Of a DNA stretch of 64,000 nt, positions 1 through 64,000 are shown piece by piece (position 1 is the stretch's first letter; every line of letters begins with the position of its first letter). Location of the stretch: NCBI GenBank assembly GCA_003220345.1, contig QHSC01000087.1, positions 76,497 through 140,496 on the forward strand. The letters run 5' to 3'. The stretch comes from Candidatus Rokuibacteriota bacterium (GTDB lineage Bacteria > Methylomirabilota > Methylomirabilia > Rokubacteriales > CSP1-6). The notes under the pieces were generated by a model that was not told where the DNA came from, did not search any database, and worked only from the letters and a program-made list of their open reading frames with translations. The position numbers were made by a program, and so were the translations under genes.

Positions 1-1170
1 GGGGATGCCGCACACGCGCTCCACCATCTCCGGGGTGTAGCGACTGTAGTGACGCTTCAGGAGCTGAAAGACGCAGTTCGGATCCTGCAGGGTGAGGTCA
101 CGCTTCGGATTGCCCTCGGCGTCGAGCTGGTACTTCCACGAGGTCTTGTTGTACGTCTGGGCCACGTGCGGATCGGTGCCGCCCTGGCCCGTCTGCTCCA
201 GGCCCTCGAAGAGCCCGCCCAGATCCGTGGGCGTCTTGAAGGCGGGGTCGATGAGGAACGGAGCGTTGGTGTAGGAGACGACGTAGTCCTTGAAGTAGAG
301 GTTGTTCTGGATGGCGTAGCTCATCAGCCCGCCGAAGAAGGCGATGTTGGTGCCGGAGCGCAGGGGAACGTGGACGTCCGACACAGCGCTCGTGCGGGTG
401 AAGCGCGGGTCGACGTGGATCACCTTGGCCCCGCGCTCCTTGGCCTTCATCACCCACTGGAAGCCCACGGGGTGATTCTCGGCCATGTTGTTCGTGCACA
501 TGATGACGTCCGCGTGCTGGACGTCGATCAGGTTGGTCGTCATCGCCCCCCGCCCGAACGTGGTCCCCAGAGCTGGGACCGTGGCGGAGTGTCAGACTCG
601 AGCCTGATGCTCGTGGTAGACGATGCCGAAGGCGCGGTTGAACTTGGTGAGGAGGTAGCACTCCTCGTTGTCGATGCAGGCGGAGCCGAGGGAGGCGATG
701 GCCTCGAGCCGGTTGACGACGACGTCCTTGCCTTCCTTGTCCTTCTCCCGCTCGATGAAGTACTTCTCGCGGGTGTCGTAGTAGCGCTTGGCGATCTCGT
801 CGTACATCCACTCGATGGGCTTCTCTTCCCACTTCTCCGAGCCCGGCGCCCGGTAGAGCGCCTTGGTGGGTCGCAGCGGGTTGTTCGAGAGCTGTATGGT
901 CGCCGCGCCCTTGGGACAGAGCTTGCCCAGGGTGTGTGGAGTGTCCGGATGCCCTTCGATGTCGATGATGCTGTCGCCCTTGGAATACACGAGCTGATTG
1001 CAGCCGACCGAGCAATAGGGACAGACGCTCGTGTGAACCTTGGCTTCCTTGATCCTGAGCGTGGTCGCCGCGGCCTCGACGCGCTCGAGACCCAACGTCG
1101 CCACGCCGACGGCCGCGCCGACTCCGGCCGATCCCGCGTGCTTGAAGAACTCCCTGCGTGACAGGCTCAT
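1..1170 (-). CDS. fdhA: Formate dehydrogenase alpha subunit (FdnG/FdoG/FdhA-type molybdopterin oxidoreductase), Tat signal, selenocysteine at in-frame UGA 592-594; C-terminus beyond the window edge
   Basis: ORF 592..1170 starts MSLSRREFFKHAG (Tat motif), carries CPYCSVGC and ends ...EHQARV-UGA. Hand translation continues in the same frame to base 1 without a stop: HSATVPALGTTFGRGAMTTNLIDVQHADVIMCTNNMAENHPVGFQWVMKAKERGAKVIHVDPRFTR... This matches the E. coli FdnG context ARI-Sec-HGPTVA. Confidence 0.93.
562..594 (-). promoter_or_regulatory. Bacterial SECIS-like hairpin immediately 3' of the fdhA UGA
   Basis: UGA-CACUCCGCCAC (11 nt)-GGUCCC-AGCUCUG-GGGACC: perfect 6-bp stem with a G-containing loop. 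Confidence 0.75.
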
Positions 1171-1324
1171 GACCGAACCTCCCTCTTTGGAGCGGTCATT
1201 CTGGGTCTGCGCGCCGGCCCATCCTTGCAGTTCGGCCGGCCGTTCGTGCTGCGGAATTACGCGGATTATGGGACCTCTCGGGAAGCCGTGTCAACATTAC
1301 CGACCCGGCGTGTAGCGCCCTGCG

Positions 1325-1642
1325 TCAGGGTGGACTTTCCCGGCCGAGGTGGGCCCTGTCCTTGATGTAGAGCTCGTATCGCTCCTCGACGAGAGCCAGG
1401 GCTTCGGCCACCTTGCCTCGCTCCAGCGCTTCGACAATGGCCCGCTGATGCCTGACCTCCATGATGGCGCCGCCCAGAACAGGATCGTAGTATCGACCAA
1501 GTTCCAGAAGTATTCTGCGTACTTGCGCCATATCTCCTAGATTCTCCTTGAGCTCACCGATGAGCACCAGCGCATGATCCTCTCGCTTGCGCTCCTTGAA
1601 GCCGCGGTTTCTGGGAGGCTCGTCAGCGGACATCGCGGCCAT
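1325..1642 (-). CDS. Small protein resembling the C-terminal part of a GntR-family FCD domain, without an HTH; possibly a remnant
   Basis: 105-aa ORF; ...EVRHQRAIVEALERGKVAEALALVEERYELYIKD resembles the terminal FCD helices. Overlaps the truA 3' end by 20 nt. Confidence 0.35.
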   Translation of the reverse strand: MAAMSADEPPRNRGFKERKREDHALVLIGELKENLGDMAQVRRILLELGRYYDPVLGGAIMEVRHQRAIVEALERGKVAEALALVEERYELYIKDRAHLGRESPP

Positions 1643-2372
1643 AGAGAACGCGCAAGAGAATCAGACCGTGACCTGGAGCGGTCGGGCCCGAGCGGGTGCG
1701 GTCGCGAGCGGCGAGGAGCTCCGCCATCCAGGACGCAGATCGCGCGCCCCGTCCCACCTCGACCAGGCTGCCGACAATGTTGCGAACCATGTGGTGCAGG
1801 AAGGAATCCGCCGAGAGGAGAACGGCCAGATGCTCACCGCGACTCACGAGTCGCGCCGAGCGGATGGTGCAGGTCGGCGTCCGGCCCCGCCCCTGCGCGG
1901 CACAGAAGGCCGAGAAGTCGTGCTTGCCGCGCAGCAGTCGAAGCGCCCCGCTCATGGCCTGGGCATCGAGCGGGTAGCGCGGATGCCAGGCATGACGGCG
2001 CAGAAGGGGATGCGCGACCGCGCCCCGATCGATCAGATAAAGGTAGCGCTTGCCCAGGGCCCAGCGCCGCGCGTCGAAGCCAGGAGGCGCCTCGGAGACC
2101 GCGAGCACGCGGATGGCCTCGGGCAGCAGCGCATTAAGTCCGCGCGCCAGGCGATCAGGCGCCATCCGGGAGGCGGTGGCGAGGCTCGCCACCTGGGCGA
2201 AAGCGTGGACGCCCGCGTCGGTGCGGCTGGCCCCGGTGACCTTGACGGGCTCTCCGAGAATTCGCTCCGCGGCCGCCATCACGAGCCCTTGCACGGTGGG
2301 GCGGCCGGGCTGCACCTGCCAGCCCTGGAAGTCCGTGCCGTCGTACGCCAGGGTCAGGCGCAGGGCGCGCAA
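1623..2372 (-). CDS. truA: tRNA pseudouridine(38-40) synthase TruA
   Basis: LRLTLAYDGTDFQGWQVQPGRPTVQG, GASRTDAGVHAFAQVASL, FLHHMVRNIVGSLVEVG. Start set at TTG 2372; the ORF extends to 2444. Confidence 0.93.
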   Translation of the reverse strand: MRALRLTLAYDGTDFQGWQVQPGRPTVQGLVMAAAERILGEPVKVTGASRTDAGVHAFAQVASLATASRMAPDRLARGLNALLPEAIRVLAVSEAPPGFDARRWALGKRYLYLIDRGAVAHPLLRRHAWHPRYPLDAQAMSGALRLLRGKHDFSAFCAAQGRGRTPTCTIRSARLVSRGEHLAVLLSADSFLHHMVRNIVGSLVEVGRGARSASWMAELLAARDRTRSGPTAPGHGLILLRVLYGRDVR

Positions 2373-2379
2373 GGCAGGC

Positions 2380-3310
2380 TCAGCGGATGAGGAGCTCGGC
2401 GATCTGAACCCCGTTGAGCGCGGCGCCCTTGCGGAGCTGGTCACCCACCACCCAGAAGTTCAGCGCATTGGCCCGGCTGAGATCCTGGCGGATGCGGCCG
2501 ACGTAGCAGTTGTCCTGACCCTCGACGAGCACGGGCATGGGATAGCGCTTCTGCGCGGGATCGTCCCAGAGGGTGAGCCCGGGGAAGCTCGAGAAGAGCT
2601 CGCGCGCCCGCTCTGGTCCCACCGGCACTTCCGTCTCCGCATTGACCGCCACCGAGTGCGCGGTGAACACGGGGACGCGCACCGTGGTGGGCGAGATGGG
2701 AAGGTCGGGAGCCTCGAGGATCTTCCGGACCTCGTGGACCAGCTTCATCTCTTCCCCCGTGTAGCCGCCCTCCACGAACTTGTCGATGTGAGGGATGACA
2801 TTGAACGCGATCTGGTGATCGAAGAAGCGCGGCGTGATGGATTCGCCACGGGCCCAGGCGAGTGTCTGCTCCCGCAGCTCGTCCACGCCGCCGACGCCCG
2901 CCCCCGACACGGCCTGGTAGCTGGTGGCGATCACGCGCGTGAGTCGGCCGGCGTCGTGGAGAGGCTTGAGCGGCATGACGGTGACAATGGTCGTGCAGTT
3001 GGGACAGGCCACGATACCCTGGTGACCGCGGAGGGCGTGGGCATTGACCTCTGGCACCACGAGGGGGACCGTGGCGTCCATCCGGAAGGCGCTGGACTTG
3101 TCGACCACGACCGCGCCCGCCTTGACCGCGTGCGGCGCGTACTCCCTGGACTGGGCCGAGCCCGCCGAGAAGAATGCGACGTCGACGCCCTTGAAGGCCT
3201 CGGGTCCTACCTTCTGCACTCGAATCGACTCGCCCTTGAAGGGGACGCTCTTGCCCACCGACCGCTCGGAGGCGAAGGCGCGGAGCTCCAATCGTTAGGC
3301 CTGTTGCCAT
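2380..3310 (-). pseudogene. asd: Aspartate-semialdehyde dehydrogenase, N-terminal NADP-binding segment missing (apparent 5' out-of-frame deletion)
   Basis: From 3291: LELRAFASERSVGKSVPFKGESIRVQ...ACPNCTTI...(full C-terminal part). No GATGAVG-type N-terminus in any frame upstream. A plausible original start, ATGGCAACAGGCCTAACG at 3310, is out of frame with the rest. Confidence 0.7.
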
Positions 3311-3354
3311 GTCTTCACCGTTCCCTGTCCATATCGAGCCATCTATTTGTCTGC

Positions 3355-3375
3355 GGGGGCCTCGACATGGCCCCC
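3355..3375 (-). terminator. Hairpin downstream of leuB (possible terminator)
   Basis: GGGGGCC-TCGACAT-GGCCCCC, perfect 7-bp stem in the leuB-asd gap; no clear U-tract. Confidence 0.4.
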
Positions 3376-3400
3376 GCACTCCCCCCGTCCGCACTCAACG

Positions 3401-4489
3401 CTATGAGTAGGACTTCTCGACTTCGGCAGAGATGAGGTCGCCCATTTCCTTGGTGCCCACCAGGGTGGTTCCCGCGGCGTGGACGTCGCGGGTGCGGTGC
3501 CCCTGCTCGAGCACCCGGATCACCGCGGAGTCGATGCGATCGGCGTCCGCGCCCAGGCTCAGCGAGTAGCGGAGGAGCATGGCCGCGGAAAGGATGGCCG
3601 CGATGGGATTGGCGACTCCCTGCCCCGCGATATCGGGCGCGGTGCCGTGCACGGGCTCGTAGAGCCCCACGCGGCCCCCGATGCTTGCCGACGGGAGCAT
3701 GCCCATGGAGCCGGCCAGGATGGCCGCCTCGTCGGAGAGGATGTCGCCGAAGGTGTTCTCGGTGACGATGGTGTCGAAGTGCGTCGGCTTGTGGACGAGA
3801 GCCATGGCGCAGTTGTCCACGAGGACGTGCTCGAGGGCCACCTGCGGATAGTCCTTGCCCACGCGGGTGACCACCTCGCGCCAGAGCTGCGAGACCACAA
3901 GGACGTTGGCCTTGTCCACGGAAGCCAGTCGCTTCTTTCGCTTCATGGCGACGTCGAAGGCGGCCCGGGCCACTCGCTCCACCTCGCGCGAGGTGTAGGC
4001 CATGGTGTTCACGGCCCGGGCGCCGCCGTCGGCGAACTCCTCCCGGCCCCGCGGCTCGCCGAAGTAGAGCCCGCCCGTCAGCTCCCGGATGACCATGATG
4101 TCGGTGCCCTCGACCACCTCGCGCTTCAGGGGGGAGGCGTCCAGCAGCATGGGGAAGCACTTGGCCGGTCGCAGGTTGGCGAAGAGGTCGAGCTCCTTGC
4201 GAAGGCCCAGGAGTCCCCGCTCGGGCTTCTGCTCCTGCGGCAGAGCGTCCCACTTGGGTCCCCCGACCGCGCCGAAGAGGATGGCGTCGCTCTGCTCGCA
4301 CAGCCGGAGGGTGGAGGCGGGGAGCGGCTCGCCCGTGGCGTCGATGGCCGCCCCTCCGATGAGAGCGGCCTCGAACTCGAAGGAGGCGCCGGTGGCCCGG
4401 CCCACCACCTCGAGCACCTTGCGGGCTTCGGGCGTCACCTCCTGCCCGATGCCGTCGCCCCCGAGCAGCGCGATCTTGTGCGTCGTCAC
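3401..4489 (-). CDS. leuB: 3-isopropylmalate dehydrogenase
   Basis: MTTHKIALLGGDGIGQEVTPEARKVL..., MLLRYSLSLGADADRI; 362 aa, full length. Confidence 0.96.
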   Translation of the reverse strand: MTTHKIALLGGDGIGQEVTPEARKVLEVVGRATGASFEFEAALIGGAAIDATGEPLPASTLRLCEQSDAILFGAVGGPKWDALPQEQKPERGLLGLRKELDLFANLRPAKCFPMLLDASPLKREVVEGTDIMVIRELTGGLYFGEPRGREEFADGGARAVNTMAYTSREVERVARAAFDVAMKRKKRLASVDKANVLVVSQLWREVVTRVGKDYPQVALEHVLVDNCAMALVHKPTHFDTIVTENTFGDILSDEAAILAGSMGMLPSASIGGRVGLYEPVHGTAPDIAGQGVANPIAAILSAAMLLRYSLSLGADADRIDSAVIRVLEQGHRTRDVHAAGTTLVGTKEMGDLISAEVEKSYS

Positions 4490-4504
4490 GACAGGTCCCC
4501 TGCC

Positions 4505-4671
4505 GGGGCGGCGAGAATGGTCCAGATGCGGAGCGGCGACGGCAGCGCTGCCCGAGGCGTACTCTCACTCAGCCCTCGCCTCGTGGCTTCGCCCCTCAGC
4601 TCGAAATGCCACGTGCGCTGAGGGCAGCCCTGACGGAGCCGACGAAGCAGATGGGCCATTCTCGCCGTCCC
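4505..4671. repeat. MITE-like intergenic element, copy A, with ~25-bp imperfect terminal inverted repeats
   Basis: Left GGGGCGGCGAGAATGGTCCAGATGC (4505-4529); right GCAGATGGGCCATTCTCGCCGTCCC (4647-4671) is its reverse complement with 4 mismatches. Shares internal modules with 41019-41264. Confidence 0.7.
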
Positions 4672-4678
4672 TGGGACC

Positions 4679-6229
4679 CTAGGGCCCGATCTCCTTGACC
4701 TTCTGGCCTCCCGCCGGATGCACCAGGCGGTTGAGCGCGTTCACGTATGCTCGCGCGCTCGCCTCGATCACGTCAGTCGAGCTGCCTTTGCCCGGCACCA
4801 CGGTGCCGTCGAAGTCCACCCGGACCGACACCTCGCCGATGGCGTCCTTGCCGGAGGTGACGGCGCGCAGCTGATAGTCCTGGAGCCGACCCTTGAGCCC
4901 GGTGATGGCGTCGATGGCGTTCAGCACCGCGTCCACCGGCCCGTCGCCCACGCCCGAGTCCTGGAAGACCTCGGTGTCCTTCTTGAGACGCACCGTGGCC
5001 GAGGGGATGATGCCCGTCCCGCTGATCATGTGCAGGTAGTCGAGCGTGTACGTCTCGGGCACCTGGGCGATCTCGTCCTTGACGATGGAGATCAGGTCGT
5101 CGTCGAAGATCTCCTTCTTCTTGTCCGCGAGATCCTTGAACCGCTTGAAGGCCTTGCCGAGCTCGCCCTCGTCGAGATCGAAGCCGAGCTCTCTCAACCG
5201 CGCGGCGAGAGCGGCCCGGCCCGAGTGCTTGCCCATGACGAGCTTGTTGGCGGCCCGGCCGATGTCTTCCGGCTTCATGATCTCGTAGGTGAGCTTTTCC
5301 TTGAGCACGCCGTCCTGGTGGATGCCCGCCTCGTGGGCGAAGGCGTTCTCGCCCACGATGGCCTTGTTGGGCTGCACGTGCACGCCCGTAATGGAGGAGA
5401 GGAGGCGCGAGCTCTTGAAGATCTCCTCCGTGCGCACCTGGGTGTCGATCTCGAAGAAGTCCTTGCGCGTCTTGAGCGCCATCACGATCTCCTCGAGGGA
5501 GGCGTTGCCCGCCCGCTCCCCGATGCCGTTGATGGTGCACTCGATCTGCCGCGCCCCCGCCCGGATGGCCGCGAGGGAGTTGGCCACGGCCTGGCCCAGG
5601 TCGTTGTGACAGTGCACGGAGAGCACGGCCTTGCCGCTGTTCTTGACGTGCTCCCGGATCTTCATGATCCGGTTGAACCACTCCTCGGGAATGGCGTAGC
5701 CCACGGTGTCCGGGATGTTGATGGTGCGGGCCCCCGCGTCGATGACCGCCTCCAGCACCTCGCACATGTAGTCGAAGTCCGTGCGGGAGGCGTCCTCGGG
5801 CGAGAACTCCACGTCCTCGCAGTACGCCCTCGCGTGCTTGACCGCGTCGACGGCCGCCTTCAGGACCTCGGCCCGGCTCTTCCTGAGCTTGTACTTGAGG
5901 TGGATGTCCGAGGTGGCCACGAAGGTATGGATGCGGGAGCGCCTCGCGTACTTGACCGCCTCCCACGCCCGGTCGATGTCGGCGAGCCCCACCCGGCTGA
6001 GCCCGCAGATGATGGGCGCCCCCTCCAGGGTGCCCACCTGCTTGGCGACCTCGCGCACCGCCTCGAAATCCTCGTCCGAGGAGATGGGGAAGCCCGCCTC
6101 GATGACGTCGACGTTGAGGCGGGCGAGCTGCCGCGCCATCTCGAGCTTCTCCTGCGTGTTCATGGAAAACCCGGGGGCCTGCTCGCCGTCCCGGAGCGAC
6201 GTGTCGAAGATGATGATCCGGTCCATCAC
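4679..6229 (-). CDS. leuA: 2-isopropylmalate synthase
   Basis: MMDRIIIFDTSLRDGEQAPGFSMNTQEKLEMARQLARLNVDVIEAGFP..., HCHNDLGQAVANSL; 516 aa. Confidence 0.97.
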   Translation of the reverse strand: MMDRIIIFDTSLRDGEQAPGFSMNTQEKLEMARQLARLNVDVIEAGFPISSDEDFEAVREVAKQVGTLEGAPIICGLSRVGLADIDRAWEAVKYARRSRIHTFVATSDIHLKYKLRKSRAEVLKAAVDAVKHARAYCEDVEFSPEDASRTDFDYMCEVLEAVIDAGARTINIPDTVGYAIPEEWFNRIMKIREHVKNSGKAVLSVHCHNDLGQAVANSLAAIRAGARQIECTINGIGERAGNASLEEIVMALKTRKDFFEIDTQVRTEEIFKSSRLLSSITGVHVQPNKAIVGENAFAHEAGIHQDGVLKEKLTYEIMKPEDIGRAANKLVMGKHSGRAALAARLRELGFDLDEGELGKAFKRFKDLADKKKEIFDDDLISIVKDEIAQVPETYTLDYLHMISGTGIIPSATVRLKKDTEVFQDSGVGDGPVDAVLNAIDAITGLKGRLQDYQLRAVTSGKDAIGEVSVRVDFDGTVVPGKGSSTDVIEASARAYVNALNRLVHPAGGQKVKEIGP

Positions 6230-6244
6230 GTATCCTCCATCGCG

Positions 6245-7060
6245 CTAGTGCGCGTCCCTGGTTCCCTTCTCGTTGACCATCGGCTGATCCAAGCGGCGGC
6301 GCACCCACACGGGGCGCGTGGGACCGCTCAGCAGGTACAGCGAGAACAGGATGAACAGGAACCACTGCGGATGCGTGGCCACGATGAGCACGCCCAGGAC
6401 CACGAGGACGAGCACCTGGGCGGGGCGGCGGCGCGCGAAGTCCACTTCCTTGAAGCTGTAGTAGCGGAAGGTCGAGACCATGAGGAGGGCGACCACCACC
6501 GTGCCCACGCTGATGGCGGCGGCCTGCCAGCGCCCGATCTCCGTCCCTTCCAGGAGCAGCGCGGTGGAGGCGACGATGCCCGCGGCGGCGGGGGTGGGCA
6601 GACCCACGAAGTAGCGGCGGTCCGTCACGCCCTGGTAGACGTTGAAGCGCGCGAGCCGGAGGGCGCCGCAGATGACGAAGAGAAAGGCCCCGAGCCAGGC
6701 CACGCGGCCGAATTGCTGGAGGGCGAGGGCATAGAGCATGAAGGCGGGCGCGACGCAGAAGGACACCACGTCCGCGAGGGAGTCGAACTCCACGCCGAAC
6801 TGGGTGGTGGTCCTGGTCAGCCGCGCGACCTTGCCGTCGAGGATGTCGAGGATCATCCCCACGAAGACGGCCACCGCCGCCTCGACGAAGCGGGCTTGCG
6901 CGGAGAGCACGATGGCGAGGAAGCCGCAGAAGAGGTTGCCCGTGGTGAGGAGGCTGGGAAGCAGGAAGATGCCCCGCCGCGGATGCTCGCGGAACTCCTG
7001 CCAGCGCCGGCGCCGCGGATGGCGCGCGCCGTCCCCGCTCTGATGCTGTCTCCGTCTCAC
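6245..7060 (-). CDS. pssA: CDP-diacylglycerol--serine O-phosphatidyltransferase
   Basis: LLPSLLTTGNLFCGFLAIV...DILDGKVARLTRTTTQFGVEFDSLADVVSF (CDP-alcohol phosphatidyltransferase signature). Confidence 0.93.
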   Translation of the reverse strand: MRRRQHQSGDGARHPRRRRWQEFREHPRRGIFLLPSLLTTGNLFCGFLAIVLSAQARFVEAAVAVFVGMILDILDGKVARLTRTTTQFGVEFDSLADVVSFCVAPAFMLYALALQQFGRVAWLGAFLFVICGALRLARFNVYQGVTDRRYFVGLPTPAAAGIVASTALLLEGTEIGRWQAAAISVGTVVVALLMVSTFRYYSFKEVDFARRRPAQVLVLVVLGVLIVATHPQWFLFILFSLYLLSGPTRPVWVRRRLDQPMVNEKGTRDAH

Positions 7061-7683
7061 CGCAGCACTCCCATGATGGTCTCTCCGCCCCGCACCCTGT
7101 CCCCCACCCGTACTCTCAGCACAGCGCCTCGCGGAACGATGAGGTCCGTCCGCGAGCCGAACCGGATCAGCCCGTACCGCTCACCCGCCTGGAGCTTGTC
7201 CCCCGGCCGCACTCGGCACACGATGCGGCGGGCGAGCACCCCCGCGATCTGCCTCACCCCCACGCGCGCGCTGTCCCCCTCCAGGGCCACCGTGCAGCGC
7301 TCGTTCAGCTCCGAGGCCTCGTCCCGATACGCGGCCAGGAAGCGTCCCTCCGCGTACTGGACGTCTCGCACGAGCCCCGCCACGGGGGAGCGGTTCACGT
7401 GCACGTCGAGGGGCGACAGGAAGATGGACACCCGCGTCGCTCGCCCCACCCAGCCGTCGTCCACGTCCGCCACGCCCATCACGCGCCCGTCGGCGGGGGC
7501 GAGAACCGCTCCCGTCACCGCGGGCGGCGTCCGCTCGGGATCGCGGAAGAAGCCGAGGCACGCCAGCGCGAAGAGCGCGAGGGGGGCCGCCGCCCACCAC
7601 CACCCGATCCAACCCAGGATACACGCGGCCGCCGCGGCGGGGACGATAAAGCGCCAGCCTTCGACGGCGACGGGGAGGCGCAC
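7057..7683 (-). CDS. psd: Phosphatidylserine decarboxylase (short type)
   Basis: FFRDPERTPP..., APADGRVMGVADV, IFLSPLDVHVNRSPVAG, GLIRFGSRTDL; adjacent to pssA. Confidence 0.93.
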   Translation of the reverse strand: MRLPVAVEGWRFIVPAAAAACILGWIGWWWAAAPLALFALACLGFFRDPERTPPAVTGAVLAPADGRVMGVADVDDGWVGRATRVSIFLSPLDVHVNRSPVAGLVRDVQYAEGRFLAAYRDEASELNERCTVALEGDSARVGVRQIAGVLARRIVCRVRPGDKLQAGERYGLIRFGSRTDLIVPRGAVLRVRVGDRVRGGETIMGVLR

Positions 7684-7698
7684 GCGCTCGCCGTCCCG

Positions 7699-8703
7699 CT
7701 ACACCCGCGGGGGCTTGATCCAGGACATCATCTTGCGCAGCCGCGCGCCCACTTCCTCGATGGGATGCGCGGCGTCGCGGCGCCGCTGGGCGAGAAAGCC
7801 CGCGCGGTGCGCCTGATTCTCCAGCACCCATTCGCGCGCGAACTGGCCCGACTGGATCTCCCCGAGGATCTTCTTCATCTCGGCCTTGGTCTCCTCGCTG
7901 ATGATCCGCGGCCCCCGCGTGTAGTCGCCGTACTCGGCAGTGTCCGACACGGAGTAGCGCATGTAGGAGAGACCGCCCTGGTAGAAGAGATCCACGATCA
8001 GCTTCATCTCGTGCATGCACTCGAAGTAGGCGACCTCGGGCTGGTAGCCCGCGTCCACGAGCGTCTCGAAGGCGGCCTTGATCAGGTGTGAGACGCCGCC
8101 GCACAGGGTCGTCTGCTCGCCGAAGAGATCCGTCTCCGTCTCTTCCTTGAAGGTCGTCTCGATCACGCCGGCGCGCGTGCAGCCCACGCCCTTGCCATAG
8201 GCGAGGGCGGTGTCCCGCGCCTTGCCCGACACGTCCTGGTACACGGCCACGAGGGCAGGCACGCCCGGGCCCGCGGTGAAGAGATCGCGCATCACGTGAC
8301 CGGGCGCCTTGGGCGCGATCATCGACACGTCGACGTCGGGCGAGGGCACCACCTGGTTGAAGTGGATGTTGAAGCCGTGGGCGAACATCAAAGTCTTGCC
8401 CTTGCCGAGGGTGCCCTTGATGGACTCCTCGTAGATCTGCCGCTGGCTCTGGTCGGGCAGGAGGATCATGATGACGTCGGCGGCGGCGGCCGCGTCGTTC
8501 ACCGTCATCACCTTGAGCCCGTCCTTCTCCGCCCGGGGCCAGCTCGGCGAGCCCTTGTAGAGCCCGACCACCACGTCCTGGCCCGAGTCCTTGAGATTCA
8601 GGGCGTGCGCGTGCCCCTGGCTGCCGTAGCCGATGATGGCGATCTTCTTGCCCTTGAGCAGCCCGAGGTCCGAGTCCTGATCGTAGAAAATCTTCGCCGG
8701 CAT
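7699..8703 (-). CDS. ilvC: Ketol-acid reductoisomerase
   Basis: [23 protein letters not shown]..., [22 protein letters not shown]; 334 aa. Confidence 0.97.
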
Positions 8704-8725
8704 GACGTGTGCTCTCCTGTGATGG

Positions 8726-9325
8726 TTAGTCCGCGAACCCGACCACGCGCGGGTCCTGGGCGGCGGGGTTCGAGGGGCGCGGGGGGGCGGTCTTGCCCAG
8801 CTTCTCCTCGGCGCGGCGGAGCCGCGTCTTGGGGCTGCGGGCGATGGCGACCTTGCCCGTGCGCACCACTTCCTGGATGCCGAAGGCCCGGAGGAGCTCG
8901 AGCATGGCTTCGATCTTGGACTCCTCGCCCGTGACCTCGAGGGTGTAGCTGGCCGCGGTCACGTCGATGACCTTGGCGCGGAAGATGTCCGCGATGCGGA
9001 GGACCTCCGCGCGCGCGCTCGGCTCCGCGTTGACGCGGACGAGGAGCATCTCGCGCTCCACGTGCGTCTCCTCGCTGAGGTCGATGACCTTGATGACGTC
9101 GATGAGCTTGTGGAGCTGCTTCATGACCTGCTCGATGACGAAGGCGTCGCCCCGCACGACCAGGGTCATGCGCGACACCGCGGGGTCGAGCGTCTCCCCC
9201 ACGGACAGGCTCTCGATGTTGTAGCCCCGGGCGGAGAAGAGCCCGGCCACGCGCGAGAGCACCCCGAAGCGGTTCTCCACGAGAACCGCGATGGTGTGCT
9301 TCTTGATCTCCGGCGCATCGGCCAC
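8726..9325 (-). CDS. ilvN: Acetolactate synthase small subunit
   Basis: [50 protein letters not shown] (ACT domain); GTG start at 9325, just after the ilvB stop. Confidence 0.95.
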
Positions 9326-9327
9326 GG

Positions 9328-11082
<1,755 letters not shown>

Positions 11083-11113
11083 AGCGTTACCCTCCTTCGT
11101 TCTCGTGCGCTCA

Positions 11114-11946
11114 CTACAGCAGCCCCGCCGAGGCGAGGCACTCCTTGATGTCTTCGATGGCATCGCCGTCCGGCGTCCCGAGGGGCGCCCGGCACGGCCC
11201 GCCATAGAAGCCCTGCAGGTCCAGGGCGGCCTTGAGCCCGCCGATGCCGAATCGTCCGGCCACTCCCCGGTCCGCGAGCATCATGCGCGCGGCGATGGCC
11301 TTGGCCTCTTCCCATCGCCCATCGCGCGCGAGCCCGTACACCTCGCACAGCTCGCGGCCGGCGATAGCGCCGAGGGCGAGGACGCCGCCCGAGGCTCCGA
11401 TGGGCAGCGCGGGCAGCAGCGCCGCCGCCGAGCCCACGAGCACGTGGAAAGTCTTCGGCGTCAGGTGGATGGGTGCTCGGCGATGCGCGCGACGGTGTCG
11501 GGCTCGAGATTGATCCCGGTGTTGAGCGGGAAGTTGTAGAGCATGACGGGGATGGGCGAGGCCTCGGCCACCGCGACGTAATGGCGCACCTGCGCTCCCG
11601 CCTGGGCGAAGCCCTTGGTGAAGTAGTGCGGGGTGATCACGATGGCCGCGTCCGCCCCGATCTCCGCCGCGCGCTTCGTCTGGCGAATCGTGTGAAGCGT
11701 GGAGTTCGCGCCCGTCCCGGCCAGGAAGGCCTTGCCGCGAGGGATCGCCTCGCGGGCGGCCACGAGCACGGCGTCGCGCTCGGCCTCCGAGAGCATGGGA
11801 AACTCGCCCGTGGAGCCCAGCACGACGTAGCCCGCGAGGTCCGTGGCGTTCCACTTGGCCAGGTTCGCCTTGAGCCGATCCGTGGCGACCTGGTCGCCGC
11901 GGAAGGGCGTGGGCACGGGGACGTACACGCCGTGGAAGTCACGCAC
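11114..11946 (-). pseudogene. DapA/4-hydroxy-2-oxoglutarate aldolase-family protein with internal out-of-frame loss that removes the Schiff-base Lys segment
   Basis: Frame 1 (11946 to ~11466): VRDFHGVYVPVPTPFRGD...YNFPLNTGINLEPDTVARIAEHPST*. Frame 2 from the same point: IHLTPKTFHVLVGSAAALLPALPIGASGG...[26 protein letters not shown]... The expected NIVGxKDSxG block is absent. Confidence 0.75.
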
Positions 11947-14746
11947 GGGGGCGGCTCCTTGACGCGCGACCGGACGTGTGTCCTTCCGCGCGTCGCGGTT
12001 GCTTGATCTGGGCATGCGCGGACGCGAGCCAGGCGATGGGCACCATGTAGGGAGAGCAGGAGACGTAGTCCATGCCCACGTCATGGCAGAACTCGACGGA
12101 GGACGGCTCGCCTCCGTGCTCTCCGCAGATGCCCACCTTGAGCTTGGGCACAGTCTTGCGGCCGCGCTCGATGCCGATCCTGATCATCTCCCCTACCCCT
12201 TCCTGGTCCAGCACGGCGAAGGGATCGCTGGGGAGCAGCTTGTGCTCCAGGTAGAAGGGCAGGAACTTGCCGATGTCGTCGCGGCTGTAGCCGAAGGTCA
12301 TCTGGGTCAGATCGTTGGTGCCGAAGGAGAAGAACTCGGCGTGCTGGGCGAGCTCGTCCGCGATCAAGGCCGCCCGCGGCACCTCGATCATGGTGCCGAC
12401 CGAATGACCGACCTTGACGCCCATGTCGCTCACCGTCTGCCGGGCGACGCGCTCCGTCATCTCGCGCGTGAGCTTCATCTCCTCGACGGTGCCCGTGAGC
12501 GGGATCATGATCTCGGGAGGCTCGACCCGCACGCCCCGCTTCGCCACCTCGCAAGCCGCTTCCATGATCGCGCGCACCTGCATCTCGTAGATCTCGGGGA
12601 AGGTGATGCCGAGCCGGCAGCCCCGGTGGCCGAGCATGGGGTTGGCCTCCTGGAGAGCCTCGATGCGCGCCCGGATGGCGCCTAGCTCCTGGTGCCGGGC
12701 CGGGTTGATGCCGAGGGCGTCGAGCCGCGTGTACTCCTCGAGCACTTCCTTGTACTTGGGAAGGAACTCGTGGAGGGGCGGGTCGAGAAGCCGTATGGTC
12801 ACAGGAAAGCCGTGCATGGCCGTGAAGATGCCGATGAAGTCCTCGCGCTGGAAGGGCAGGAGACTGTCCACGGCCTTGCGGCGGGCCTGCTCGTCACGGG
12901 ACATGATCATCTCGCGGACGATCGCGATGCGGTCCGCCTTGAAGAACATGTGCTCCGTGCGCACGAGGCCGATGCCGACCGCCTTGAATTCCCGGGCCTT
13001 GGCGGCGTCCTCCGGAGTGTCGGCGTTGGCGCGCACCTTCGTCGTGCTGACCTTGCCTGCCCATTCGAGGACCTTCTCGAACTCCGGGGAGAGCGTCGGG
13101 TCCACGAGGGGCAAGGCGCCCATGACCACCTCGCCCGTCGCGCCGTTCAGGGTCACCACCTGCCCCTCGCGCACCACCGTCCGTCCCGCGCGGAAGAGCC
13201 GGCTCTCCTCGTCCACCACCACGTCGCCCGCGCCCACCACGCAGCTCTTGCCCCAGCCGCGCGCCACGACGGCCGCGTGAGAGGTGAGCCCGCCGCGCGA
13301 GGTCAGCACTCCCTGGGCGGCGTGCATGCCCGCCACGTCTTCGGGGGACGTCTCCGCGCGCACGAGGATCACCTGCTCCTCGCGCAGCGCCATCTCCACC
13401 GCCTTCTCGGGATCGAAGACGACCTTGCCGACGGCCGCCGCCGGGGTGGCGGCCAACCCCTGAGCGATGGCCGTGTACTTGGCCTTGGGGTCCACCGTCT
13501 TCACCAGGAGCTGGTTGAGCGAGGAGGGCTCGACGCGAAGGAGGGCCGTGTGGATGGACTTCTCTCGTCGTTCCGACGACTCTTTTATCCGGCGATCGTC
13601 GAACAATCCTTCCTTCAGCATCTCCACCGCGATGCGCACGGCGGCGCCGGCCGTCCGCTTGCCCGAGCGCGTCTGCAAGATGAAGAGCCGGCCTTCCTGC
13701 ACCGTGAACTCGATGTCCTGCATGTCGCGGTAGTGGCGCTCGAGCCGGTCCTTGATGGCCACGAGCTCGTCGTAGACCTTGGGCATGCTCTCCTTGAGGG
13801 CGGCGATGGGCTGCGGCGTGCGGATGCCCGCCACCACGTCTTCGCCCTGAGCGTTGACGAGGAACTCTCCGAAGAACCGCCGCTCGCCGCTCGACGGGTC
13901 GCGCGTGAAGCACACCCCCGTGCCCGACGTCTCGCCGAGGTTGCCGAAGACCATGGCCATCACCGTCACCGCGGTGCCCCAGTCGTCGGGGAGCCGGTGG
14001 ATGCGCCGGTAGTCGACGGCCTTCTTGGCGAACCACGAGTCGAAGACCGCAGACACGGCCAGCCGGAGCTGCTCGACGGGATCCTGCGGGAAGGCCTTGC
14101 CCGTGCGGGCCTGGACGAGCCGCTTGAACTCCGCCACGAGGGCCTTGAGCGGCTCGCGCTGCAGGTCGGCGTCGGACCGGGCCCCCGCCTGGGCCTTGGC
14201 TCGATCGAGAAGCTCGTCGAAGGCGTGGCGGTCGATGCCGAGGACCACGTCACCGAAGATGGTGATGAAGCGGCGATAGCAGTCCCAGGCGAAGCGCTCG
14301 TTCTTGGTCCAGCGCGCGAGCCCCAGCACCGTCCGGTCGTTGAGACCGAGGTTGAGGACGGTGTCCATCATGCCCGGCATGGAGGCGCGGGCCCCCGAGC
14401 GCACGGAGACGAGGAGGGGCCGCGCGGGGTCTCCGAGCTTGAGGCCGACGGCGGCCTCCAGGCGAGCGAGCGCCGCGAGCACCTGCTCCCAGAGCCCCGC
14501 CGGGTGCTTGCGTCCCCCCGCCGAGTACGCCGCCCAGGCCTCGGTCGTGATCGTGAAGCCGGGCGGCACCGTGACGCCCAGGTTCGTCATCTCCGCCAGC
14601 TCGCAGCCTTTACCGCCGAGCAGATGTCGCAGCGCGCTCGACCCCTCCGCCTTCCCGTTGGCGAAGGCGTACACGTACTTGTGTCGGCGAGCACCGCTGC
14701 TCGGAGACGCCGTCCGCGCGCCCTTGCGTACCCTGGCGTGTGCCAT
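11939..14746 (-). CDS. ppdK: Pyruvate, phosphate dikinase
   Basis: KYVYAFANGKAEG...LLGGKGCELAEMTNLGVTVPPGFTITTEA..., GGLTSHAAVVARGWGKSCVVG, FGTNDLTQMTFGYSRDD; 935 aa. Confidence 0.96.
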   Translation of the reverse strand: MAHARVRKGARTASPSSGARRHKYVYAFANGKAEGSSALRHLLGGKGCELAEMTNLGVTVPPGFTITTEAWAAYSAGGRKHPAGLWEQVLAALARLEAAVGLKLGDPARPLLVSVRSGARASMPGMMDTVLNLGLNDRTVLGLARWTKNERFAWDCYRRFITIFGDVVLGIDRHAFDELLDRAKAQAGARSDADLQREPLKALVAEFKRLVQARTGKAFPQDPVEQLRLAVSAVFDSWFAKKAVDYRRIHRLPDDWGTAVTVMAMVFGNLGETSGTGVCFTRDPSSGERRFFGEFLVNAQGEDVVAGIRTPQPIAALKESMPKVYDELVAIKDRLERHYRDMQDIEFTVQEGRLFILQTRSGKRTAGAAVRIAVEMLKEGLFDDRRIKESSERREKSIHTALLRVEPSSLNQLLVKTVDPKAKYTAIAQGLAATPAAAVGKVVFDPEKAVEMALREEQVILVRAETSPEDVAGMHAAQGVLTSRGGLTSHAAVVARGWGKSCVVGAGDVVVDEESRLFRAGRTVVREGQVVTLNGATGEVVMGALPLVDPTLSPEFEKVLEWAGKVSTTKVRANADTPEDAAKAREFKAVGIGLVRTEHMFFKADRIAIVREMIMSRDEQARRKAVDSLLPFQREDFIGIFTAMHGFPVTIRLLDPPLHEFLPKYKEVLEEYTRLDALGINPARHQELGAIRARIEALQEANPMLGHRGCRLGITFPEIYEMQVRAIMEAACEVAKRGVRVEPPEIMIPLTGTVEEMKLTREMTERVARQTVSDMGVKVGHSVGTMIEVPRAALIADELAQHAEFFSFGTNDLTQMTFGYSRDDIGKFLPFYLEHKLLPSDPFAVLDQEGVGEMIRIGIERGRKTVPKLKVGICGEHGGEPSSVEFCHDVGMDYVSCSPYMVPIAWLASAHAQIKQPRRAEGHTSGRASRSRPRA

Positions 14747-14781
14747 TTCCTCGACCCCCTCGGTCGGGCGGCCCGGTCTGC

Positions 14782-14814
14782 AGAGAAAGAAAGGCAGGCC
14801 CCGAAGAGGCCTGC
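14782..14814 (-). terminator. Rho-independent terminator between the GntR gene and ppdK
   Basis: Minus strand: GCAGGCC-TCTTCGG-GGCCTGC followed by CTTTCTTTCTCTG. Confidence 0.7.
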
Positions 14815-14877
14815 GTTATCCGGTGATGGTATGCGACGGCAAGCCCGATGTCAACAAATATGTTGCGTGACAGGCAC

Positions 14878-15627
14878 TTACGAGACTTTGCGCGGCCCCT
14901 TGCTCCGCGCCTTGACGGGACGAGCGCGCGTGAAGCTCTCGCTTCCGGTGACAAGTTTCTCGACAGCCTCCAGATGGGTGCGCATCGCTCGATACGCCCC
15001 CGCTTCGTCTCCGCGACGTATTGCCCGGAGCATGCGCCGGTGGTCGTGATGCGAACGCGTGGGACGGCCGGGCGTGAGCAAGCTTTCCTCGCGACTCTGG
15101 GAGAGTAGATCCAGCAACGCATTGACGATTCGGACGATGGCGCGGTTGTGTGCGGCCTCGGCGATGGCGGCGTGCAGGGCCGAGTCCTGCGCCATTCCCG
15201 TCCGCCCCTGGGCGACCTCGCGCGCCTGCTCTTCGAGGATGCGCTCCATCTCGCCCACCTCTTCGCGGGAGGCCCGCCGCGCGGCCAGCGCGGCGATGGC
15301 CGGCTCGAGGATGCGACGCGCCTCGAAGAGCTCCCCCACCGCTTCGCGATGCGGGAGAATGACGAGGGCGAGCGGCTCGATCAGCGCCTCCACCGAGACG
15401 TCACGCACGAAGGCGCCCTCGCCCGCCCGGATCTCGATGAGGCCGCGGCTCTGCAACGAGCGCAAGGCCTCGCGCACCGAGGTGCGGCTGACGCGGAATC
15501 GCTCGGCGAGCTCGCGCTCCGGGGGAAGGCGATCGCCCGAGTTCAGGCGGCCGTCGGCGATCAGCGCCTTGACCTGGCGAACGATGTCCTCGTAGATCCG
15601 GATGGACTTGACGGGCTCGAGCTCCAT
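14878..15627 (-). CDS. FadR/GntR-family transcriptional regulator (FCD)
   Basis: IYEDIVRQVKALIADGRLNSGDRLPPERELAERFRVSRTSVREALRSLQSRGLIEIRAGEGAFV. Confidence 0.92.
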   Translation of the reverse strand: MELEPVKSIRIYEDIVRQVKALIADGRLNSGDRLPPERELAERFRVSRTSVREALRSLQSRGLIEIRAGEGAFVRDVSVEALIEPLALVILPHREAVGELFEARRILEPAIAALAARRASREEVGEMERILEEQAREVAQGRTGMAQDSALHAAIAEAAHNRAIVRIVNALLDLLSQSREESLLTPGRPTRSHHDHRRMLRAIRRGDEAGAYRAMRTHLEAVEKLVTGSESFTRARPVKARSKGPRKVS

Positions 15628-16328
15628 CAGGTGCCTTCCCTTCTCCGGGCGTGGGCAGGCGCGGACCTCGCCCGCCACCAGCCGAGCGCCGTCACCGCCG
15701 CCGCGAGCACGATGGACAGCCAGATGTCGGCGGCGGCCGCGCCGATCCCGAGCGAGCGCCGGACCATGGGGTCGTCCGTGATCATCTCGCCCGCGACATA
15801 TCCCAGCACGCCCCCTCCGAGCCAGATGATCCATTCGTGGCGGGCCATCAGACGGGCCAGAAAGCCGCTCCCCCAGACCACCAGCGGCAGGGAGAGGGCG
15901 ATCCCGAAAACGACGAGGACCATGTCTCCCCTGGCCGCGGCCGCCACCCCCAGCACATTGTCGAGGCTCATGGTCACGTCCGCCACCACGATGATCCAGA
16001 TCGCCTCCCTGAGGGACGTGCCGTGTCGAGTCCCCGCATGATCCATGTGACCTGGGCGAACGAGCCGGACGGCGATCCAGATCAGGGCCAGCCCGCCGAC
16101 CAGCTGGAGAAGCGGAATGCGCAGGAGAAAGCTCACCACCGCGATGAAGATGACGCGGAGGCCCACGGCCCCGAGGGTGCCCCAGAGGCGGCCGACGAGC
16201 TGCTGGCGCGCCGGCAGGTCCCGCACCGCGAGGGCGATCACGAGCGCGTTGTCTCCGGCCAGGGAGATGTCGATGAGCACGATGCCGAGGAGACGCGCCC
16301 AGAATTCCGGATCCAGGAGAAAGCTCAT
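15627..16328 (-). CDS. TerC-family integral membrane protein (copy 1)
   Basis: MSFLLDPEFWARLLGIVLIDISLAGDNALVIALAVRDLP..., VADVTMSLDNVLGVAAAARG. Confidence 0.9.
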   Translation of the reverse strand: MSFLLDPEFWARLLGIVLIDISLAGDNALVIALAVRDLPARQQLVGRLWGTLGAVGLRVIFIAVVSFLLRIPLLQLVGGLALIWIAVRLVRPGHMDHAGTRHGTSLREAIWIIVVADVTMSLDNVLGVAAAARGDMVLVVFGIALSLPLVVWGSGFLARLMARHEWIIWLGGGVLGYVAGEMITDDPMVRRSLGIGAAAADIWLSIVLAAAVTALGWWRARSAPAHARRREGT

Positions 16329-17005
16329 GCCCGCTTCTGGGAGAGCCGCCACCCGATGGCGGTGAGGGTACCGGCCATGGCGATGGCCACGGGCAGCTTG
16401 AGGCCAGCGTCCAGGCCTTGGCCCAGCGCTCGGAGCACCACGGGGTCGTCCAGCAACATCTCCCCCGCGACAAAGCCCAGGACTCCGCCGCCCACCCAGA
16501 TGATGGCGGGATAGCGATTCATGAGCGTGGCGAGGACGCTGCTGCCCACGATGACGATGGGCACGGACATCGCGATGCCGATGCCCACGAGCATCATGTC
16601 TCCCCGCGCGGCCCCCGCGATGGCCAGCACGTTGTCGAGGCTCATGGTCACGTCGGCCACGAGAATGAGCCACACGGCATGCCAGAACGATCGGCCGTGG
16701 CGGCCCGTCTCCGGCTCCCCTCCCTCGGGCTGGACGAGCTTGTAGGCGATCCACAGGAGCACGAGGGCGCCCGCCGCTCTGAGAAAGGCCAGCTCGAGGA
16801 GCCGGCTCACGATTCCCACGAAGGCCAGGCGGAGCACGACGGCGCCCAAAGTGCCCCAGATCTGCCCGAGGACGCGCTGGCGCTTCGGCAGGGAACGCAC
16901 GGCCAGCGCGATGAGGACGGCGTTGTCACCGGAGAGGAGGAGGTTGAGGAATCCAATCTCGAGCAGACGGATCCAGAATCCCGGATCGGAAACGAAATGC
17001 ATCAC
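16325..17005 (-). CDS. TerC-family integral membrane protein (copy 2)
   Basis: MMHFVSDPGFWIRLLEIGFLNLLLSGDNAVLIALAVRSLPKRQR..., VADVTMSLDNVLAIAGAARG; overlaps copy 1 start. Confidence 0.9.
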   Translation of the reverse strand: MMHFVSDPGFWIRLLEIGFLNLLLSGDNAVLIALAVRSLPKRQRVLGQIWGTLGAVVLRLAFVGIVSRLLELAFLRAAGALVLLWIAYKLVQPEGGEPETGRHGRSFWHAVWLILVADVTMSLDNVLAIAGAARGDMMLVGIGIAMSVPIVIVGSSVLATLMNRYPAIIWVGGGVLGFVAGEMLLDDPVVLRALGQGLDAGLKLPVAIAMAGTLTAIGWRLSQKRA

Positions 17006-17018
17006 CTGATCGAGCCGG

Positions 17019-18539
17019 TCAAGTCTCCCGGGGCTTGACGGCGGCCACCGGGGCTCCCCGGAGCCGGCGCACCCAGGGCGTGATCGCCGGCAGGGCGAAG
17101 AAGAAGAGCGCCACGGCGGTGATGGCCCCGGAGATGGGACGCTCGAGGAAGATCAGGAGCGAGCCGTGCGACATGATCAGGCTCTGGCGCAACGCATTCT
17201 CGGCCAGATCGCCCAGGACGAGGGCCAGCACGAGCGGCGCCAGGGGATAGTCGAGCTTCTTGAAGGCATAACCGACCACGCCGAAGATGAGCATATACCA
17301 GATGTCGATCATGCGACCGTTCACGGAATAGGCGCCCACGGCGCAGACAGAGACGATGAGGGGCGTGAGAATGGCAAAGGGGACGCGCAGGATGGCCGCG
17401 AAGAGGGGGACGAAGGCGAGGACCATGGCCACGCCGATGACGTTTCCCGTGTACATGCTGGCGATGAGGCCCCACACGAATTCCGGCTTCTCCTTGAAGA
17501 GCATGGGCCCGGGCTGGAGTCCCCAGATGATGAGCCCGCCCAGCATGACCGCCGCCGTGGGCGAGCCGGGAATGCCGAGGGTGATCATGGGCAGGAGCGA
17601 GGCGCCGCCCGCCGCGTGCGCGGCCGTCTCGGGCGCCACCACGCCTTCGATGTCGCCCTGGCCGAAGCGCTCGGGGTTCCGCGCGAAGCGCTTGGCGAAC
17701 GAGTAGCTCATGAAGGAGGCGGGAGTCGCCCCGCCCGGCTTGAAGCCCATCCAGAAGCCGATGAAGCAGCTGCGCAGGAAGGTCCGCCAGTAGCGCGGGA
17801 GAGTCCGCCACGTCTCCAGCACGACGCGCGGGCTCATCTTGGCGGAGGCGCCCTTGAAGGACAGACCCTCCTCCATGGTCAGCAGGATCTCGCCGATGCC
17901 GAAGAGACCGATCACGGCCACGATGAAATCGAACCCTTTCATGAGGTCGGTGAAGCCGAAGGTCAGCCGCAGGGCTCCCGTCACGATGTCCAGCCCGACC
18001 GCGGCCATGATGAAGCCGATGAGGATGGACACGAGCGACTTCATGGGATTCCCGCCTCCCAGCCCCACGAAAGACGAGAAGGTCAGGAGCTGGATGGCGA
18101 AGAACTCCGGCGGACCGAACTTGAGCGCCACCTCGGCGAGAAGGGGCGCGAAGAGCGTGATGAGGACCACGGAGAAGAGGGCGCCCACGAACGACGAGGT
18201 GAAGGCCGCGGTGAGGGCCTGCCCTCCCTGTCCGTTCCGCGCCATGGGATAGCCGTCGAAGGTCGTGGCCACCGACCAGGGCTCGCCCGGGATATTGAAA
18301 AGGATCGAGGTGATGGCGCCGCCGAAGAGGGCGCCCCAGTACAGGCTCGTGAGCAGGATGATGGCGGAGGTCGGCTGCATCGAGAAGGTCAAGGGCAGCA
18401 GGATGGCTACGCCGTTGGCACCCCCCAGGCCGGGAAGGACCCCGATGATGGTGCCGAGGGCGACGCCGATGACGGCGAGAAAGAGGTTGTGCGGCTGCAG
18501 CGCAACCTGGAAGCCCAGGAAGAGGTTCTCGATGCCCAC
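17019..18539 (-). CDS. tctA: Tripartite tricarboxylate transporter, large permease TctA
   Basis: MGIENLFLGFQVALQPHNLFLAVIGVALGTIIGVLPGLGGANGVAILLPLTFSM... Confidence 0.95.
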   Translation of the reverse strand: MGIENLFLGFQVALQPHNLFLAVIGVALGTIIGVLPGLGGANGVAILLPLTFSMQPTSAIILLTSLYWGALFGGAITSILFNIPGEPWSVATTFDGYPMARNGQGGQALTAAFTSSFVGALFSVVLITLFAPLLAEVALKFGPPEFFAIQLLTFSSFVGLGGGNPMKSLVSILIGFIMAAVGLDIVTGALRLTFGFTDLMKGFDFIVAVIGLFGIGEILLTMEEGLSFKGASAKMSPRVVLETWRTLPRYWRTFLRSCFIGFWMGFKPGGATPASFMSYSFAKRFARNPERFGQGDIEGVVAPETAAHAAGGASLLPMITLGIPGSPTAAVMLGGLIIWGLQPGPMLFKEKPEFVWGLIASMYTGNVIGVAMVLAFVPLFAAILRVPFAILTPLIVSVCAVGAYSVNGRMIDIWYMLIFGVVGYAFKKLDYPLAPLVLALVLGDLAENALRQSLIMSHGSLLIFLERPISGAITAVALFFFALPAITPWVRRLRGAPVAAVKPRET

Positions 18540-18542
18540 GCG

Positions 18543-19004
18543 TCAGTAGCCGAAGTACGCCTCGAGAGGTCCCTTGGGCATGGGCACGAGGAACCAGATC
18601 TCGAAGACGTAGAAGGTCACGGCGGAGACGACGACGCTGACCACGGCCACGGACAGCCATGGAAACCGCCCGATCCACCGCATGTAGATGGCCATGTAGA
18701 GGGTGGTAGCAACGTAGAGGCCGAGCCAGGGCATGGACAGCACGTAGCCCGTGGCGGGGACCAGCACCTTCAAGACCGGCGTCATGGCCCCGGGCGGAAT
18801 GAAGGGCGTGCGGTCCGCTCGTCGGATGCCCTGGATGGTGATGACGAGGCAGGCCGCGATCAGGGCGAGGCCGAGCCAGAAGGGAAAGAAGCCACTCTTG
18901 GGTCCGTCGGTGCCCCACCCCACGCCCAGGCGAAGAGAATCCCAGATCACGAGCACCCCGCCCGCCATCAGCACCACTGCCGTGGTTAGGTCGGCTGCGC
19001 GCAT
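18543..19004 (-). CDS. tctB: Tripartite tricarboxylate transporter, small permease TctB
   Basis: MRAADLTTAVVLMAGGVLVIWDSLRLGVGWGTDGPKSGFFPFWLGLAL; between tctA and tctC. Confidence 0.88.
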   Translation of the reverse strand: MRAADLTTAVVLMAGGVLVIWDSLRLGVGWGTDGPKSGFFPFWLGLALIAACLVITIQGIRRADRTPFIPPGAMTPVLKVLVPATGYVLSMPWLGLYVATTLYMAIYMRWIGRFPWLSVAVVSVVVSAVTFYVFEIWFLVPMPKGPLEAYFGY

Positions 19005-19009
19005 GGTCG

Positions 19010-19993
19010 CTACTTCTTCAACAGCCCGCCTTTGGTCATCAGGTCGCGATGCACCTGCTCTTCTTGCTCGAGCCACTTCTTGAAGTCGTCTCCCACGAGC
19101 CAGGCGGGCTTGAGCGCGCCCTGCTGCATGTAGTCCTTGAACTCCGGAGTGTCGGCGACTTTCTTCAGGAGATCCTGGTACCAGGCCAGGGCTTCCTTGG
19201 GCATGTCAGGAGGCCCGAAGACTCCGCGGAGCATGAGGTAGGTGATATCCGTGCCGAGCGCTTCCTTGACCGTCGGAATGTCCTTCCACTCGGGCACCGG
19301 GATACGGGCGGCGTCGAAGACGGCGAGGGGCCGGACCCGGCCCGCCTTCCAGTGGCTGACGCACTCGATCGGATTGTTGACGGTGGAGTCCACGTGCTTT
19401 CCCACGAGGTTGACGCAGACCTCGCCGCCGCCCTTGAAAGGCACGTAGGTGAACTTCACCCCCTGCGCCTGCTCGAGCATGATGGTGATGATCTGGTCTT
19501 CCTGTGCCGAGCCCGTGCCGCCCATCTTCATGGTGCCGTTCTTGGCCTTGACGGCCGCGAGATACTCACGCGCCGTCTTGTACGGTGTCTCCGCGTTGAC
19601 CCAGAGGATGAACTCGTCGAGGGCGATGCGCGCCACCGGCGTCATGTCTTTCCAGCTGAAGGGAATGCCCGTGTGGAGCGGCGTGGTGAAGAGGTTCGAG
19701 AGGGTGATGACGATAGTGTGCGCGTCACCCTTCTTGCCCTGGACGTGCAGGAACCCCTCGGCGCCCGCGCCCCCGGATTTGTTCACGGCGATGATAGGGC
19801 GCGGAGTGAGCTTGTGCTTCTCGGCGATGCCCGCAATGAGGCGGGCCATCTGGTCCGCGCCGCCGCCCGTTCCCGCCGGGATCACGAACTCGATGGGCTT
19901 GGTGGGCTGCCAGGCGGCCGGCGCCGGGGTGGCCCACACAGTAAGGGCTCCGACCAGCATCGACCCGATCAGACGTCGCCGTTGACGTGTCAT
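19010..19993 (-). CDS. tctC: Tripartite tricarboxylate transporter, periplasmic receptor TctC
   Basis: AAWQPTKPIEFVIPAGTGGGADQMARLIAGI...; 327 aa with signal peptide. Confidence 0.93.
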   Translation of the reverse strand: MTRQRRRLIGSMLVGALTVWATPAPAAWQPTKPIEFVIPAGTGGGADQMARLIAGIAEKHKLTPRPIIAVNKSGGAGAEGFLHVQGKKGDAHTIVITLSNLFTTPLHTGIPFSWKDMTPVARIALDEFILWVNAETPYKTAREYLAAVKAKNGTMKMGGTGSAQEDQIITIMLEQAQGVKFTYVPFKGGGEVCVNLVGKHVDSTVNNPIECVSHWKAGRVRPLAVFDAARIPVPEWKDIPTVKEALGTDITYLMLRGVFGPPDMPKEALAWYQDLLKKVADTPEFKDYMQQGALKPAWLVGDDFKKWLEQEEQVHRDLMTKGGLLKK

Positions 19994-20100
19994 GTCCTAC
20001 CCTCCCAGGGAGTGCTCAGGCTCGATACCGATGCGGCCCGCTCACCGAGACATACGTCCGGACGGGACGGCGGGATGCGCAAGGACGACGTGGCAAACGG

Positions 20101-20140
20101 CGAGGGCCGGACGCGGCGCGCGGCCGCGGCCCGGCCCTCG
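20101..20140 (-). terminator. Long GC-rich inverted repeat downstream of the OOR-like beta gene (possible terminator)
   Basis: CGAGGGCCGG (20101-20110) and CCGGCCCTCG (20131-20140): perfect 10-bp arms. Confidence 0.45.
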
Positions 20141-20159
20141 ATGGATGAATCGCGGCGGG

Positions 20160-21167
20160 TTACTTGCCCGCCGCGGCCCTTCTGAACGGGATGACACCGG
20201 GAATCTCCCACTTGTCCCACATCTCGTCCACCTTGGACTGGAAGTACTCGAGATCCTCCTCGGTGAAGTGAGCAAAGCGGCCCTGCTTGAGCAGGTACTC
20301 TCGCACGGGCTTGCGCGGGCGGCCTTCCACGATGGCCTTGGTCTTGCCGTAGTGGCGCACCACGCCGTCCTCGACCTCGTAGAGCGGAAAGACACCGCAT
20401 TCCACCGCGAGCTCGCCCAGCTCGTGGCTGAGCATCGGGTCGTAGTCCCAACCCTTGGGGCACGGATCGAGCGAGTGTATGAACGTCGGCCCGCCGATGG
20501 AGAGGGCCTTGCGGACCTTGTTCATCATCTCGACGGCGTACGAGGCGTCGACGGTGGCGACGTAGCGGCACTCGGGGTGCCCAGCCGCCAGCATGCCCGC
20601 CATGTTCTTCTTCCAGCGCGTGTGGATGATCCGCTTCAACGTGCCCGGCGGGCTGAAGGTCGTATTGGCGCCGTACGGCGTCGAGCCCGAGAGCTGGATG
20701 TCCGTGTTGGCGTACGACTCGTTGTCGTACATCAGGATGAGCGAGTTGTACTCCTTGTGCGTCAGGGTCGCCGAGATGGCCCCGAGGCCCATGTCCGCCC
20801 CGCCCCCGTCGCCGCAGAAGGCGATGACGTTGATCGGCTCGGACTTCATCTTGCCCTTCTTCATGAGGGCCTTGAGACCCGCCGCCGTGCCGAGCGCGGC
20901 CGAGCCCGAGGAGCCGAGCTGGGTGTGCATCCACGGCACCACCCAGGGCGTCGTGTAGTACGTCGTGTTGGCGACGTACATGCACCCGGTCGCGCCCAGG
21001 ACTATGGTCCGCGGCCCCGCCGCCTTGACCATGAGCTTCATGACCAGGGCCGACTCGCAGCCCTGACAGGTGCGGTGACCAGAGGTGAAGTATTCCTCGA
21101 TGGTAACCTTCTTAACTCCACGGAACGGCTCTAGAATCTGCGTGGCGTTCGCGAATGCCTCAGCCAT
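20160..21167 (-). CDS. 2-oxoacid:ferredoxin oxidoreductase, beta subunit (TPP-binding; OOR-like)
   Basis: HRTCQGCESALVMKLMVKAAGPRTIVLGATGCMYVANTTYYTTPW..., IAFCGDGGGADMGLGAISATLTH. Confidence 0.88.
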   Translation of the reverse strand: MAEAFANATQILEPFRGVKKVTIEEYFTSGHRTCQGCESALVMKLMVKAAGPRTIVLGATGCMYVANTTYYTTPWVVPWMHTQLGSSGSAALGTAAGLKALMKKGKMKSEPINVIAFCGDGGGADMGLGAISATLTHKEYNSLILMYDNESYANTDIQLSGSTPYGANTTFSPPGTLKRIIHTRWKKNMAGMLAAGHPECRYVATVDASYAVEMMNKVRKALSIGGPTFIHSLDPCPKGWDYDPMLSHELGELAVECGVFPLYEVEDGVVRHYGKTKAIVEGRPRKPVREYLLKQGRFAHFTEEDLEYFQSKVDEMWDKWEIPGVIPFRRAAAGK

Positions 21168-21178
21168 GATCTCTCTCC

Positions 21179-22414
21179 CTATTCTCTGACGCCCAGCCAC
21201 TGCGTCTTGAGGGGGGACTTCCCTGTCTTGGCAGCTTCGAAACAGAGGTCGGTTGCCTTGTAGACGTCTTCGAGCGTCACCTCGCGGCCGCCCAGCCCGC
21301 AGATGAAGGACAGGAGCGGCGGACGCTTGTCGGCATTGTACATGGCCGCCCGGATCTCGTTGGCGACCACACCCGATCCGAAGGGCGAGCCGAAGGAGTA
21401 GTCCCGGTCGATGACACCGATGGCCTTGGCGCCCTGGAGGGCGGTGACCATCTTCTCCGTCGGGAAAGGCCGGAACCAGCGGGGCCGGATGAGCCCCACC
21501 TTCATGCCCTTGGCGCGCATGTTCCGGATGCCGACCTTGAAAGGCAGCGAGATCGTGCCCATACCCATGAGGATGACTTCGGCGTCCTCCGTCATGTACT
21601 CCTCGAACCACGGGTTCTCGGGGCCGCGGCCGAAGGTCTTCCGGAAGTCCGCGTAGGCCTCTTCGATGACCGTGTACGCGCGGTTCATCGCCTCGTTGTT
21701 CTGCCGCCGGATCTCGATCACCCAGTCCTCGTTGGCCTGCGGCGCGACCGTGATGGGATTGTCCGGGTGCAGGAGCAGGTCGCCACGGTTGTAGGGCGGC
21801 AGGAACTTGTCGACCTTGGCCCGGCTCGGCACCTGCACGATCGCCTGCGAATGCGTGAGGAAGGCTCCGTCGGCGGAGATCGCGATGGGCAGGAAGACTC
21901 GCCGATCCTCGGCGATGCGATAGGCGAGCAAGGTGGTGTCGAGCATCTCCTGGGCCGTGTCCACCCAGATGAGCAGCCAGCCCAGGTCCCGCACGGTCAG
22001 CGCGTCGTTGTGCTCGACGCCGAAGGCGCCCGGATCGTCGAGCGCGCGGTTGCCGACCATGCACACCATGGGGACGCGCAGCGGCGGCGTCACCGTGAGG
22101 CACTCCATCGCGTACATCCAGCCCACGCCCGAGGACCCGCAGAAGACGCGCGCGCCGACGGTCGAGGCGTGCTTGACGATCTCGAACTGGCTGTGCTCGC
22201 CCTCGGCCACGATGTACTCGGCCTCCAGCTGGCCGTTGGCGATCTTCTTGGCTATGGCCTGCATCACAGTGTCGTAGGGACGGATCGGGTACGCCGTCAC
22301 CACGTCGAGGTCGGCGAGGGTCAGCGCTTCCGCGCAGGCCTCGCTCCCCGAGATGAGCATCTCGCGGTCGTCGGATGCCGTCGTTCCCGCCGGGGTCTTG
22401 GTCTCCACCGCCAT
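21179..22414 (-). CDS. 2-oxoacid:ferredoxin oxidoreductase, alpha subunit (OOR-like: YPIRPY and NRALDDPGAFG)
   Basis: SEACAEALTLADLDVVTAYPIRPYDTVMQAIAKKIANGQLEAEYIVAEGEHSQFEIVKHASTVGARVFCGSSGVGWMYAMECL...GNRALDDPGAFGVEHNDA. Confidence 0.88.
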   Translation of the reverse strand: MAVETKTPAGTTASDDREMLISGSEACAEALTLADLDVVTAYPIRPYDTVMQAIAKKIANGQLEAEYIVAEGEHSQFEIVKHASTVGARVFCGSSGVGWMYAMECLTVTPPLRVPMVCMVGNRALDDPGAFGVEHNDALTVRDLGWLLIWVDTAQEMLDTTLLAYRIAEDRRVFLPIAISADGAFLTHSQAIVQVPSRAKVDKFLPPYNRGDLLLHPDNPITVAPQANEDWVIEIRRQNNEAMNRAYTVIEEAYADFRKTFGRGPENPWFEEYMTEDAEVILMGMGTISLPFKVGIRNMRAKGMKVGLIRPRWFRPFPTEKMVTALQGAKAIGVIDRDYSFGSPFGSGVVANEIRAAMYNADKRPPLLSFICGLGGREVTLEDVYKATDLCFEAAKTGKSPLKTQWLGVRE

Positions 22415-22432
22415 CGCGTTGTCCTCCGGTCT

Positions 22433-23641
22433 CTAGCGCAGCTTGCCCGCGGCGTTCTCGCCGGGGATGCCCGCCGTGATCTCGATGCCGCCCTGCTCGA
22501 GCTCCTGCTTGATCTCCTCGGCATACTGCCCGCGGAAGCGGAAGCCGTGGGAGCGGACCACGTGCTCCTTGGAGGCGATCTTGTCTCCCATCCACTTGAC
22601 GTACGCGGGCTTGTCACGCCGCCACATCTCGTACTGGCTGGCGTTGTCCTCGAAGGCGTCTTCCCGGACCATGGTGACGCAGTCCTTGGCGGGACAGACC
22701 GCCTCGCAGACGCCGCAGCCGCAGCAGGACTCCATGTTGGCGTCGTAGAGCCCGTCCGGCGTCACGTCGAAGCACGAGTCCGGGCACTGGATCCAGCAGA
22801 GCGTGCACTTCACGCACTTGTCGAAGTCGATGACCGGACGCATGGTGCGCGTGGTGAACTTCTTGAAGTACGGGTTGCGCTCGGGGACATAGCCCTTGCC
22901 GCCCTCCATGGGCTTGCCGATGGGGATGGCGGGGATGCTGACGCCCTCGCGCATCTCCCACCACTTCGGCTTCTCGAAGGAGAACGGCGTCTCCGCATTG
23001 CCCTCGGTGATCTTGACGGGCCGGCTCTCCAGTCGCTCGAAGGCCTTGCGCGCCGACGCCGCCTTGAGCTCGGAGCCCCACTCCGCCTCCTGGATGGCCG
23101 CGCACACGGCGTCCAGGGAGAGGAAGCCCGGCTGGATCTTGGCGAGGGCGCCCAGGATGCGCGCTTCCGTATGGTCTTCCTTGTAGACCCACAGACCGGA
23201 GAAGGAGGCCTTGGCAGGGATCAGGGCCAGGTTGTAAGGCGCTTCCTTCTTGTGGATGTCCTTGAGCAGCTCGGTAGGGCTCTGGAGCGAGGTCATGAGC
23301 AGCGTCCCGTTGGGGGTGGTCAGCCGGTTGATGGGCTGGAGCCCGTACCACGCCCAGGACTCGACGCCCTTGGACAGGGTGTCGTCCACGCAGATGGTGA
23401 CGTCCACCTCTTTGGGCTCGTAGCGGGCCATGTTCTGCTCGAGCTCTTCCTGCGTGTCCGCCACGATGGCGAAGTCCTTGGCGGGGATGCCGTTGCGCTG
23501 GGGGCTGTCCCCGTAGCGGCCGAAGGCGATGCCCCACCGTCCGGCCTTGCGGGCCGAGAGCACGATGCCGCGGCAGATGCGGGCGGCGAGGTTTTTCTGG
23601 AAGATGCCGCGATAGACGACCTCGCAGGTGAAATGGGCCAT
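22433..23641 (-). CDS. 2-oxoacid:ferredoxin oxidoreductase, fused gamma-delta subunit with 2x[4Fe-4S] ferredoxin domain
   Basis: N-terminal gamma domain MAHFTCEVVYRGIFQKNLAARICRGIVLSARKAG...; FDKCVKCTLCWIQCPDSCF...ESCCGCGVCEAVCPAKDC. Confidence 0.88.
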   Translation of the reverse strand: MAHFTCEVVYRGIFQKNLAARICRGIVLSARKAGRWGIAFGRYGDSPQRNGIPAKDFAIVADTQEELEQNMARYEPKEVDVTICVDDTLSKGVESWAWYGLQPINRLTTPNGTLLMTSLQSPTELLKDIHKKEAPYNLALIPAKASFSGLWVYKEDHTEARILGALAKIQPGFLSLDAVCAAIQEAEWGSELKAASARKAFERLESRPVKITEGNAETPFSFEKPKWWEMREGVSIPAIPIGKPMEGGKGYVPERNPYFKKFTTRTMRPVIDFDKCVKCTLCWIQCPDSCFDVTPDGLYDANMESCCGCGVCEAVCPAKDCVTMVREDAFEDNASQYEMWRRDKPAYVKWMGDKIASKEHVVRSHGFRFRGQYAEEIKQELEQGGIEITAGIPGENAAGKLR

Positions 23642-23788
23642 ACGCTTCTCCTTGGCGCGGGTTCCCGCCAGTTGTCTCTGGCGGTCTATTGGTCGCACCA
23701 GACTATGCGCCGTGCCCCTGGTTCCTGTCAATCTCGAAAGACCTGGGGGCTCGCTGCAGTGCGTCAGAAGGGATCGGGGAGCAGTCAG

Positions 23789-24373
23789 CTAGCGAGTCGA
23801 GGCACCCCGCACCATGTCGGCAAAGTAGGTGTGCACGGCCGTATCGTCCGTGAGCTCGGGATGGAAGGCGGCGACCAGGATATGTCCCTGGCGGGCCATC
23901 ACGCATTCCCCGTTGTGGTGGACGAGGGGTGTCACGCCTGGGCCGAAGCGGCGGATGCGCGGGGCCCGGATGAAGATCATCTTGATGGGCCGCGGCCCCT
24001 GCCCCAGATCGGCGGGTCCCGCGGTCTCGAAGCTCTCCTTCTGGCGCCCGTAGGCGTTGCGCTCGGCCGTGATGTCGATGAAGCCCAGCGAGAACTGCTG
24101 CGGGCGCTCGACCTCGCGGGCGAGGAGAATGAGACCCGCGCAGGTGCCGAAGATCGGGCGTCCGGAATCGTGGAACTTCTTCAGGGCCGGCATGAACTCC
24201 CACGTGTCCATGAGCTTGAGGAGGGTCGTGCTCTCGCCCCCCGGCATGACGAGGCCGGCGACGTCGTCGAGCTGCTCGGGCAGTCGCACCTCGGCGCTCT
24301 CGACGCCGATCCGATCCAGCGCCTTGCGGTGCATGTCGAAATCGCCCTGGAGGGCGAGCACGCCCAGCTTCAT
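23789..24373 (-). CDS. pdxT: Pyridoxal 5'-phosphate synthase glutaminase subunit
   Basis: MKLGVLALQGDFDMHRKALDRIGVESAEVRLPEQLDDVAGLVMPGGESTTLLKLM..., GTCAGLILLA, FHPELTDD. Confidence 0.96.
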   Translation of the reverse strand: MKLGVLALQGDFDMHRKALDRIGVESAEVRLPEQLDDVAGLVMPGGESTTLLKLMDTWEFMPALKKFHDSGRPIFGTCAGLILLAREVERPQQFSLGFIDITAERNAYGRQKESFETAGPADLGQGPRPIKMIFIRAPRIRRFGPGVTPLVHHNGECVMARQGHILVAAFHPELTDDTAVHTYFADMVRGASTR

Positions 24374-24858
24374 GCGGCCGTCCCGACCTCAGGTCGCCCG
24401 GCCTTGGGTCGATTGAGGGCATCGTAGTACGCGTAGAACTCCGCGCGCACGTCCTCCTCGGTGCGCCCGCGGTCATAGGCGGGGGAGACGAGCGGCCGCG
24501 CCCGCTCGACGCGGATGAGCACCACGGCCTCAGGGCCATAGTCCAGTCCCCGGCCGCGGTAGAAGGCGAGCACGTCTTCGAAGAGCGGTCCGGTCGTGAG
24601 CACCGTCGCTCGTCCCTTGAATCGATAGCCCTTGCGCGCGACGGGATCCACGACGTTGAGCTCGACGGAAGGATTGGCCAGCACGTTCTCGCGCGTCTGG
24701 GGCGAGCGGATGTCGAGATAGACGAGATGGTCGTCGTCCCACACGGTCGTGGTCGCCTTGGGCGAGAGGTTGGGCGTGCCGTCCGGGCAAACGCTCGCGA
24801 CATAGGCGAGCCGCTGCTCGCGCACCGTGCGCTTCATGTCCTCGGTCAGGATACCCAT
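24370..24858 (-). CDS. Pyridoxamine 5'-phosphate oxidase-family (FMN-binding split barrel) protein
   Basis: LAYVASVCPDGTPNLSPKATTTVWDDDHLVYLDIRSPQTRENVLANPSVELNVVD; overlaps pdxT start. Confidence 0.8.
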   Translation of the reverse strand: MGILTEDMKRTVREQRLAYVASVCPDGTPNLSPKATTTVWDDDHLVYLDIRSPQTRENVLANPSVELNVVDPVARKGYRFKGRATVLTTGPLFEDVLAFYRGRGLDYGPEAVVLIRVERARPLVSPAYDRGRTEEDVRAEFYAYYDALNRPKAGRPEVGTAA

Positions 24859-24873
24859 ATGAGTGTCTCCGGC

Positions 24874-24901
24874 CCCGGCGGGACCCTTCGGCCCCGCCGG
24901 G
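24874..24901. repeat. Perfect 9-bp inverted repeat upstream of the PPOX gene
   Basis: CCCGGCGGG-ACCCTTCGGC-CCCGCCGGG in the pdxS-PPOX gap. Confidence 0.5.
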
Positions 24902-24913
24902 CGTCGAGAGGAG

Positions 24914-25795
24914 CTACCAGCCGCGGGTCTGCAGCAGGTCGGACTCTTTGAGCTTGGAGGTCTCGATACCGGGCATGGCCTCGCCGAGATCCTCGGACAC
25001 CTTGACCAGGATGTCGGGATTCTTGAAGTGGGTCGTGGCCTGGACCACCGCCTTGGCCCGCGCGGCGGGGTCGGCGGACTTGAAGATGCCCGAGCCGACG
25101 AAGACGGCCTCCGCGCCGAGCTGCATCATGAGCGCGGCATCTGCCGGCGTGGCGATGCCCCCCGCGGAGAAGTTGGGCACGGGCAGCTTGCCGTGCTCGG
25201 CCACCCAGCGCAGGAGCTCGTACGGCGCGCCCAGGTTCTTGGCCTCCGCCATGAGCTCCTCGGGGCCCAGCGCCTTGAGGCGGCGGATGCCCGAGACGAC
25301 GGAGCGCATGTGGCGCACGGCCTCTACGATATTGCCCGAGCCCGCCTCGCCCTTGGTGCGGATCATGGCTGCGCCCTCACCGATGCGACGGAGGGCCTCC
25401 CCGAGATCGCGGCAGCCGCAGACGAAGGGCACCTTGAAGGCGAACTTGTCGACGTGGAAATGCTCGTCGGCCGGCGTCAGCACCTCCGACTCGTCGATGA
25501 AGTCCACGCCCAGCGCCTCGAGGATCTGCGCCTCGACGAAGTGCCCGATGCGGCACTTGGCCATCACGGGGATGGAGACCGTCTGCTGGATCTCCTTGAT
25601 CTTCTTCACGGGCGACATGCGGGCCACCCCGCCGTCCTTGCGGATGTCCGACGGCACCCGCTCGAGGGCCATGACGGCGACGGCGCCGGCATCCTCGGCG
25701 ATCTTGGCCTGCTCGGCATTGGTCACGTCCATGATCACCCCGCCCTTGAGCATCTCGGCGAGCCCGACCTTGAGCCTCAGCGTTCCGACTTCCAT
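24914..25795 (-). CDS. pdxS: Pyridoxal 5'-phosphate synthase lyase subunit
   Basis: [56 protein letters not shown]... Confidence 0.97.
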
Positions 25796-25809
25796 ACGAG
25801 AATCTCCTT

Positions 25810-26460
25810 TCATTGGTCCAATCGTGATTGAAGCTGCCGCCTGATCATCGGCCATTCGGATTCCAGGATCGAAAAGGCCGCGGTGTCCCTGATGCCTCCG
25901 TCCGATGCGGGCCGCTGGGCCCGGAGGACCCCGTCGAGTCGCGCGCCCAGCCGGAGGATGGCGTTGCGCGAGCGCTCGTTGCGGGAATCGGTCATGAAGC
26001 TCACCCGGTGGACCCGCCACTCCTCGAAGGCGTGGGTGAGCATGAGGAGCTTCGCCTCGGTATTGACGGCGGTCCGCTGCGCCGCCGCCCCCAGCCACGT
26101 CCAGCCGATCTCCACCGCATCCGGCCGGTCTTCGCCGCGCTGATTCGGATTCCCCGGCGGCCACGGCCAGAACTCGATGTTGCCGAAGCGCGTGCTGCCG
26201 ACCACACGGCCCGTGGCCCGGGCGAAGGTGGCGAAGGGCAGCGCCCGCCCCGTCTCCTGGTCGCGGAGCGCCGTCTCGATGTACCGGAGCATGGCCGGCT
26301 CGTCGGCAGGCACCGTCGTGAAGCCGTACGTCTCGCGGGGACCGCCCGCCACCGCCAGGAGCGCGCCCGCGTGACCCAGCTCCAGCGGCTCGAGTCGCAC
26401 GTGCCGGCCCTCGAGGACGACGGGGCGGAGGCGGGTGGGACGCTCGGCCGTGAGAGTCAC
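25810..26460 (-). CDS. GNAT-family acetyltransferase (RimJ/RimL-like)
   Basis: [22 protein letters not shown]...[59 protein letters not shown] start at 26460. Confidence 0.88.
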
Positions 26461-27620
26461 GCCAGCGCCTCCTTCATGTCCCCGATGAGGTCCTCGACCT
26501 TTTCGAGCCCCACCGAGACGCGGATCAGTCCTGGCCCGATGCCGATCTCCCGCTTCGTCTCGTCGGACAGCCGTCGGTGCGAGGTTCGCGCGGGATAGGT
26601 CCACGTGGTCGCCACATCGGCGAAGCTCGGAGCGAACTCCATCAGTCGCGAGCGCTTCATGAAGCGCTCGACGGCCAGGGCTCCGCCCCTCAGATCCAGG
26701 GACAGGATGGCCCCGGAGGGCCCTGGCATCTGCCGCTTGGCGAGAGCGCGCTGGGGATGGGAGTCGAGCCCCGGGTAGTACACACGCTCCACGGCGGGAT
26801 GAGCCTCCAGGAAGCGCGCGAGGGCGAGGGCATTCGCGGACTGCCTCTCCACGCGCACGCTCAAGGTCCGCGCCCCGCGCGTGGCGAGCCACGCGTCGAA
26901 GGGACCCAGGTTCGTCCCCGAGCGGATCATGGCGGCCCGCACGCGATCCATGGTTGCCTTGCTCCCCAGCACGATGCCGCCCGTGACATCTCCGTGGCCA
27001 GAGATGAACTTGGTCAGGCTGTGCATCACGATGGTCGCTCCGTGCTCGAGCGGGCGCATCACCGCGGGCGACGCCAGCGAGGAATCGACGATGAGGTCGA
27101 TGCCGCGTGCGGCGAGCGGCGCGGCGACCGTCTCCAGGTCGACCATGCGCAGGAGTGGATTCGAGAGCGACTCGACGAAGACGGCGCGCGTGTTCGGCCG
27201 GAGCGCTCCCAGCAAGAGGGCGGGATCGGTGGCATCGACGAAGACGGTGTCGATGCCGAGCCGGCGCCCCTCGTCGTCGAGAAATGCCGTGGTGGAGCCG
27301 TAGAGATCGCGCGCGGACACGATGTGGTCGCCCGCGGTGAAGAGCCCGAGGAGGAGCGCCGTGGTCGCGCCCATGCCCGACGCGCAGGCGACGGCGGCCT
27401 CGGCTCCTTCGAGGCCCGCCACGAGGTCCTCGAGCATGGCATGGTTGGCGGTTCCGTAGCGGCCGTAGACGAAGCCGGATGTCTTCCCCTCCCAGACCGA
27501 CTCGACCGTGTCCATGTCCTCGAAGACGTACACGTTGGTCTGGTAGATCGGCGGCGTGAGGGGTCGGCTGGCCGAAGGGACGTCACGGCCCCCCCGCGCG
27601 GCCCGGGTCTCGAAGTCCAC
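26457..27620 (-). CDS. Cys/Met metabolism PLP-dependent enzyme (cystathionine gamma-synthase/lyase-like)
   Basis: [63 protein letters not shown]..., [18 protein letters not shown]. Confidence 0.92.
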
Positions 27621-27631
27621 GGTGGCGGCTC

Positions 27632-29164
27632 CTAGACCAGCGGCACGGCGGGCCCGCGCACGCGGGCACTCCGCTCCGGGTGACGTCCGAGCTCGCGAAC
27701 GCTGTCGGCGAGACGTCGCACGCCCTCTTCGATCTGAGAAAAGGGCACGGCCGAAAAGGAGAGGCGCAGCGCCCGCTCGCCCCCGCCGTCGGCGAAGAAG
27801 GCATTGCCCGGCGTGAAGGCCACGCCGCGCTCGACGGCGCGAGGCAACAGGGCCGCCGTCTCCATGCCCTCGGGCAGCTCCACGAGGAGCGAGAAGCCGC
27901 CCTGGGTCTCCGTCCAGCGGACACCGTCCGGCATCCGACGACCGAGGGCGGCCAGCAGCGCGCCGCGGCGCCTCGCGTACTCGCGTAGCACCCGCGCCTG
28001 GTGCCGGTCGAGGAGGCGCTGACGGCAGAAGTGGTAGACGGCCGCCTGGATGAGGGGGCTCGTGTGGATATCGGCCAGCTGCTTGGCCATGTCCAGGCGC
28101 TCGATCAGCTCTTGCGAGGCCACGATCCATCCGAGACGCAGTCCCGGGAACAGGATCTTGGAGAAGGTGCCGAGATAGATGACCTGCCCCGAGGCGTCCG
28201 CGGCCTTGAGAGGCGCGGGCGGCCGCTCGCCGTAGAAGAGCGTGCCGTCGAACCCGTCCTCCACGATGGGAAGCCGGTGGCGCGCGGCGACGTCGAGCAG
28301 GCGACGACGCGCCGCCGCGGGCATGGTCAGCCCGGTCGGGTTGTGCGCACTCGGCTGGCAGTAGAGAAGCTTGGGCGCCTGGCGCTCGAGGAGCCGCTCG
28401 AGATGGTCCACGGAGAGCCCCCCGCCCGCCATCGGCACCGGCAACAGCTGGGCGCCGAAGGCCCGGAAGACCTGCATGGCCCGCGGGTAGGACGGCTGCT
28501 CGATGGCCACGAAGTCGCCGGGGTCCAGGAGCGTGCGCGCGACCAGATCGAAGCCCTGCTGGGTACCGTTGACGATCAGGATGTCCTCGGGCCGCGCCTC
28601 GAGGCCGAAGCGCAGGAGATAGCTGGAGAGATACTGGCGCAGGGGCGGGTAGCCGCTCGACGGGTAGTACTGGAGCAGCTCGCGCCCTTCCTCGCGGATG
28701 ACCCGGTTGAGCACGCGACGGAAGGCATCCGTGGGGAACAGCGCGCTGTCGGGAACGCCGCCCGCGAACGAGATGATGCCGGGCCCCGGTCGGGCGCTCT
28801 GGCTCCACGCCTCGCGGCGGCGCGCGTCGGCGGCCACGATCTGCGCGGCCTTGGAGAGAAAGCCCGTCCACTCGAGCCGCGGGGCCGTAGGCGCGGCGGG
28901 CGGGGCGGTCGGCGCGGCGTCCGCGACGAAGGTGCCCTGCCCCACGTGCGCGCGCGCCCACCCACCGGCCACGAGGTCCTCGTACGCCTGGGCGACCGTG
29001 GTGCGATTCACGCCGAGCTCCAGGGCGAGCTCGCGCGTGGCGGGAAGCTTGACGCCGGGCGCGAGCAGACGCTGGCTGATCAGCCGCTCGAAGTGCAGCT
29101 GGATCTGCCGGGCCAGCGGCAGCCTGCCGTTACGGTCCGCCGATCGATCGAGAGGGATTTTCAT
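27632..29164 (-). CDS. MocR/PdxR-type GntR-aminotransferase fusion regulator
   Basis: wHTH: PLARQIQLHFERLISQRLLAPGVKLPATRELALELGVNRTTVAQAYEDL; aminotransferase fold-I domain: YLGTFSKILFPGLRLGWIVAS. Confidence 0.9.
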   Translation of the reverse strand: MKIPLDRSADRNGRLPLARQIQLHFERLISQRLLAPGVKLPATRELALELGVNRTTVAQAYEDLVAGGWARAHVGQGTFVADAAPTAPPAAPTAPRLEWTGFLSKAAQIVAADARRREAWSQSARPGPGIISFAGGVPDSALFPTDAFRRVLNRVIREEGRELLQYYPSSGYPPLRQYLSSYLLRFGLEARPEDILIVNGTQQGFDLVARTLLDPGDFVAIEQPSYPRAMQVFRAFGAQLLPVPMAGGGLSVDHLERLLERQAPKLLYCQPSAHNPTGLTMPAAARRRLLDVAARHRLPIVEDGFDGTLFYGERPPAPLKAADASGQVIYLGTFSKILFPGLRLGWIVASQELIERLDMAKQLADIHTSPLIQAAVYHFCRQRLLDRHQARVLREYARRRGALLAALGRRMPDGVRWTETQGGFSLLVELPEGMETAALLPRAVERGVAFTPGNAFFADGGGERALRLSFSAVPFSQIEEGVRRLADSVRELGRHPERSARVRGPAVPLV

Positions 29165-29175
29165 AGGCGCCTCGT

Positions 29176-29248
29176 ATCAGCCATTATCGACACGATCACC
29201 AGGTTGTAAAGGTCCAATTGGATGGGCTCAGAATCAGCCAATATTGAC
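29176..29248. promoter_or_regulatory. Direct repeat ATCAGCCAWTATYGAC x2, candidate MocR/PdxR operator
   Basis: ATCAGCCATTATCGAC (29176-29191) and ATCAGCCAATATTGAC (29233-29248); 14/16 identical, 57 bp apart, directly upstream of the mocR-like gene. Confidence 0.5.
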
Positions 29249-29268
29249 CGTGATAAGCTGGCTGGGCA

Positions 29269-29376
29269 ATGGCCAAACTGGACGGGCCTCTCAGGAATTT
29301 CGCGAAGTACTATCTCCTCTGGGCCGCCATCATCGGCATCGCCGTGATCGCCGTGCTTCTCTGGACCCTGAGATAG
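29269..29376 (+). CDS. 35-aa single-pass membrane peptide
   Basis: ATG...TAG: MAKLDGPLRNFAKYYLLWAAIIGIAVIAVLLWTLR; below the ORF-track size cutoff. Confidence 0.5.
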   Translation: MAKLDGPLRNFAKYYLLWAAIIGIAVIAVLLWTLR

Positions 29377-29530
29377 CTCAGGGGCTGTCTCGCCACTGCC
29401 GTAGACGCCGAATATTCCGAAGGTTTCAGCGGTCCCACAACCCCTCCAGGTTCGGCCGGCCCGGGTGGTATCATGCGCGCCGGCCGTAGGGTAAGCAGCC
29501 CGCTCTGGAAAGGACACGCGTCTCACCGAC

Positions 29531-30262
29531 ATGGCGCAGCTCGTGACGCTCGAGTCGATGTGGAACCGCAGGGGGAAGCTCCTCCAGGAGGAGCCCTCGG
29601 TTCTGCCCTATCTCAAGGCCATTCGGCAGTCCCTGGCCTGGGAGGGAATACGCATCAACCTGGTCTACCGGCGCTTCTACACTCACTACGATCTCGAGAT
29701 GCTGCTCCAGGAGGCCCGCCGGCATCACAGCCAGCAGGTCTGCTACATCTCCTCGCACGGCCAGCGGCGAAAGCTCACCGGCCTCGGGGACAAGGTCATC
29801 CGCCTCGACAGCCTCATCGACTACTGCACCCCGAGCCCGCGCACGGGTTACATCTTCGGCGCCTGCGACTTCCTGCAGCCCGACACCGCGCGCAAGTTCC
29901 TCCTCGCCACGGGGGCGCGCTTCGTGGCCGGCTATCGGAAGGAGATCCCCTGGACCGAGTCCATGCTGGTGGACTCGCTGTTCCTCTCCTATCTCCTGGG
30001 CGGCACCATGAAGTGGGTCCGCACCAAGCACGGCGAGCGCGTGCCGCCGCTCCGCCAGACGGAGAACTTCGAGATCATGCGCTCGGCGAGCCCGCAGCGG
30101 GTGGCGGGCATGCTCTATCGTGATTTTCCCCTCGCCCACGACATCACCTTCTCCTGCTTCACGCTCGACCGAAAGCAGGGCCGGAAGCCCGCCCTCGTCA
30201 ACTCCTTCGAGACGTATCGCCGCAGCGTGGACCGGGCGCGGCGTCTGGTTCGTGACCTATAA
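29531..30262 (+). CDS. Divergent caspase/CHAT-like (clan CD) candidate protein
   Basis: VCYISSHGQRRKLTGLGDKVIRLDSLIDYC...TGYIFGACDFLQPDTARKFLLATGARFVAGYRKEIPWTESMLVDSLFLSYLLGG: HG...GAC dyad spacing and context resemble clan CD. Confidence 0.55.
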   Translation: MAQLVTLESMWNRRGKLLQEEPSVLPYLKAIRQSLAWEGIRINLVYRRFYTHYDLEMLLQEARRHHSQQVCYISSHGQRRKLTGLGDKVIRLDSLIDYCTPSPRTGYIFGACDFLQPDTARKFLLATGARFVAGYRKEIPWTESMLVDSLFLSYLLGGTMKWVRTKHGERVPPLRQTENFEIMRSASPQRVAGMLYRDFPLAHDITFSCFTLDRKQGRKPALVNSFETYRRSVDRARRLVRDL

Positions 30263-30299
30263 TCGGCCCAGGCCGACCACCCGCAGCAAGGAGGCTCCA

Positions 30300-30596
30300 A
30301 TGGGACAGATGAAGGAGTTTGCCGGCGTCTACTATCGTGAAGGAGCGCTCGATCCCAAGACCATGCAGCTGGTGGCGCTGGCCGCCATGGCCGCCGCCGG
30401 CTGCACCTCCTGAGTGCCCGGACGCTTCGCGGCTGCGAAGCAAGCCGGCGCCACCGAGGACGAGATCAGCGAGACGTTGATGTACGCCATGCGCGGCGCC
30501 GCTCGCGCGACCTGGAGCACCATCAAGCACATCCCAGGCATCGAGAACATCAACAAGGAGTGGAAGACCACGTACGAGCGGGAGAACGGCAAGTAG
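30300..30596 (+). CDS. AhpD/carboxymuconolactone decarboxylase-like selenoprotein (CTSU, UGA 30411-30413)
   Basis: RBS AAGGAGG, then MGQMKEFAGVYYREGALDPKTMQLVALAAMAAAGCTS-U-VPGRFAAAKQAGATEDEISETLMYAMRGAARATWSTIKHIPGIENINKEWKTTYERENGK. UGA sits at the second Cys of the AhpD CxxC; frame and homology are continuous. Confidence 0.85.
30411..30441 (+). promoter_or_regulatory. Bacterial SECIS-like hairpin
   Basis: UGA-GUGCCCGGAC (10 nt)-GCUUCGC-GGCU-GCGAAGC: perfect 7-bp stem, 4-nt loop beginning GG. Confidence 0.8.
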
Positions 30597-30657
30597 CCTG
30601 ACATCGCCTCCCCTGCCCTCGCTCCGGGGGCAGGGGGAGCGCGACAAGGACAACCAC

Positions 30658-30846
30658 ATGGCGCTGGGCGAATCAGGAATCAAGCAGGCCGTCCGCTGGC
30701 TCGAGGAGCAGCTGCACGAGCGTCCCGATGCCGACCGCGTGCGTCTCGTCGACGAGGCGGGGCGCCGCTTCGATCTCTCCCCCATGGACACGGACTTTCT
30801 CTTCCGTCACCTCGCCGAGCGCCCCCCGGGCCCGGCCAAGGCATGA
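30658..30846 (+). CDS. Small hypothetical protein (62 aa)
   Basis: MALGESGIKQAVRWLEEQLHERPDADRVRLVDEAGRRFDLSPMDTDFLFRHL; overlaps the downstream methyltransferase start. Confidence 0.55.
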   Translation: MALGESGIKQAVRWLEEQLHERPDADRVRLVDEAGRRFDLSPMDTDFLFRHLAERPPGPAKA

Positions 30847-31619
30847 CCGAGGCGCACAAGGCGCACGTCCAGTCGCAGTTCGGAAGAGCGGCGGAGGACT
30901 ACATCACGAGCCCGGGCCATGCCGGCGGCGCCGACCTCGACCGCCTGCTCGGCTGGGGCCGCGCGCGCGGCGCCGACCGCGTGCTCGACGTCGCCACGGG
31001 GGGAGGCCACACGGCCCTGGGCTTCGCCGGCTTCACCCCGAGCGTGGTCGCCACCGACGTCACCGAGCCCATGCTCCACGCTGCGCGCCGATTCATCGAC
31101 GAGCGCGGCGCCTCGGGTGTGCGCTTTGTGGCCGCCGATGTCGAGGCCCTGCCCTTCCGGGACGCCTCCTTCGGCGTGGTCACCTGTCGCATCGCCGCGC
31201 ATCACTTTCCCGAGCTCTTGCCGGCGGTACGTCAGGTCTGCCGCGTGCTCGTCCCGGGAGGCGCCTTTCTCATCCAGGACATCCTGGGGCGCGAGGACCG
31301 AGAGCTCGCCGCCTTCATCCTGGAGGTCGAGAAGCGCCGCGATCCTTCCCACGTCCGCGCCTTCACTCAGCGCGAGTGGGCGGCCTTCCTGAAGGCCGCG
31401 GGGCTCACGGTGATCGACGAGATGGTCATGGAGAAGGTGCGCGAGTGGGAGCAGTGGACGGAGCGCATGCGAATGTCGGAACCCGCCAGGGCTGACCTGG
31501 AGCGCTTCGTTCTCGCGGCCCCCCCCGCGTACCGGGAGGCCTTCGATTTCAAGATCGAGGGCCGCCGCATCCTGTCCTTCACTGACCGCATGCTCCTCCT
31601 GCGCGCCGATAAAGATTAG
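30843..31619 (+). CDS. SAM-dependent class I methyltransferase (UbiE-like)
   Basis: VLDVATGGGHTALGFAGFTPSVVATDVTEPMLHAARRFIDERG...FVAADVEALPFRDASFGVVTCRIAAHHF. Confidence 0.92.
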   Translation: MTEAHKAHVQSQFGRAAEDYITSPGHAGGADLDRLLGWGRARGADRVLDVATGGGHTALGFAGFTPSVVATDVTEPMLHAARRFIDERGASGVRFVAADVEALPFRDASFGVVTCRIAAHHFPELLPAVRQVCRVLVPGGAFLIQDILGREDRELAAFILEVEKRRDPSHVRAFTQREWAAFLKAAGLTVIDEMVMEKVREWEQWTERMRMSEPARADLERFVLAAPPAYREAFDFKIEGRRILSFTDRMLLLRADKD

Positions 31620-31635
31620 AGGCTGAGGAGCCGGG

Positions 31636-31911
31636 CTACTCCTTCAGCACCGCCACGGTCGCGCCCCAGCCTCCGCGCTCGGGCGGCGCGTCGAAGTAGC
31701 GCGAGACGAGCGGATGTCCCTGCAGCAGCGATTGGACCATGGCGCGCTGGGTGCCCGTCCCCCGCCCGTGGATGAGCCTGACCTCGCGAAAGCCCCTGGC
31801 CGCCGCCTCCTTTAAATACTCCTCGACCACGGAGCGCACGTCCCTCGGAGAGAACGAGTGGAGGTCCAGCGAGTCCTCGATGGGCAGGCGGATCGCCTCG
31901 GGCTCATCCAT
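31636..31911 (-). CDS. Smr domain protein
   Basis: DSLDLHSFSPRDVRSVVEEYLKEAAARGFREVRLIHGRGTGTQRAMVQSLL (LDLH...HGRGxG). Confidence 0.88.
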   Translation of the reverse strand: MDEPEAIRLPIEDSLDLHSFSPRDVRSVVEEYLKEAAARGFREVRLIHGRGTGTQRAMVQSLLQGHPLVSRYFDAPPERGGWGATVAVLKE

Positions 31912-31922
31912 CGGACCAGCGA

Positions 31923-32213
31923 TCAGCGCGGGATGGGATTGACGACGGGCGCGGGGACGACGAGATCGGGCTTGCTCTTCTGCTGCTCGCGGCCCTGCTC
32001 GGCCATGCAGGCCATCCACTGATACTGCTCGTGCTCCCTCCCGATCGCGACGACGCGCCCGTCCGTCTCTATGCGCTGCACCACGATGGTGGGCCATTGC
32101 GAGCACTTCCGGGAGCGCTGATAGGCCAGGTCCTGCTCGAAGGTCTGAGCGCCCGTGGTGCAGCCCACGGTCGCCGCCAGAAATCCCAAGACCGCCAGCC
32201 CCTGACGGATCAT
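31923..32213 (-). CDS. Small putative lipoprotein
   Basis: [21 protein letters not shown] (signal peptide, VGC); 96 aa. Confidence 0.6.
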
Positions 32214-33634
32214 CCGGCCAGAGGCGCGCGGCGCGTGTGCCAGTCGGTCACGCGCTGATAGGCATCGGCGACGCGCAGGACGGTCGCCTCGTCGAAGGGC
32301 CGCCCGATGATGTGGAGGCCCATGGGCAGTCCACCCTCGGTGAAGCCGCAGGGAATAGAGGCCGCCGGGTGGCCGCTCAGATTGAACGGGCGCGTGAAGC
32401 GGATCAGGCTCGCCCGAACGGGGAAGGTCTCGCTGCCGATCCGGGCTTCGTTCTGGCCGACGGGCTGGGCCTCGATGGGCGTGGTGGGGGCGAGAAGCAC
32501 GTCGAGCTTGGCGAGGGCCGCGTCCACCTCGTCGCGCAGCAGCACGCGGAGCCGCTGGCCCTTCAAATACTCGGCTCCCGTCACGAAGGCGCCCACGCGC
32601 AGGCGCTGACGCACGTCCTCGCCGTAGTCGGCGGCCCGCGTCTTGAGCCATTCCTCGTGATAGGCATAGGCCTCGGGGGCGAGGACGGCGTGGGAGGCGC
32701 CGGGAGCGACGCTCACCGTCTTGATATCGACTTCCGAGAGGGTGGCCCCGAGCCCTTCGAGCGTCTTGGCGGCGGCTTCCACGGCAGCGCGTTGCGCCGG
32801 CGCAGCGCCCTCGAGGAAGAAGGACCGCAGCAGACCCACCCGCAGCCCCTTGACCTGCCCGGTGAGCGCGGCCATGTAGTCCGGCACGGGGAGCACGCTC
32901 GTCGTCGGATCGCGCGGGTCATAGCCCGACATCGCGCCGAGCATGAGCCCGCAGTCGGCGGCGCTCCGGCACATGGGCCCCACGTGGTCCATGGACCAGG
33001 CGAGCGGCAGCACGCCCGTGCGGCTCACACGACCGTACGTGGGCGTGAGCCCGGACAGCCCGCACAGCGAGGCCGGGATGCGGATGGAGCCTCCCGTGTC
33101 GGAGCCGAGAGCGCCCGGACAAATGCCCGCGGCCACGGCAGCGCCGGAGCCCGACGAGGATCCGCCGCAGATCCTGTGGGTGGCGACGTCCCAGGGATTC
33201 CACGGGGAGCCGTAGTGCTGATTCAAGCCCTCCGGACCATAGGCGAACTCGTGCATGTTGAGCTTGCCGAGCACGATACCACCCGCGGCGGCGAGCCTGG
33301 TGACGACGGTGGCATCCTCGTCGGGCACCCAGTCCGCGAGGATCTTCGATCCCCCGGTGGTCTTGACCCCTTTGGTGCAGTAGAGGTCCTTGAGCCCGAT
33401 GGGCACGCCGTGTAGCGGACCCAGGGTTCCCGCAGCGGTGACCGCGGCCTCCGCCGCCTTGGCCGCGGCCAGGGCCGAGTCGGCCATCACCGTGATGTAG
33501 GACTTGAGCTTGCCGTCGATCTTGGCGATGCGCTCGAGGTGAGCCTGCACCACCTCGACGGGCGAGACCTTTTTCGCCGCGATCATGGACGCGAGATCCG
33601 TCATGGAGGTCCAGCAGAGGTCACTCACGAGCAA
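32210..33634 (-). CDS. Amidase (amidase-signature family, GatA/AtzE-like)
   Basis: [18 protein letters not shown]...[52 protein letters not shown]. Confidence 0.94.
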
Positions 33635-33644
33635 ATCCCCTTCC

Positions 33645-33821
33645 CTAAAAGATGCGGTACTGCGAGGCGGGCTCGGTCTCGAGCGGGATGTCGCGGATGG
33701 CCGCCAGTCCCGCGCGCCCGGCTTCCACGAGGGGAAGCAGCCCGGCCAGCTCGGTGTCGGTCAGCTCGAGTCCCTGCACCCTGGCCAGCGTGCGAAGCGA
33801 GTCGACGGTGAGCTTTTCCAT
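33645..33821 (-). CDS. GatC/AtzG-like small protein
   Basis: MEKLTVDSLRTLARVQGLELTDTELAGLLPLVEAGRAGLAAIRDIPLETEPASQYRIF, immediately upstream of the amidase. Confidence 0.6.
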   Translation of the reverse strand: MEKLTVDSLRTLARVQGLELTDTELAGLLPLVEAGRAGLAAIRDIPLETEPASQYRIF

Positions 33822-33849
33822 GCCGGGAGGATAGCGCATAATCCGGTTC

Positions 33850-34266
33850 ATGCCCACACCCCTTCAGGAAGCCCAGCAGTGGCTGCGCGAGTTCGAGACG
33901 GCCTGCCGAGGACGTGACTTCGACACCGGGCGCCGCATGTTCGCCGACGATGCCGTGGCCTTCGGCACCTGGGCCATGGCCGTGCATGGCCTCGCCAACA
34001 TCGAGCGCGAGCAGTGGCGCAATGTCTGGCCGCGCATCCGCAACTTCACCTTCGAGACCGAGCCGGTCGTACGCGCGAGCGGCGACACGGCGTGGATCGC
34101 GGCCGCCTGGTCCTCCGAGGCCACGGGCGCGGACGGCAAGCCCTTCGTTCGCCCCGGGCGTGCCACCTTCATCCTCGCGCCGCGAAACGGACACTTGCAG
34201 TGTGTGCACAGCCACGTCTCGCTCCAGCCGAGCCAATCCGAGTCGGCCCACGGCAAGCTGGGTTAG
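33850..34266 (+). CDS. SnoaL/NTF2-like (DUF4440-type) protein
   Basis: FETACRGRDFDTGRRMFADDAVAFGTWAMAVHGLANIEREQWRNVWPRIRNFTFETEPVVRASGDTAWIAAAW. Confidence 0.8.
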   Translation: MPTPLQEAQQWLREFETACRGRDFDTGRRMFADDAVAFGTWAMAVHGLANIEREQWRNVWPRIRNFTFETEPVVRASGDTAWIAAAWSSEATGADGKPFVRPGRATFILAPRNGHLQCVHSHVSLQPSQSESAHGKLG

Positions 34267-34280
34267 GATGCAGTTCGAGA

Positions 34281-34420
34281 GCTGAGTGCAGTTCGAGCTG
34301 AGACGTGGCCGACGAGCCGCAGGCGAGGAGCACGGCGAGGCGAGGGCTGAGTGCAGTTCGAGCTGAGACGTGGCCGACGAGCCGCAGGCGAGGAGCACGG
34401 CGAGGCGAGGGCTGAGTAAA
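34281..34420 (+). repeat. 65-bp perfect tandem duplication plus partial third copy
   Basis: Unit GCTGAGTGCAGTTCGAGCTGAGACGTGGCCGACGAGCCGCAGGCGAGGAGCACGGCGAGGCGAGG at 34281-34345 and 34346-34410, then GCTGAGT. Confidence 0.9.
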
Positions 34421-34441
34421 GTCGAAACGGAGGGAGCGACG

Positions 34442-35378
34442 ATGAACATCTTCAAGGCCATGGCGGTCAAGGATCTCGAGGAAGCGACCAGGGCCATTCC
34501 CGTGATCGACTTCGCGCCCGCATTTCTAGGCGAGCCCGACGGCCTCGACGCGGTGGCGGCCCAGGTGCGGGAGGCGAGCGAGCGCGTGGGCTTCTTCTAC
34601 CTCGCCGGCCACGGCGTCCCCTCCTCGACAGTGGAGGCCGCCTTCGAAGCTTCGCGCGAGTTCCACGCCATGCCGCTCGAGGAAAAGCTCACGCTCCAGA
34701 TCAACGAGAACAACATCGGCTATCTTCCCGTCAACCAGTCCATCCAGGGCGCCTCCCAGGTGCACAAGGCCACGCGCCCGAACTACAACGAGAGCTTCTT
34801 CATCAGCCACGACCGCGGTCCCGGGCATCCCGACGTGGTGGCGGGCACGCCGTTGCGCGGGCGCAACCAGTGGCCCGAGGGCCACCACGCGATGCGCGCG
34901 GCCATGGTCGCCTACTTCAAGACCATGGAGGCGGTGGGCGAGCGGACAGGAGATCGACGACGACGAGCAGTTCGGCCAGGGGCCCCACACCGACAACTCG
35001 TTCATCACCATGCTCGCCCGTGAGGATACCCCCGGACTCGCCGTGCGCCTTCCCAGCGGGGAGTGGCTGGCCCCTCCCGTGATCCCCGGCACGTTCCTCG
35101 TCAATCTCGGCAACATCATGAAGCGGTGGTCGAACGATCGCTTCCTGTCCACTCCCCATGGCGTGCTCAATGACACCGGCAAGGATCGCTACTCGATCGC
35201 CTTCTTCTTCAGCCCGAACGTGGAGGCGGTCATCGAGTGCCTGCCGAGCTGCACGGGGGCCGACAATCCGCCGCGCTACCCGCCCGCCGTGTATCGCGAC
35301 CTCGTGCTCGATTTCTACAACGCCAACTACTTCCACCGTCAGGGACATGCCGGAGCGCGCGCGAGCGGTCGGTCCTAG
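34442..35378 (+). pseudogene. Isopenicillin N synthase-like 2OG-Fe(II) oxygenase with internal out-of-frame loss
   Basis: Frame 1: IPVIDFAPAFLGEPDGLDAVAAQVREASERVGFFYLAGHGVP...YFKTMEAVGER. Frame 2 from ~34955: EIDDDEQFGQGPHTDNSFITMLAREDTPGLAVRLPSGEW...RFLSTPHGVLN... Confidence 0.75.
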
Positions 35379-35393
35379 AGGAGAGACCACGAC

Positions 35394-36329
35394 ATGAAGG
35401 TGGGATTCATCGGACTGGGCATCATGGGCGGGAGCATGGCCTCGAATCTTCAGGCGGCCGGCCACGCCCTGTGCGTGCACGACATTCGACGGCAGGTGGC
35501 CGCGCCACATCTGGCCGCGGGAGCGGAGTGGAAGGACACGCCACGCCAGGTCGCGGAGGCGGTCGACGTCGTGTTCACGTCGCTGCCCGGCCCTCCCGAG
35601 GTGGAAGCGGTGGCCCTCGGCGCGGATGGCCTCATCCACGGCCTGCGCAAGGGCGCGGCGTTCTTCGACCTGTCCACGAACTCGCCCGCCATGATCCGCC
35701 GGATCCACGCGGCGTTTCAGGAGAAGGGCGTGCACGTGCTGGACGCTCCCGTGAGCGGCGGGCCGATCGGCGCGAAGACCCGCCGGCTCGCCATCTGGGT
35801 GGGCGGGGATCGAGGGATCTACGACGCCCACAAGGACGTGCTGGGAGCCATGGGCGATCAGCACTACTACGTCGGGGCCATCGGGGCGGGCGCGGTGGCC
35901 AAGCTCGTGCACAACTGCTCGAGCTTCACCATCGGGGCGGTGCTGGCCGAGACGTTCTCCATGGGCATCAAGGCCGGTGTGGAGCCCCTGGCCCTGTGGA
36001 AGGCCGTCCGTCAGGGCGCGAGCGGGCGCCGTCGCACCTTCGACCGGCTCATGGACAAGTTCCTACCCGGGACGTACGACCCGCCGTCTTTCGCCCTCAA
36101 GCTGGGCCACAAGGACGTCTCCCTGGCCACCGCGCTGGGGAGGGAGATCGGCGTGCCCATGCGCCTGGCCAATCTCGCGCTGGCCGAGCTGACAGAGGCG
36201 CTCGCTCACGGCTGGGGCGACAAGGACTCGAGCAGCTACATGCTGCTCCAGCTCGAGCGGGCAGGAGTCGAGACCGGCGTGCCCCTCGAGAAGCTTCGCG
36301 AGGTGATCGAGCAAGACACGCCCTCGTGA
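35394..36329 (+). CDS. NAD(P)-dependent beta-hydroxyacid dehydrogenase (3-hydroxyisobutyrate dehydrogenase family)
   Basis: MKVGFIGLGIMGGSMASNLQAAGHALCVHDI..., VLDAPVSGGPIGAKT. Confidence 0.93.
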   Translation: MKVGFIGLGIMGGSMASNLQAAGHALCVHDIRRQVAAPHLAAGAEWKDTPRQVAEAVDVVFTSLPGPPEVEAVALGADGLIHGLRKGAAFFDLSTNSPAMIRRIHAAFQEKGVHVLDAPVSGGPIGAKTRRLAIWVGGDRGIYDAHKDVLGAMGDQHYYVGAIGAGAVAKLVHNCSSFTIGAVLAETFSMGIKAGVEPLALWKAVRQGASGRRRTFDRLMDKFLPGTYDPPSFALKLGHKDVSLATALGREIGVPMRLANLALAELTEALAHGWGDKDSSSYMLLQLERAGVETGVPLEKLREVIEQDTPS

Positions 36330-36368
36330 CGCCCGGGATGGATTGGACCTCGCGGCTCGCGAGCTTCG

Positions 36369-36797
36369 CTACCAGATGAACCACAGGGCCATCAGGGCCC
36401 CGAGAGTGATTCCGACGTCCGCGAGATTGAAGACCGGCCACCAGCCGATCGCCACAAAATCGAGGACCGCCCCGCGCCGCAGCCGGTCGTAGACGTTGCT
36501 GGCGGCGCCTCCCAGGGCGGCGCCGATGCCGACGTGCGCCGCCGGATGGTGGAAGATGTCTCCCTGACCGATCAGGAAGGCGAAGGTGCTGAGGACCACC
36601 CCCCAGAGGAGAACCAGAGCAATCCGCTTGTCGGGAAGGCGGCGACTTCGAGACGGCTTCATGGCGCAGCGGAGCCGGACACACCAGACCACCGCCGCGG
36701 ACGATCCATTCGCCAAACGCCTGGTCACCGCCATTTTCGTGAGCTGGTCGGCCAGCAGCACGAGGATGGCTGGCAGCAACACGGTGATGCTCGTCAT
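36369..36797 (-). CDS. Divergent LspA-like signal peptidase II
   Basis: LLADQLTKMAVTRRL...GGAASNVYDRLRRGAVLDFVAIGWWPVFNLADVGITLGAL: both catalytic Asp contexts retained; 142 aa, canonical NxGAAF region not recognisable. Confidence 0.85.
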   Translation of the reverse strand: MTSITVLLPAILVLLADQLTKMAVTRRLANGSSAAVVWCVRLRCAMKPSRSRRLPDKRIALVLLWGVVLSTFAFLIGQGDIFHHPAAHVGIGAALGGAASNVYDRLRRGAVLDFVAIGWWPVFNLADVGITLGALMALWFIW

Positions 36798-36874
36798 GCT
36801 TTCCTCACTGCTCCGCGCTCCTTTCGGTCATGGGCCCGCGCCGAGGTCGGCGCGGGCCCGGTCCGCAACGGTTG

Positions 36875-37432
36875 CTAGCCGCGGCGCTGCTGTGGATCGA
36901 CCCTCGGCGGCTCCCCGAGGGGACGCGGGGCCGGGCACGCCTGATACGCGCAGGGAGGCGGAGCCACTTGCGGCGGGCAGCACTCTTCGATCTGCTTGCG
37001 GAGGGCCTCCTCCCGCTGACGGGTGAGCGCGGCCTCGGCGTGGGTGGCCGCATACAGCTCGGCGAGCGCCGTAGTGCTGTTCCTGATGGTCGTTTGAAGC
37101 CCGGTCTGCGTGTGCGACTCGTTCAGCAATTCACAGGTGTTCCTGGAGATGTGCTCGAGGATGCAGATCATCGTGTCGTTCTGCGCGGCATTCTGAGCCA
37201 GGGCCTGGTTCGTGTAGTTTCCGATGGTGATGAGCTGGGCAAATCCCCAGTTGAGCGTGGTGTTGACGTCCTGGATCGACTTGGTCACCTGGTCCAGCTT
37301 CGCCTTGACATCGTCGAGACGGGCATTTGTTCCGTCGAGGCGGGTATGCACACCTCCCAGACGATTGTTCACCTCGTCCAGGCGGCCGTTCGCTCCATTG
37401 ACGGCGTTGAGGACGTCCTGCGCAGATGCCAT
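36875..37432 (-). CDS. Heptad-repeat coiled-coil protein with Cys/Pro-rich tail
   Basis: NGRLDEV NNRLGGV HTRLDGT NARLDDV KAKLDQV TKSIQDV NTTLNWG; tail IEECCPPQVAPPPCAYQACPAPRP. Confidence 0.65.
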   Translation of the reverse strand: MASAQDVLNAVNGANGRLDEVNNRLGGVHTRLDGTNARLDDVKAKLDQVTKSIQDVNTTLNWGFAQLITIGNYTNQALAQNAAQNDTMICILEHISRNTCELLNESHTQTGLQTTIRNSTTALAELYAATHAEAALTRQREEALRKQIEECCPPQVAPPPCAYQACPAPRPLGEPPRVDPQQRRG

Positions 37433-37513
37433 GGGGGAATTACCTCCTCGTGGGTGTGCGTCGGTCCACGTCGGCCGGCGCGGGTGACATCGAACGACGA
37501 CCTCGCGTGGTAC

Positions 37514-38608
37514 TTACAGTTGCAGCCCGGCACATACGCGCGTCCCCGGACAGCTCCCGATGGACATGGCCTTGTTGTAGATGGCGACCTCCTGGATCCT
37601 TCCCTTGAACGGGTGATAGACAGGCATGGCGCTGCCGACCGGGGGACGATGCATCCCGATCAAAAGGGACTTCGTTGAATCAGTGACCGGGCTGTAGCTC
37701 GCGGTCGTATCCTTCACGGGATGGGCGACACCGGAGTCCAAGTCGATACCGCGAACATACACGTAGAAATTGAGCTTCTTCGTCGGAGCGTCGTAGGTAA
37801 CGGCGAGATAGTTGGTCTTGGTGAAATCGACGGGCGTGAAGGGTCTGGCGGGGTCGTCCGGGGTCGCCTCGTCCTGGATCGGCTTGAACGTCGTGCCGTC
37901 GCCCAACCAGACCTGCCAAACAGGCGAGCCGCTCGCGGTCCCGGGAACCGGCCCTGAGAAGAGACCGAAGCCAAAGGCAGTTGGTGTTGCCGGGGGCGGC
38001 GGCACAGCTATGGTGTTGAACGCGAACACCGTCCGGTAGCGGCCCGATTCGGCTGGGTCATTCGGATCCCAGTCAGGGCGTACCAGAGCCTCGATAGTGA
38101 AGCTGTTGAGCAGGAGAGAATTACTGAACGGCACTTCCACATAGCCGCCATCGACATTGAGTGCGGTGCTCTGCTGTCCGGTAAGCTCCAGCAGCCCTGG
38201 TGCTTCGAGTGAAAGGAGGCCAGGGGCAGCCGGTGAATCCGAGAGGTTGGGAGCGGGTGGAGGGGGCGGAGGGGGCGCTGGCGGCTGAACCTTGACGCTC
38301 TTGTACGTGCCGTTGTTGGCGCCTTTCTCGTCTTTTGCTGTGCCTCCGGCCGTGACCGTGTTGGGAGCGGGAACTGCGGGACCCGTGGGAGGCTCCGCCG
38401 CGTGCTTCTCCTGAAGCCGCCAGTACGAAACCGGATTGTCCTTCAGCACGGTGCCCGGATAGTCGGCCACCGGATCCCCTGTCGGCCCGAGCTTTGTCTC
38501 GACGGTTGGATTCTCACCCGCGGTAAACGCTGTACAGCCGATGAAACGAAACAGCAGCAAGACGGCCAGCACGGCGAGCGGCGTAGTCAAGAAGTACCAG
38601 TCGCTCAT
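37514..38608 (-). CDS. LamG/concanavalin A-like domain protein, putative lipoprotein with Pro-rich linker
   Basis: MSDWYFLTTPLAVLAVLLLFRFIGCTAF; PPAPPPPPPPAP; DGGYVEVPFSNSLLLNSFTIEALVRPDWDP...LAVTYDAPTKKLNFYVYVRG...FKGRIQEVAIYNKAMS. Confidence 0.75.
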   Translation of the reverse strand: MSDWYFLTTPLAVLAVLLLFRFIGCTAFTAGENPTVETKLGPTGDPVADYPGTVLKDNPVSYWRLQEKHAAEPPTGPAVPAPNTVTAGGTAKDEKGANNGTYKSVKVQPPAPPPPPPPAPNLSDSPAAPGLLSLEAPGLLELTGQQSTALNVDGGYVEVPFSNSLLLNSFTIEALVRPDWDPNDPAESGRYRTVFAFNTIAVPPPPATPTAFGFGLFSGPVPGTASGSPVWQVWLGDGTTFKPIQDEATPDDPARPFTPVDFTKTNYLAVTYDAPTKKLNFYVYVRGIDLDSGVAHPVKDTTASYSPVTDSTKSLLIGMHRPPVGSAMPVYHPFKGRIQEVAIYNKAMSIGSCPGTRVCAGLQL

Positions 38609-38659
38609 TCGAGTTCTCCCTCTGGCGTAAACGGTTCAGCCGCGCGCCGCGTGGACCGA

Positions 38660-39403
38660 TCACGATCCATGGAAATAGATGACCATCAGACTGGCCGTCG
38701 ACAGCACCACTAAAACGGCGGAGATCACCTGGTGAAGGCGAAAGGCACCCACCGTGTCGATCGTTTCGCGGATCGATTCAAGCCACCACCGCCCCGCCCC
38801 GTAGCCTGCCACCACGATCAGGAAGCAGCTTCCGGCGAAGGGAAGCCGGTTCCACGCTTCGAGGGCGGCGATCAGGAGACACAAGGCGAGGCCCGCCTCG
38901 AGAAGCTGGGCGGGTATGCGACGACACCGCACGCCGTGCTCGTTGGGGAGGTGGAGTCCGAGCTTGCTGTTCGTCTGTCGCCCCCCGCAGCAGCCGTTCA
39001 AGAGGCATCCGAACTTCGTGAAGACCATGCCGATGAGCATGGTGACAATGGTGGCGTCCCAGAATGCGCCCACGGAGATTCCCATCGCTCGAAGCAGCGG
39101 CAACGAGAGCAGGAACGAGACGATGAGGCCTCCATACAAGGACGCTCCCCCGTCGGCCCTGCGCCAGATCCGGATCGGGTCGCGCCGGTAGAAATCCCAA
39201 TTCGAAGCGACGAAGAGCAGTCGTGCCCCGAGCAGAGCAGGCAGGATGAGGAGGAGCATCGACGCGTAGAGGGGCCCAGGGGCGAGACCGTGATGGGTGC
39301 CGGCGTATGTTCCCCCCGTCACGCCAAAGACCAGGCCGAGATACAGCATCGCCGTGTAGGCGTAGACCTTCATCCCGTGCCATTCGAAGAGCACCTGGCG
39401 CAT
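38660..39403 (-). CDS. Lgt-like prolipoprotein diacylglyceryl transferase paralog
   Basis: MRQVLFEWHGMKVYAYTAMLYLGLVFG..., GGASLYGGLIVSF, TKFGCLLNGCCGGRQT, RRIPAQLLEAGLALCLL, GAGRWWLESIRE. Confidence 0.82.
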   Translation of the reverse strand: MRQVLFEWHGMKVYAYTAMLYLGLVFGVTGGTYAGTHHGLAPGPLYASMLLLILPALLGARLLFVASNWDFYRRDPIRIWRRADGGASLYGGLIVSFLLSLPLLRAMGISVGAFWDATIVTMLIGMVFTKFGCLLNGCCGGRQTNSKLGLHLPNEHGVRCRRIPAQLLEAGLALCLLIAALEAWNRLPFAGSCFLIVVAGYGAGRWWLESIRETIDTVGAFRLHQVISAVLVVLSTASLMVIYFHGS

Positions 39404-39616
39404 GTCCCTCCTCCATGATCCACACAAGTGGCCGTGTCGTCCGAGTCGCACGACCTGGGAAGGCGTCCTGACACGCTATCAAATACCCGATCACACTTTC
39501 AAGCGTCCGCAACGTGCAAGCACGGTCGCGTGCACGCGTGGATAGAGGGCACCGCGCGCTACTTTCGAGAGGCGGGGCTCGTGTGGTGGGCCTTCAGGCG
39601 AGCTGGTGGACGAGGG

Positions 39617-40984
39617 CTAGCTGAGGCGGTCGACGAGAGCGCGGGCCCACGCCATGCGCTGAGCGGACATCACGAGCTTCTCCCCGAAGGGCTCGCCGAA
39701 CGGCCGGGTCGCATCGATGCCGAGCTTTGCCGTCACTCCCCGCTCGTCTGCGCTCGGGTCGAGCATGGCGCCCAGGCTCCCCGAGATGACGACGAGGTCG
39801 CGATCGGGCTGCATGCGCGTGGCCACCGCCCACAGCACGTCCGACTCGTCGAACACGTCGATGTCGTCGTCCACCACGATGACGAGCTTCAAGTAGTGGT
39901 CCACTCCCAGCACGATGGGAATCACGTGCTTGGCTTCGCCGGGGCGCCCTTGCCGGATGGAGACGTAGGCGGTGAAGGACGACGTCCCCGAGAGCGGGAC
40001 GTGCACGCCCGTGACGTTGGGAATGGCGCGGCTGAGCGCGTTCATGATCTCCGCCTCGCGAATGAGGCCGAGGGTGGTGATGTGATCGCCCGCCCGCCCC
40101 GAGCCGATGGACTGGAACCACGGCGCCTCCCGCCTCGCGATGGCCCGGGCCACGAAGACGTGCTCCGTGCTCCGCCGCGAGAAGTAGCCCGTGAACTCGC
40201 CGAAGGGGCCTTCGGGCTCGCGCTCACCGGGCAGGATCTCGCCCTCGATCACGATCTCCGCCGCGGCGGGGACGTGGAGATCCAGCGTCGCGCAGGGAGC
40301 AACCTCGAGGGGCTCGCCGAAGAGCCCACCCACCACCTCGAACTTGCCGATCTCCGCGGGCGGATAGGCGAGCGAGCCCATGGACACGATGGGGTGGAGC
40401 CCGAGGGCGATGGCGCAGGGCAACGCCTGGCCTTTCGCCTCGGCGCGGCGCTGGTACTCGAACATGCGGCGACGGGAGTGGAGGCTCACCCCCATCCGGT
40501 TCCGCCCCTTCAGCTGGAGGCGGTGATAGCCCTCCGTCTCCACGCCCGTCTCGAGATCTCGCGCCACCAGCATGCCCGCCGTGATGTACCGCCCGGCGTC
40601 ACCCGGGAAGTAGACGGGAATGGGAAGCGCGGCCAGATCGACGGCGTCCCCCGTCACCACGTGCCGGCGAAAGGAAGGGTCCGCCACCACCACGGGCTTC
40701 ATGGGCTCCTTGATCCGACGCGCGTACTCAGCGGCCAGCTCCGACTCCGGCACGCCGAGGGCAAAGGCGAGGGCGCGCCGGCTTGCCACCACGTTGCACA
40801 CGACGGGCATGTCGTAGCCCCGGATCTTCTCGAAGACGAGAATGGGATTACGCCGCCGGCGCTCGTACTCGAGCACGACGGCCATGATGTCGTGCTCGAG
40901 GGAGACGGGCTCGGCGATGCGGACGACCTCGCCGGGATTGGCCTCACTGTACGCCGCCACGAAGCTGCGGAGATCCTGGGCCAC
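39617..40984 (-). CDS. UbiD-family decarboxylase
   Basis: MAQDLRSFVAAYSEANPGEVVRIAEPVSLEHDIMAVVLEYER...EGPFGEFTGYFS; 455 aa. Confidence 0.94.
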   Translation of the reverse strand: MAQDLRSFVAAYSEANPGEVVRIAEPVSLEHDIMAVVLEYERRRRNPILVFEKIRGYDMPVVCNVVASRRALAFALGVPESELAAEYARRIKEPMKPVVVADPSFRRHVVTGDAVDLAALPIPVYFPGDAGRYITAGMLVARDLETGVETEGYHRLQLKGRNRMGVSLHSRRRMFEYQRRAEAKGQALPCAIALGLHPIVSMGSLAYPPAEIGKFEVVGGLFGEPLEVAPCATLDLHVPAAAEIVIEGEILPGEREPEGPFGEFTGYFSRRSTEHVFVARAIARREAPWFQSIGSGRAGDHITTLGLIREAEIMNALSRAIPNVTGVHVPLSGTSSFTAYVSIRQGRPGEAKHVIPIVLGVDHYLKLVIVVDDDIDVFDESDVLWAVATRMQPDRDLVVISGSLGAMLDPSADERGVTAKLGIDATRPFGEPFGEKLVMSAQRMAWARALVDRLS

Positions 40985-41018
40985 GCCGTGATTCTATCAG
41001 GGTGGGCCGAAAAAACTC

Positions 41019-41264
41019 GCAGGCGGCTCAAAAAGGTCCAGATGCGAGGCGGCGCCCCGCTCTTCGAGTTGAGCGGCGGCGGCCCCGGGCCGTCGCGAGA
41101 CGAGGGCTGAGTTGATCCGCAGGCGAGGCGTACTCTCTGTACGTTGAGCCTGCAGTCGAGGGCGCCGTCATCGGATCGCTTTGCGGTGGATCAGCTTGGT
41201 TGAACAGGGGGGCCTCTTCGCGCAAGCGCTCATCGGGGCAGATGGGCCTTTTTCAGCCGCCTGC
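41019..41264. repeat. MITE-like intergenic element, copy B, with 21-bp imperfect terminal inverted repeats
   Basis: Left GCAGGCGGCTCAAAAAGGTCC (41019-41039); right GGGCCTTTTTCAGCCGCCTGC (41244-41264); 19/21 match. Core CGTAC-TCTCT-GTACG. Confidence 0.72.
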
Positions 41265-41306
41265 CGCGTTGACCCTGTGCAGGCCCTGTGATACTTCAGG
41301 AGCGCG

Positions 41307-42338
41307 ATGGTGGTCACCGTCTACGGCGCTGGCGCGATCGGGGGCACCACGGGTGCCGCCCTCGCGCGGGCAGGGCACGAGGTCCTCCTCGTGGACAGCT
41401 ACGCTCCCCACGTCGAGGCCATCAACGCGGGTGGGCTCACCGTGGACCGGGACGGCGCGTGGACCACGATCCGCGTGCGGGCCGTCGCCCCCGACGGCCT
41501 CGGCGACAATCTCGAGCTCGTCTTTCTCGCCGTCAAGAGTCATCACACCGTCGACGCGCTCCGGGAGATCACCCCACGGTTAGCGCCCGGCGGGACGATC
41601 GTCTCGCTCCAGAACGGGCTGAGCGAGGAGCTGATCGCGCAAGCCATCGGCGCCGGGCGGACCGTGGGCTGCCTGGTCAACTGGGCAGCGGACTGGGTGG
41701 CGCCGGGACGGATCCTCCACGGCGGCCACGGCGCCTTCGTGCTCGGCGAGCTCGATGGACGGATCACGCCCCGCGTCCGCGAGCTTGCGCGGCTGCTCAG
41801 CGCGGTGGAAGAGACACCGGTCACGGACAACATCTGGGGCTACAAGTGGGCCAAGCTCATCTACGGCGCGCTCCTCTTCGGCACCGCGGTGGTCGACGCG
41901 CACGTGTACGAAGTGGTGGAGCGGAGCGCGGACGTGCAGGCGGCGCTCGTGGGTATCGTGGGAGAGGGCATGGCCGCCAGTGACAAGGCGGGCGTGCGAC
42001 TGGAGGCCTTCGACGAGTTCGACCCGACATGGTATCGGGCGGCTCTCGCGGGCGACTTGAGCGCCGGCGCGCACGCGATGACGGCCATCGCGACGCACTA
42101 CCGGGCGCACACCAAGACCAAGACGGGAATCTGGCGCGACCTCGCCGTGCGCAGGCGCAAGACCGAGGTCGATGGCCAGCTCGGTGTCCTGATACGAAAG
42201 GGCGAGGCCTTCGGAGTGGCCATGCCGCTCATGCGGAAGCTCTCCGAGCTGATCCGCGACCTGGAAGACGGTCGGCGTGAGATGGCGTGGGAGAACCTCG
42301 ACCCGCTCGTGGCTCTCGCGCAAGGCTCGTCCCGATGA
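41307..42338 (+). CDS. 2-dehydropantoate 2-reductase family protein
   Basis: VVTVYGAGAIGGTTGAALARAGHEVLLVD..., AVKSHHTVDAL, QNGLSEELI, NIWGYKWAKLIYGAL. Confidence 0.9.
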   Translation: MVVTVYGAGAIGGTTGAALARAGHEVLLVDSYAPHVEAINAGGLTVDRDGAWTTIRVRAVAPDGLGDNLELVFLAVKSHHTVDALREITPRLAPGGTIVSLQNGLSEELIAQAIGAGRTVGCLVNWAADWVAPGRILHGGHGAFVLGELDGRITPRVRELARLLSAVEETPVTDNIWGYKWAKLIYGALLFGTAVVDAHVYEVVERSADVQAALVGIVGEGMAASDKAGVRLEAFDEFDPTWYRAALAGDLSAGAHAMTAIATHYRAHTKTKTGIWRDLAVRRRKTEVDGQLGVLIRKGEAFGVAMPLMRKLSELIRDLEDGRREMAWENLDPLVALAQGSSR

Positions 42339-44071
42339 GCGGCCCGCACTTCGCCTGGCAGGATCCGCTCGAGGCCCGGCTCCTTCCCGCCGTCTCCGCC
42401 GAGGAGCTGATGGGCCATGCGCGCGCCATCGCCTCCTGGGAGCGCGAGTCGGGCACCGCCGGAGAAGCGCAGGCTTTCGACTACATCGAGGGGTGCCTCA
42501 AGCGCTTCGGCCTCGCGATCGAGCGCCGAGAGATCGAGGCATACATCTCGCTGCCCCTCGAGGCCCGTATCGTCCTGCCCGACGGCACGTCCCTCCCCGC
42601 TCTCACCCATTCCTTTTCCACGACGACGCCGCCCGAGGGGCTCGAGGCCGAGCTCGTCGAGGGCGGCGAAGGTACGGGGGAGGCGCTTGCCCGCGCGGGC
42701 GCCACCGGCAAGCTCGCCCTCATCGACGGCTTCGCGACGCCGGGCAAGGCATGGACGGCGCAGGAGGCGGGGACCCTCGGCCAGATCTTCGTGAGCCTGG
42801 ATCACCTCCACAACATGATCGTGACCACCATCTGGGGCACGCCCACGCCGGAGACGGCCTCGCGCATCCCGCGCCTCCCCTGCTGCTCGATTCTCCGGGC
42901 CGACGCCGAGCGGCTGCGCGCGCTCCTGGCCCGCGGCCCGCTGCGCGTGCGCCTGCTCACGCGCGTGCGCACGGAATGGATGGCCATCCCGCATCTCGTC
43001 GCCGAGCTGCCGGGGGCAGCGGAGGATACCTTCGCGCTCTTCTCTGGCCATGTCGACGCCTGGCACTTCGGCGCCATGGACAACGGCACCGCCAATGCCA
43101 CCATGCTCGAGGTGGCCCGGCTCCTCGGCGCCCGTCGGAGCGAGCTCCGGCGGGGCATGCGTTTCGCCTTCTGGTCCGGCCATTCGCACGGGCGCTATGC
43201 CGGCTCCGCGTGGTACGCGGATCACGCGTGGCGAGACCTCGAGCGCCGCTGCGTCCTGCACATGAACGTCGACTCCACCGGCGCGCGCGGGGCCACCGAC
43301 TACACCGTCTTTCACGCCACCGAGGACGCCGCGGACTTCGCGGAGACCGTGGTGGCGGACGTGACGGGACAGCGCGGCCGGGCCCGACACTTCTCGCGGG
43401 CGGGTGACCAGTCGTTCTGGGGCATCGGTGTCCCCAGCGCCTTCATGTCCATGTCCCAGCTCCCGAAGCAGGACACGCAGTTCGGCCGAGCGACGGAGCG
43501 TCTCTTCGGGACTTCTGGATTCCCCTGGTGGTGGCACACGCGCGAGGACACCATCGACAAGATCGACGGCGCGGTGCTCGCCCTCGACACCAGGGTCTAC
43601 GTCGCCGCCGCCCTCCGGCTCTGCAACGCTCCCGTGCTGCCCCTCGGCCACGCCCGCGCCGCGCGCGCCATCGCCGAGACCGCGGCCGAGCTGCACGCTG
43701 CCGCGGCCGGCGTCGTCGACCTCGCGCCCGTGGTCGAATCCGCGCGCGCCCTCGAGGAGGCGCTCCGCGCGCGGGAGGATTCCCTCGCGCGCTCGTCGGC
43801 CGGGGTGAACCGCACCCTCATGCGCCTCTCCCGCGCCCTCATCCCGCTCCTCTACACGACGGGCGATCGCTTCGCCCATGACCTCGCCGTGGGCATCCCG
43901 CCCCTGGCGGGGCTGCAGCCCACGCGCGGCCTCGCCGCGCTCGACCCCGCCTCCGACTCGAGCCGGTTCGCGGTGGCGGCGCTGATGCGGGAGCGCAACC
44001 GGGTCCTCCATACCCTGGACGAGGCAGCGGAGCTCGTCCGTGAGCTGGCCAGTGCCGGCGAGCGATCGTGA
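42335..44071 (+). CDS. M28-family (Zn aminopeptidase-fold) protein
   Basis: LFSGHVDAWHFGAMDNGTANATMLEVARLLGARRSELRRGMRFAFWSGHSHGRYAGSAWYAD; ATG at 42335. Confidence 0.85.
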   Translation: MSGPHFAWQDPLEARLLPAVSAEELMGHARAIASWERESGTAGEAQAFDYIEGCLKRFGLAIERREIEAYISLPLEARIVLPDGTSLPALTHSFSTTTPPEGLEAELVEGGEGTGEALARAGATGKLALIDGFATPGKAWTAQEAGTLGQIFVSLDHLHNMIVTTIWGTPTPETASRIPRLPCCSILRADAERLRALLARGPLRVRLLTRVRTEWMAIPHLVAELPGAAEDTFALFSGHVDAWHFGAMDNGTANATMLEVARLLGARRSELRRGMRFAFWSGHSHGRYAGSAWYADHAWRDLERRCVLHMNVDSTGARGATDYTVFHATEDAADFAETVVADVTGQRGRARHFSRAGDQSFWGIGVPSAFMSMSQLPKQDTQFGRATERLFGTSGFPWWWHTREDTIDKIDGAVLALDTRVYVAAALRLCNAPVLPLGHARAARAIAETAAELHAAAAGVVDLAPVVESARALEEALRAREDSLARSSAGVNRTLMRLSRALIPLLYTTGDRFAHDLAVGIPPLAGLQPTRGLAALDPASDSSRFAVAALMRERNRVLHTLDEAAELVRELASAGERS

Positions 44072-44102
44072 TCGAAGTCGTGCCGCGAAAGGAGATTCCT
44101 CG

Positions 44103-45698
44103 ATGATGCCAGCTCGAAGCGCGCTGCTTTCCGCCCTCGCCGTCGCGTGGGCGATATCGGTCTGCCTCGGATCCGCCTCGCCCGCGGAGGCCCAAAAGAA
44201 GGGCGGCACCCTCACCATCGTGCGGCCCACCGACCCCGTCTCCCTCGATCCCCAGCTCGAGACCACCGCCCCCGGGGCCTGGGTCTACTTCAACATGCTC
44301 GAGCCGCTCCTGACCATGGACGAGAAGATGCAGATCCGTCCCGCCCTCGCGGCCTCCTACGAGGTGCTCTCGCCCACCAAGGTGCGCTTCAAGCTGCGGC
44401 CGAACGTGAAGTTCCACGACGGCACGCCTCTCAACGCCGCCGCCGTGAAGTTCACCTTCGATCGCGCCCTGCGCGGCAATCCACCCGCGCGGTGGGCAAG
44501 CCTCGCCGGCTCCCTGAGCGGGGCGGAAGTGGTGGACGACCTGACGGTGGACGTGATGACGCGCGAGCCCTACGGTCCCATCCTCCGCACGCTGGCCATG
44601 TACTGCACGGGCATCGTGTCGCCCACGGCCGTGCAGAAGATGGGCCCTGATTTCAGCCGCGCTCCCGTCGGGACGGGGCCCTTCAAGTTCGTCGAGTGGA
44701 AGACCAATACCCACGTCATCCTCGAGCGCAATCCCGATTACTGGGGCGACAAGGCGCCGCTCGATCGCGTCATCTTCAAGGTGGTGCCGGAAGAGGGCGC
44801 CCGGATGATCGCGCTCCAGACGGGCGACGCCGACATGGTGCTCCTGCCCGCCCCCGCCCAGCTCGCCGCCCTCAAGCGTGACCCCAAGTACGTGGTCCAC
44901 GAGGTAGTGGGCGGGCGCGTGGTCTTCGCGGGCATGCATGCCGGGCTGGCCCCGCTCGACGACGTGCGCGTGCGCACGGCCCTCCTGCACGCGGTGGACC
45001 GCAAGGCCATTCTCGAGAACATCCTGGAGGGCTCGGCGGTGCCCGCCCGCGGCGTGCTCGCTCCCAGCGTGTTCGGCTTCAAGGACATGCAGCTCGACAA
45101 GCTCTACCCCTTCGACCGCGCCCGCGCCAAGGCCCTCCTCGCCCAGGCGGGCTGGACGCCCGGGCCCGACGGCATCTTGCAGAAGGGAGGGCAGAAGCTC
45201 TCCCTGTCGTGGCTGGCCGCCCGCGGTCGCTACCCCAAGGACGGCGAGATCACCGAGGCGATCCAGGCCATGTTCAAGGAGGTCGGCGTCGAGGCGAAGG
45301 TGCAGTTCCTGGAGTGGGCGACGGTGTTCACTCAGTTCCGCGCCGCCACCCTGAACCAGCACATGTTCACGCTGGGCTGGGTCACCTCCAACGCCGACGC
45401 CGACTACTCGCTCTACGCGCTCTTCCATTCCAAGCAGGTCCCCCCCACGGGCTGGAACACCTCGCGCTACGCCAATCCGCGCGTGGACGCTCTCGTGGAG
45501 CAGGCGCGCCGGAGCATGAACCAGACGGAGCGCGAGAAGCTCTACGGCGAGGTGCAGGACATCCTCGCCAAGGAGATGGTGTGGATTCCCGTCTACAACA
45601 CCAAGGAGATCGTGGTCACCCGCGCGAGCGTGAAGGGCTTCACCGTGCATCCCGTGGAGTACAACCTGTGGCTGGGAAAGGTCTGGCTCGACAAGTAG
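44103..45698 (+). CDS. ABC transporter substrate-binding protein, family 5 (peptide type)
   Basis: AQKKGGTLTIVRPTDPVSLDPQLETTAPGAWVYFNMLEPLLTMDEKMQIRPALAASYEV. Confidence 0.93.
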   Translation: MMPARSALLSALAVAWAISVCLGSASPAEAQKKGGTLTIVRPTDPVSLDPQLETTAPGAWVYFNMLEPLLTMDEKMQIRPALAASYEVLSPTKVRFKLRPNVKFHDGTPLNAAAVKFTFDRALRGNPPARWASLAGSLSGAEVVDDLTVDVMTREPYGPILRTLAMYCTGIVSPTAVQKMGPDFSRAPVGTGPFKFVEWKTNTHVILERNPDYWGDKAPLDRVIFKVVPEEGARMIALQTGDADMVLLPAPAQLAALKRDPKYVVHEVVGGRVVFAGMHAGLAPLDDVRVRTALLHAVDRKAILENILEGSAVPARGVLAPSVFGFKDMQLDKLYPFDRARAKALLAQAGWTPGPDGILQKGGQKLSLSWLAARGRYPKDGEITEAIQAMFKEVGVEAKVQFLEWATVFTQFRAATLNQHMFTLGWVTSNADADYSLYALFHSKQVPPTGWNTSRYANPRVDALVEQARRSMNQTEREKLYGEVQDILAKEMVWIPVYNTKEIVVTRASVKGFTVHPVEYNLWLGKVWLDK

Positions 45699-45729
45699 CG
45701 TCCTGCCCATGATGCCTCCCGCGCCCGCC

Positions 45730-45764
45730 GGCCCGGGCGCCGCCGCGCGCCCGGCGCCGGGGCC
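45730..45764 (+). terminator. GC-rich hairpin between SBP and permease genes (possible attenuator/mRNA-stability hairpin)
   Basis: GGCCCGGGCGCCG ... CGGCGCCGGGGCC, one mismatch. Confidence 0.4.
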
Positions 45765-45782
45765 GGGCCCGGCGCGACGGCC

Positions 45783-46706
45783 ATGCTGACCTTCGTCGCC
45801 CGGCGGCTCCTGCTCGCCATCCCGGTGCTGCTGGGTGTGGTCTTCGTGGTCATGCTCACCATCGAGCTGATTCCGGGCGATGCCGTGTCGCTCATGCTGG
45901 GAGAGCACGCCACGCCCGAGGCGGTGGCCAAGCTGCGCGACTATCTCGGGCTCGACAAGCCCCTGCTCGTCCGCTACGTGGGCTACGTCGGGCGCGTGGC
46001 GCGCGGCGACCTCGGCCGCTCCATCCAGCAGAACCGACCCGTGGTCGACGAGCTCGCCGACGCCTGGCCGGCCACCCTCGAGCTGACCGCGGCCGCGCTG
46101 GTGATCGCCGCCGCCCTCGGGATCGCCGCGGGCGTGATCTCCGCGGTGTGGCCGAACTCCGCCTTCGACGCCCTGGCCCGCCTCGGCTCCCTCTTCGGCC
46201 TCTCCATGCCGGTCTTCTGGACCGGCCTCGTGCTCATCGTGGTCTTCGCCTTGTGGCTGCCCTGGATGCCCGTGGGGGGAACGGGATCGCCGGCGCACCT
46301 CGTGCTGCCCGCGATCACCCTGGCCCTGCCCTCGCTGGCCATGGTCGCGCGCATGACGCGCTCGAGCGTGCTCGACGTGCTCCGCGAGGATTACGTGCGC
46401 ACCGCGCGGGCCAAGGGCGTGGCCGAGCGGCTGGTGGTGGCCAAGCACGCCCTGCGCAATGCGGCCATTCCCATCCTCACCCTGCTGGGCCTGCAGGCCG
46501 GCCAGCTCATGGGCGGCGCCGTGCTCACCGAGACCGTCTTCGCCTGGCCCGGGCTCGGGCGCCTCATGGTCAAGGCGATCTTCGCCCGCGACTATGTGCT
46601 GCTCCAGGGCGCGGTGCTCGTCTTCGCCCTCGCCTTCGTGGTCATCAACCTCGCGGTCGACCTCGCCTACGGGGCGCTGGACCCGCGGATCGCGCGGCAG
46701 GGCTAG
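45783..46706 (+). CDS. Peptide-type ABC transporter permease (DppB-like)
   Basis: MLTFVARRLLLAIPVLLGVVFVVMLTIELIPGD...VLREDYVRTARAKGVAERLVVAKHALRNAAIPI. Confidence 0.93.
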   Translation: MLTFVARRLLLAIPVLLGVVFVVMLTIELIPGDAVSLMLGEHATPEAVAKLRDYLGLDKPLLVRYVGYVGRVARGDLGRSIQQNRPVVDELADAWPATLELTAAALVIAAALGIAAGVISAVWPNSAFDALARLGSLFGLSMPVFWTGLVLIVVFALWLPWMPVGGTGSPAHLVLPAITLALPSLAMVARMTRSSVLDVLREDYVRTARAKGVAERLVVAKHALRNAAIPILTLLGLQAGQLMGGAVLTETVFAWPGLGRLMVKAIFARDYVLLQGAVLVFALAFVVINLAVDLAYGALDPRIARQG

Positions 46707-46707
46707 C

Positions 46708-47598
46708 ATGGCGGTGGGCGCCGGCGTGATCGTGGCCCGTCCCGCCGCCCCCGCCACGCTTTCCGCCGATGCCTGGCAGCGCTTCCGCCGCAACCGCCTC
46801 GCCTTGGCCGGGCTCGTCGTGGTCGCTCTGCTCGTCGTCGCGGCCGTGGGCGCGCCGTGGCTGGCGCCCGCCGATCCCGCCAAGCAGAGCCTGATCGAGA
46901 AGCGGGCGCGACCGGGCAACAAGTTCCTCCTCGGGGCCGACGAGTTCGGACGCGATATCCTCTCGCGCGTGCTCTTCGGGAGCCGGGTGGCCTTGCTCGT
47001 GGGGCTCCTGTCGGTGACCATCGCCCTGGGGCTCGGTCTGTTCCTGGGTTGCCTGGCGGGATTCGCGGGAAGCTGGATCGACGTGCTGATCATGCGCGGG
47101 GTCGAGATCCTCCTGGCCTTCCCCTACCTTCTGCTCGCCATCGCAGTGGTGTCAGCGTTGGGACCGGGTGTGCTGAACACCACCATCGCGGTGGGCATCT
47201 GGGGGACACCAACGGTGACCCGCATCGTCCGCGGAGCGGTGCTGGCCGCCCGGTCGAGCGAGTACGTCAGTGCGGCCCGGGCCCTCGGGGCCTCGGCGGG
47301 AGAGGTCCTGCGGCGCCACGTGCTCCGGAACATTCTGCCGACCGTGGTGGTTTACTCGACGCTCTTCATGGCCAATGCCATCCTGGTCGAAGCAGCTCTC
47401 TCTTTCCTGGGCCTGGGGGTGCAGCCACCCACGCCGTCCTGGGGACTCATGGTGTCTAGCGGACGTGACTTCCTGCTCGTGGCCCCCCACATCGCAACCA
47501 TTCCGGGTCTCGCGATCATGCTCGCCGTCCTGGGATTCAACCTCCTCGGGGACGGGCTGCGGGACGCCCTCGACCCGCGCCTGCGGGGCCAGGTCTAG
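46708..47598 (+). CDS. Peptide-type ABC transporter permease (DppC-like)
   Basis: LLGADEFGRDILSRVLFGSRVALLVGLLSV...YVSAARALGASAGEVLRRHVLRNILPTVVV. Confidence 0.93.
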   Translation: MAVGAGVIVARPAAPATLSADAWQRFRRNRLALAGLVVVALLVVAAVGAPWLAPADPAKQSLIEKRARPGNKFLLGADEFGRDILSRVLFGSRVALLVGLLSVTIALGLGLFLGCLAGFAGSWIDVLIMRGVEILLAFPYLLLAIAVVSALGPGVLNTTIAVGIWGTPTVTRIVRGAVLAARSSEYVSAARALGASAGEVLRRHVLRNILPTVVVYSTLFMANAILVEAALSFLGLGVQPPTPSWGLMVSSGRDFLLVAPHIATIPGLAIMLAVLGFNLLGDGLRDALDPRLRGQV

Positions 47599-47600
47599 CG

Positions 47601-48377
47601 GTGCGCCTCCAGGGACGCGCAGCCATCGTCACCGGCGCCGCGCACGGCATCGGCCGTGCCATCTGCGTGGAGCTGGCCCGCGAAGGGGCTTCGGTGTGGG
47701 CGTGCGACGTCCTGGCGCGCGAGCTCGAGGAGACGCGGCGGACGGTGGAGGCAGTGGCGGCGGGCGCCTGCCGGGTCGCGGAGCTGGACGTGCGCGATCC
47801 GGAGGCGGTGACGGCCCTGGTCGCGCGGATCGAGGCGACGGCGGGACGCATCGACGCCCTCGTGAACTCCGCGGGCGGTGTGGCGGGGCAGACCATGCGG
47901 CCCATCGAGCAGGTCACCGATGACGACTGGCAGGTCATCTTCGCCATCAACCTCAACGGAGCCTTCCACTTCACGCGCGCGGCGGCGCCGATCATGAAGC
48001 GCGCGGGCCGGGGCGCCATCGTGAACATCTCATCGGGAGCGGGACGCTCCTACAGCCTCACGGGCATCCAGGCCTATGCCAGCGCGAAGGCGGGCCTCAT
48101 CGGCTTCACCCGCCAGACCGCGCGCGAGCTGGGCGCCCACGGCATCCGCGTGAACTGCGTGGCGCCGGGCTTCGTTCGCTCGAATCCGGCCTCCGAGCGG
48201 CAATGGGAAGCCATGGGCGCGGCGGGGCAGCGGCGCCTGCTCGACTCGATCGCGCTCGGTCGGCTCGGCCGGCCCGAGGAGATCGCGCGCGCCGTCATCT
48301 TCTTTCTCTCCGATGACGCGGCATACGTCACCGGGCAGACCATCAGCGTCGACGGCGGCCACTGGATGCTCGGCTGA
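47601..48377 (+). CDS. Short-chain dehydrogenase/reductase
   Basis: GRAAIVTGAAHGIGRAICVELAREGA...YASAKAGLIGFTRQTARELGAHGIRVNCVAPGFV. Confidence 0.94.
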   Translation: MRLQGRAAIVTGAAHGIGRAICVELAREGASVWACDVLARELEETRRTVEAVAAGACRVAELDVRDPEAVTALVARIEATAGRIDALVNSAGGVAGQTMRPIEQVTDDDWQVIFAINLNGAFHFTRAAAPIMKRAGRGAIVNISSGAGRSYSLTGIQAYASAKAGLIGFTRQTARELGAHGIRVNCVAPGFVRSNPASERQWEAMGAAGQRRLLDSIALGRLGRPEEIARAVIFFLSDDAAYVTGQTISVDGGHWMLG

Positions 48378-48514
48378 AGTTCGATCAACTCGGTGAATAA
48401 AGTTGACCGGGAAAGGAGACGTGATATAAGCGTCAGCGTGTGAAGCGACCCCTTGCTCTGCAAGGAATGCGATCGGGCGGCCCTGACACTCCAACAGACA
48501 AAGGAGGCTCACCG

Positions 48515-49018
48515 ATGATCCGCGTACTTCGTCACGTCGGAGTTGCTCTGATGTTCGTCGCCATTGCCGCCAGTCCTCTCATCGCAGTGGCCCAGGTCCC
48601 GGCCCCGCCGCCCCCCTACGGGGCGCCGATCACCTTCGATCAGGCCCAGAAGGCCATGGCGGCCGCGCAGGCCGAGGCCAAGAAGAACAACTGGAACGTC
48701 GTCATCGCCATCGTCGATAGCGGCGGCCATCTCGTCTCGCTCCAGCGCCTCGACAACACGCAGTACGGGAGCATCGACGTCGCCAAGGGGAAGGCCACGA
48801 CCGCGGTGAGCTTCCGTCGTCCCACCAAGGCCCTCGAGGACGTCATCACGGGCGGCGGCGCTGGGCTGCGCATCTTGAAGCTGGAAGGCGCGACGCCGCT
48901 CGAGGGCGGCGTCCCCATCGTGGTCGACGGCAAGATCATTGGCGGCATCGGCGTGTCGGGCGTGCTCTCTTCCCAGGACGCGCAGATCGCCAGGGCGGGA
49001 GCGGACTCGCTGAAGTAG
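48515..49018 (+). CDS. GlcG/HbpS-family heme-binding-like secreted protein
   Basis: Signal peptide; ITFDQAQKAMAAAQAEAKKNNWNVVIAIVDSGGHLVSLQRLDNTQYGSIDVAKGKATTAVSFRRPT. Confidence 0.88.
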   Translation: MIRVLRHVGVALMFVAIAASPLIAVAQVPAPPPPYGAPITFDQAQKAMAAAQAEAKKNNWNVVIAIVDSGGHLVSLQRLDNTQYGSIDVAKGKATTAVSFRRPTKALEDVITGGGAGLRILKLEGATPLEGGVPIVVDGKIIGGIGVSGVLSSQDAQIARAGADSLK

Positions 49019-49055
49019 TCGTTCCGTCGCGGCACCGAAATCTGGGAGGCCCCTC

Positions 49056-49412
49056 ATGCAACCCATCAGGCGCTGGCGCGGTCAGCCTCAAGGGCGCAAC
49101 CGCATGGCGGCCTACCAGGACCTCGTGTGGACGGTCGCGACGCACGACGACCGCGCCGCGGATATCCAGGAGCAGACGCGCCGCGCCCTCGCGGTGCTGG
49201 ACAAGAACCTCGCCGAGGCCGGGACGGACAAGACGCGCCTGGTCTCGGCGCAGGTTTTTCTCGCCGACATGACGATGAAGACTCAGTTCGACGCCGTGTG
49301 GAACGAGTGGATGGGTCCCGATCCCGACCACTGGCCGCAGCGGGCGTGCGTGGGCGCCACGCTCGCCGGTCACTGTCTGGTCGAGATCATCGTGGTCGCC
49401 GCGGCAAAGTAA
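49056..49412 (+). CDS. RidA/YjgF-family protein
   Basis: LVWTVATHDDRAADIQEQTRRALAVLDKNLAEAGTDKTRLVSAQVFLADM...RACVGATLAGHCLVEIIVVAA. Confidence 0.88.
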   Translation: MQPIRRWRGQPQGRNRMAAYQDLVWTVATHDDRAADIQEQTRRALAVLDKNLAEAGTDKTRLVSAQVFLADMTMKTQFDAVWNEWMGPDPDHWPQRACVGATLAGHCLVEIIVVAAAK

Positions 49413-49431
49413 GAGACGGAACAAGGAGGGC

Positions 49432-50535
49432 ATGCCCATGGACGCCAATGCTGCCGTGCTGTACGAGGTGAACAAGCCGCTGGTGATCGAGGACGTGGAG
49501 GTGCTGGAGCCCGGCCCTCACGAGGTCCGCGTGCGCTGGGCGGCCAACGGCGTCTGCCACAGCGACCTGCACGTGATGACGGGCGACTACCCTCACCCGC
49601 TCCCCGTCGTCCTCGGCCACGAGGCGGCCGGCGTGGTCGAGAAGATCGGGGCGGGCGTGGAGAGCGTCAAGCCCGGCGATCACGTGTGCTCGAGCTACAT
49701 CCCCTCCTGCGGGAAATGCTGGTACTGCATCGGCGGCCAGCCGACCATGTGCGCGCTCCGCGACAAGCCGCGGTGGTTCATGCTCGACGGCACGTCGCGC
49801 TTCCGCAAGAACGGGCAACCGCTCCATCACTTCCTCCAGGTCTCGGGATACGCCACCCACTCCGTTTTGCTCGAGGAAAGCGTCATCCCCATCAGGAAGG
49901 ACGCGCCCCTCGACCTTGCGTGCCTCGTGAGCTGCGGCGTGCTCGCGGGCGCCGGCCCCGTGTTCAACCGGGCCAAGGTGCCGCCGGGAGCGAGCGTGGC
50001 CGTGTTCGGCTGCGGCGGGGTCGGGCTCAACACGATCCAGGCGGCCCGGATGGTGGGCGCGGGCAAGATCATCGCCGTCGACGTGAATCCCCAGAAGCTC
50101 ACGTGGGCGGAGGAGTTCGGGGCGACCCACGTGGTGGATGCCTCCAAAGAGGATCCCGTTGCGCGTGTGCAGGCCATCGGCGGCATCGGCGGCGTGGACT
50201 TCGCCTTCGAGGTGGTGGGCACGCAGAAGACCATCGAGCAGGCCCTCGCTTCGACTCACCGGGGCGGGATGTGCGTGATCGTGGGCGTCAGCCCGGCCGG
50301 CACACGCCTGTCCATCGACCCCGGCATGCTGCTCCAGCAGCGCGTGCTCACGGGGTCGTCCTTCGGAGCGGGGCACCAGCGCACGGACGTGCCGCTCCTC
50401 ATCGATCTCTTCATGGCCGGCAAGTACCAGCTCAAGGAGCTGGTATCGCGTCGCCTCCCGCTCAAGGAGCTGAACCACGCCTTCGACCTCATGAAGCAGG
50501 GCGAGGTCAAGCGCTCCGTGATCGTCTACGAGTAG
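49432..50535 (+). CDS. Zn-dependent alcohol dehydrogenase (MDR superfamily)
   Basis: VCHSDLHVMTGDYPHPLPVVLGHEAAGVVEKIGAGVESVKPGDHVCSSYIPSCGKCWYC..., VFGCGGVGLNTIQAARMVGA. Confidence 0.94.
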   Translation: MPMDANAAVLYEVNKPLVIEDVEVLEPGPHEVRVRWAANGVCHSDLHVMTGDYPHPLPVVLGHEAAGVVEKIGAGVESVKPGDHVCSSYIPSCGKCWYCIGGQPTMCALRDKPRWFMLDGTSRFRKNGQPLHHFLQVSGYATHSVLLEESVIPIRKDAPLDLACLVSCGVLAGAGPVFNRAKVPPGASVAVFGCGGVGLNTIQAARMVGAGKIIAVDVNPQKLTWAEEFGATHVVDASKEDPVARVQAIGGIGGVDFAFEVVGTQKTIEQALASTHRGGMCVIVGVSPAGTRLSIDPGMLLQQRVLTGSSFGAGHQRTDVPLLIDLFMAGKYQLKELVSRRLPLKELNHAFDLMKQGEVKRSVIVYE

Positions 50536-50629
50536 CGTCGAGGAGAGGCGGCGAGAGCGATGACCTTCGTGCCAGGCGTCCGCCTGCGTGCCGGCTCGCG
50601 GGTCTCGAGCAGTCGACGATCGCGGCCGG

Positions 50630-51031
50630 TCACCGGGCCCTGCTGAAAATCAGCTTCGACTCTACCGTCTCGGCCAGCATTTCGTTCCCGGAGACCGCCG
50701 CACTGAAGTGTGAGCCGCCGCCCGCCTGGCCCGTGGAGTAGCGGAAGTCGCCCACCAGGTCTGTCCCTCTCATGTGCCCCGTGAGAGTTCCGTAGAAACC
50801 TATGCCGGTGACCGACCCGGTCACGCGAGCGCCGTCCTGCTCGAGGGTGAGATGGACCGGTCCGCTTGACCCCCCGCAGCAGCGGAGCTTGCTGGTCGCA
50901 CCAAGCGTGATCGTTCCACTCCACAAGCCCGACACGTCCACCGGAGGATCCTTTGGGGCGCCCGCGGGGCCCGTGGCGCACCCGAGATTCACCAGCACAA
51001 GAGCCGTGAGCAGCCAGCGTGTCATCCGCAT
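50630..51031 (-). CDS. Putative lipoprotein, unknown function
   Basis: MRMTRWLLTALVLVNLGCATG lipobox; 133 aa. Confidence 0.6.
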   Translation of the reverse strand: MRMTRWLLTALVLVNLGCATGPAGAPKDPPVDVSGLWSGTITLGATSKLRCCGGSSGPVHLTLEQDGARVTGSVTGIGFYGTLTGHMRGTDLVGDFRYSTGQAGGGSHFSAAVSGNEMLAETVESKLIFSRAR

Positions 51032-51115
51032 GGGGTGTCCTCCGTTCCAGCCCTCACTGCCGGTCCATGGGGCCGATTCCGCGCGCGACTCCAATGTTGC
51101 GGGGACAATTTAAGC

Positions 51116-51799
51116 CTATTCGGGCGGACACGTGGGCTCGTGAGCGCAAGGTTGTTCCGTGGGAGCAACGGGCTGAGCAAAACTCCGACCGAGAGGCCTT
51201 CTCGTGGCCTCTGCGAGAAGCCGTCGGGGCGTGAGGCGGGCGAAGCCGAAGGCAGTCATGCCCGCCGCGTTGGCGGCCTCGACGCCGAGGGGGCTGTCTT
51301 CGATGATGGCGCAGCGGGCGGGCGTCACGCCCAGGCGGCGCGCGGCGTGCAAGAACAGATCGGGGGCGGGCTTGCCCTGCGCGACGTCCTGGGCGCTGAA
51401 GATCCTCCCCTCGAAGCGCGCGAGCAGACCCGTGGCCGCGAGGGCCCGCCGGATCCGCTCGTGAGTGCCGCTCGAGGCCACGCAGGTCGGAAGGGCGATC
51501 CGCTCGAGCGCGCGCTCCACGCCGGGAACGGCCGTCAGCTTGGTGGCGAAGACCTCGAAGAGGCGCGCGTGATAGCGGTCCTCGAGATCGCTGGGCAAGG
51601 CGCGGCCGAGCCGGGCTTCCACGAGCTGGCGGATGGTCGTCATCGAGCGCCCCATGAACTCCGCCATGCATTCCTCACGCGTCATGCCGAGCTCGACGCC
51701 CGTTTCGTTCAGCAGCTCTGAAAGGATCTCGTTCGCGTGCTCCTCGCTGTCGACGAGCACACCGTCGTTGTCGAAGATCACGAGATCGAAGCGGCTCAC
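51116..51799 (-). CDS. HAD-superfamily hydrolase (beta-phosphoglucomutase-like)
   Basis: FDLVIFDNDGVLVDSEEHANEILSELLNE...VASSGTHERIRRALAATGLL...GKPAPDLFLHAARRLGV. Confidence 0.92.
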   Translation of the reverse strand: MSRFDLVIFDNDGVLVDSEEHANEILSELLNETGVELGMTREECMAEFMGRSMTTIRQLVEARLGRALPSDLEDRYHARLFEVFATKLTAVPGVERALERIALPTCVASSGTHERIRRALAATGLLARFEGRIFSAQDVAQGKPAPDLFLHAARRLGVTPARCAIIEDSPLGVEAANAAGMTAFGFARLTPRRLLAEATRRPLGRSFAQPVAPTEQPCAHEPTCPPE

Positions 51800-51813
51800 C
51801 GGACCGGGAGGGG

Positions 51814-52023
51814 TCAGGCGACGCGATACCGCTTGAGCACGTCGCGGTCGATGTCGATGCCGAGGCCGGGGCCGACGGGCACGTCGACCCACCCCGCGCG
51901 GTGCGAGATCCGGGACGAGACGACGAGCGCGCCCTTCGTCTTGTAGACCCAGCCCCTCGAGTACGTGAAGGGCTCGCCCACGGGGACGGAGAGCTGATGC
52001 GTGATGACGTCAGTGATCTTCAT
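51814..52023 (-). pseudogene. Enolase-superfamily (MR/MLE) remnant: N-terminus joined to C-terminus, catalytic barrel missing
   Basis: MKITDVITHQLSVPVGEPFTYSRGWVYKTKGALVV joined to SSRISHRAGWVDVPVGPGLGIDIDRDVLKRYRVA; about 69 aa in total. Confidence 0.65.
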
Positions 52024-52085
52024 GCGAGGGTGTCGCCGGATCCCGAACGCGAGGGGAGCATCGGCCGCGGACGCGCCGGCAGGGG

Positions 52086-52879
52086 TCACCGCCCCCGGAA
52101 GGCGGGCGCCCGCTTCTCCACGAAGGCGCGGATCCCCTCCGTCGCGTCTTCCGTCTCGAAGCAGATGTTCTGGGCCATCGTCTCCATGTGAAGGGCCCCC
52201 TGTAGATCGAGGTCCGCGTTGGCGTAGAGCGATCGCTTGGCGAGCCGGATGGCCACGGGCGGACCCGCGGCGATGCGGCGCGCGAGGTCGTGGGCGGTGG
52301 GCAGGAGATCTTCCGGCGACACCACCTGGCTCACGAGGCCGAGGGGGAGCGCCTCCGCGGCGTCGATCAGATCCCCGTGAAGATCATCTCGCAGGCCTTG
52401 GCCATCCCGACCACGCGGGGCAGGAAGTACGTGCCGCCCCAGTCCGGGTGCAGACCGCGCTTGACGAAGGCCTGGGCGAACCTGGCCTCCGTCGAGGCGA
52501 TGCGGAGGTCGCAGCCCAGCGCGAGGTTCATGCCCGCCCCCGCCGCCGCGCCGTTGACGGCGGCGATGATGGGCTGGGGCGCCTCGCGCATGGCGAGGAG
52601 CGTGCGGTCCCGGCCCGGCGCGATCTTCTCGATGAGCGGCCGCTCGCGCGCTCCCGCCTTGGCCTCGCTCATGGCCTTGACGTCACCGCCCGCGCAGAAG
52701 CCCTTCCCGGCGCCCGTGATGACCATCACCCTCACCTCGGGATCGGCGCTCGCCCGGGTCACGGCATCGAAGAGATCCTCTCTGAGGGTGCCGCCGAGGG
52801 CGTTGAGGCGATCGGGGCGATTCAGGGTCAGGGTGGCGACGCGGTCCTTCACCTCGTAGATCAGGCATTCATAGGTCAT
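52086..52879 (-). pseudogene. Enoyl-CoA hydratase/isomerase with single-base frameshift
   Basis: Frame 1: MTYECLIYEVKDRVATLTLNRPDRLNALGG...MAKACEMIFTGI*. Frame 2: SQVVSPEDLLPTAHDLARRIAAGPPVAIRLAKRSLY... One base short in the C4 run 52373-52376 (G4 on the coding strand). Confidence 0.8.
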
Positions 52880-53784
52880 GCGCGCGACTCCTTGGCGGCG
52901 GGCGGCCAGGGAATCCCCATGGCGTCGAGACGCCGCAACCGGTCCTGGCCGAGCGTCCGATCCCACGACTCCGCAAGCGCTTCCGCCGTCCACTCCTCCG
53001 TCCGGGTCGCCGTCCGCAGGGGGGCGGGGTGCGAGAAGATCGTCACCTCGGTGCCGCGGACGCCGATCACCTGGCCGGTGATGTGCGCGGCGCGGTCGCT
53101 CGCCAGGAACGTCACCACGGGCGCGATGGCTTCCGGCGGGGTGGCGGTGGCCATCCCCCGGCGCTCGCTCGGCAGCCGCTGGGTCATCCGCGTGTCCGCG
53201 GTGGGCGAGATCGCGTTGCACCGCACGCCGTACTTCGCCATGGCGAGCGCGGTGGAGCGCATGAGCCCCACGATGCCTTCCTTGGCCGCGGAGTAGTTCG
53301 GCTGCCCGGGACTGCCCTCGAGGCCGGCCGTCGACGTGAAGGTCACGATGCTGCCCGCCTTCTTCTCGCGCATGTGCGCGGTGGCCGGCCGCATCACGGT
53401 GAAGTGACCCTTGAGGTGCACGGCGACCACGGCGTCCCACTCCTCCTCCGTCATGTTGAAGATCATGCGCTCGCGCAGGATGCCCGCGCAGCACACGACG
53501 ATGTCCAGGCCCCCGAGCTCACGCAGGGCCATCTCCACGACCCCCCGACCTCCCGCCATGGTCGCCACGCTCTCGGGGCTGGCGAGGGCCTTGCCACCCT
53601 TCGAGATGATCTCGCTCACCACCTGATTCGCGGGCTCGCTCGAGGGCTGGCTGCCGTCGACGCTCACGCCGTAGTCGTTGACCACGACGCGGGCGCCCGC
53701 CGCGGCCAGGCCCAGCGAGACCGCGCGGCCTATCCCCGTGCCGCCACCCGTGACCACTGCCACCTTGCCGTCCAGTAGACCCAT
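52876..53784 (-). CDS. Short-chain dehydrogenase (MFE-2/HSD17B4-like)
   Basis: MGLLDGKVAVVTGGGTGIGRAVSLGLAAAGARVVVNDYGVSVDG...YSAAKEGIVGLMRSTALAMAKYGVRCNAISP. Confidence 0.93.
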   Translation of the reverse strand: MGLLDGKVAVVTGGGTGIGRAVSLGLAAAGARVVVNDYGVSVDGSQPSSEPANQVVSEIISKGGKALASPESVATMAGGRGVVEMALRELGGLDIVVCCAGILRERMIFNMTEEEWDAVVAVHLKGHFTVMRPATAHMREKKAGSIVTFTSTAGLEGSPGQPNYSAAKEGIVGLMRSTALAMAKYGVRCNAISPTADTRMTQRLPSERRGMATATPPEAIAPVVTFLASDRAAHITGQVIGVRGTEVTIFSHPAPLRTATRTEEWTAEALAESWDRTLGQDRLRRLDAMGIPWPPAAKESRA

Positions 53785-53963
53785 CGTTCTCACCTCCGGC
53801 CGTCCATACTACTTCGAGAGCGCCGTCTCTGCTCGCTCCGCCGGACGAGTCCTCGGCGCGCCCATGGTTGACCCCACCCATCCCGTCCGGTAGGGTGTCT
53901 GCCAGTCCACGTGTCCCCGAGACATTCGATCGAGCCTTCCACGACACCGGAGTCGTCGCTCTC

Positions 53964-54830
53964 GTGACCTGGTTCCCGCTCTCGCTGGGCGCGGCCCTGA
54001 CCCAGGCCGCCCAGTTCGCCGTCATCAAGGGGCGTGGACGGGTGATCCCGGCGCTCGTCATCGTGGCCTGGGGTCAGTTGCTGTCGGCCCTCGCCTGGCT
54101 GGCCTTCTTCCTCTTCACCGGCGCTCGCTTCGCGGCCCCGCTCTGGGTCTGGCCCGCCATCATCGCCTCGTCGTTCCTGGCCATCAGCATGAACGCCCTC
54201 CTGGCCCGCGCCAGCGCGCGCGGCGACATCTCGATCGTGGGGCCCATGCTCGCCCTGAGTCCGGTGTTCACCCTGCTGCCGGATGCCCTGCTCAGCGGCA
54301 CGCTGCCGAGCGCGCTCGGGTGGCTCGGGCTCGGGCTCACGCTGATCGGGACGGTGAGCCTCTCCGGGGGCTCGAGCTGGCCGGAACGGCTCCGCACCCT
54401 TCTCGCGCGTCGGGACGCGCTCGACGCCCTCGGGGCGGCCGTCCTCCTCGGCATGCTCGGCGCCGTGGACCGCTGGGCGGCCACGGGCATCGGACCGCCC
54501 AGCTATCTCCTGTGCTCGCACGGCGCCTCGGGAATCTTGAGCACGTTGCTCGCCATCGCCACCGTCCCGCGGGATCTCGCCCGGAGCGCCGCCCCGGGCA
54601 ACCTGATCACGCTCCTCGCCTACGGTCTCCTGGGCGTGACGGGAACCGGCATGCAGACGACCGCCCTGACGATGGCGCCCGCATCGTACGTCAACGCCAT
54701 CCGCCGACTCTCCGCAGTCCTGTCGGTGGTGCTGGGGCGCGCCCTCTTCGGCGAGCCCGATCTGCGGCGACGCCTCGTTTCCGCGCTCCTCGCCTCGGCG
54801 GGCGCGGCCTGTCTCCTTCTCGCGCGCTGA
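53964..54830 (+). CDS. EamA/DMT-family transporter
   Basis: Hydrophobic 10-TM-like protein; SIVGPMLALSPVFTLLPDALLSGTLPSALGWLGLGLTLIGTVSL. GTG start. Confidence 0.8.
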   Translation: MTWFPLSLGAALTQAAQFAVIKGRGRVIPALVIVAWGQLLSALAWLAFFLFTGARFAAPLWVWPAIIASSFLAISMNALLARASARGDISIVGPMLALSPVFTLLPDALLSGTLPSALGWLGLGLTLIGTVSLSGGSSWPERLRTLLARRDALDALGAAVLLGMLGAVDRWAATGIGPPSYLLCSHGASGILSTLLAIATVPRDLARSAAPGNLITLLAYGLLGVTGTGMQTTALTMAPASYVNAIRRLSAVLSVVLGRALFGEPDLRRRLVSALLASAGAACLLLAR

Positions 54831-54840
54831 TCGCCCCGGG

Positions 54841-55872
54841 TCAGGTCGTCGCGACGGGCGCGCCTCCGTAGAGATGGCAGGCGACCAGGCGGCCGCTCTC
54901 CTGACGGAGGGCCGGCTCTTCGGTGGCGCAGTGGGGCATGGCGAACGGACACCTCGGGTGGAAGCGGCAGCCGCCGGGCGGATCGAGAGGGCTCGGCACC
55001 TCGCCGGAGAGAACGATCTCGTCACGCCGCTCGTCCAGATGCACGGGAAGCGCCGCGGAGAAGAGCGCCTGCGTGTAGGGATGCTTCGGGGCCACAGCCA
55101 CCGATTCCGCGTCTCCCCACTCGACGATCTTGCCCAGGTACATGACGGCGATCTGGTGGCTCATGTGGGCGACCGCGGCCAGATCGTGGGCGATGAACAG
55201 ATAGGCGACACCGAGCCGCCGCTGGAGATCGCTCAGCAGGTTGAGGATCTGGGCGCGGATCGACACATCGAGGGCAGACACTGGCTCGTCGAGGACGATC
55301 ATCCTCGGAGAGAGGGCGAGAGCACGCGCGATGGCGATGCGCTGGCGCTGCCCGCCGGAGAACTCGTGAGGAAAGAGGCCGGCCGAGCGCTCGGGCAGCC
55401 CGACCATGTCGAGCAGCTCGAGCACGCGACGCCGGCGGGCGGCCCCGTCGAGCGGCTCGTTGATCACGAGCGGCTCGGCGACGATGGCGCCGACGCGCAT
55501 GCGCGGGTCGAGGGAAGCGTAAGGATCCTGGAAGACCGCCTGCACCGCGCGCCGGTAGCGTCGGAGCCCGGGCCGCCCGAGGGCGAGAACGTCTTCTCCC
55601 TGGAAGCGGATGCTGCCGCTCGTCGGCTGTGCCAAGGCCAGGATCAGCTTCGAGGTCGTGGTCTTGCCGCAACCGGACTCGCCCACGAGGCCCAGGGTCG
55701 TCCCCGCGCGGATCCGGAACGACACGCCATCGACGGCACGCACGAGCCCCGCCGACCACCCGAGGACCCCCCGGCGCACGGGAAAGTGCTTGGTCAGGTT
55801 GGAGACCTCGAGCAGGCCGCCGTTGTCCGTGGGAGGGCTCGGGATCTTCTCGGGAAGCTCAGGACGGGTCAC
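54841..55872 (-). CDS. Peptide-type ABC transporter ATP-binding protein (DppF-like)
   Basis: GLVGESGCGKTTTSKLIL...FSGGQRQRIAIARALALSPRMIVLDEPVSALDVSIRAQILNLL. Confidence 0.95.
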   Translation of the reverse strand: MTRPELPEKIPSPPTDNGGLLEVSNLTKHFPVRRGVLGWSAGLVRAVDGVSFRIRAGTTLGLVGESGCGKTTTSKLILALAQPTSGSIRFQGEDVLALGRPGLRRYRRAVQAVFQDPYASLDPRMRVGAIVAEPLVINEPLDGAARRRRVLELLDMVGLPERSAGLFPHEFSGGQRQRIAIARALALSPRMIVLDEPVSALDVSIRAQILNLLSDLQRRLGVAYLFIAHDLAAVAHMSHQIAVMYLGKIVEWGDAESVAVAPKHPYTQALFSAALPVHLDERRDEIVLSGEVPSPLDPPGGCRFHPRCPFAMPHCATEEPALRQESGRLVACHLYGGAPVATT

Positions 55873-55881
55873 GGACGACGA

Positions 55882-56871
55882 TCACGCCGGCGCCTGCAGC
55901 CAGCAGCGGCTGGTGTGCCCGGGCGCCACCTCCAGCTCGGGGGGCGCCTCGGCGCAGCGATCCATGACCCTGGGACAGCGGGCGGCGAAGGCACAGCCGG
56001 CGGGGAGCCGGGCGAGGTCGGGCGGCTGGCCCTCGATGGCGGTGAGGCGGTCGAGCTTGGCGCCGAGGCGCGGGACGGATTCGAGGAGCGCCTGGGTGTA
56101 GGGGTGGCGGGGCGAGGTGAAGATCTCGCGCACGGGCCCCATCTCCACGACCCTTCCTGCGTACATCACGGCCACGCGCTCGCACATCTTGGCCACGATG
56201 CCGAGATTGTGGGTGACGAAGATCATGGCGAAATGGTGCCGCTCCTGGAGCTCCTTGAGGAGTCCGAGATATTGCGCCTGGATGGTCAGATCCAGACTCG
56301 TGGTCGGCTCGTCGGCGATGAGGAGACGCGGAGGCGCCGCAATGGCCATGGCTCCCACCACCCGCTGTCGCATGCCCCCCGAGAGCTGATGCGGGAAGGC
56401 CCGCAGACGCGCCTCCGGCGACGGGATGCGCACCGAGGCCAGAAGCTCGGCCGCCCGCCGCCTCAGGGCCCCGCCGCGGAGTCCGTGATAAGCGGCCACC
56501 GGCTCCCGCATCTGCATGCCGATGGAAAACACCGGGTTGAGCGAGCTCATGGGGTCCTGCAGGATCATGGCCACCTTGCGCCCGCGGATGCGCTGCATCT
56601 CCCGCTCGCTCTTGGTCAGGAGATCGTCGCCCTCGAGCCGCACCGTGCCCTCGAGCACGCCGGAGACGGAGCGCGGTGTGAGCCGGACGATGCTGAGACA
56701 CGTCATGCTCTTGCCCGATCCGGACTCGCCGACCAGCCCCAGCGTCTCGCCCTCGCGCACGGCGAAGGAGACGCCGTCCACGGCCTTGACGGTGCCCCAG
56801 CGGGTGACCAGGTGCGTGCGCAGGTCGCGCACCTCGATGACGGGCGGCCGCGCGGAGGCCGGGCTCGTCAT
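55882..56871 (-). CDS. Peptide-type ABC transporter ATP-binding protein (DppD-like)
   Basis: GLVGESGSGKSMTCLSIVRL...LSGGMRQRVVGAMAIAAPPRLLIADEPTTSLDLTIQAQYLGLL. Confidence 0.95.
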   Translation of the reverse strand: MTSPASARPPVIEVRDLRTHLVTRWGTVKAVDGVSFAVREGETLGLVGESGSGKSMTCLSIVRLTPRSVSGVLEGTVRLEGDDLLTKSEREMQRIRGRKVAMILQDPMSSLNPVFSIGMQMREPVAAYHGLRGGALRRRAAELLASVRIPSPEARLRAFPHQLSGGMRQRVVGAMAIAAPPRLLIADEPTTSLDLTIQAQYLGLLKELQERHHFAMIFVTHNLGIVAKMCERVAVMYAGRVVEMGPVREIFTSPRHPYTQALLESVPRLGAKLDRLTAIEGQPPDLARLPAGCAFAARCPRVMDRCAEAPPELEVAPGHTSRCWLQAPA

Positions 56872-57665
56872 AGCTGGCGGAGCTTCGGATCGAGAGTGTC
56901 CCGCAGCCAGTCGCCGAGCAGGTTGAAGGCGAGGACGACGAGGAGGATGGCCAGGCCGGGGAAGAACGACACCCACCACGCGCTCGTCACGAACTCGCGC
57001 CCTTCCGCGATCATGGAGCCCCAGGCCGGCGTGGGCGGCGGGATGCCCGCTCCGAGAAAGGAGAGCGAGGCCTCCACGATGATGACGTAGCCGATCTGGA
57101 GCGTCACCAGCACCACCAGGGTATTGAGCGTGTTGGGCAGGAGGTGCCGGCTGATCACGCGCCACGCGCCTGCCCCCGCGATGCGCGCCTGGGCGATGAA
57201 GTCGAGCTCCATCAGGGTGAGCACCTGCCCGCGGATCACGCGCGCGTATCGCGCCCACAGGATGACGGCGATGGCGACCACGACGTTGGCGAAGCTCGGC
57301 CCCACCGTCACGGCCAGGATGAGGGCGAGCAGGATCACCGGAAAGGACATGGTGGCGTCCGTCAGACGCATGAGCACCGCGTCCACGCGCCCGCCGTAGT
57401 AGCCGGCTACCAGCCCCACCGCGGCTCCGAAGGCGCTGGCCAGGAGCACCGTGACCACGCCCGCCGTCAGCGAGACGCGCGAGCCATAGAAGATGCGCGA
57501 GAGCATGTCGCGCCCGAGGATGAGGGGCGCCAGGACGGCGACGAGAACGAACATTGTGATGATGCCGAGGGGAATGACGGGCAGCCGCCGGTCGCGGAGC
57601 CTCCCCCACGCCCGCGGCTCCGCCACGGGCAAGGCGGTGGCGCCCTCCATCGGATCAACGCGCAT
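56868..57665 (-). CDS. Peptide-type ABC transporter permease (DppC-like)
   Basis: LILGRDMLSRIFYGSRVSLTAGVVTVLL...FIAQARIAGAGAWRVISRHLLPNTLNTLVV. Confidence 0.93.
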   Translation of the reverse strand: MRVDPMEGATALPVAEPRAWGRLRDRRLPVIPLGIITMFVLVAVLAPLILGRDMLSRIFYGSRVSLTAGVVTVLLASAFGAAVGLVAGYYGGRVDAVLMRLTDATMSFPVILLALILAVTVGPSFANVVVAIAVILWARYARVIRGQVLTLMELDFIAQARIAGAGAWRVISRHLLPNTLNTLVVLVTLQIGYVIIVEASLSFLGAGIPPPTPAWGSMIAEGREFVTSAWWVSFFPGLAILLVVLAFNLLGDWLRDTLDPKLRQL

Positions 57666-58575
57666 GGCGTATCCGCGGGTCGATCACCGCGTAGAGCAGA
57701 TCGACCCCGAGGTTGACCACGGCCACGATGGCCGCCGTGGTCAGCACCACCGCCTGGATGACGGGAAAATCGCGCGACGAGATGCCCTCGTAGGCGAGCC
57801 GCCCCAGCCCCGGCCAGGCGAAGACCGTCTCCACCACGATGGCGGTGGTGACGAGGATGGCGAAGTAGATGCCCGCGAACGTCACCACGGGGATGAGGGC
57901 GTTCTTGAGCGCGTGGAGCCACACGACCCGGCGCTCGACCACGCCCTTGACGCGGGCCAGCTTGACGTACTCCGAATCGAGCACCTCGAGCATCCCGGAG
58001 CGGAGGAGCCGCATCATTCCCGCCACCACGAACCAGCCCAGCGTGAAGCCGGGAAGGATATAGCTCGCGAAGCCCGAGATGCCCCCCGCGGGAAGCCACT
58101 GCAGCCGCCCGGCCACGAACTCCACCAGCACGATGGCCACCCAGAAGGTCGGCAGCGACTGACCCAGCACCGCGATCACCTGGGCCGCGCGGTCGATCCA
58201 CGTCCCCTTCTTGACGGCGGCCAGCACGCCCAGGGGAAAGGCGAAGGAGAGCGAGACGCACATGGCGAACAGCGCCAGGCGCAGCGAGTTGGGCAGCCGC
58301 TCCCGGATGAGCTCGCTGACCGGCCGTCGCGCCCGCAGCGACGTGCCGAAATCTCCCGTCATCGCCTTGCCCACGAAGGAGAAATACTGCTCTACGTACG
58401 GCCGATCGAGACCGAGATAGCGCCGGGCATAGGCATAGTCCTCCTCGGAGGCGGACATGGGCAGGATCAGGTGCAGAGGGTCGCCGGTGGCCCTGGCCAG
58501 GATGAAGACAACAACCGAGAGGATGGCCAGGGCCACCAGCGACTGGAGAACCCGTGACAGGACGAAGCGGATCAC
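57655..58575 (-). CDS. Peptide-type ABC transporter permease (DppB-like)
   Basis: MIRFVLSRVLQSLVALAILSVVVFILARATGDPLHLILP...EYVKLARVKGVVERRVVWLHALKNALIPVV. Confidence 0.93.
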   Translation of the reverse strand: MIRFVLSRVLQSLVALAILSVVVFILARATGDPLHLILPMSASEEDYAYARRYLGLDRPYVEQYFSFVGKAMTGDFGTSLRARRPVSELIRERLPNSLRLALFAMCVSLSFAFPLGVLAAVKKGTWIDRAAQVIAVLGQSLPTFWVAIVLVEFVAGRLQWLPAGGISGFASYILPGFTLGWFVVAGMMRLLRSGMLEVLDSEYVKLARVKGVVERRVVWLHALKNALIPVVTFAGIYFAILVTTAIVVETVFAWPGLGRLAYEGISSRDFPVIQAVVLTTAAIVAVVNLGVDLLYAVIDPRIRHAR

Positions 58576-58596
58576 TGCGCGCGCGTCACCCCGCCG

Positions 58597-60174
58597 CTAT
58601 TTCCCCGAAGCCAGCTGGTCGAAGAAGAGGTCGTACATGACCGAGCCCGGGTTCCACTTGCCCAGCGTCTTGGAGGTGGCGTAGGGCGAGTGCAGATAGA
58701 CCACCGGCACGCCGTAGTGCTCGCTCCGGAGGCGCGTGAAGATGTTCCGCATCAAGGCATTGATCTTTTCCCGGTCGGTCTGGCGCATCACCTGCGCGAT
58801 CATGCCGTCGATCTCGGGATCGGCCACGGTGTCATTGGCCTTGGAGGGCGTGTAGGCCATCTTCTCGAGGAGGGCGTAGGCGCCGATCCAGTCGCGATTG
58901 GCGATGTTGTAGTAGCCCACGGCGCCGGGCACCTTGCGGTCGACCCAGAGCTTGCGGAACCCTGGATAGTCCAGCGGCACGAGCTTGGTCTTGATGCCGA
59001 TCTTCTGCCAGTAGCCGCTCATCGCCTCCGCGAAGGCCTTGCCCTCGGGGAGGCCGGGAAGCTGGAAGGCGTACAGCTCGAGCGAGAAGCCGCTCGGGAA
59101 GCCGGCGTCGGCCAGGAGCTTCTTCGCCCGCGCCGGATCGTAGGGATACACCATCTCGGGCGAAACCTTGAAGCCGATATCTCGGAACGACCACGAGAGC
59201 CCGAGGGGGATGGACGCGGGTTCGGCCTTGCCCGCGAAGATCGCCTGGGCGATCTCCGCCCGGTCGACGGCGAGGTTCATGGCCTCGCGCACCCGCTTGT
59301 CGGCGGTGGGCTGTCCGTCGCGGGGCAGCACCCAGTACATGCTGAGGATCGCCTCTTCCTTCCGGAAATGGACGGGAAAGCCTTCCTTCTCCAGCTCGGC
59401 TACCCGCTCGCGACTGACGTCGGCCACGTCGACTTCGCCTCGGCGCAGGAGGGCGATGCGCGTGGTCTCCTCGGGCACGAGCCTGAACAGCATGGTCTTG
59501 AACCGGGGCACGCCGATGCGCCAGTGGTTGTCCACGGCGGCGAGCTTGATGTGCGAGCCCGTCACCTGCTCCACGAACTTGTAGGGGCCGCTCCCCACCG
59601 GCTTGCGGGCAAAGGCATCATCCCCGTTGGCCTCGATGTACTTCTTGGGCAGCACCATGCCCTCGGTGGACAGGGTCCGGGAGAGGTACGTCGGGATGAT
59701 GAGAGTCGGCTCCTTGGTGACGATGACCACGCGATCCGGGGCGGGCGTCTCGATGTCCTGAATGAGGGTCCGGAGGGGGCCGGCATAGCCCGTGGTGGAG
59801 CGCTTGCCCATGGCGCGCTGGAGGCTGAACTTGACGTCCTCCGACGTCACCTCGTCGCCGTTGTGAAACTTCACCCCCTTGCGCAGGTGAAACGTCCAGC
59901 GCTTGTGGTCGGCCGAGTTCTCCCAGCGCGTGGCGATCCCGCCGTCTCGAGACGGCTGACCTTCGGGGGTGGTGCCGACGAGATAGTCGAACATCGGCGA
60001 GAGGTAGTACTTGACGATGTGACCGCCCAGGACCGGGTCCAGCACTTCGGTGGAGAAGCTCGACAGGGCGACCGAGAGCTCGGGCTTGGCCTGAGCCCAG
60101 CCCGCCGTGGCGGGACCGAGGGCAAGCGCGACACAGAGCAAAGACATCGTCACGATGCGGAGCGCACTCCTCAT
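58597..60174 (-). CDS. ABC transporter substrate-binding protein, family 5
   Basis: Signal peptide; ELSVALSSFSTEVLDPVLGGHIVKYYLSPMFDYLVG...WTFHLRKGVKFHNGDEVTSEDVKFSLQRAM. Confidence 0.93.
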   Translation of the reverse strand: MRSALRIVTMSLLCVALALGPATAGWAQAKPELSVALSSFSTEVLDPVLGGHIVKYYLSPMFDYLVGTTPEGQPSRDGGIATRWENSADHKRWTFHLRKGVKFHNGDEVTSEDVKFSLQRAMGKRSTTGYAGPLRTLIQDIETPAPDRVVIVTKEPTLIIPTYLSRTLSTEGMVLPKKYIEANGDDAFARKPVGSGPYKFVEQVTGSHIKLAAVDNHWRIGVPRFKTMLFRLVPEETTRIALLRRGEVDVADVSRERVAELEKEGFPVHFRKEEAILSMYWVLPRDGQPTADKRVREAMNLAVDRAEIAQAIFAGKAEPASIPLGLSWSFRDIGFKVSPEMVYPYDPARAKKLLADAGFPSGFSLELYAFQLPGLPEGKAFAEAMSGYWQKIGIKTKLVPLDYPGFRKLWVDRKVPGAVGYYNIANRDWIGAYALLEKMAYTPSKANDTVADPEIDGMIAQVMRQTDREKINALMRNIFTRLRSEHYGVPVVYLHSPYATSKTLGKWNPGSVMYDLFFDQLASGK

Positions 60175-60227
60175 GTTTCCTCCTGTATGGGCCAGTTTCG
60201 CTTTGGGCTCCTCGAGAGAAGCGCGGC

Positions 60228-60974
60228 CTAGGCCGCGGTGTAGCCTCCGTCCACGGGCAGGGCGACGCCGGTGACGAAACCAGCTTCGTCACTCGCCAGG
60301 TACAGAATTGCCGCCGCGATGTCCTCGGGCTGGCCGAAGCGGCCCAGGGGATGGCGCTCCCGCATGGGTTGCAGCCAGGCGGGATCGGCCATGAAAGGCT
60401 TGGTCATGGGCGTCTCGATGACACCCGGGCACACGCAGTTCACGCGGATCTTCGGCGCCCACGTCAGGGCCATCGTCCGGGTCAGGTTGACCACACCGCC
60501 CTTCGATGCCGCGTACGCGGGCGAGAGAGAGCCCCCCACCAGGCCGTAGATGGAGGCGAGATTCGTGATCGAACCGTGCCCACTGGCGGCCAGCGCCTCG
60601 AGGGCCGCCCGCGAGGCGAGGTAGGTGCCGCTGAGATTCACGTCGAGCACGCGTGTCCATTCCTCCGGGGGTGGCGTGGCGTCGCGCCGCGTCCCGCTCA
60701 CGCCCGCGGAGTTCACGAGCGTGGTCAGCCGACCGAAGCGATCGAGCGTCGTCTGGACCATGAGGGCGCAGCCCCGCTCGTCGGTCACGTCCACGCCAAG
60801 CTCGACCGCCTCCCCGCCCGCCTCGGCGATCATCTTGGCGGTGGCCTGGGCTGCCTCCCGCTCCCGATCGGCACACATGACGCGCGCGCCCTCCGCGGCA
60901 AAGCGCCGCGCGGTGGCGCGCCCGATGCCTGAGCCCGCCCCCGTCACGATCGCCACCTTGTCCATCATCCGCAT
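60228..60974 (-). CDS. Short-chain dehydrogenase/reductase
   Basis: MMDKVAIVTGAGSGIGRATARRFAAEGARVMCAD...YAASKGGVVNLTRTMALTWAPKIRVNCVCPG. Confidence 0.93.
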   Translation of the reverse strand: MRMMDKVAIVTGAGSGIGRATARRFAAEGARVMCADREREAAQATAKMIAEAGGEAVELGVDVTDERGCALMVQTTLDRFGRLTTLVNSAGVSGTRRDATPPPEEWTRVLDVNLSGTYLASRAALEALAASGHGSITNLASIYGLVGGSLSPAYAASKGGVVNLTRTMALTWAPKIRVNCVCPGVIETPMTKPFMADPAWLQPMRERHPLGRFGQPEDIAAAILYLASDEAGFVTGVALPVDGGYTAA

Positions 60975-61006
60975 TGCGACCATTGCCTCGTGCCCGCGTC
61001 CAGCGG

Positions 61007-62737
61007 CTAGCCTCGCTCGATGATGTAGATGTGGCGCATCATATCCACGTAGATATTGCCGTCGATGACGTTCTGCCCCTGCGTGTTCTTCTCGATGCCC
61101 TTGACCCAAGGCTTGGCGGCGGCGAAGCGTACGACCCACGCGACGGGTACGAAGCCCACGTCCATCTGCATGATCTCCTCGGCCTTCTTGTAGTGCTCGA
61201 GCCGCTTCTTCGGATCTCGAGTGTCGCGCCCGGCCTCCAGCTCCTTGTCGAAGGCCTCGTTGGCCCAGGCCTGCCGCTTGCCCGTCGTCTTCTTACCGTA
61301 GAAGGTGTCGAAGTACTCGTTGTGCGGGTCCGGATAGTCCATGAACCACCGGATCCAGACGAACTGCAGATCCTGCTTCCAGAGCCGCTCGCGGAACACG
61401 CGCTGCTCCAGCACTTCGAGATCGGTCTTCATGTTGAGGCTGTCGAGGAGCACGGCCTGCACTGCCTCGGCCAAGGGCTTGGAACCGAGACCTTCCTCGC
61501 GCATCGACAGGGTGATCTTCGGCCAGTTCTTGCCGCCCTCGAACGGAGTTCCCTTGAGCTGCTCGAGGGCTGCCTTCTTGTCGAAGCGCTGGATAGCTTT
61601 GATCTTCGGATCGTCGACCGCTCCGGGGAAGCCCGGCGGGATCATGGACCAGGCCGGGATAGCCAGGCCCTGGCTCACCTTGACCACGTTCTCGCGGTCG
61701 ACGGCGTGAGCCACCGCCCGGCGGACCTTGACGTTGTCAAAGGGGGGCTTGGTCAACTGGGGAAGCAGGTACCAGGTGCCCGGATACGGCTACTGGAAGA
61801 CATCCCTTTGCATACGCGGGTCGCCCTGAAGCTTCCTGAGGTCGCCCGGCTGGAGCCAAGTCAAGTCCAGCTCGTTATTCTCGTAGGGAAGGGCGCCGGC
61901 CTGCACGGGAATGATGGGGACGATGGCTCGGTCAAGATGCACGTCCTTGGCGCCGAAAAAGTGAGGACTCTTCCTGAACACCATCTGCTTGTTGTGCTCC
62001 CACTGCTCCATGACGAACGGGCCATTGGTGACGATGTTCCCGGCCTCTGTCCACTTGTCTCCGTGCTTCTCCACCGCTCCTCGGTGGGCGGGGAGGGCCG
62101 CCAGGTAGGCGGCGAGGACCGGGAAGTAGCCCCGCGGACCTTCGAGGGCAACTTCGAGGGTCCAGTCGTCCTTGGCCTTCACGCCGACCTCATCACGGTT
62201 CGTGACCTGCTTCTTGTTGAAGCCTTCGCCATTCTTGATGTCGTAGAGGAAGGCCGCATAGGGTGCCTTCGTCTCGGGGTCGAGCTGGCGCTTCCACGAC
62301 CACTCGAAGTCGCGAGCGCTCACGGGTGAGTTGTCGGACCAGCGGCTGTCCTTGCGAATGGTGAAGGTCCAGACGGAGCCGTCCTTGTTGCTCTGGACCT
62401 TGGTGGCCAAGTACGGCTCGGCCACGAAGTCGGCGTTGAACACCATGAGCCCCGCGAACAGCCATGGAACACCCGCGCAGTAGAGATCCTTGTTGTAGTC
62501 GTGACTGGACGGATCGTTCTGCCACGTTCCTCCGCCACCGACGCGCAGGACCTGCTCCTTGGCGAGCTTCTCGCCGGGGGCGAGCTTGAAGGGCTTGGCC
62601 GCCTCGGCCTGGGTCGCGAAGCCAAGCCCGCCAAAGGCGGCCATGGCCCCCACCGCCTTGAGAAAGTCGCGCCGGCCGAGGCCCAATACCTGGAGTCGCT
62701 GCTCGAACAAGGCCAGCTGCTCGTCGGGTATGCGCAT
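61007..62737 (-). pseudogene. Peptide-type ABC substrate-binding protein (Tat signal RRDFLK) interrupted by a single in-frame TAG at 61790-61792
   Basis: ORFs 61790..62737 and 61007..61756 lie in one frame; through the stop it reads GDPRMQRDVFQ-*-PYPGTWYLLPQLTKPPFDNVKVRRAVAHAVDRENVV. Confidence 0.8.
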
Positions 62738-62756
62738 GTCGTGTCTCCTTGCCTCT

Positions 62757-63668
62757 CTAGTTCATCTTGGGATCGAGGGCGTCGCGCACCCCGTCTCCGA
62801 AGAAGGTGAAGGACAGCATGGTGATGGCGATGGCGATGGAGGGAAAGACGCACAGGTGCCAGTACGAGCGCAGGTACTGCTGATTCTCTCCCACCATCTG
62901 TCCCCAGGACGGGGTCGGGGGGTTGATCCCCACTCCGATGAAGGACAGCGCCGCCTCCGTGAAGATGGCCTCGGGAATACCGAAGGTGACCGACACCACG
63001 ATGGGCGTGAGGGCGCTCGGCAGCACGTGCTTCGTGACGGTCCGGAAGAAGCCCGCGCCCAGGGCGCGCGCGCCCTCGACGAACTCCTTCTCCTTGATGG
63101 AGAGCACCTGGGCGCGGGTCTGGCGCGCGATGCCAACCCAGCCCGTGAGCCCGATGGCGATGAAGATGTTCAGCAGCCCCGCCCCGAGCATGGACATGAT
63201 GAGGATGACGAAGAGCAGCCGTGGAAACGCGTACATCACGTCGATGAAGCGCGTCAGGAGAAGATCCACGCGCCCGCCGAGATAGCCCGCGACGAGGCCG
63301 ATGGGCACGCCGATCATCACGATGATGACCTGGGCGCCCACGCCCACGAGCATGGACACCCGCGCCCCGAAGATCATGCGCGAGAGCACGTCGCGACCCA
63401 GCTGATCGGTGCCGAGCGGGAACTCGCGGGAGGGAAACTCGTAGATCTTGCCGAAATTCGCCTTCGTATACGAGTAGGGCGCAAGGAAGTCCGCGAAGAT
63501 CGCCACGAGGCAGAGCAGGATCACCGTCACGCCACCCACGACCGCGAGCTTGTTGCGGAGGAGGCGACGCCAGGCATCCCGCCAGAGGTTCGAGGTCTGC
63601 GTGGACGGCGCCGCCGCGAGCCCGGCGGCGGCGAGGCTAGTACCGGATGCGGGGGTCGATAAGGCCAT
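62757..63668 (-). CDS. Peptide-type ABC transporter permease (OppC-like)
   Basis: FPLGTDQLGRDVLSRMIFGARVSMLVGVGAQVIIV...FVEGARALGAGFFRTVTKHVLPSALTPIVV. Confidence 0.93.
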   Translation of the reverse strand: MALSTPASGTSLAAAGLAAAPSTQTSNLWRDAWRRLLRNKLAVVGGVTVILLCLVAIFADFLAPYSYTKANFGKIYEFPSREFPLGTDQLGRDVLSRMIFGARVSMLVGVGAQVIIVMIGVPIGLVAGYLGGRVDLLLTRFIDVMYAFPRLLFVILIMSMLGAGLLNIFIAIGLTGWVGIARQTRAQVLSIKEKEFVEGARALGAGFFRTVTKHVLPSALTPIVVSVTFGIPEAIFTEAALSFIGVGINPPTPSWGQMVGENQQYLRSYWHLCVFPSIAIAITMLSFTFFGDGVRDALDPKMN

Positions 63669-64000
63669 AGGCGAGATCCACGAGGAGATTCATGAGAGCG
63701 AGGAAGGCGCCATAGATCAGGACCACCGCCATGATCATCGGGTAGTCCCGCCCCGTCATGGATTGCACGAAGAAGCGCCCCATGCCGGGCACGCGGAAGA
63801 TGGATTCCACGAAGAAGGATCCCGTGCCCACCGCGGCGAACATGGGGCCGAGCAAGGTCACCACGGGGATCAAGGCGTTCTTGAGCACGTGCTTGAGCAC
63901 GACGGGCTGCTCGGCAAGGCCCTTGGCGCGCGCGGTGCGGATGTAGTCGGATCGGATGACCTCGACCATGCTCGAGCGCGTGAAGCGCGCGATGATGCCG
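63637..64000 (-). CDS. Peptide-type ABC transporter permease (OppB-like), truncated by window end
   Basis: GIIARFTRSSMVEVIRSDYIRTARAKGLAEQPVVLKHVLKNALIPVVTLLGP...; frame open to base 64000. Confidence 0.92.
   Translation of the reverse strand, partial: GIIARFTRSSMVEVIRSDYIRTARAKGLAEQPVVLKHVLKNALIPVVTLLGPMFAAVGTGSFFVESIFRVPGMGRFFVQSMTGRDYPMIMAVVLIYGAFLALMNLLVDLAYGLIDPRIRY

Follow-up and report, generated by a model that had tools for sequence, protein, structure and literature searches.

Prolipoprotein diacylglyceryl transferase (Lgt) and signal peptidase II (LspA) are usually regarded as housekeeping enzymes for all lipoproteins in the cell. In the window (the whole stretch of 64,000 nucleotides analyzed here), paralogues of both are encoded at the two ends of a group of four genes, together with a LamG (ConA-like) protein and a coiled-coil protein, and this raises the question of whether the pair serves only a few proteins of its own. 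We consider it probable that the group is a horizontally spread, dedicated maturation module, in which a private Lgt/LspA pair lipidates and cleaves a private signal and thereby displays a small protein with a partner.

The cassette and its genomic setting

The four genes formed a 3-kb cassette between metabolic genes (Table 1), namely those for a UbiD-type decarboxylase and a 3-hydroxyisobutyrate dehydrogenase-type protein (both named from sequence). The co-directional arrangement with short gaps described in the earlier note was confirmed: all genes were on the minus strand, the gaps were 51, 81, and 77 bp, and a good Shine-Dalgarno sequence preceded each of the four. A search for a sigma-70-type promoter at the cassette found none. 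The GC content, judged previously by eye to be lower than that of the flanks, was 63.7%, compared with 68.1% elsewhere in the window (z = -2.4), which puts the cassette in the lowest 1.1% of stretches of its size; GC3 was 73-85% in the cassette versus 90-91% in two flanking genes. No flanking repeats indicating a mobile element were found around the cassette.

Table 1. Positions of the cassette features in the window.
Feature	Position	Strand	Description
Lgt-like gene	38660-39403	minus	247 aa; PF01790 E=2e-33; divergent GCC-type prolipoprotein diacylglyceryl transferase paralogue
Lgt signature region KFGCLLNGCCGGR	38978-39016	minus	alignment to PDB 5azb and other cassette Lgts; E. coli Lgt has RLGNFINGELWGR
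LamG (ConA-like) protein gene	37514-38608	minus	364 aa; N-terminal signal and Pro-rich linker; Laminin_G_3 E=7e-6
Private signal MSDWYFLTTPLAVLAVLLLFRFIGC of the LamG protein	38534-38608	minus	common to 11 proteins in 7 genomes; cross-family profile
Coiled-coil protein gene	36875-37432	minus	185 aa; seven heptads; CILEHIS[RK]NTC helix; Cys/Pro-rich tail
LspA-like gene	36369-36797	minus	142 aa; PF01252 (Peptidase_A8) E=5e-21; signal peptidase II paralogue; dyad D113/D127

The source genome (G000; 96.6% complete, 7.3% contamination) contained two further Lgt genes of the ordinary type (GRWGNFFNEEAFG), with Pfam scores of 252 and 249 bits versus 116 for the cassette Lgt, and one further LspA (139 bits versus 75 for the cassette LspA). 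The cassette pair is therefore additional to other copies of both genes, in line with the private pair suggested in the earlier note. Since both ordinary Lgts grouped in the tree with the Lgt of G026, a member of the same class, they look native. A separate Lgt was also found in every other genome with the cassette, that of G096 being a fragment at a contig end.

Lgt-like and LspA-like proteins

The window Lgt and LspA scored above the gathering scores of their Pfam families (116 bits versus 24.9 for PF01790, and 75.8 bits versus 25 for PF01252, respectively) and below the cut-offs of the corresponding NCBIfam equivalogs (72.6 bits versus 118.9 for TIGR00544, and 54.5 bits versus 73.95 for TIGR00077), and both are therefore divergent paralogues. 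The window Lgt was 49, 50, and 45% identical to the cassette Lgts of loci L038, L043, and L044, respectively. The cassette Lgts were compared with E. coli Lgt, using Y26, H103, R143, N146, G154, and R239 as its essential residues. In alignments including PDB 5azb, the equivalents of Y26, G154, Y235, and R239 were kept, as was that of E243 except in G786; on the other hand, N146 and E151 were both replaced by Cys, H103 by Tyr (Phe in two), and R143 by Lys in the window Lgt (Arg in the other cassette Lgts). Because residues essential in E. coli Lgt are thus changed (N146, H103, and, in the window Lgt, R143), activity could be lost or altered. Replacements of N146 and E151 are, however, known in distant Lgts, H103 can be Tyr, Trp, or Phe among Lgt proteins, and the Lgt of Leptospira interrogans with N146C functions partially in E. 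coli (PMC13251419); judging from these residues, activity of the cassette Lgt is plausible. In G676 (1.3 Mb; L092:6671-10665), the one detected Lgt was of the GCC type and lay in the order ileS-lspA-lgt, which suggests that a GCC-type Lgt can be a housekeeping enzyme; this lspA-lgt neighborhood, next to ileS, was accordingly rejected as a cassette.

The catalytic Asp residues (D113 and D127 of the window LspA) were invariant in all seven cassette LspAs and in the housekeeping copy; between the two, the cassette LspAs had five residues fewer than PDB 5dir. In G888 (L091:5726-6142), the LspA-like protein had NLLES where the others had NxxDR, and kept the dyad. In the window LspA, Lys occupied the position of the conserved β-cradle Asn, which contacts both globomycin and myxovirescin (PMC6952399), and a paralogue with this residue altered is relevant to inhibitors of LspA, globomycin among them. 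The loss of the Asn, together with the extra lspA genes documented in producers (PMC8689077), would fit a role of the extra LspA in self-resistance to antibiotics of the globomycin or myxovirescin type. We nevertheless consider this explanation highly improbable, because the neighbors, as read from sequence, look metabolic with no antibiotic-synthesis genes beside the cassette, and because a private Lgt and signal-bearing cargo would be left unexplained.

Recurrence, signal, and partner proteins

An LspA-like gene was found beside an Lgt of this kind in six other genomes (a distant member of the same class, one from Anaerolineae, three from Actinobacteria, and a Methylobacteriaceae MAG), giving seven cassette genomes in all, mostly MAGs. 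In a search of 95 genomes from the same class as the window, a close Lgt was found only in G026 (49% identity), where the gene order was LspA, Lgt, two small proteins, and a 909-aa protein; the LamG query matched only the N-terminus of a neighboring gene there. A GTDB contig scan with the window and G026 Lgts revealed three more loci. L043 (Anaerolineae; G095) encoded LspA, Lgt, a pair of small proteins bearing the signal described below, and the beginning of a large protein; L044 (Actinobacteria; G096) encoded LspA, Lgt, LamG, and an 874-aa protein; and L045 (Methylobacteriaceae MAG; G097) encoded LspA and Lgt and was cut by the contig end. The Lgt of G097 is truncated, and its cargo was on other contigs. 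At L043, genes for desulfoferrodoxin, a ferritin-like protein, and encapsulin (Linocin_M18, 2e-72) were directly upstream of LspA-Lgt in the same direction (L043:156-1896), with 17 bp between the encapsulin and LspA genes; this arrangement was not seen at the other cassette loci.

With a strict Lgt profile, the cassette was found only in G095 among 399 genomes of its phylum, and in three of 398 genomes of the G096 phylum (G096, G786, and G888), that of G888 being on a single 5.0-Mb contig. No cassette was found in 387 genomes of the G097 class by a search that also missed the truncated Lgt of G097 itself. Lgt matches in G108, G116, G298, G326, and G676 had no signal-bearing neighbors and were discarded, and the Lgt of a Streptomyces plasmid, 33% identical to that of L043, was set aside because neither LspA nor LamG is annotated close to it. 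No relatives were found in viral contigs (Lgt and coiled coil), plasmids (coiled coil and large protein), or phages (Lgt).

In a tree with 19 other Lgts, among them those of the same genomes, the six full-length cassette Lgts separated as one branch (100/100). Inside this branch, the Chloroflexota copy grouped with G026 (96/76), followed by the window (93/86), in conflict with the species relationships. This topology, the patchy distribution, and the low GC content together point to horizontal spread of the module, which is thus supported on grounds beyond the base composition that had first led to the proposal of horizontal acquisition.

The LamG protein matched Laminin_G_3 at E=7e-6, slightly below the gathering score, and its L044 homologue matched at 1.2e-14, in agreement with the LamG/ConA fold read from the sequence previously; the N-terminal hydrophobic segment ending in FIGC and the Pro-rich linker noted there were present as well. 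An AlphaFold2 model (pLDDT 47, pTM 0.53) gave weak Foldseek matches to pentraxin/lectin-type folds, which are compatible with LamG without being independent proof. LamG homologues were found beside or with the cassette enzymes at L044, L090, and in G097. Cys25 is the presumed site of both lipid attachment and cleavage.

The N-terminal segment recurred as a signal of the approximate form [D/E]W..L.P....P.VLLF.F[IVA]GC on one to three proteins per genome in all seven cassette genomes (the [D/E]W part being missing in G786 and G097), whereas two control genomes scanned for it gave no significant match. In addition to the window form, variants included MIDWFVLLTPFLLVPIVLLFSFVGC, MDWFTILTPLLVLPIVILFVFIGC, MIDWAVVLTPLLVLPIVLLFRFIGC, MAEWLVLALLVPAIVVPVVLLFGFAGC, and MSAMLLVLLPLGLLAIVSLLCFVGC. 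In all 11 signals, the Cys was preceded by Gly at -1 and Phe at -3, and a Pro was present near position 10. A canonical lipoprotein signal has Leu or Val at -3 and a basic n-region (PMC8689077). By comparison, FIGC of the LamG protein departs from the canonical lipobox [LV][ASTVI][GAS]C, and none of the 11 signals, which have a hydrophobic stretch of ~20 residues, had Lys or Arg in the n-region, the only Arg being near the Cys in two; this leaves the export route and orientation uncertain.

After the Cys, the proteins belonged to four mature families with no mutual BLAST similarity (E < 0.01): LamG (window, G096, G786, and three in G097), two small families each present in both G026 and G095, and a fourth represented by the G888 protein. 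With a profile built from the LamG signals only, each of the five non-LamG signals (2e-10 to 4e-4) scored better than any background ORF (best 0.045) in a set of 3,731 ORFs. The recovery of one signal across unrelated mature families by a cross-family profile argues for an exchangeable sorting signal and not a by-product of homology. The dedicated pair proposed in the earlier note thus gains a new argument: one non-canonical signal on unrelated proteins encoded beside Lgt/LspA. The signal was confined to the cassette in six of the seven genomes; in G097, two other contigs (C144 and C315) together carried three LamG genes with the signal, and a coiled-coil gene resembling that of the window was near each of the three. 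Four further genomes matched in a DNA-pattern search were rejected because their stretches did not encode the signal as a protein motif. G097 (L111, L112, and L121; contigs C144, C315, and C35) encoded at least three LamG proteins, ~72% identical to one another, and four coiled-coil genes, the LamG/coiled-coil pair having multiplied there.

The signal-bearing proteins might also be ordinary lipoproteins handled by the housekeeping enzymes, with the extra Lgt/LspA serving as added capacity or as passengers with the cargo. This would agree with the nearness of FIGC to a lipobox, the retention of a housekeeping Lgt by the cassette genomes, and the altered E. coli-essential residues in the cassette Lgt, but it does not readily account for an Lgt/LspA pair kept beside signal proteins across several phyla, for LspA catalytic Asp residues kept in 7/7, or for a signal conserved among unrelated proteins far beyond ordinary signal-peptide needs; we regard it as unlikely. 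Another explanation, to which we give little credence, is that the segment stays in the membrane permanently as an N-terminal anchor and that the Lgt/LspA homologues have a different task, such as another modification of the Cys or action on a lipid. Whereas a hydrophobic stretch lacking a basic n-region, the exchanges in the Lgt active site, and partners without signal peptides are in line with such an anchor, the invariant Gly-Cys right after that stretch is where Lgt and LspA act, and the LspA dyad is complete.

The partner proteins differed among the cassettes. The coiled-coil protein, found in the window and in G097, had in its window form Leu or Ile at residues 18, 25, 32, 39, 46, 53, and 60, consistent with the at least seven clean heptads and the Cys/Pro-rich tail noted before. 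It was 49% identical to a protein encoded beside the G097 LamG genes, the coil of which was shorter by two heptads (14 residues); the helix given in Table 1 and the tail CCPP...PC.Y..CPAP.P were conserved between them. More distant homologues occurred in two of ~397 other genomes from the order to which G097 belongs (Rhizobiales level), and neither Lgt nor LspA was seen beside these two. These relatives (L119:7867-9659 and L120:7066-8909) adjoined a 177-aa protein and a protein with a HELxHAFH metalloprotease-like motif and a Cys-rich end. G026, G095, G096, G786, and G888 instead had a ~900-aa partner, which was not found in G000; it begins with MAN.LTGDF.AV or similar, and its C-terminus is thioredoxin/ResA-like (1.5e-21 to PDB 2h1a). 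An AlphaFold2 model of this protein was unusable (pLDDT 36), and we claim no fold for its N-terminal part. In G786 (L090:4835-7500), the gene for the ~900-aa partner was split over two overlapping frames (a frameshift or assembly error), and this gene and the LamG gene point toward the LspA-Lgt pair. Thus, the conserved neighborhood anticipated in the earlier note was found in other phyla as an LspA-like gene beside the Lgt gene, but its four-gene arrangement recurred only in part: five genomes had the ~900-aa protein in place of the coiled coil, and three had other small proteins in place of LamG.

Proposed function and comparison with known systems

In the dedicated module that we favor, proteins with the private signal would be inserted into the cytoplasmic membrane, the Lgt of the module would add diacylglycerol to the signal Cys, and its LspA would cut ahead of the lipidated Cys. 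The mature protein would then be displayed by its lipid anchor, in the window as a Pro-rich stalk bearing a lectin-like LamG domain, and the co-encoded partner (the coiled-coil or ~900-aa protein) probably assembles with or services it. No signal peptide was evident in either partner, a point that fits poorly with assembly at the surface. What the sequences show are the genes, their recurrence, the common signal, the separate housekeeping enzymes, and a single Lgt clade; catalysis, lipidation, pairing specificity, surface display, and the role of the partner are what we infer. We propose only tentatively, and with some doubt, that the module is a mobile orthogonal track, in which the cognate Lgt/LspA recognizes only its own non-canonical lipobox and anchors a few lectin-like or other small proteins with dedicated partners independently of the housekeeping enzymes. 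The LamG domain suggests binding to a glycan or ligand, but three cassettes have no LamG protein; a role as an adhesin may be one possibility among several.

If this dedicated module exists, lipoprotein maturation would be divisible into lines that run in parallel and each serve their own substrates, as is the case for other anchors with sortases and exosortases, and bacteria with the cassette would keep a separate anchoring line for a few proteins. It would also offer a natural system for examining what determines substrate choice in Lgt and LspA, and possibly an orthogonal tool to lipid-anchor chosen proteins.

The enzymes themselves belong to known families; in a limited check of the open-access literature, no description of an Lgt/LspA pairing with a private signal was found. 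The cassette shares with the canonical pathway (Lgt, LspA, and Lnt) the Pfam families, the LspA dyad, and a cargo hydrophobic signal ending in Gly-Cys, and differs in having extra copies beside presumed cargo, a signal with Phe at -3 that lacks a basic n-region, and an Lgt with N146C and E151C. N146 is likewise replaced by Cys in the GCC-type Lgts of L. interrogans and Mycobacterium smegmatis (MSMEG_5408), but PMC13251419 does not report these two next to an LspA and private cargo; in a tree without them, the cassette Lgts branched apart from three GCC-type Lgts. The lspA1-lspA2-lgt operon of Myxococcus xanthus resembles the cassette genomes in its lspA-lgt linkage and more than one lspA per genome; in the available part of PMC8689077, lspA1/2 are proposed to be housekeeping genes, lspA3 and lspA4 are in another context, and no private signal is described. 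DAG-RiPPs (dyb cluster) resemble the cassette in that the lipoprotein pathway serves a special product; in the part of PMC12636315 available, maturation by ordinary Lgt/LspA/Lnt is proposed, and neither a private signal nor dedicated paralogues are described.

By analogy, the cassette would work like the dedicated sorting systems PEP-CTERM/exosortase, GlyGly-CTERM/rhombosortase, and MYXO-CTERM/myxosortase, in which a short hydrophobic signal on unrelated proteins is paired with a dedicated membrane enzyme (PMC1569441, PMC3237569, PMC11980579), without being a member of those families. As in these systems, one signal was found on unrelated proteins (four mature families linked by the cross-family profile). 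For its co-occurrence with the enzymes, the genomes scanned were the seven with the cassette, all of which had the signal, and two controls, neither of which gave a significant match. In contrast to these systems, the signal is N-terminal, the enzymes are of the Lgt and LspA families, and each genome has no more than one to three cargo proteins.
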